Origin: Pseudomonadota bacterium
GTDB taxonomy: Bacteria > Pseudomonadota > Alphaproteobacteria > Rhizobiales > Xanthobacteraceae
Length of the DNA stretch: 22,360 nt
NCBI GenBank assembly: GCA_023390695.1
Contig: JAEWCJ010000193.1
Location: 1 to 22,360, forward strand
Direction of reading: 5' to 3'
In this document: piece after piece, positions 1 through 22,360 of the stretch
Numbering within the stretch: position 1 is the first letter of the stretch
How the letters are laid out: the number at the start of each line of letters is the position of its first letter
Program-made: the position numbers and the translations under genes
The notes under the pieces: model-generated
The model's input: the letters and a program-made list of their open reading frames with translations, nothing else
Told to the model about the DNA's origin: nothing
The model's database searches: none

Positions 1-294
1 GATATAGGCCGTCACGTTCACATGGCCGTATTGCCCATCGTAGCCCTTGGTCTCTTCTTCCGTGGCGGGTTCGTTTTCGGAAAAGGGATCCGGCTTGAAT
101 TCGCGCGACAGATGAAAGGCGGTCACCTGCTGCTTTGGACGGCTCGCCAGATGTTTCGCGTCGTAGACGCGGCCGAAACAGGCTTCGGTCCGCAGCGGCA
201 GATGCGCGGGGAGGGGCGAGTCCTTCTTCTCGCTCTCGGCAGCAACCGGTGCGATTGCCGTCAGAGTGAGCAGCACGGCCAAGACCAGACGCAT
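1..294 (-). CDS. Secreted protein of unknown function (5' part only)
   Basis: This reading frame starts at an ATG at 294 and is still open at the window edge, so only the first 98 codons are visible. The first 19-20 residues (MRLVLAVLLTLTAIAPVAA) form a typical Sec signal peptide with a short charged n-region, a hydrophobic core and an Ala-x-Ala-like cleavage site, so the product is probably periplasmic or secreted. The visible mature part is hydrophilic and acidic, with one cysteine, and matches no family I recognise. It lies 32 bases downstream of the MFS exporter on the same strand and may be its operon partner. The Shine-Dalgarno sequence is weak. I do not assign a function. Confidence 0.6.
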   Translation of the reverse strand, partial: MRLVLAVLLTLTAIAPVAAESEKKDSPLPAHLPLRTEACFGRVYDAKHLASRPKQQVTAFHLSREFKPDPFSENEPATEEETKGYDGQYGHVNVTAYI

Positions 295-326
295 CCCGCG
301 AACCCCGTTGATGACAGGACGCAAGG

Positions 327-1460
327 CTAACCCGGTTTTCCGTCCCGCTGCCAGACCAAAGCGACAATCAGCGCCATGCAAGCCAGCATCGCAAGTATCA
401 CGCCGACGACCGCCGGCCAGCCGCCATATTCCCACGCCAGACCCGGAAAGAAGGCGCCGGCGCTGCCGCCGACATAGAAGGCGGTGACGTAAAGACCGAT
501 GGCCGAGGAAATTCCGGTCCTGGCCGTCGTGACGACGAAGCTCTGCGAGGACGCCTGCGTAAAGAATCCGCACACGGCCGCGACGGACAGCCCGATAACG
601 ATGGCGGTAAGTGAGGGCACGAGCGTGAGGACAATGCCGAGCGCCCAGACCAGCAGCGCGCCGATGACGAAATGGCGGCGGCCAAACCGCGCCACCCAGA
701 TGCCGGTCGTCGGCGTGGTGACCGTGCCGATCAGATAGACCACGAAGATGAGGCCGAGGCTTGCGGGCGACAGATTGAAGGGCGGCTGGGCGAGCGCGAA
801 ACTGATGAATGTGAAGGCCGCCATGAAATTGAACAGCACGCCAAAGCCGACCGCAAAGGTCGCAAGCAATTGCGGCTTGCGCAGATGATCCAGCATCTGC
901 AGCAGCGAGACGCGGATATTTTCCGCACGCACGAAATTCTTCTCGCGCGGCAGCAGCCAGATGACGCCGGCGGCGCAGAGCGCGGTCAGTGCAGCGACGG
1001 CGAGAAAGGCACCCCGCCATCCGATCGGCTCGGCCAGCAGCCCGGTGATCAGCCGGCCGAGAAATCCGCCGATGGCCGCGCCCGATGTATAGATGCCGGT
1101 CATGCCGACCGCTTCGTCCGCCGGCCATTCGCCGCCGATATAGGCGACGGTCACCGCGAAGATCGGCGGCAGCAGCAATCCCTGCATGAACCGCCAGAAA
1201 ATGATCGCCTCGAGGCTGGATGAAAAGGCGATCATGGCAGTCGGAACGATGAGCGCGATCATGGCGGCGGTAATGACGCGTTTGCGCCCCAGCACATCGG
1301 CGACGGCGAGCGTCGAAGCGGTCATGATGATGCTGATATCGGCGGCGCGGGCGCCGAACTCGCTCGACAGGAGCGGCAGGACGGCCTGCGGCGAATACAG
1401 GTTCAGGAAGGCGCCGCCGCCGGCGAGAGCGACGGCGATGCGCCGTGGATCGAGCGTCAT
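327..1460 (-). CDS. MFS transporter, YnfM-like drug/metabolite exporter
   Basis: The 377-residue product is a major facilitator superfamily permease of the inner membrane. The N-terminal sequence FLNLYSPQAVLPLL, the DxLGRKRV loop 2-3 motif (residues 55-62), the RxxQGLLLP segment of helix 4 and the C-terminal half place it near the YnfM / arabinose-efflux-like group, usually proton-driven exporters of drugs or small metabolites; the substrate cannot be told. The ATG at 1460 gives a start just before helix 1; an upstream extension of the open frame has no transporter character. Helix 2 appears to be short by roughly ten residues: only about 13 residues separate DIS (41-43) from the DVLGRKR motif, where family members have a full membrane span and a Pro/Gly-rich turn. 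It is divergent from azlC across a 96-base gap. Confidence 0.85.
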   Translation of the reverse strand: MTLDPRRIAVALAGGGAFLNLYSPQAVLPLLSSEFGARAADISIIMTASTLAVADVLGRKRVITAAMIALIVPTAMIAFSSSLEAIIFWRFMQGLLLPPIFAVTVAYIGGEWPADEAVGMTGIYTSGAAIGGFLGRLITGLLAEPIGWRGAFLAVAALTALCAAGVIWLLPREKNFVRAENIRVSLLQMLDHLRKPQLLATFAVGFGVLFNFMAAFTFISFALAQPPFNLSPASLGLIFVVYLIGTVTTPTTGIWVARFGRRHFVIGALLVWALGIVLTLVPSLTAIVIGLSVAAVCGFFTQASSQSFVVTTARTGISSAIGLYVTAFYVGGSAGAFFPGLAWEYGGWPAVVGVILAMLACMALIVALVWQRDGKPG

Positions 1461-1556
1461 ATGAAGACCGGTAGAGCAGGTGGGAATGGCACGAATGCGC
1501 AAGCAACATTGCCGACATAATCGGGCTTTGCTAGGGCTTTGGTCCCTTATCCCGAC

Positions 1557-2291
1557 ATGACTTCCATGCAATCCGAACCGGACGATCTCGGCCCCAGGCC
1601 GTACTGGAGCCTTGCCGGCTTGCGGGAGGGTGTGCGCCTGATCCTGCCGGGTCTGCCTGGTGTCCTGGTATTCGGCGCGGCCTTCGGGGCGATTGCGGCG
1701 CAAAAGGGCCTGTCGCTCACCGAGGCCGCTCTGATGAGCGCGATCGTCTTCGCCGGTGCGTCGCAGCTTGTGGCGATGGAAATCTGGACCAGCGAACTCA
1801 CCGCCGGCACCATCGCGACCCTCGCGCTGGTCACCGCCGTGGTGAACATGCGGATGCTGCTGATGAGCGCCTCGCTGCGGCCCTGGCTTGGTCCGCTTCC
1901 GGCCTGGCAGGTTTATCCGACGCTCACCATCGTCACCGACATGAGCTGGATCGCAACGATCCGCTATCGCCGGCAGGGCGGCGCCGATGCCGGCTATCTC
2001 CTGGGGACGAGTCTCACCGTCTGGCTGGCATGGATCCCGGTGACGGTGGTCGGCTATCTCGGCGGCGCCATGATTGCAGACCCGCGCCGTTTCGGGCTCG
2101 ATCTGATCATCCCGATCTATTTCATCGCCATGCTTGTGCCGATCTGGCCGGGCGCGCGCCGCGCCGTCCCATGGGCGATAGCGGGCATTGTCGCCCTTGT
2201 CGCCGAGCGCTTCGTTCCCGGCTGGTGGTTCATCATATGCGGCGCGTTCGCCGGCGCGATCAGCGGAGGCTTCATCGATGACCGCAAATGA
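1557..2291 (+). CDS. azlC: AzlC family branched-chain amino acid exporter, large subunit
   Basis: This 244-residue, highly hydrophobic protein has the hallmarks of AzlC: a GVLVFGAAFGAIAAQKG segment at about 35-51, FAGASQ at 65-70, and NMRMLLM at 97-103, which corresponds to the conserved N-x-R-x-x-L/M stretch of the family. AzlC with AzlD exports branched-chain amino acids and analogues across the inner membrane in Bacillus and Corynebacterium (BrnFE). The start is taken as ATG 1557; ATG 1566 is an in-frame alternative and neither has a clear Shine-Dalgarno. The stop overlaps the start of azlD by 14 bases, indicating translational coupling. It is divergent from the MFS exporter, so the 96-base gap probably holds both promoters. 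Confidence 0.9.
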   Translation: MTSMQSEPDDLGPRPYWSLAGLREGVRLILPGLPGVLVFGAAFGAIAAQKGLSLTEAALMSAIVFAGASQLVAMEIWTSELTAGTIATLALVTAVVNMRMLLMSASLRPWLGPLPAWQVYPTLTIVTDMSWIATIRYRRQGGADAGYLLGTSLTVWLAWIPVTVVGYLGGAMIADPRRFGLDLIIPIYFIAMLVPIWPGARRAVPWAIAGIVALVAERFVPGWWFIICGAFAGAISGGFIDDRK

Positions 2292-2595
2292 CGTGCTGCC
2301 GTATGCGGCAGTCATCGCGATCTGTGCCATGTCGGCGGCGACGCAATTGATGCGGCTCGGCGGTTACTGGCTGATGGGGCACGTGCCGATCACGCCGCGC
2401 GTGCGCAAGATGCTGGAAGCGTTGCCCGGGTCGGTGATCATCGCGCTGGTTCTGCCGACCGTGGTGAAGACGGGGCCGACCGCCTATCTCGCGGTGGGTG
2501 CGGTGATCGTCTGCATGCTCTGGCGCCGCAACGAATTTCTCGCGGTTGCGGTTGGTGTTGCCGTGGCCACCCTCTGCCGGTTCTACGGCTTGTGA
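2278..2595 (+). CDS. azlD: AzlD family branched-chain amino acid exporter, small subunit
   Basis: A 105-residue, about four-helix membrane protein of the usual AzlD size. Typical features are TQLMRLGGYW at about 22-31, the PRVRKMLEALPGSVIIALVLP stretch around 40-60, and a short RRNEFLAV segment before the last helix. It is the obligatory small partner of AzlC and its start codon lies inside the end of azlC. Its 3' end runs into the 3' end of the oppositely oriented kinase gene (13 bases shared), so neither gene has room for a separate terminator downstream of its stop. Confidence 0.9.
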   Translation: MTANDVLPYAAVIAICAMSAATQLMRLGGYWLMGHVPITPRVRKMLEALPGSVIIALVLPTVVKTGPTAYLAVGAVIVCMLWRRNEFLAVAVGVAVATLCRFYGL

Positions 2596-4127
2596 CTGAG
2601 CACTTTTGCGGCGTTGGCCAATGTCTGGTCGGGCGTGCCTGACGCGTCGACGATGCTCCAGTCGAGCGCCCCGAGATCGTAGCTTTCCTGATGGTGCGCC
2701 ACCGCCTCGTCGGCGTCGGACGCATCGCCGGTGCGTGCGCCGACGCGCTGCAGGCGTATGGCGAGATCGGCGGTGAGAAACAGTCCGCTGAAGGGGACGT
2801 TGCCGGCGCGCGCCGTATCTTCTGCAATCGTGCGCTCGTCCTGCTTCGCGAATACGGCGTCGATGATCGCCGAATGTCCCGCCATCAGGATGCACCGGGC
2901 ATGCTCGATCAACAGCGCATACAGCTTCTCCGTCACTTCGCGGGTGTAGGCCTCCTGCGGCAGCTTGTCGGTTTCCGAGCGGTTGAACATGCGCTTTCGC
3001 ATCACGTCCGAGCGCAGCACCACCGCGCCTGGCGCCGGATCGATGGCCGGCGCCAGCGCCCGGCCGAGCAGCGACTTCCCGGTTCCGGACAGGCCGCCGA
3101 TGGCGAGGAGGCGCGGTGGCGGCGGTGCGATCAGCCGTCGTGCCAGGCGGAAATAGCTGCTGGCCGCCTCGCGGATGCTGTCGGCTTTCTCGGCGGCGGC
3201 TGTGTCGAGACGTGCCGCCGTCACCTTCGCGCGGATCGCCGCCCGCAGCGACAGGAACAGCGGCAATGCCGCCAGCGCATCGAAATCCGAAACCCGCGCG
3301 GTTTCGATGAGGTAGCGGTTGAACAGGGTGTTCGCGGCGGCCTGCAGATCGCGCGCGATCAGGTCCATCAGGACGAAGGCGAGGTCGTAGAGCACGTCGC
3401 CCGAGGCGACGACAGGGCTGAACTCGATCGCGTCGAACAGAACCGGTCTGCCGTCGATCAGCGCGATGTTGCCGAGATGCAGATCGCCATGCAGACGGCG
3501 GATCAGCCCCTGCGCGGCGCGGCGCTGCAGGAGCGGTTCGAGCTTCGACAGCAGGGCGCGGCTGGCCCGCGTGAGATCTGCCGCTTCGGCGGCGGGAAAC
3601 AGATCGGGCGCTGCCGCGAAGGCATCGTGGTTCTGTGCGACATAGTCGCCGAGCGCCGAAATCCACGGCGCGGCCTCGACCGCCGGGGCCTGCTCATGTG
3701 CACGGGCGATGACGCGGGCGAGCGTGTCGGCCAGTGTGAAATCGATCCTGCCGGCGTCGGCGAGATGGTCGAGCGTCGCGTTCTCGTCGAAGCGGCGCAT
3801 CTCCAGCGCCCATTCGACGACGGCCCCGTCACCGCCGATATGCAGCGTGCCGTCCGCTTCGCGGGTGATGGCGATCACGCGTCGATAGATTTCGGGCGCT
3901 GTGCGCCGGTTGATCGCAAGCTCCGCCTCGCAGGCGGCCTTGCGCTTGTCCAGCGTGGAATAATCGAGGAACGGAAATTGCACGGCACGCTTGATCTTGA
4001 GCGCGCGGTCGCCTGCCAGAAACACAGCCGCCGCATGGGTGTCGATGCGCCGGACAGCCTCTCCGCCATGCGTGTGCGGATCGGACAGAAACGCCAGCAC
4101 CTCGGCTTGGTCTTTCGGAGGCATCAT
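2583..4127 (-). CDS. Fusion of APH-like kinase and P-loop ATPase (COG2187/COG0645 type)
   Basis: A 514-residue two-domain protein. The N-terminal two thirds is an aminoglycoside-phosphotransferase-like fold with the Brenner motif HGDLHLGN at 213-220 and the metal-binding DAIEF at 232-236. The C-terminal domain is an AAA/zeta-toxin-like small-molecule kinase with a Walker A GLSGTGKS at 345-352 and an RSDVMRKR segment soon after, as in gluconate or shikimate kinase-like P-loop enzymes. This architecture is common in proteobacteria and is annotated as 'bifunctional aminoglycoside phosphotransferase/ATP-binding protein'; the physiological substrate is unknown and antibiotic resistance should not be assumed. 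Two ATG codons sit in tandem (4127 and 4124). It overlaps azlD tail to tail. Confidence 0.87.
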   Translation of the reverse strand: MMPPKDQAEVLAFLSDPHTHGGEAVRRIDTHAAAVFLAGDRALKIKRAVQFPFLDYSTLDKRKAACEAELAINRRTAPEIYRRVIAITREADGTLHIGGDGAVVEWALEMRRFDENATLDHLADAGRIDFTLADTLARVIARAHEQAPAVEAAPWISALGDYVAQNHDAFAAAPDLFPAAEAADLTRASRALLSKLEPLLQRRAAQGLIRRLHGDLHLGNIALIDGRPVLFDAIEFSPVVASGDVLYDLAFVLMDLIARDLQAAANTLFNRYLIETARVSDFDALAALPLFLSLRAAIRAKVTAARLDTAAAEKADSIREAASSYFRLARRLIAPPPPRLLAIGGLSGTGKSLLGRALAPAIDPAPGAVVLRSDVMRKRMFNRSETDKLPQEAYTREVTEKLYALLIEHARCILMAGHSAIIDAVFAKQDERTIAEDTARAGNVPFSGLFLTADLAIRLQRVGARTGDASDADEAVAHHQESYDLGALDWSIVDASGTPDQTLANAAKVLSHKP

Positions 4128-4241
4128 AAGACTATAATGCGGAAGATCCGGGACGGACGGTATTGAGTTTTGTCAACGCGGCAGGAACGATGCCGTTCGA
4201 GGCTGTATTGCTGTTCAATGCTGACGGGAGAGGAGTTTGCG

Positions 4242-4634
4242 GTGACGACATTGCCCCCTGAATTCAGACGTATCCGGCTCAATCTGGCGCGGTCCAAGGC
4301 CTTTCCGAACGGCTCCGACCGGCACGGCTACGAGTTCGTGGCGCCGTTGGACAAGGACGGTCATATCGACCCCAAGCTGTGGCGGGAATATCGGACATAT
4401 TGCGGCGTCCGGCGTTTCTGGGAAGGCGAACCGGACGAGGCCGGGCGACTTGTGCACAAGCCAGGCGGCACTTCCGGCCGCTGGGTGTTCGATTACGACG
4501 ATACGGCCGAATTCGACGACGAGGCGGGCTATCGCTTTGGAGAACATGCCTTTCTGCCGGGGGAATATGTCTCGGTTCGGGACGAGGACGGGGCGATGCA
4601 CACGTTTCAGGTGGCGACAGTCGAGCACATCTGA
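4242..4634 (+). CDS. Conserved protein of unknown function, 130 residues
   Basis: I choose GTG 4242 because AGGAG (4231-4235) lies six bases upstream; the in-frame ATG at 4218 and the longer extension lack a ribosome binding site. The product is soluble, acidic and rich in aromatic residues (YRTYCGVRRFWEGE, GRWVFDYDD, YRFGEHAFLPGEYVSV), with no signal peptide or membrane helix. It resembles small conserved hypothetical proteins of Hyphomicrobiales, but I cannot name a domain. It is divergent from the kinase gene; a perfect TATAAT at 4133-4138 on this strand could be its -10 box, though no good -35 is visible. It is 89 bases upstream of the NIPSNAP gene. Confidence 0.72.
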   Translation: MTTLPPEFRRIRLNLARSKAFPNGSDRHGYEFVAPLDKDGHIDPKLWREYRTYCGVRRFWEGEPDEAGRLVHKPGGTSGRWVFDYDDTAEFDDEAGYRFGEHAFLPGEYVSVRDEDGAMHTFQVATVEHI

Positions 4635-4682
4635 CCCTCCGCAATTGCGCTTGACCGGACGGCTGCGGGACGGTGAATTGGC

Positions 4683-4702
4683 CGGCCCGCACGCGCGGGC
4701 CG
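4683..4702 (+). repeat. GC hairpin in leader of the NIPSNAP gene
   Basis: CGGCCCGC and GCGGGCCG form a perfect 8-bp stem around the tetraloop ACGC. No T-run follows on the plus strand, so it is not an obvious terminator for the upstream gene. It ends eight bases before the ribosome binding site of the next gene, so it may separate the two genes' expression or stabilise the downstream mRNA. Confidence 0.5.
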
Positions 4703-4723
4703 AAAGTCAGTGGAGGAAAAAAC

Positions 4724-5053
4724 GTGCTGATCGACCACCGCACCTATGTCATCCGGCCGGGCAAGATGCAGGCCCATCTCGAAATCTATGAGAAATACGG
4801 CTATGCGGCGCAGGTGCGTCATCTCGGCAAGCCGCTCGCCTACATGTTCGCCGAAAGCGGCGAACTCAACACCATCGTGCATATCTGGATGTACAAGGAC
4901 GCGGCCGATCGCGCCGCCCGCCGTGCCGCGATGCAGGCCGATCCGGACTGGCAGGAATATTTGAAGCGGAACGCCGAAGCCGGTTATCTGGTCAGCCAGA
5001 AGACCTCGCTGATGCTTCCGGCGAATATCGACCAGGTTGCCAAATCGGTCTGA
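4724..5053 (+). CDS. NIPSNAP family protein
   Basis: A 109-residue protein of the NIPSNAP family (dimeric alpha-beta barrel, ferredoxin-like fold). It starts DHRTYVIRPGKMQAHLEIYEKYG and contains the family-typical sequence HIWMYKDAADRAARRAAM, a histidine/tryptophan stretch followed by an arginine-rich helix, then DPDWQEYL. GTG 4724 is chosen because a GGAGG-type site (4712-4716) lies seven bases upstream. NIPSNAP proteins of bacteria often accompany catabolic enzymes, but their biochemical role is not established. Only 15 bases separate it from the ThDP enzyme gene, so the two are almost certainly cotranscribed. Confidence 0.87.
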   Translation: MLIDHRTYVIRPGKMQAHLEIYEKYGYAAQVRHLGKPLAYMFAESGELNTIVHIWMYKDAADRAARRAAMQADPDWQEYLKRNAEAGYLVSQKTSLMLPANIDQVAKSV

Positions 5054-5068
5054 ACGGAGACGAGCGTG

Positions 5069-6751
5069 ATGCGCGCCAATGACGGGTCCCGCACCGGCGG
5101 AGAAATTCTGGTCGACCAGCTTGTCGCGCATGGCGTGCAGCATGTTTTCTGCGTGCCCGGCGAGAGTTATCTCGCCGCGCTCGACGCCTTCCATGACCGT
5201 TCGGTTGCGGTGACGGTGTGCCGCCAGGAAGGCGGCGCGTCCATGATGGCGGAGGCACACGGCAAGGCGACGGGCCGTCCCGGCATCTGCTTCGTCACGC
5301 GCGGGCCCGGCGCCACCAATGCCTCGGCGGGCCTGCACATTGCGATGCAGGATTCCACCCCGATGATCGTGTTCGTCGGCCAGGTGGCGCGCGACATGCG
5401 TGAGCGCGAAGCGTTCCAGGAACTGGACTACCGCGCGGTGTTCGGCACCATGGTGAAATGGGCGACCGAAATCGACGATGCCGCGCGCATTCCCGAACTG
5501 GTGTCGCGTGCGTTTTATGTCGCGACCAACGGCCGTCCGGGGCCGGTCGTCATTGCGCTCCCGGAAGACATGCTCACCGACCGCGCCATCGTCGGCGATG
5601 CACCGGCCTTCGAGCCGGTCGAGACCTGGCCGGGCCTGACCGACATGTCGCGGCTGCAGAAGATGATCTGGGCCGCGAAAAAGCCGGTGATGCTGCTCGG
5701 CGGCAGCCATTGGTCGGAAAAGGCCTGTGCCTCCGTGATGCGTTTCGCTGAACGCTTCGATATGCCGGTGGCGACGACGTTCCGCCGCGCGCATCTGTTC
5801 GATGCGCTGCATCCCTGTTACGCGGGCGATCTCGGCATCGGTCCCAATCCGAAATTGCTGGCGCGCATCAAGGCCGCCGATCTTGTCATTCTGGTCGGCG
5901 GGCGCATGGGCGAGATGCCTTCGCAAAGCTATTCGCTGTTCGAAATCCCGGCGCCGAAACAGACCTTCGTGCACGTCCATCCCGGCATTGAGGAACTTGG
6001 CCGCGTCTATCGTCCCGCGCTTGCCATTCATGCCGCGCCGACTGCCTTTGCGGCGGCGCTGGAAGGCTTGCAGGCGCCGAACGAGATCGTCTGGCGCGAA
6101 GAGACCAAGGTGGCGCATGCCGACTATCTCGCCTTCACCGAGACGGCCACCGAGGTGCCGGGTGCGGTGAATGTCGGCGAGATCGTCACCTGGCTGCGCA
6201 CGCAACTCGCGCCGGAGGATTTCGTCTGCAATGGCGCCGGCAATTTCGCCGCCTGGATTCACCGCTTCTATCGCTTCCGCAAATTTGCGACGCAGGTTGC
6301 GCCGACTTCGGGATCGATGGGCTATGGTGTGCCGGCCGCGATCGGCATCAAGCGGCTCTATCCCGAACGCACCGTGTTCTGTCTCGCCGGCGACGGCGAC
6401 TTCCTCATGCACGGGCAGGAATTCGCCACCGCTGTGCAATACGATCTGCCGGTCATCATCGCCGTGGTGGACAACGGCATGTACGGGACCATCCGCATGC
6501 ATCAGGAGCGGGAATATCCCGGCCGGGTGGTGGCAACGGCCCTGAAGAATCCGGATTTCGCCGCCTATGCGCGCGCCTTCGGCGGTTTCGGCGCAACGGT
6601 CGAGAAGACCGCGGATTTTGCGAAAGCGTTCAACGACGCCAAGGCCTCCGGCAAGCCGGCCATCATCCATCTCAAGGTCGACGGCAACGCGATCTCGCCG
6701 TCCGCCACGCTGGAGAGCATCCGGCAGAAAGCGTTGTCAGGGCAGTCGTAA
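5069..6751 (+). CDS. Thiamine diphosphate-dependent enzyme (acetolactate synthase-like)
   Basis: A 560-residue ThDP enzyme of the acetolactate synthase / benzoylformate decarboxylase superfamily with all three domains. The PYR domain has the activating glutamate in CRQEGGAS (Glu54) and the VTRGPGATNA loop; a central TPP_enzyme_M domain follows; the PP domain has GDGDF at 441-445 and Asn469 28 residues on, matching the GDG-x(24-27)-N metal/ThDP motif. It therefore should be catalytically competent, but the substrate (2-oxo acid decarboxylation, carboligation, or oxalyl-CoA-like chemistry) cannot be read from sequence; true biosynthetic IlvB is less likely because no small regulatory subunit gene is adjacent. 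ATG 5069 or the overlapping GTG 5066 is the start; GGAGA lies upstream at 5056-5060. It is cotranscribed with the NIPSNAP gene and followed by a TetR gene. Confidence 0.88.
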   Translation: MRANDGSRTGGEILVDQLVAHGVQHVFCVPGESYLAALDAFHDRSVAVTVCRQEGGASMMAEAHGKATGRPGICFVTRGPGATNASAGLHIAMQDSTPMIVFVGQVARDMREREAFQELDYRAVFGTMVKWATEIDDAARIPELVSRAFYVATNGRPGPVVIALPEDMLTDRAIVGDAPAFEPVETWPGLTDMSRLQKMIWAAKKPVMLLGGSHWSEKACASVMRFAERFDMPVATTFRRAHLFDALHPCYAGDLGIGPNPKLLARIKAADLVILVGGRMGEMPSQSYSLFEIPAPKQTFVHVHPGIEELGRVYRPALAIHAAPTAFAAALEGLQAPNEIVWREETKVAHADYLAFTETATEVPGAVNVGEIVTWLRTQLAPEDFVCNGAGNFAAWIHRFYRFRKFATQVAPTSGSMGYGVPAAIGIKRLYPERTVFCLAGDGDFLMHGQEFATAVQYDLPVIIAVVDNGMYGTIRMHQEREYPGRVVATALKNPDFAAYARAFGGFGATVEKTADFAKAFNDAKASGKPAIIHLKVDGNAISPSATLESIRQKALSGQS

Positions 6752-6783
6752 ACCCCGGGCCTGTCACCAAGAGCTTGCCGGGG

Positions 6784-6807
6784 AAGAGTGAATCATGATT
6801 CACTCTT
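6784..6807. promoter_or_regulatory. Perfect 24-bp palindrome, probable TetR operator
   Basis: The half-site AAGAGTGAATCA is followed immediately by its exact reverse complement, centred between 6795 and 6796. It ends three bases before the ATG of the TetR gene, where a ribosome binding site would be expected. The symmetry and position are those of an autoregulatory TetR operator covering the -10 or start region. Folded as RNA it would also give a 10-bp stem with a CATG loop and a following T-run, so it could double as a terminator for the ThDP operon that ends at 6751. Confidence 0.75.
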
Positions 6808-6810
6808 TTT

Positions 6811-7479
6811 ATGCCGTATCGCCGCACTGACGCTGTGATCCGCCGGCAGGCGGCCCGCCATGCCCGGATCGTCGATGCCGCCCGGCAGGCGGCCGCTGAG
6901 GGCGGGATGGCGGCCGTCCAGATCGCCCCGGTCGCGGAACGTGCCGGAATCGCGACCGGCACCGTCTATCGTTATTTCCCGTCCAAGACCGAGCTGATCG
7001 CGGCGCTGGTGCAGGCCATCTCGGAACAGGAGATTGCCGCGGTCCGCAATGCGGCCCGTTCGGCGCCCGGTCCGGTCTCGGCGCTGGCCGCCTCCATCGC
7101 GACATTCGCGAGCCGGGCCCTGCGTAGCCGCCGCCTGGCCTGGGCGATCATCTCCGAGCCGGCGGAAGCCGGGATCGAGGAAGCCCGGCTCGAATATCGC
7201 AAGGCGCTGGCCAACGAATGGCGCTCGCGGATCGTGGTGGCGATGCGGGCCGGCCATCTGCCGCAACAGGACGCGGACCTGTCGTCCTTCGCGCTGGTCG
7301 GAGTGCTGTTGGAAGGCCTGCTCGGCCCCCTGGTCCCGGATGCGGGCGACGACCCGGCGCGGATCCGCAACGCAGTGCAGAACCTGACGCTTCTGTCGCT
7401 GCGGGCGCTGGGCGTGAATGATGCGCGCGCGCGCGGCCTCGTGGTGCAGGTGGCGTTGCCCGTCATCGGCGAAGGGTGA
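6811..7479 (+). CDS. TetR/AcrR family transcriptional regulator
   Basis: A 222-residue one-component regulator. The N-terminal DNA-binding domain is clear: RHARIVDAARQAAAEGG, then the helix-turn-helix VAERAGIATGTVYRYFPSKTELI at about 41-63. The C-terminal ligand domain is alpha-helical and not diagnostic. Start ATG 6811 directly follows the 24-bp palindrome with no Shine-Dalgarno, so the transcript is probably leaderless or has a very short leader. The position argues for autoregulation; the ThDP/NIPSNAP operon immediately upstream on the same strand is a possible second target, but no copy of the palindrome is visible in front of that operon. Confidence 0.88.
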   Translation: MPYRRTDAVIRRQAARHARIVDAARQAAAEGGMAAVQIAPVAERAGIATGTVYRYFPSKTELIAALVQAISEQEIAAVRNAARSAPGPVSALAASIATFASRALRSRRLAWAIISEPAEAGIEEARLEYRKALANEWRSRIVVAMRAGHLPQQDADLSSFALVGVLLEGLLGPLVPDAGDDPARIRNAVQNLTLLSLRALGVNDARARGLVVQVALPVIGEG

Positions 7480-7480
7480 C

Positions 7481-7514
7481 ATGCTGCCGCATTGTGGCGG
7501 CAGGCTGCATTTTT
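7481..7514 (+). terminator. Probable intrinsic terminator of the tetR gene
   Basis: CTGCCGC (7484-7490) and GCGGCAG (7497-7503) form a 7-bp stem with an ATTGTG loop, starting directly after the TGA. An outer ATGC/GCAT pairing brings the TTTTT at 7510-7514 close to the base of the stem. Confidence 0.55.
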
Positions 7515-7601
7515 GCGTGGACGACATCACCCTCAAATCTCGACTGGGTACACAGACCGCGCAATGGTGATAGGACAGTTTGGAATGCGGGGGGCGTGCA
7601 G

Positions 7602-8624
7602 GTGCGTTGGCTGGTGCGGAGTCTTGTTGCTGCGGTGACGTTGAGTCCGGCCGCCGGTCTCGCCCAGGGTGTTCCGCCCTCCGCCAGCGCGACGGCGAGC
7701 GGCGTCTCGGTCTGGATCGACGGTTCCTATCGCAGCATCAATTTGCCGGCCTTTTCCCTCGGCGTGCGCGAGTCCGATGCGACGCTCAACGATCTCGGGC
7801 CTGTGCAACGCTTCAAGCCGCGCGTGAGCGGCGAGGGCGTCAGCGGCGGCATTGGCTTTGTCCTTCCGGACGGGGCCGTGCCGGCGGCTTTCGGATCGAA
7901 TGTCCGTGTCGGCGTGAGCGGCGGTTACATTCGCGCGGATGCGCGGCAAACGGGTTTTACGACCAGCCAGTGGCCGATACAGATGTGGCTGGACGGCGTC
8001 TTGTTCTTCGGCTGCGGTTGCGAATACTCGTCCGATCTGGTGACCAAGTATTCTGGCTGGCGCTTCGGCGTGAACGGCGCGAGCGATATCCGCATTGGCA
8101 GCGTGACCTGGACGCCATCAATCGAGTTCATCGGGGGCCGCTCGAAAACACGCCAGACCCTGACACAAATCGATTCGTTCGAGGTCTATGTCGCCAACAC
8201 GAATCTGAGCTGGTCGGATATCGGCGTCAAACTCGGACTGGGCATGTCAGTGCCGGTGACGCCGGCATTTGACGTGGGGATCGGCGGCACGCTTGCCTTG
8301 CTGCACCGGCGCGCGCGCCTGAGCGGCAATGACAGCCTCGATGACGACCTCGGGCCGATCTACGCCAGCTCCGTCGCCACGTCTGCGACGACGTTTGCCG
8401 TCGTCCCCGGTGGGAAAGTGGAATTCGCCTATCGCCCGCACGCGCAGGCGACGATCAGGCTGTTTGGCGGTGTCGAATGGGACAGCCGGGTGCCCGGCAT
8501 TGTCAGTCCGCATTTCACCCCCGAGCAGTTTTTAACATTGACGGGTGATCCCGTCCGCATCGGCTTTTCCGGCCAGATGAGCTATTTCGCCGGCGGCGGA
8601 TTCAGCTACGCCTTCAGCCGCTAG
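7602..8624 (+). CDS. Outer membrane beta-barrel protein
   Basis: About 340 residues with a Sec signal peptide at the N-terminus (RWLVRSLVAAVTLSPAAGLA, cleavage probably before Gln22). The rest consists of alternating hydrophobic/polar strands with repeated Gly and aromatic residues (VGVSGGYIRADA, GWRFGVNGASDIRIGS, QMSYFAGGGFSYAF), typical of an outer membrane barrel. The last residues are YAFSR, so the usual terminal aromatic is two residues in from the end. Start is uncertain: GTG 7602 is favoured by a G-run (7589-7594) at proper spacing; GTG 7596 is an in-frame alternative. It is not similar to a named porin that I recognise. Its last 11 bases overlap the convergent ligase gene. Confidence 0.75.
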   Translation: MRWLVRSLVAAVTLSPAAGLAQGVPPSASATASGVSVWIDGSYRSINLPAFSLGVRESDATLNDLGPVQRFKPRVSGEGVSGGIGFVLPDGAVPAAFGSNVRVGVSGGYIRADARQTGFTTSQWPIQMWLDGVLFFGCGCEYSSDLVTKYSGWRFGVNGASDIRIGSVTWTPSIEFIGGRSKTRQTLTQIDSFEVYVANTNLSWSDIGVKLGLGMSVPVTPAFDVGIGGTLALLHRRARLSGNDSLDDDLGPIYASSVATSATTFAVVPGGKVEFAYRPHAQATIRLFGGVEWDSRVPGIVSPHFTPEQFLTLTGDPVRIGFSGQMSYFAGGGFSYAFSR

Positions 8625-9741
8625 TCCCCGTCACCGTTGTCGCTTTTGCGATCCAGTCGATGACCGCGCGCAGGCCCGGCACCGGGTTTTCCTCGTGCGG
8701 CTTGAAAATGGCGAGCTGGCGGTCGGCGGACGTGCCGTTCGATACGATGGTCAGGCAGCGCAACACCTCATCCAGGCAGCCCAGATGCTGTGCGTCCGGC
8801 GTGACATCGGCGATGATCCGGTCGAGCAGATGGGCGACGGTGACCGGTCCGTCGCCCTCGATCTTCACAAAGGTGCCGGCGACGCCATAGCGCTGGGCGC
8901 GCCACTTGTTCTCGACGATGATCGCGCGCGTCACCGCATTCATCGCCCAGTTGCGCTCCGGATGGCGGACGAGATAGCGCGTCAGCGACCGGTACAATGC
9001 CGCGATCGAGATCGTGTCCTCGACATCGGTGCAGCAATCCGGCGCCCGCAATTCCAGGGTGGGATGTTTGAGGGACGGGCGGATCGCCCACCAGATATAG
9101 CTTGAATCCGGCATCACGCCCGCCTGCACCAGCGCGTCGATATAGGAATCGTATTCGGCCTGGGTGCGGAACAGCTCGGGAAGCCCGGTGCGGGGCAATT
9201 CGTCATAGGCGGCGAGGCGATAGCCCTTCAGGCCGGTCGGCTGCGACCGCCAGAACGGCGACGAGGTTGACAGCGCGATGAACAGCGGCAGATAGGGAAG
9301 CATGCGCATCATCACGTCGATCCGCTGCGCCGGGTCGGGCAATTCCACATGCACGTGCAAGCCGCACAGCATGTTGCGGCGGCCGATCATCTGCAGATCG
9401 TCCATCACCGCGTCATAGCGGGCGCCCTCCGATTGCTGCGAGCGCTCCCAGACCGCGGTGGGATGCGTGCCGGAGGCCATGATGGCCAGCTTGTAGTCGC
9501 TCGCGATGCTTGTCAGGGTCTTGCGCAAGCCGTGCAATTCGGCGCGTGCGGCCGTGATATCGGTCTGCGGTGCGGTGACGACTTCGATCTGCGACTGCAG
9601 GAATTCTCCCGCCACCTTGTCTCCGAGCGCCGCCTTTGCGGCCTTGAAAAATCCCTCCGGCATGGCGCGCATGACAAACTTCGTGTCCGCGTCGACAAGG
9701 AAATATTCTTCCTCGATCCCGAATGTGTAGGGAGCGGTCAT
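8614..9741 (-). CDS. ybdK: YbdK-type carboxylate-amine ligase (GCS2 family)
   Basis: A 375-residue member of the glutamate-cysteine ligase type 2 (GCS2) family. The N-terminal GIEEEYFLVD (8-17) is the diagnostic nucleotide/metal-binding signature. Other landmarks are the QIEVVTAP stretch (51-58), CGLHVHVE (126-133) with two metal/ATP-site histidines, and LELRAPDCC. YbdK of E. coli has weak gamma-glutamyl-cysteine ligase activity in vitro, and the physiological role of the family is unresolved; it is not the main GshA of this lineage. ATG 9741 is used. It converges with the outer membrane protein gene (11 bases shared) and has the universal stress remnant upstream. Confidence 0.9.
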   Translation of the reverse strand: MTAPYTFGIEEEYFLVDADTKFVMRAMPEGFFKAAKAALGDKVAGEFLQSQIEVVTAPQTDITAARAELHGLRKTLTSIASDYKLAIMASGTHPTAVWERSQQSEGARYDAVMDDLQMIGRRNMLCGLHVHVELPDPAQRIDVMMRMLPYLPLFIALSTSSPFWRSQPTGLKGYRLAAYDELPRTGLPELFRTQAEYDSYIDALVQAGVMPDSSYIWWAIRPSLKHPTLELRAPDCCTDVEDTISIAALYRSLTRYLVRHPERNWAMNAVTRAIIVENKWRAQRYGVAGTFVKIEGDGPVTVAHLLDRIIADVTPDAQHLGCLDEVLRCLTIVSNGTSADRQLAIFKPHEENPVPGLRAVIDWIAKATTVTGTSG

Positions 9742-9882
9742 GAAACCTCGTAACGAATGAGCCGGCGCCGTATGCCCGCGGACGCGGACAATCCCCCGAA
9801 ACGACGGCGCAAGGCAACGCCATCTGGCGGTAAAAGGTTCCCCGTCAAAAAGGCGGGGATAACAGCGGGATAAGCGATGCGG

Positions 9883-9960
9883 TCAGTGCGGCCTCGGCAC
9901 CGGGAAGGTCATGGTTCTGAGAATAGCGCGTGCTGCGCCGCCGAAAATGACTGCGCGGAT
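9883..9960 (-). pseudogene. Degenerate C-terminal fragment of a UspA-family gene
   Basis: Read on the minus strand, 26 codons end in TGA and encode IRAVIFGGAARAILRTMTFP followed by VPRPH. This aligns without gaps to the last residues of the intact neighbour at 10089-10919: GGAARAILRTMTFPV against GGATRGILQSMTVPV. DNA identity over about 50 bases of the two 3' ends is roughly two thirds. The frame is closed by a TGA directly upstream (9961-9963) and the preceding sequence no longer resembles the family, so it is a remnant of a second, tandem universal stress gene and not a small gene. Confidence 0.7.
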
Positions 9961-10020
9961 TCAAGCGGTCTTCGGATTCAGGTTGTTCTTAGAAGGAAGC
10001 ATCGCGCGGAGCAGGCTCAT

Positions 10021-10068
10021 CCCGGCGGCGGGCGGTTCGCCCCGAAGAGGACGAATGCCCGCCGCGGG
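10021..10068 (-). terminator. Stem-loop downstream of the universal stress gene
   Basis: CCCG-g-CGGCGGGC (10021-10033) pairs with GCCCGCCGCGGG (10057-10068): 12 base pairs with one bulged G, and a TTCG/CGAA helix inside the loop. It begins 20 bases past the stop codon of the minus-strand universal stress gene. There is no T-run, so it would be a factor-dependent terminator or 3'-end protector at best. Confidence 0.4.
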
Positions 10069-10088
10069 CGATCGGCGTTGACCAGGTC

Positions 10089-10919
10089 TCAATGCGCCAT
10101 CAGCACCGGCACGGTCATCGATTGCAGGATGCCGCGGGTGGCGCCGCCGAGAATGTATTCGCGCAGGCGGGAATGGCCGTAGCCGCCCATCACGATCAGG
10201 CCGGCATCCGTATCGGCGGCATAGGACAGGACGACGTTGGCGACATCGACGTCCGGCGCCGGGATGTTCTTCACCTCGACGTTCAGCCCATGGCGGGCGA
10301 GATGCGCGCCCATGTCGGAGCCGGTCAATTCCTTGTCGCTCATTTTGCCCTTGCCGACGATCACGAGGTCGATCGCCTTGGACTTTTTCAGGAGGGGCAT
10401 GGCGTCGCTGATCGCGCGCGCGGCGGTGCGGCTGCCGTCCCAGCAGCAGATCACGCGGTCGAGATTGGCCGGCGATTTCTGGATATAGGGCACGATCACC
10501 ATGGGCCGGCCGCTTTCGAACAGGGCGGCCTCCATCAGCAATTCGTCCGGAGTGATGGTGTCGGGCGTCACCTGCGGCACCACGATGAGATCGAAGCGGC
10601 GCGCCAGTGCGGCAAAGGCGTCGGCGGCGCCAGCGATGGTCGCCGAAAGCATGCGCGATTCCGCGGACAGCCCGGCCCGCTTGGTCAACGCCCCGAATTG
10701 CTGAAGGGCCGCGTTCGCCGCGGTTTCGTTTTCCCGCCGCTGGACGTCGAACACGTCGGCGGAGATGCCGCCCATGATGCTGGCCGGCAGCACCGGGTCA
10801 TAGGCAAAGGCGATGCCCGCAATATGGGCGTTGAAAGCCTCGCCGAGCGACACGGCATATTCGGCGGCCACATCGCGTGCGGCGCCGGGTGACAAACTGA
10901 CGACAATATCCCTGATCAT
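10089..10919 (-). CDS. Universal stress protein, tandem UspA-type
   Basis: A 276-residue cytoplasmic protein with two UspA-like halves. The second half carries the ATP-binding signature G-x2-G-x9-G in GGYGHSRLREYILGGAT near the C-terminus; the first half starts IRDIVVSLSPGAARDVAAEYA and lacks that loop. Such tandem Usp proteins bind ATP or AMP and protect during stress and hypoxia, without known catalysis. ATG 10919 is preceded by GGGAG at seven bases, which is preferred over the longer open frame. A TTGAT-N4-GTCAA box and a matching -10 lie upstream at the spacing of a class II FNR/FixK promoter, so oxygen-responsive expression is likely, as for many Usp genes in the FixK regulons of Bradyrhizobium relatives. 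Confidence 0.9.
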   Translation of the reverse strand: MIRDIVVSLSPGAARDVAAEYAVSLGEAFNAHIAGIAFAYDPVLPASIMGGISADVFDVQRRENETAANAALQQFGALTKRAGLSAESRMLSATIAGAADAFAALARRFDLIVVPQVTPDTITPDELLMEAALFESGRPMVIVPYIQKSPANLDRVICCWDGSRTAARAISDAMPLLKKSKAIDLVIVGKGKMSDKELTGSDMGAHLARHGLNVEVKNIPAPDVDVANVVLSYAADTDAGLIVMGGYGHSRLREYILGGATRGILQSMTVPVLMAH

Positions 10920-10945
10920 TCCAAAGCTCCCATCTGCGGCGGGGT

Positions 10946-10970
10946 GCCGATCTAAATAATCTAGATCGGC
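10946..10970. promoter_or_regulatory. 9-bp inverted repeat over the -10/+1 region of usp
   Basis: GCCGATCTA and TAGATCGGC are perfect reverse complements around AATAATC. The repeat covers the predicted -10 (TAGATT, minus strand 10963-10958) and start point of the universal stress promoter. It could be a second operator or a hairpin at the very 5' end of the mRNA. Confidence 0.5.
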
Positions 10971-10984
10971 CCCCTTCATTGCCC

Positions 10985-10998
10985 TTGATTTGGGTCAA
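10985..10998 (-). promoter_or_regulatory. FNR/FixK-type binding site upstream of usp
   Basis: TTGAT-TTGG-GTCAA fits the FNR/FixK/DNR consensus TTGAT-N4-(A/G)TCAA, with five-base inverted arms differing by one position. A -10-like TAGATT begins 22 bases downstream on the minus strand, placing the box at about -41.5 from a start near 10951, as in class II activated promoters. It lies 66 bases upstream of the universal stress ATG. Confidence 0.6.
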
Positions 10999-11034
10999 CC
11001 TGATCCAAGGGTTTGGAAACGAATAAGGGAAAGG

Positions 11035-11418
11035 CTACTTCTTTTTGCCGTCCTCGCCAAATTGCGCCAGGAAGGCCCACAGGTCGCCGGCCTCCTTCTC
11101 GTTCTTGATGCCGGCAAAGATCATCTTGGTGCCGGGAATCTTGGCGCGCGGGTCGCGGATATAGTCCTTGAACGTCTCGGCGCTCCAGACGATGCCGGAA
11201 TTCTTGTTCGCCTCGGTGTAATTGTAGCCTGCCACCGTGCCGGACTTGCGGCCATCGAGGCCGTTGAGGATGGGGCCCACCTTGTTCTTCGCAGTCTCGC
11301 CGACGGCGTGGCACGCCAGGCATTTCTTGAACGAATTCTCGCCGGCCGCCACATCCTGCGCCGAGGCGTGAGTTGAAAGCGCCGCGGTCAGGGCGGCCGC
11401 CACCAGTGCTATTCTCAT
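11035..11418 (-). CDS. Class I c-type cytochrome (cytochrome c2/c550-like)
   Basis: A 127-residue precursor with a Sec signal peptide (MRIALVAAALTAALSTHASA) and one heme site CLACH (Cys33, Cys36, His37). GxxxGPxLNGLDGR follows as in mitochondrial-type cytochrome c, and the sixth heme ligand is Met99 in IPGTKMIFAG. It is a soluble periplasmic electron carrier between a quinol:cytochrome c reductase and an oxidase or reductase. ATG 11418 has GGGAG seven bases upstream. It is divergent from glcD across 119 bases and upstream of the FNR-regulated universal stress gene on the same strand, with 115 bases between. Confidence 0.92.
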   Translation of the reverse strand: MRIALVAAALTAALSTHASAQDVAAGENSFKKCLACHAVGETAKNKVGPILNGLDGRKSGTVAGYNYTEANKNSGIVWSAETFKDYIRDPRAKIPGTKMIFAGIKNEKEAGDLWAFLAQFGEDGKKK

Positions 11419-11537
11419 ACCGAAACTCCCGTCATTCCGACGGTTGGACTTTGCCCGCCAGAACCCCGCTGTCAACGGCTGTTTGGAACGATTTTCAATT
11501 TGCGGCGCGATCGCCTATTCTTGGGGAGGAGCCTTGC

Positions 11538-13031
11538 ATGTCCGTCCGGATGCCGCCCCCCGATCAGAGCATATTGTCGCGCCGCGAGGAGATCGTGCGC
11601 GCGCTGCGCGCCATCGTGCCGGGCGAGGGCGTGATCGCCGCTGAAACCGAGATGCGGCCCTATGAATCGGACGGCCTGACCGCCTACCGGCAATTGCCCA
11701 TGGTGGTGGTGCTGCCCTCGACCACGCAGCAGGTGTCGGATGTCCTGCGCTATTGTCACGAGAACAGGATCAAGGTCGTCCCGCGCGGTGCCGGCACCTC
11801 CCTCTCCGGCGGCGCCTTGCCGCTGGAAGACGGCGTCCTGCTCGGCATGGCCAAGTTCAACCGCATCCGCGAGATCGACTATGCCAATCGCGTGGTGGTG
11901 GCGGAGCCCGGTGTCACCAATCTCGGTGTCAGCAAGGCAGTCGAGGACCGCGGCTTCTATTACGCGCCCGATCCCTCCTCGCAGATCGCCTGCACCATCG
12001 GCGGCAATATCGCGGAGAATTCCGGCGGCGTGCATTGCCTGAAATACGGTATGACCACCAACAACGTGCTCGGCTGCGAGATGGTGCTGATGACCGGCGA
12101 GATCCTGCGCATCGGCGGCAGGCATCTCGATGCCGGCGGCTACGAGCTGCTCGGCGTCATCACCGGGTCGGAGGGGCTGCTCGGCGTGGTCACCGAAATC
12201 ACCGTCCGCATCCTGAAGAAGCCGGAGACTGCGCGCGCCTTGCTGGTGGGATTCGACACGTCCGAGGAGGCCGGCGAATGCGTCGGCCGCATCATCGGCG
12301 CCGGCATCATTCCCGGCGGCATGGAGATGATGGACCGGCCCGCGATCCATGCCGTCGAGGAATTCGTGCATGCCGGCTATCCGCTCGATGTCGAGGCCTT
12401 GCTGATCGTCGAACTCGACGGCGGCCAGGCCGAGGTCGATCATCTGATCGAGCGCGTCGACCGCATCGCGCATGAATGCGGGGCGACGACATGCCGGGTG
12501 ACCCGGAACGAGGATGAGCGGCTGTTGTTCTCGGCCGGGCGCAAGGCGGCGTTCCCCGCGGTCGGACGCATTTCACCGGACTATTACTGCATGGACGGCA
12601 CCATTCCGCGCGCCAAGCTGCCCTTCGTGCTCGCCTGCATGCGCACGATGAGCCAGAAATACGGTCTGGCGGTGGCCAATGTCTTTCATGCCGGCGACGG
12701 CAATCTGCACCCGCTGATCCTTTACGATGCGAACAATCCGGGCGAACTGGAACGCGCCGAAGCCTTCGGCAACGACATTCTCAAGCTCTGCGTCGACGTC
12801 GGCGGCGTTCTGACCGGCGAGCACGGTGTCGGCGTCGAAAAGCGCGATCTCATGCCGGCGATGTTCTCGGAGATCGATCTCAATCAGCAGCAGCGGCTCA
12901 AATGCGCCTTCGATGCCGAGGGCCTGCTCAATCCCGGCAAGGTGTTTCCGCAATTGCACCGCTGCGCCGAACTCGGCCGCATGCATGTGCGCGCAGGCAA
13001 GGTGCCGTTCCCGGACATCCCGCGATTCTAG
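11538..13031 (+). CDS. glcD: FAD-linked 2-hydroxyacid oxidase, GlcD type
   Basis: A 497-residue flavoprotein of the GlcD / D-lactate dehydrogenase family. The FAD-binding PCMH domain contains VPRGAGTSLSGG (81-92) and the IGGNIAENSGG loop; the C-terminal FAD-oxidase domain contains HAGDGNLHP (from 384) and GEHGVGVEKR (from 427), with the expected active-site histidines. In glycolate oxidase GlcD works with GlcE and the iron-sulfur GlcF, passing electrons from glycolate to quinone. Here no glcE or glcF follows: the next gene is convergent and starts its 3' end 3 bases later. The enzyme may act alone on another 2-hydroxyacid or have partners elsewhere. ATG 11538 is set by GGAGGA seven bases upstream. 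Confidence 0.88.
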   Translation: MSVRMPPPDQSILSRREEIVRALRAIVPGEGVIAAETEMRPYESDGLTAYRQLPMVVVLPSTTQQVSDVLRYCHENRIKVVPRGAGTSLSGGALPLEDGVLLGMAKFNRIREIDYANRVVVAEPGVTNLGVSKAVEDRGFYYAPDPSSQIACTIGGNIAENSGGVHCLKYGMTTNNVLGCEMVLMTGEILRIGGRHLDAGGYELLGVITGSEGLLGVVTEITVRILKKPETARALLVGFDTSEEAGECVGRIIGAGIIPGGMEMMDRPAIHAVEEFVHAGYPLDVEALLIVELDGGQAEVDHLIERVDRIAHECGATTCRVTRNEDERLLFSAGRKAAFPAVGRISPDYYCMDGTIPRAKLPFVLACMRTMSQKYGLAVANVFHAGDGNLHPLILYDANNPGELERAEAFGNDILKLCVDVGGVLTGEHGVGVEKRDLMPAMFSEIDLNQQQRLKCAFDAEGLLNPGKVFPQLHRCAELGRMHVRAGKVPFPDIPRF

Positions 13032-13034
13032 CCG

Positions 13035-14198
13035 TCAGATGTCGCCGCCGGCGATGTCTGCGTTCTGCGGCTGCGTGCGGCGTCCGCCGCCGATCGTCTC
13101 GATGCGCTCGTACCAGGCGATCAAGGCGGCGAGCCCGCACATGAGCGCGATTCCGACGACGCTCACCAGAATCTGCATGGGGATCTGACCGGATGTTTCG
13201 ACCAGCACGAAGTGTCCGGCAAACGAGAGAAAGATGCCCGCGCAGAAGACTTCCAGCGAGTGCTGGCCGCATACGATGGCAGGCAGCGCCAGCGGCGATT
13301 GCAGTGCGCGCCAGTCGCGCGGGATCAGCCGCGCCACAATCACCGCCAGAGCCAGAAAATGCACCAGCCGCAGCACGTCGAGATTGGTCTTGTCGATCGG
13401 ATAGAGAAACTCGTGCAGCCAGTGCGGCATGTGGGCGGCGAGCCAGGGCCGGTGCCAGGACATCACCACCACGAACGCGAACAGCAGATAGAATGCGGCG
13501 AGCGCGAGCGTGACCGGAGAGCGGATGATGCGGGACAGCTTCTCGTCGTCCTGCACCGCGCACCAGGCGCCCAGGACGAACAGGAACTGCCATGTCAGCG
13601 GGTTGATCACCCAATAGCCGGCGGGAAACGACCAGAAATTCCAGTCGAATCTCGATGCCGCGACATACAGTGCGGCCGAGGCCAGCAATGTCGCCGAGGG
13701 TGCGCGCAGCAGCAGCCACAGCACCGGCGGGAAGGCCAGTAGCAGCACGATATAGACCGGAAGTATATCCATGTTCGCGGGGTTGAATTGCAGCAGCATG
13801 GCGTGCGGGAGAGTGCGGTCCGGCTGCTGCAGCAGCTCCACGATGTTCATTTCCTCGGCGAAGAGCGGGTTTTCGAAGGTGCGCGCGACGTAGCTGATCT
13901 GCGCGAAGAAGATCATGAACAGAAAGACCTGCGCCACATAGAGCTGCCATACCCGCTTGAGAATGCGGATACCGGCGGGAGCGAAGCCGCGTTCGGACAT
14001 GACGCGGGAATAGACATAGGCGGCGGTGTATCCGGAAATGAAGACGAAGATCTCGGCGGCATCGCTGAAGCCGTAATTGCGGACAGTGAAGGCGTTCACC
14101 ACATTCGAGGGAATGTGGTCGACGAAGATCAGCCAGAGAGCGATGCCGCGGAAAAAATCCAGCCGCAGATCGCGTTTGGGTCCTGCCGAGGTCGGCAT
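13035..14198 (-). CDS. opgC: OpgC family membrane acyltransferase
   Basis: A 387-residue integral membrane protein with about ten hydrophobic segments. The start RDLRLDFFRGIALWLIFVDH and the following FSDAAEIFVFISGYTAAYVY are the characteristic N-terminal helices of the OpgC family (acyltransferase-3 related). OpgC of Rhodobacter sphaeroides adds succinyl groups to osmoregulated periplasmic glucans at the inner membrane. ATG 14198 is preferred over ATG 14234, which has no ribosome binding site. No opgG/opgH glucan synthesis genes are in the window. It is divergent from the methyltransferase gene. Confidence 0.87.
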   Translation of the reverse strand: MPTSAGPKRDLRLDFFRGIALWLIFVDHIPSNVVNAFTVRNYGFSDAAEIFVFISGYTAAYVYSRVMSERGFAPAGIRILKRVWQLYVAQVFLFMIFFAQISYVARTFENPLFAEEMNIVELLQQPDRTLPHAMLLQFNPANMDILPVYIVLLLAFPPVLWLLLRAPSATLLASAALYVAASRFDWNFWSFPAGYWVINPLTWQFLFVLGAWCAVQDDEKLSRIIRSPVTLALAAFYLLFAFVVVMSWHRPWLAAHMPHWLHEFLYPIDKTNLDVLRLVHFLALAVIVARLIPRDWRALQSPLALPAIVCGQHSLEVFCAGIFLSFAGHFVLVETSGQIPMQILVSVVGIALMCGLAALIAWYERIETIGGGRRTQPQNADIAGGDI

Positions 14199-14269
14199 GA
14201 TGCAAGGCCTTGGTGTTCGATCGATGTGATACAAACACCGCTGGCGCCGGATCGGCGCAGGCCTTGAGA

Positions 14270-14336
14270 CCGCCGCTTTCGGGCGGCTTTATTGCCGTCT
14301 TGTGATTGTTGTTGTGGTTGTTTTTTCGGTTTTGCA
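14270..14336 (+). promoter_or_regulatory. Hairpin plus G/T-rich leader before the methyltransferase
   Basis: CCGCC (14270-14274) and GGCGG (14282-14286) form a small stem followed by TTTATT, which looks like a weak terminator. It is followed by about 40 bases almost devoid of A and C (TTGTTGTTGTGGTTG, then TTTTTT). The tract is unlike anything else in this GC-rich window and would be the 5' untranslated leader of the methyltransferase mRNA, or part of the divergent promoter region. Confidence 0.35.
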
Positions 14337-14351
14337 GAATGGGGATGGCAG

Positions 14352-14981
14352 ATGGGTCAATCAGCCGCGCTTGCAACCGAAGCCGCCATTGCCGGATGGT
14401 ATGATGGCAAGGATTTCTCCTGCGACTGGACGACGACCCGGATTCCGCTCTGGATCGAGGTGTTCGAGGCGTTGCGCGACAAGCCTGCCCGCGTGCTCGA
14501 GATCGGTTCCTGGGAAGGCCGTTCGGCGCTGTTCTTCCTGAATTATCTGCCGGAATGCCGCCTCGTCTGCATCGATACCTTCGGCGGCAATATCGAGCAT
14601 CATCGGGACGATTATTTTGCCGCACTGGTTCCCGGCATCGAGGCGCGGTTCGACAACAATGTCGCCGCCTTCGGGGACCGGGTGGAGAAGCTGAAAGGGC
14701 CGTCCGGCAGCGTGTTACCGCAACTGGGGGTGAAAGGCCGGCAATTCGACATTGCCTATGTGGACGGCAGCCACTTCGCCACCGACGTCTACAGCGACGC
14801 GGTGCTGACCTGGTCGCTGATGGCGCCGGGCGGGATCGTCATTTTCGACGACTATGCCTGGGATCTCATGGATGACGACAGCGAGCGGCCGAAATCCGGC
14901 GTGGATGCGTTCCTGGCCACGATTGACGGCCAATACCGCGTCATCCATCGCGATTACCAGTTGCTGATTGCCAAGCCGTAG
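14352..14981 (+). CDS. Class I SAM-dependent methyltransferase (Methyltransf_24-like)
   Basis: A 209-residue soluble protein. Motif I is the variant VLEIGSWEGRSA (48-59) with the acidic residue and glycines of a SAM site, followed by LVCIDTFGG (71-79) as the ribose-binding acidic strand, and later YVDGSHFATDVYSD and PGGIVIFDDYAWD. This pattern resembles the Methyltransf_24 / CmcI-like group, whose substrates are mostly sugars and small molecules; the substrate here is unknown. ATG 14352 has GGGGA six bases upstream. It stands alone between opgC and the EF-G paralogue, with a 157-base gap before the latter. Confidence 0.82.
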   Translation: MGQSAALATEAAIAGWYDGKDFSCDWTTTRIPLWIEVFEALRDKPARVLEIGSWEGRSALFFLNYLPECRLVCIDTFGGNIEHHRDDYFAALVPGIEARFDNNVAAFGDRVEKLKGPSGSVLPQLGVKGRQFDIAYVDGSHFATDVYSDAVLTWSLMAPGGIVIFDDYAWDLMDDDSERPKSGVDAFLATIDGQYRVIHRDYQLLIAKP

Positions 14982-15138
14982 CATTTTACGGCTCATAATT
15001 TTCAACACTGCGGTGGTTATCCGCCCGGTTCCTCTTGCCAAGGCCATAATCCGGGAGGACGATTGCCTCTCCGGCGTCTGACTTGCGGCCGGAGACAACC
15101 GGCCCTTGCGTCAGCCGCCTTGCAAACAGGAGGCGTCC

Positions 15139-17214
15139 ATGGCGGCAGGGAATGCGAACGGCGTAAACTCCAACGGCACAAGACCGGCGGGTCCCCGGTG
15201 TGTTGCGCTGGTGGGCCCCTTTCAGAGCGGCAAGACGACCCTGCTGGAGGCCATTCTCGCGCGGACCGGCGCGATCCAGCGGCAGGGCAGCGTGGATGCA
15301 GGTTCGAGCGTCGGCGACGCCTCGAAAGAGGCGCGCGATCACCGCATGGGTGTCGAATTGTCCGTCGCCACCACCACCTTCATGGATGAAAGCTACACCT
15401 TCATAGATTGTCCGGGATCGATCGAGTTCATTCATGACATGCGCGCGGCGCTGCCGGCCGTCGATGCGGCCGTCGTCGTCTGCGAGGCGGACGAAAAGAA
15501 GATTCCGCAATTGCAGCTCGTGCTGCGCGAGCTGGAAGAACAGAAGATTCCGCATTTCCTGTTCCTCAACAAGATCGACAAGGCCGACAAGCGGCTGCGC
15601 GAAACGCTGCAATTGCTGCAGCCGGCTTCGCGTCTGCCTTTGCTGCTGCGGCAGATCCCGATCTGGCGCAACGGCATCGTCACCGGCTTCGTCGATCTCG
15701 CGCTCGAGCGTGCGCATGTCTACAAGGAGCATACGGCCTCCGAAGTGATCGAACTGAGCGGCGAGGATCTCGAGCGCGAGAGGACCGCGCGCTTCACCAT
15801 GCTGGAGACGCTGGCCGATCACGACGACGAATTGCTGGAACAGTTGCTGGAGGACATTCCGCCGCCGCGCGACCGGGTGTTCGACGACCTGTCCAGGGAA
15901 TTGCGCGACGGCCAGGTCTGTCCGGTGCTGATCGGCGCCGCCACCCGCACCAACGGCGTGTTGCGGCTGCTGAAGGCGCTGCGGCATGAGGCACCGAATG
16001 TCGAAAGCACCGCGAAGCGGCTGGGCGTGTCCGCGGGGAATGGCGAGACCGTCGCCTATGTGCTGAAGACCTGGCACACCGCGCATGGCGGCAAGATGTC
16101 GGTGGCGCGCATTCTGGCCGGGCAGGCCGGCGACGGCACGACATTCCTCACCCCGGATCGTGAGGCCGGCCGCATCTCCGGCGTGTTCAGGCTGATGGGC
16201 CAGCAGATGGACAAGCGCGGCCCGGCGCAGGCCGGCGAGACCGTCGGGCTCGGCAAGCTGGATTATGCGAGGACCGGCGAAACCCTGACCGCCGGCAAGG
16301 AAGCACATCGGCCGGTTGCCGATGTGATGCCGTATCCGCCGGTCTTGGCGATCGCGGTGTCCGCCGCCGAGCGCAAGGACGACGTGAAACTCGGTCAGGC
16401 GCTGAACAAGATGCAGGAAGAAGATCCATCGATCGTCGTGGTGCATAATCCGGACGCCCATGAGGTCGTGCTCTGGGGGCAGGGCGAGATGCATCTGCGC
16501 GTGGCGGCGGAACGGCTGGAGGACCGCTTCGGTATCAGGATCGAGAAGCGGCGGCCCAGTGTCGGCTACCGCGAAACCATCCGCAAAGCGGTCCAGCAGC
16601 GCGGCCGGCACAAGAAGCAATCCGGCGGACACGGTCAGTTCGGCGATGTCGTGCTGGACATCGCGCCGCTGCCGCGCGGCACCGGCTTCACGTTTGCCGA
16701 GAAGATCACCGGCGGCGTGGTGCCGCGCAATTACATTCCCTCGGTGGAAGAGGGGGTGATCGACGGTCTGAAGGAAGGGCCGCTCGGTTTTCCGGTGGTG
16801 GACGTGTCGGTCACGCTGGTCGACGGCAGCTACCATTCGGTCGATTCGTCGGATCAGGCCTTCCGCACCGCCGGGCGTATCGGCATCGTCGAAGCGCTGC
16901 CGCAATGTCAGCCGGTGCTGCTTGAGCCCATCCACATGGTCGAGATCGTCTGTCCGACCGATTCCACGGCGCGCATGAACGCCATCCTGTCGTCGCGGCG
17001 CGGGCAGATCCTGGGTTTCGATACCCGCGACGGCTGGCCGGGCTGGGATTGCGTGCGGGCGCTGATGCCGGAATCGGAAATCGGCGATCTCATCATCGAG
17101 ATCAGGTCCGGCACCGCCGGCGTCGGCACATTCAGCTTCAAGTTCGATCACATGGCCGAACTGACCGGACGCACCGCCGAGCAGATCGTGGCCGCGCGGC
17201 GTCCGGCGGCCTAG
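15139..17214 (+). CDS. Elongation factor G paralogue with altered GTPase motifs
   Basis: A 691-residue translational GTPase with EF-G architecture: GTPase domain, domain II, domain III (GQGEMHLRVAAERL), domain IV (SGGHGQFGDVVLDI) and domain V. The P-loop reads GPFQSGKTT (26-34) and G4 is NKID (144-147). G3 reads DCPGSIEF (90-97): the catalytic histidine of canonical DTPGHVDF is replaced by Ser94. The switch I RGIT motif is also replaced (HRMGVELSVATTTF). It therefore belongs to the divergent EF-G2-like subfamily, not the str-operon FusA; its task in translation or recycling is not established. ATG 15139 is fixed by AGGAGG five bases upstream. A small GGCCGG/CCGGCC hairpin (15087-15104) lies in the leader. 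Confidence 0.88.
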   Translation: MAAGNANGVNSNGTRPAGPRCVALVGPFQSGKTTLLEAILARTGAIQRQGSVDAGSSVGDASKEARDHRMGVELSVATTTFMDESYTFIDCPGSIEFIHDMRAALPAVDAAVVVCEADEKKIPQLQLVLRELEEQKIPHFLFLNKIDKADKRLRETLQLLQPASRLPLLLRQIPIWRNGIVTGFVDLALERAHVYKEHTASEVIELSGEDLERERTARFTMLETLADHDDELLEQLLEDIPPPRDRVFDDLSRELRDGQVCPVLIGAATRTNGVLRLLKALRHEAPNVESTAKRLGVSAGNGETVAYVLKTWHTAHGGKMSVARILAGQAGDGTTFLTPDREAGRISGVFRLMGQQMDKRGPAQAGETVGLGKLDYARTGETLTAGKEAHRPVADVMPYPPVLAIAVSAAERKDDVKLGQALNKMQEEDPSIVVVHNPDAHEVVLWGQGEMHLRVAAERLEDRFGIRIEKRRPSVGYRETIRKAVQQRGRHKKQSGGHGQFGDVVLDIAPLPRGTGFTFAEKITGGVVPRNYIPSVEEGVIDGLKEGPLGFPVVDVSVTLVDGSYHSVDSSDQAFRTAGRIGIVEALPQCQPVLLEPIHMVEIVCPTDSTARMNAILSSRRGQILGFDTRDGWPGWDCVRALMPESEIGDLIIEIRSGTAGVGTFSFKFDHMAELTGRTAEQIVAARRPAA

Positions 17215-17242
17215 GCACCAGATCATATAGCAGCAAACGAAA

Positions 17243-17267
17243 CGGGCGGGACATCATGCCCCGCCCG
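17243..17267. terminator. Shared terminator between the EF-G paralogue and OYE genes
   Basis: CGGGCGGG (17243-17250) and CCCGCCCG (17260-17267) form a perfect 8-bp stem with a 9-base loop. On the minus strand it is followed by TTTCGTTT, so it is best as an intrinsic terminator for the Old Yellow Enzyme gene; on the plus strand it lies 29 bases after the EF-G stop but lacks a strong T-run. Confidence 0.65.
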
Positions 17268-17301
17268 AAAGCTTGGTTTGTGCTGCGCGCCTTGCCGTGC
17301 G

Positions 17302-18399
17302 TTACGCTTGCAGCGCCGGATAGTCGGTATATCCCTTCTCCTCGCCGGCATAGAAGGTCGCCGGGTCCGCGGTGTTCAGCTCGGCGTTGCGCGCAAAGCG
17401 GATCGGCAGATCGGGATTGGCGAGGAACGGAACACCGAAGGCGACGAGATCGGCCTCGCCGTTCGCAATGGCGGCGTTGCCGGTTTCGGCATTGAAGCCG
17501 CCATTGACGATGTAGGTGCCCTTGAAAATCTTGCGCAGCACCGGCGTGACGCGGTCTTCGGCCGGCGCGACGGGATCGACGACATGCAGATAGCCGATGC
17601 CGCGCTTGCTAAGTTCGCTTGTGAGATAGGAGAACGTGGCCACCGGATCGGAATCGGACATGTCATTGTAGAGATTCTTCGGCGAGATGCGATAGCCGAC
17701 ACGCTCCTTGCCCCACACCTTCACGACGGCGTCGGTGACTTCGAGCGGCAGACGCGCGCGGTTCTCGATCGCGCCGCCATAGGCGTCGGTGCGCTTGTTG
17801 CTGCCGTCGCGGGTGAACTGGTCGAGCAGATAGCCGTTGGCGCCGTGCAGCTCCACGCCATCGAAGCCGGCCGCCTTGGCATTTTCCGCGCCCTTGCGGA
17901 ATTGCTCGACGATGCCGGGGATTTCCTGCAGATCGAGCGCGCGCGGCGTCACCATGTCCTTCGGACCTTGCGCGGTGAAGACGGTGCCTTTGGGTGCGAT
18001 CGCAGAAGGGGCGACCGGCAACGCGCCGCCATGGAAATCCGGATGCGAGATGCGGCCGACATGCCAGAGCTGGGCGAAAATCTTGCCGCTTGCTTTGTGC
18101 ACGGCGTCGGTGATCTTTTTCCAGCCGGCGATCTGATCGGCGGAGTGAATGCCGGGCGTGCGGATATAGCCGACACCCTGCGGGCTGATCTGCGTTCCTT
18201 CGGTGACGATGAGCCCGGCGCTTGCGCGCTGCGCGTAATATTCAGCGGCGAGCGGGTGCGGCACATTGCCTTCGATCGCGCGGCTGCGCGTCATCGGCGC
18301 CATCACCATGCGGTTCGCAAGCTTGAGCTCGCCAAGCGTGTAGGATGATAAAAGCGATGACTGATCGGTACGCGGCGGATTCGAAGTCTGGATATTCAT
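17302..18399 (-). CDS. Old Yellow Enzyme family alkene reductase (NemA-like)
   Basis: A 365-residue FMN-dependent TIM-barrel oxidoreductase. Diagnostic features are NRMVMAPMTRSRA (29-41) at the FMN site, LIVTEGTQI, QLWHVGR (110-116) and the substrate/proton-donor motif HGANGY (His185, Asn188, Tyr190) followed by LLDQF. Such enzymes use NAD(P)H to reduce activated C=C bonds, nitro compounds and quinones, i.e. electrophile detoxification. ATG 18399 has GGAG eight bases upstream. The sequence directly upstream is unusual: a terminator-like hairpin with TTTTT ends only 35 bases before the ATG, leaving no room for a normal separate promoter. Expression may therefore depend on readthrough from the TetR-controlled region further up. 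Confidence 0.93.
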   Translation of the reverse strand: MNIQTSNPPRTDQSSLLSSYTLGELKLANRMVMAPMTRSRAIEGNVPHPLAAEYYAQRASAGLIVTEGTQISPQGVGYIRTPGIHSADQIAGWKKITDAVHKASGKIFAQLWHVGRISHPDFHGGALPVAPSAIAPKGTVFTAQGPKDMVTPRALDLQEIPGIVEQFRKGAENAKAAGFDGVELHGANGYLLDQFTRDGSNKRTDAYGGAIENRARLPLEVTDAVVKVWGKERVGYRISPKNLYNDMSDSDPVATFSYLTSELSKRGIGYLHVVDPVAPAEDRVTPVLRKIFKGTYIVNGGFNAETGNAAIANGEADLVAFGVPFLANPDLPIRFARNAELNTADPATFYAGEEKGYTDYPALQA

Positions 18400-18434
18400 G
18401 ACGGCGCTCCGGAAATGTGAGTGTTACGCATGGC

Positions 18435-18488
18435 AAAAAGTGCCGGGCGGCTTCCCGCGTTATGGGACGACACAGGAACCCGCCCGGC
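18435..18488 (-). terminator. Terminator-like hairpin just upstream of OYE
   Basis: On the minus strand GCCGGGCGG (18488-18480) pairs perfectly with CCGCCCGGC (18450-18442) across a 29-base loop, followed by ACTTTTT (T's at 18439-18435). It would terminate leftward transcription 35 bases before the OYE start codon, either ending a small RNA or acting as an attenuator for the OYE gene. Confidence 0.6.
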
Positions 18489-18489
18489 G

Positions 18490-18636
18490 CAGGCTGTTAG
18501 GGGCAGCCTGGTGGAAATCGGAACACGGGACGGCGTTTGGTCCCGCGGTTTGAAAGAGTTGCACCGGACGGCCCATCGCTAAGGGGGCACGTGGGAGGAG
18601 CCGTCCGGTGCCAACGTGGCGCAGCATCTGCCACGT
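18490..18636 (-). ncRNA. Candidate structured RNA, hairpin array ahead of OYE
   Basis: Four inverted repeats follow each other with little space (minus-strand order): ACGTGGC/GCCACGT (18636-18630 and 18620-18614), GCACCGGACGGC/GCCGTCCGGTGC (18611-18600 and 18572-18561, perfect 12 bp, about 15 with one bulge), CGGGAC/GTCCCG (18545-18540 and 18531-18526) and CAGGCTG/CAGCCTG (18510-18504 and 18496-18490). The array runs into the terminator hairpin at 18435-18488. The 27-base loop of the longest stem begins TCCTCCC and also contains a CCCCC run; another loop is CCCCTAA. Such C/U-rich loops are seen in rhizobial and Rhodobacter anti-Shine-Dalgarno small RNAs. Whether it is a free RNA, a 3' end of the upstream small-gene mRNA, or a leader of OYE cannot be decided here. 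Confidence 0.45.
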
Positions 18637-18664
18637 CATTGCGAAATTCATGCTCCGCGGGATC

Positions 18665-18838
18665 TCACTCGCAGCACAGATGCGGGCGCGGCCCCGCGTG
18701 TTTGCCGATCTGCTGCGCGAGCGACAGAAGCGTTTGCTTGAGCTCGTCGCGGTCGACGCCGTCGGCGTTCATCATCGCGCCGATGATCGGATCGGACAGA
18801 GCTTCGGTCAGGGTCAGGTCGCTGCGGCATGCATTCAT
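18665..18838 (-). CDS. Small protein of unknown function, 57 residues
   Basis: This short frame starts at ATG 18838 with AAGGAAG ending six bases upstream and stops at 18667-18665. The product begins MNACRSDLTLTEALSDPIIG and is predicted to be two or three amphipathic helices (ADGVDRDELKQTLLSLAQQIG) with a C-terminal HLCCE. Codon use is rich in GC at third positions like its neighbours, and the acidic, helical N-terminal part (LTEALSDPII...ADGVDR) resembles short uncharacterised proteins I associate with Hyphomicrobiales; I assign no function. Its position, downstream of the paired TetR operators and upstream of the hairpin array and OYE on one strand, suggests cotranscription. It has three cysteines (4, 55, 56), which is notable beside a cysteine-rich TetR and an electrophile-reducing enzyme. 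Confidence 0.65.
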   Translation of the reverse strand: MNACRSDLTLTEALSDPIIGAMMNADGVDRDELKQTLLSLAQQIGKHAGPRPHLCCE

Positions 18839-19080
18839 CGGTCACTTCCTTCTCGGTCCAGGTCTTGCGCCCTGTCTTGCGTCCAGGTGTTGGCCCCAAG
18901 CCCTCACGTCGGTGGCATTCCCAACCCTGCCGTTGCGGCCAGGATCGAAAGCCCCAACCGGTCTCCGCCCGACGGTCCCTGTGGCCTTTCCGGTCAGGGT
19001 CCTTGTGTCCGGCAGAATCTTGCCCATGGTTATTTCCGGCCGCTTGGCTGGAGGGTTTCCGCATGGACATCCCTCGAAAG
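18839..19080. other. Leader/promoter region of the small gene, no supported gene
   Basis: Several overlapping open frames cross this stretch on both strands, but their codon use is atypical (many AGG, AGA, GGA codons) and none has a good ribosome binding site. It is probably an untranslated leader of the leftward transcript. A mirrored arrangement of the short words TCCAGGT and TCTTGCG occurs at 18857-18888. Confidence 0.45.
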
Positions 19081-19131
19081 GGGTGTTACCGGTCAGTAAC
19101 GTGATTACATAGGTACTGACCGGTAACACCC
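19081..19131. promoter_or_regulatory. Paired operators: 18-bp perfect inverted arms before tetR
   Basis: GGGTGTTACCGGTCAGTA (19081-19098) is repeated as its exact reverse complement at 19114-19131, with a 15-base spacer. Each arm contains TTACCGGTCAGTA(A), itself close to the ACTGACCGGTCAGT-type palindrome used by many TetR repressors, so two dimers could bind. The right arm ends on the base before the ATG of the TetR gene. The AT-richer spacer probably holds -10 elements of one or both divergent promoters. Confidence 0.8.
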
Positions 19132-19770
19132 ATGTCAAGTGCTAAGATGGACTTGATGGCTAAGATGACGACTGCTGCAAAAACGCCCGCTGAAACGGAC
19201 AGCGCCCAGCGCCTGCCGCCGCGCGAACGCATCTTGGCGGCCGCCTGCGATCTTTTTTATCGCCAGGGCATCCGCGCCGTCGGCGTCGAGGCAATCGCGG
19301 AAGCGGCCGGCACCAACAAGATGACGCTCTACCGCCACTTCGCGTCGAAGGACGAGCTGGTCGCCGAGTATCTGCGCCGGCTGTGGGGCGAGAAGGATGC
19401 CTTGTGGGAGAAGCTGTGCACGCAGCATCCCTCCGATCCCCGCGCGCAGTTGCAAGGCTGGTTGCTTGAAGCGGCGGCGCAGGTGACCGACCCCACCTCG
19501 CGCGGCTGTGCCATCGCCAACGCGGCAGTCGAATTGCCGGAAAAGCATCACCCCGCACGCTGCGTCATCGAACAATGCAAGCAGAATTCGCGCGCGCGTC
19601 TCGCCGAACTCTGTCGCGCGGCCAAAATTGAAGAGCCGGAGCTGCTGGCCGATCAGCTTTTCATGCTGCTGGAAGGTGCTCTGGTCTGCACGCAGGCCAC
19701 CGGACGCAATGGGCCCGCCGATCAGTTCGTGCGCGCAGGACAGGCGCTGATCGACGCGCATTCGCGCTGA
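19132..19770 (+). CDS. TetR/AcrR family regulator, cysteine-rich, probable OYE-locus repressor
   Basis: A 212-residue regulator. The DNA-binding domain runs from RERILAAACDLFYRQGIRAV through the helix-turn-helix AIAEAAGTNKMTLYRHFASK (55-74). The ligand domain contains the SRGCAIANAAVELP segment (123-136) typical of a TetR subfamily often found beside reductases. It has seven cysteines (39, 96, 126, 144, 149, 161, 186), many for this family, which is compatible with NemR-like sensing of electrophiles; that is inference. ATG 19132 is taken because it directly abuts the operator; no Shine-Dalgarno is present and ATG 19147, 19156 or 19165 are in-frame alternatives. It is divergent from the small gene/OYE unit. 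Confidence 0.88.
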   Translation: MSSAKMDLMAKMTTAAKTPAETDSAQRLPPRERILAAACDLFYRQGIRAVGVEAIAEAAGTNKMTLYRHFASKDELVAEYLRRLWGEKDALWEKLCTQHPSDPRAQLQGWLLEAAAQVTDPTSRGCAIANAAVELPEKHHPARCVIEQCKQNSRARLAELCRAAKIEEPELLADQLFMLLEGALVCTQATGRNGPADQFVRAGQALIDAHSR

Positions 19771-20019
19771 CGCAAGGGCAGCGACACTCCGTCGCGTACG
19801 CCTCCGCTGTGCCCGGCATGCCTCTGGCGAAGAGGTCGAACCTAGCAAGTTGAATCAGATTGCAAATTTCTGACGGTGATCGCGGCGCTGCACGTCGTCG
19901 TGTGAATGTTTGCCGGAGGCTGCTGCGCGGTTGCAAGATACCGCAGCGTGCGCGGCATTGTCGGAGCTGTGCAGCCCGCGATAAAGCGGTGCGTCATGCG
20001 TGCGAATGTTGTTGCAGAC

Positions 20020-20162
20020 AAGAAAATGCCGGGCCGTGGGGGCGGCCCGGCGCTTAGTCTTTGCCGGCGCGGGAGGCCGGCAGTCACCTTCCAGAGGGGA
20101 ACCACTGATTGCGAGAAGACCGCGATCTGGGAGGATTCGAAGACCGCCCACAACCAGTGCCG
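20020..20162 (-). ncRNA. Candidate anti-Shine-Dalgarno small RNA
   Basis: On the minus strand four hairpins follow in order. The first is GCGGTCT/AGATCGC (20147-20122, 7 bp with one G-U) with a 12-base loop ending TCCTCCC. The second is a weak TTCC/GGAA (20101-20089) with loop CCTCT, flanked by CAGT/ACTG. The third is TGCCGGC/GCCGGCA (20082-20062) with loop CTCCCGC. The fourth is GCCGGGCC/GGCCCGGC (20051-20028) with loop GCCCCCAC, followed by ATTTTCTT as an intrinsic terminator. Every loop is C/U-rich, the hallmark of alpha-r14 and 'cuckoo' type small RNAs of alphaproteobacteria that pair with ribosome binding sites. A CATACT hexamer at 20174-20169 could be the -10; the 5' end is therefore only a guess. 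Confidence 0.5.
20028..20051 (-). terminator. Intrinsic terminator of the candidate small RNA
   Basis: GCCGGGCC and GGCCCGGC form a perfect 8-bp stem with an 8-base loop. On the minus strand ATTTTCTT follows at once (20027-20020). It could also end readthrough from lysR, whose stop codon is about 240 bases upstream. Confidence 0.65.
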
Positions 20163-20292
20163 TGATGAAGTATGGGGACTTGCGTTGTCGAAAGCTACGC
20201 AATGAAGCGAATGTCAGCCATGCGACGTCCGCAAGTCTGATGCGGAATCGCGTTTTCGTTTCGGATTGTGCAAAGCGAAAATCGATTCTGCG

Positions 20293-21186
20293 CTAGAAGC
20301 TCCAGCGCTGCGCTTTCGAGACGAGAAAGTCGCGGAATACCTGCACGCGTGCGACGGACTTCAGTTCCTCCGGATAGACGAAGTAAGCGTCGAGTGCGAT
20401 CGGATCGTTCTGCGCGAGCAATTGCACGAGGCCGTGATTTTCCTCGACCAGATAATCCGGCAGCAGCGCGACGCCCAGTCCGCGTTCGCAGGCGCGCAGC
20501 AGGCCGAGGATGTTGTTGAGCACCAGCATCGGCGTGCGGGGATTCTTGCCGTCGCGGCCAACTTCGAGAAGCCAGTTGCGATTCTGCAGGAAGGTCGGAA
20601 TGTTGCTGCCGCCGAGCTGCAGGATGCGGTGCTCGTCGAGATCTCTGATTTCGCGCGGCGTGCCGAAACGCTTGAGGTATTCCGGCGAGGCGTAGGCGTG
20701 GAAATGCACGGAGAACAATTTGCGCTGGATCAGGTCCGGCTGTGTCGGCTGACGCAGGCGGATTGCGACGTCGGCCTCGCGCATGGCGAGATCGAGCTCT
20801 TCGTCGGTGGTGATCAGCGAAATGCGGATATCCGGATACAGATCGATGAACTCGCCGAGCTTCGGCGTCAGCCAATGCGTGCCGAGTCCGACCGTGGTGG
20901 TGACCTTGAGATCGCCGTTCGGCCGCTCGCGGCTGTCGGTCAGCTTCGCGCGCGCCGATTCCAGCTTCATGAAAACATCATGTGCGGTGCGGTACAGCAA
21001 TTCTCCCTGTTCGGTGAGAATGAGTCCGCGCGCATGGCGATGGAACAGCGACACCGACAGCGCCTGTTCGAGCGCGCTGACCTGACGCGACACCGCTGAT
21101 TGCGACAGCCCGAGCTGCTCGCCGGCATGCGTGAAGCTGCCGGCCTCGGCGGCGGCGTGAAAAACCTTCAGCTTGTCCCAGTCCAT
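20293..21186 (-). CDS. LysR family transcriptional regulator
   Basis: A 297-residue LysR-type regulator. The winged helix is at the N-terminus (FHAAAEAGSFTHAGEQLGLSQ, then SAVSRQVSALEQ, residues 9-41), followed by the coiled linker and a type 2 periplasmic-binding-like effector domain from about residue 88 (DLKVTTTVGLGTHWLTPKLG). The late GLGVALLPDYLVEE motif is typical of the GcvA-like branch. ATG 21186 is preferred; GGAA lies about seven bases upstream, whereas ATG 21210 has none. Its start is 33 bases past the trxB stop on the same strand, so the two are probably one operon. That is unusual for LysR genes, which mostly stand divergent from their target. Confidence 0.9.
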   Translation of the reverse strand: MDWDKLKVFHAAAEAGSFTHAGEQLGLSQSAVSRQVSALEQALSVSLFHRHARGLILTEQGELLYRTAHDVFMKLESARAKLTDSRERPNGDLKVTTTVGLGTHWLTPKLGEFIDLYPDIRISLITTDEELDLAMREADVAIRLRQPTQPDLIQRKLFSVHFHAYASPEYLKRFGTPREIRDLDEHRILQLGGSNIPTFLQNRNWLLEVGRDGKNPRTPMLVLNNILGLLRACERGLGVALLPDYLVEENHGLVQLLAQNDPIALDAYFVYPEELKSVARVQVFRDFLVSKAQRWSF

Positions 21187-21219
21187 TGTAGTTCCGATCC
21201 GGTGTGGCATGCCGTCGGC

Positions 21220-22185
21220 TTATTCCGCGGCTGCGCGCTGTTCTGCGTGCGCGGCGATGAAGCGTTCGGCTTCGAGCGCGGCCATGCACCCCATGCCGGC
21301 GGCGGTCACCGCCTGGCGGTAAATGTCGTCGGTGACGTCGCCGGCGGCGAACAGGCCGGGCACCGACGTCGCCGTCGAAAACGGCTTGGTCGCGACATAG
21401 CCGGACGGCTTCATCTCGACCTTGCCCTGCACGAGTTCGATCGACGGCGAATGACCGATGGCGATGAATACGCCGTCGATCGCGCGCTCGCTCACCGCAT
21501 TGGTCTTCACATTGCGCAGCTTCACGCCGGTGACCTTCATCGGATCTTCGCTGCCGGTGACGTCCTCCAGCACGCTGTCCCAGATCACTTCGATCTTCGG
21601 ATGCTTGAATAGGCGATCCTGCAGGATTTTCTCAGCGCGGAAATGGGCGCGCCGGTGCACCACGATGACCTTGGACGCGAAGTTGGTCAGAAACAGCGCT
21701 TCCTCGACCGCGGTGTTGCCGCCGCCGACCACGACGACTTCCTTGTTGCGGTAGAAGAAGCCGTCGCAGGTGGCGCAGGCGGACACGCCGTAGCCCTTGA
21801 ACTTCTCCTCCGCGGGCAGGCCGAGCCAGCGTGCCTGCGCGCCGGTGGCGAGAATGACGGTGTCGGCGAGATAGACCGCGCCGGAATCGCAGGTGAGCCG
21901 GAACGGCCGGCTCGACACGTCGAGATCGGTGACGTGATCGGTGACGATCTTGGCGCCGACATGTTCGGCCTGCTTCTGCATCTGCTCCATCAGCCAGGGC
22001 CCCTGGATGACGTCGGCAAAGCCCGGGTAATTCTCCACGTCGGTGGTGATGGTAAGCTGGCCGCCGGGCTGGATGCCCTGGATCAGGATCGGTTCCAGCA
22101 TGGCGCGGGCGGCGTAGATCGCCGCGGTGTAGCCGGCCGGGCCTGACCAGATAATGACGACCTTGGCTTGGGTGGGCTTGCTCAT
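21220..22185 (-). CDS. trxB: Thioredoxin-disulfide reductase
   Basis: A 321-residue low-molecular-weight thioredoxin reductase, of standard length from ATG 22185 (GGAA upstream); the open frame extends to 22272 but the extra 29 residues are not family-like. The redox-active CATC is at 137-140, the NADPH-binding VVGGGNTAVEEA at 152-163, and GLFAAGDV near the C-terminus contacts FAD. The enzyme passes electrons from NADPH to thioredoxin in the cytoplasm. One residue is wrong for the family: the N-terminal FAD Rossmann motif reads IIWSGPAG where GSGPAG is expected, i.e. Trp13 (codon TGG, 22149-22147) in place of the first glycine. A single G-to-T change from GGG would explain it. Confidence 0.92.
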   Translation of the reverse strand: MSKPTQAKVVIIWSGPAGYTAAIYAARAMLEPILIQGIQPGGQLTITTDVENYPGFADVIQGPWLMEQMQKQAEHVGAKIVTDHVTDLDVSSRPFRLTCDSGAVYLADTVILATGAQARWLGLPAEEKFKGYGVSACATCDGFFYRNKEVVVVGGGNTAVEEALFLTNFASKVIVVHRRAHFRAEKILQDRLFKHPKIEVIWDSVLEDVTGSEDPMKVTGVKLRNVKTNAVSERAIDGVFIAIGHSPSIELVQGKVEMKPSGYVATKPFSTATSVPGLFAAGDVTDDIYRQAVTAAGMGCMAALEAERFIAAHAEQRAAAE

Positions 22186-22261
22186 CTCTGGTTCCGCGCT
22201 GCCGCGAGGCTGGCACACAGCCGGAGCGGTCTTCTCGTTGTGGGGAAATTCGTGCGCGTTG

Positions 22262-22289
22262 AATTTAGGCATCTGTGCGAGCTATGCAA
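22262..22289 (-). promoter_or_regulatory. Possible trxB promoter
   Basis: On the minus strand TTGCAT (22289-22284) and TAAATT (22267-22262) are separated by 16 bases, a reasonable sigma-70 pair, giving a leader of about 70 bases before the trxB ATG at 22185. Confidence 0.3.
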
Positions 22290-22342
22290 GCAACGCAACC
22301 CGGCCCGTCCAGCCTGTGGATTTCATACTTCCGCCAGACTAT

Positions 22343-22350
22343 AGGAGGTG
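22343..22350 (+). promoter_or_regulatory. Strong Shine-Dalgarno near the right edge
   Basis: AGGAGGTG on the plus strand lies 10 bases from the window end with no start codon yet. It suggests that a plus-strand gene, divergent from trxB, begins just beyond the window. Confidence 0.3.
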
Positions 22351-22360
22351 CGCAATAATC

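Follow-up and report, generated by a model that had tools for sequence, protein, structure and literature searches.

The nemR and nemA genes form the TetR–Old Yellow Enzyme (OYE) pair of enterobacteria, and the locus described here raises the question of what a small-protein gene and a series of RNA hairpins are doing between the operator of a similar pair and its reductase gene. In the window, by which we mean the whole stretch of 22,360 nt analyzed, five parts are arranged in the order TetR gene, twin operator, small gene, hairpins and OYE gene (Table 1). An earlier note on this DNA had pointed out the divergent TetR gene, the OYE gene and the small protein with structured RNA between them, and this arrangement is real: the complete order recurs in relatives and is shared with L001 (a Pseudorhodoplanes MAG) and L032. 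In the literature searched (TetR with OYE, RND or antirepressor small proteins), none of the titles and abstract openings among the entries listed dealt with the arrangement, which is no proof of absence. We have computed the gene order and its conservation, the operators, the conservation of the hairpins and the purifying selection on the small ORF, and we consider it fairly probable that the locus is a conserved stress operon.

Table 1. Features of the locus, listed from the repressor gene to the reductase gene
Feature	Position	Strand	Basis
TetR-family repressor	19132..19770	+	PF00440, E 1.2e-17
TTGACA, -35-like promoter box for small ORF and OYE	19133..19138	-	TTGAC kept across loci
Operator 1, GTTACYGRYCRGTAAC type	19112..19127	.	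motif survey
Operator 2, same GTTACYGRYCRGTAAC motif	19085..19100	.	motif survey
Small-protein gene, 57 codons (MNACRSDLTLTEALSDP...LCCE), unnamed family	18665..18838	-	homologues, dN<dS
Hairpin A (GACGUGGC...GCCACGUU)	18613..18637	-	folding, alignment with relatives
Hairpin B (GCACCGGACGGC...GCCGUCCGGUGC), loop with CUCCUCCC and GCCCCC	18561..18611	-	A5 stem, model R1
Extra hairpin of the window (CGCGGGACC...GUCCCGUG)	18524..18552	-	absent from L001, sequence differs in L032
Hairpin C (CAGGCUGCCCCUAACAGCCUG)	18490..18510	-	kept in L001 and L032 with loop one C shorter
Hairpin D, resembles B	18442..18490	-	R1 match 18436-18518, E 0.01
T5 tail after hairpin D	18435..18439	-	missing after D in L001 and L032
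GGAG Shine-Dalgarno (SD) of OYE	18408..18411	-	read from sequence
Old Yellow Enzyme / NemA-like alkene reductase	17302..18399	-	PF00724 (Oxidored_FMN), E 4.6e-79

The likeness to nemR-nemA lies in a TetR gene standing beside a gene for an N-ethylmaleimide-reductase-like OYE (382.5 bits with NF007899, below the cut-off of 403) and in regulator cysteines that could sense electrophiles; C126 and C161 are present in all 41 aligned TetR homologues having a letter there. The differences are the divergent orientation, the twin 16-bp operators and the small-protein gene with hairpins in between, and also the regulator itself, which is above the cut-off of none of the best 25 of 26 NCBIfam models (the best ones, NF008647 and NF047866, give 46 bits vs 267 and 240).

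Loci carrying the small ORF

We compared 61 loci, all of which were picked for the small ORF, and the linkage to TetR is therefore one measured within a selected set: a homologous TetR gene was found in at least 42 of the 61, with flanks of 1.5 kb or cut by contig ends. The setting is soil bacteria of the rhizobial order, in which the same repressor type stands beside the small gene and a detoxifying enzyme or an efflux pump. OYE follows the small ORF in 15 of the 61 loci and precedes it in 3; a NAD(P)H-quinone/azo-type reductase precedes it in 5, so that the small ORF comes after one of these enzyme genes in 8 loci altogether; an RND pump follows it in 17 and precedes it in 3; TetR is present with no recognised partner in 7, and neither TetR nor such a partner is found in 11. 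The next Pfam-matching gene is convergent in L004, L009, L010 and L039, and the small ORF therefore seems to be the only product there. When partner types are placed on a quick TetR tree, 7 changes are needed, the least possible number being 4. TetR genes of a sister clade, whose operators are the same, adjoin a small ORF overlapping or abutting an RND pump gene, as in TetR-controlled RND pump operons; we know of no described RND operon with this small protein, and none was among the entries listed in a literature search on RND and TetR in Bradyrhizobium. That one small protein and one TetR clade recur while the enzyme or pump changes suggests that the small protein belongs to the regulatory response, and its function may be tied to this response rather than to one enzyme.

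In two small-ORF searches, 17 of 47 and 16 of 46 match rows yielded no locus there; of these rows, G544 was later entered as L061, and G088, G122, G151 and G181 were entered via a search with TetR, whose 34 match rows gave 30 loci. Seventeen of these 30, all of them lower-scoring, have no small ORF within the flanks taken. L002 was removed as a duplicate of L001, and L061 was left out of the TetR scan, having 117 nt upstream only; L050 has 68 nt upstream.

Operators and promoter

The inverted arms GGGTGTTACCGGTCAGTA / TACTGACCGGTAACACCC, spanning 19081-19098 and 19114-19131, match without error along 18 nt, in agreement with the perfect arms of the earlier note, and a longer pair of 26 nt matches at 88%; the two arms are two copies of a 16-bp near-palindrome, GTTACYGRYCRGTAAC. 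The twin operators occur in either relative orientation among relatives, and therefore the inversion, which the note had mentioned, is not special. With up to 2 mismatches, the motif was found upstream of the small ORF in 46 of the 61 loci and downstream in 0 of 61, and in 6 of 1220 mononucleotide-shuffled upstream stretches. Five strings of 13 nt from the operators had no match in the literature full texts searched, which again is no proof of absence.

Of the 42 loci compared, all but L023 and L034 (40 loci) have a TTGAC box ahead of the first operator. Because this -35-like box of the divergent promoter falls within the first TetR codons, the annotated start of the TetR ORF may be too far upstream. 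A scan for sigma-70-type promoters over 17200-20300 found none, and thus showed no strong independent OYE promoter, the result that the note had named as contradicting its reading; the scan is weak evidence because the conserved TTGACA promoter beside the operator escaped it as well. Good folding is also seen upstream of the small ORF, in the region reaching to the operator (z -5.2 for 18839-19131, a span including the operator arms), and most of the sequence there is poorly conserved. Some loci have open frames in this region that run up to the start of the small ORF and might be an additional ORF, but in L032 and in the window such frames are short or closed; this candidate was rejected.

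Small-protein family

The small ORF, preceded by an SD-like AAGGAAG as read from the sequence, is under purifying selection: dN was smaller than dS in all 17 pairs computed. The protein has 17 close homologues, and a broad profile of the family gave 859 matches. Searched against Pfam and NCBIfam, the 57-aa protein had no family at E<=1, DUF1127 included, in agreement with the earlier description of it as not DUF1127-like. AlphaFold2 predicts three helices and a loose tail (mean pLDDT 74.6, pTM 0.50, 18 sequences); the model had 0 matches in the PDB at E<=0.001, and the sequence had none below E 1.1 among solved structures. Conservation sits in the core and not in the tail, and several members have no C-terminal Cys. 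A viral or mobile origin of the gene was considered and rejected, no relative having been confirmed among viral contigs.

Conserved hairpins

The 265 nt from the stop of the small ORF to the start of OYE fold at -120.3 kcal/mol (z -5.45, with 0 of 200 shuffles as good), and the hairpins recur in relatives, in agreement with the consecutive stable hairpins first noted. Next to reductases, the small gene is usually followed by a conserved hairpin pair, and in 19 of 20 loci this pair lies on its 3' side, even where the small gene is the last or seemingly alone; in L037 it lies between reductase and small ORF, i.e. before the small ORF. In the window A and B have apparently been duplicated as C and D, D, which resembles B, being a probable tandem copy of it.

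Loss of the stems in relatives had been named as a second contradicting result; the stems are kept, with compensatory changes. In alignment A5, where pairing is favoured because the hairpins were cut by their stems, 99.0% of the cells of the hairpin B stem are paired and partners slid by 1-3 columns give 17-46%; cells with double changes number 9 vs 1.6 in shuffled alignments, and the covariation score exceeds all 500 shuffles. Two of the five measures were no better than shuffles, namely double-change pairs (3 vs 1.3, reached by 27 of 500) and further pair types (6 vs 6.3, 423 of 500), and 6 of the 11 pairs of the stem are invariant across the 20 loci. Model R1 was run on 49 of the 61 loci (omitting L007, L009, L011, L013, L015, L018, L019, L021, L024, L025, L026 and L031). 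It found four loci outside its building set (L037, L039, L033 and L060) and missed L046 (OYE downstream), L040 (OYE upstream) and 4 of the 5 quinone-reductase loci. Alignment A4 omitted L033, L039, L046 and L060. We also considered a REP-like repeat or a common terminator stem and rejected it: the exact stem pattern occurs once each in 5 of 8 genus genomes and the reversed control in 0 of 8, the matches being the element itself in G500 and G516 and lying elsewhere, with other loops, in G544, G482 and G431.

Regarding termination, the T5 hairpin described earlier is indeed present, its end some 35 nt upstream of the OYE ATG at 18399, but the T-run is absent after D in the two nearest relatives, L001 and L032, and a consensus terminator scan with a loop limit of 8 nt did not list D and gave no minus-strand site in 18400-18660. 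In 9 of 20 loci, a T-run of at least 4 is found no more than 10 nt from B. A U-run of at least 4 directly precedes OYE in 7 of the 15 loci where OYE follows the small ORF (6 after B, and in the window after D); the other 8, the two nearest relatives among them, lack it, and termination in these may therefore be inefficient or not occur at all. T4-T6 follows B in L036, L042 and L039, in which the small ORF is the final gene or seems to stand alone. Since the pair trails the small gene even in such positions, we read it as a leaky terminator belonging to the small gene itself; conservation of stem sequence beyond the needs of a plain terminator counts against this reading.

Proposed mechanism and alternatives

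In the mechanism that we propose, TetR would bind the two GTTACYGRYCRGTAAC copies beside the TTGAC-type promoter and hold off a transcript encoding the small protein, which is found with this TetR clade whatever the partner gene, until a signal, possibly a quinone or another electrophile, releases it. The small gene would carry its own 3' structure, the GC-rich hairpin pair A/B with C-rich loops, which resembles and sometimes looks like an intrinsic terminator. Termination would be partial and OYE would be reached by read-through and/or from processed mRNA, and once the repressor is released the small-protein mRNA should therefore be abundant, possibly accompanied by a stable hairpin RNA, whereas OYE should be made in smaller amounts.

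That this is an ordinary nemR-nemA-type locus, in which small ORF and hairpins are incidental, is hardly credible: TetR-OYE pairs are well known, but the purifying selection on the small ORF, its 859 family matches and the compensatory changes in the hairpins across divergent loci already contradict it. Regulated attenuation or antitermination, in which the passage of polymerase through the T5 hairpin into OYE is controlled by a factor or by small-ORF translation, would account for the hairpins with T4-T6 directly ahead of OYE in 7 of 15 loci and for an OYE start within about 40 nt of the T-run hairpin, which leaves little room for a promoter after it. We judge it quite unlikely, because no alternative antiterminator pairing was noticed in passing, L001 and L032 lack the T-run, and the hairpins also end operons and trail solitary small ORFs. 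A general dependence of OYE on antitermination, which the earlier note had considered, is not supported, nor is the membership in the CcsR/CcaF1 class that its parallel suggested; its description of a small protein and structured RNA inserted into a TetR-OYE locus holds, and so does its choice of stem conservation as the test, the stems being conserved.

This class underlies another unlikely alternative, to which we give slightly more weight: the hairpins may act in trans as sRNAs like those of the cuckoo/CcsR/alpha-r14 group, being released from the 3' part of the small-protein mRNA and targeting ribosome-binding sites with their C-rich loops. At ccaF1-CcsR, a small ORF is likewise followed by several sRNA units (PMC10253847), and the locus shares with ccaF1-CcsR/CIN1, cuckoo and alpha-r14 the small-protein gene before several hairpins in an alphaproteobacterial stress operon and the C-rich loops; CCUCC is found in 11 of 20 elements vs 5.9 expected, and the B loop of the window has CUCCUCCC. 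However, the stems of alpha-r14 RNAs are hypervariable and each of their loops carries the aSD motif (PMC7143759), whereas here stems and not loops are conserved, CUCCUCCC is present in 2 of 20 elements, the protein has no DUF1127 match and an enzyme gene often follows. Rfam gave 0 matches at the gathering score in the window, the best permissive match lying far below its cut-off (28.6 vs 52.5 bits). A CutF-like arrest peptide, whose Cys-bearing C-terminus would stall the ribosome under stress and open a hairpin hiding the OYE ribosome-binding site, is very improbable. The cutF-cutO copper system is reported to be of this kind (PMC9973294), and with it our locus shares a small ORF with cysteines (CCE at its end), an intercistronic stem-loop and an oxidoreductase gene downstream, and the OYE SD is paired in the window MFE. 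This SD is, however, outside the conserved hairpins, and its computed neighbourhood is 37-61% unpaired over 15 loci (mean unpaired probability 0.37 in the window, the lowest, to 0.61), and no consistent masking before OYE was found; besides, the operon position of the small ORF varies, being behind the enzyme gene or seemingly alone in some loci, its core is conserved rather than its tail, and no export signal or Pro-rich stalling tail is evident by eye.

Implications

Returning to the proposed mechanism, we suggest tentatively, and with some doubt, that the small protein is a dedicated partner of the TetR clade, e.g. an antirepressor or a thiol co-sensor. The cysteines of the small protein and the two invariant ones of TetR would jointly read quinone or electrophile stress. 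With its own hairpin terminator holding back the enzyme gene that follows, the small protein would be produced first and in surplus, and the resulting feedback circuit would have been put to use repeatedly across Hyphomicrobiales, for OYE, for quinone/azo reductase and for RND efflux. An unnamed small-protein family can now be placed in a clear genomic context, with partners open to testing and with predictions for its operator, its promoter and its class of stress. The conserved hairpin pair, moreover, lies between the small gene and an enzyme gene, where what it does to operon stoichiometry is open to direct measurement.

Locus arrangement and operators

The locus is real and represents a conserved variation on the TetR-detoxification operon. 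The earlier note had described it accurately, and all parts, from the TetR gene to the Old Yellow Enzyme (OYE; NemA-like alkene reductase) gene, were found again in their places.

Features of the locus in minus-strand order, starting at the TetR gene, with other features of the window in the last rows
Feature	Position	Strand	Remark
TetR gene	19132-19770	+	
TTGACA box	19138-19133	-	
Operator 1	19127-19112		read on minus strand
Operator 2	19100-19085		read on minus strand
Leader	operators to small gene	-	~245 nt
Small gene	18838-18665	-	57 codons
Hairpin A	18637-18613	-	
Hairpin B	18611-18561	-	
Extra hairpin	between B and C	-	
Hairpin C	18510-18490	-	
Hairpin D	18490-18442	-	
T5 run	18439-18435	-	
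SD of OYE	between T5 run and OYE gene	-	
OYE gene	18399-17302	-	
Self-foldable 3' end of small ORF	18663-18724	-	14-nt inverted repeat, 79%; by eye not retained in L001
Second TetR-family gene	6811-7479	+	more distant from the TetR of 19132-19770
EF-G-like GTPase	15106-17214	+	convergent with OYE; NF009379, 1032.9 bits; ORF of similar size at the matching place in L001

The compared set comprised 61 loci (the window, L001, L003-L060 and L061), among which L001, from a Pseudorhodoplanes sp. MAG, is the sole one out of genome_contigs. The TetR gene, operators, small ORF, hairpins and OYE gene stand in the same order in L001 and L032, and a TetR alignable to that of the window is present in 42 of the 61 loci. 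With up to two mismatches allowed, the 16-bp operator, a near-palindrome predicted to be the TetR site, was found upstream in 46/61 loci, downstream in none of the 61 stretches, and, after mononucleotide shuffling of the upstream stretches, in 6 of 1220; a TTGAC box lies 5' of the operators in 40 of the 42 loci printed. The inverted operator pair pointed out previously is present, but because loci differ in how the two operators are oriented to each other, it represents two predicted binding sites and not a single extended inverted repeat of particular importance. Five operator strings had no occurrence in the full-text literature searched. L060 has the twin operator, small ORF and OYE, with no TetR of the window's kind detected within the fetched flank.

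Small-protein family

The small gene is a real one: its product, searched against 5.8 billion proteins, gave 18 matches including itself, i.e., 17 homologues with 64-84% identity, and dN was below dS in all 17 pairs computed. A profile built from these homologues matched, mostly weakly, 46/397 order genomes and 43/391 family genomes (E ≤ 0.001), as well as 7 of the 8 genomes of L001's genus. A broad profile from 27 divergent members gave 859 matches; among the 120 matches listed of these, every named one is hypothetical or uncharacterized and none has a Pfam domain. The core is LTLxEALxDPLIRxVMxADGVD, with D16, P17, A25 and D26 (window numbering) invariant across the 27 members, and many members, not all, carry one or two cysteines near the C-terminal end. 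The predicted fold has three helices at moderate confidence and no significant match in PDB.

Partner genes and TetR clade

Partner genes of the 61 loci were assigned by local search, clustering and Pfam. OYE follows the small ORF in 15 loci and precedes it in three (L036, L040, L042); an NAD(P)H-quinone/azo-type flavoenzyme precedes it in five (L034, L037, L041, L056, L057), that of L041 and L057 being Flavodoxin_2 by Pfam. An RND pump gene follows in 17 loci and precedes in three (L038, identified by Pfam, and L053 and L059, which cluster with L038), while seven loci have a TetR with no recognised partner and eleven have neither TetR nor such a partner; in L004, L009, L010 and L039, the next Pfam-matched gene is convergent. 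The small ORF overlaps or abuts the RND gene in L003, L005-L007, L012-L017, L019, L020, L022, L023, L026, L028 and L029, and in L019 both lie within one open frame. Since the small protein is kept across changes of partner, we judge that it serves the regulatory response or a general thiol function more than one particular enzyme.

A quickly built tree of 42 TetR proteins separates them with 99% SH-aLRT into one redox-enzyme and one RND side, both sides also including loci without a recognised partner; partner type needs seven changes on this tree, the minimum possible being four. When 199 genomes were searched with a TetR profile, 30 loci resulted: the small ORF was present at all 13 best-scoring ones and absent within the flanks at all 17 lower-scoring ones, a pattern that is partly circular because the profile was built from small-ORF loci. 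At least one operator was found at 13 of those 17, and the related TetRs of L094-L103 and L106-L108, each having the 16-bp operator once or twice and no small ORF within the flanks, would belong to a wider TetR-operator family. These results suggest that a single TetR clade inside this wider family is characterised by the small ORF. NemR responds to an electrophile or quinone signal, and such a signal is plausible for the present TetR, because C126 and C161 are found in 41/41 rows with a letter there (one incomplete row has none), the partners include OYE and quinone/azo reductase, and a GST lies downstream at L040.

RNA element

The 265-nt stretch that separates the small ORF from OYE is more stably folded than 200/200 shuffles (z -5.45). 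Two hairpins with C-rich loops, A and B, lie 3' of the small-ORF stop codon; the stem of A is CGUGGC..GCCACG or CCGCGG..CCGCGG, and that of B is GCCGGACGG..CCGUCCGGC. For 20 hairpins B, which we cut at their stems, the proportion of paired cells is 99.0%, versus 17-46% with partners slid; double-change cells number 9, versus 1.6 in shuffles, and none of 500 shuffles reaches the covariation score. Because 6 of the 11 pairs never vary, the number of pairs showing a double change (3 vs 1.3; 27/500 shuffles as high) and that of pair types (6 vs 6.3; 423/500) are not outstanding. RNAalifold predicted 16 pairs for 16 A+B elements, with double changes at 8 of them, hairpin A being imperfectly aligned there, and in 20/20 loci the folding energy of the A+B stretch is below the mean of its shuffles (z -1.6 to -5.9).

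The RNA model R1 of this element matched 20/49 loci on the sense strand (E 0.01 or better), four of them outside its building set (L037, L039, L033, L060). Where OYE follows the small ORF, it matched 14 of the 15 loci, the miss being L046; it matched none of the 12 RND loci given and none of L040, L034, L041, L056 and L057. At E ≤ 0.1, 7/8 genus genomes were matched; the sole match in genome G482 is weak and away from its small ORF. Several genus genomes have a second match, a weak one, in an intergenic stretch near ORFs that we take, from sequence likeness, to be methylmalonyl-CoA-epimerase-like and/or prolyl-tRNA-synthetase-like (by eye in L068, L070-L073 and L075, not L069). The three printed are terminator-like with a C-rich loop, and these second matches would be a terminator or sRNA. 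Those of L069-L071 are B-like hairpins whose loop is of the CCCCUCCCCC type, and L069 and L070 also have a T-run.

Of the 20 loci matched by R1, 19 have the element 3' of the small ORF; in the exception, L037, the hairpin pair stands 5' of the small ORF, between it and the quinone/azo reductase. Because the element follows the small ORF even where this is last (L036, L042) or seemingly alone (L039), and has T4-T6 there, it is best regarded as a terminator-like 3' structure that belongs to the small gene, OYE having probably been added or kept behind it. A U-run of at least four precedes OYE in 7/15 loci (six after B; the window after D), so that termination before OYE is probably partial and varies among loci. 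Masking of the OYE SD may occur in the window but is not a shared feature, since the SD neighbourhood is 37-61% unpaired over 15 loci, lowest in the window, where the MFE structure pairs the SD with non-conserved sequence. The RNA part is conserved and is most likely a leaky terminator, and the outcome would be a high level of the small protein and a lower level of OYE.

Relation to known systems

The present locus probably shares part of its working with nemR-nemA and has the small gene and hairpins in addition. The parallel drawn earlier with ccaF1-CcsR loci, a resemblance visible in excerpts of PMC10253847, is not supported as membership: the window's small protein has no match to the DUF1127 of those loci, and the variable stems and the anti-SD in every loop, features according to excerpts of PMC7143759, are also not found here. 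Judging from the portion of PMC9973294 consulted, cutF-cutO resembles the window locus too, but here the SD is not consistently hidden and gene order varies. No description of a TetR-small protein-hairpin-detoxification operon variant was found in the literature searched; its striking part is the small-protein family and the bond of this family to one TetR clade.
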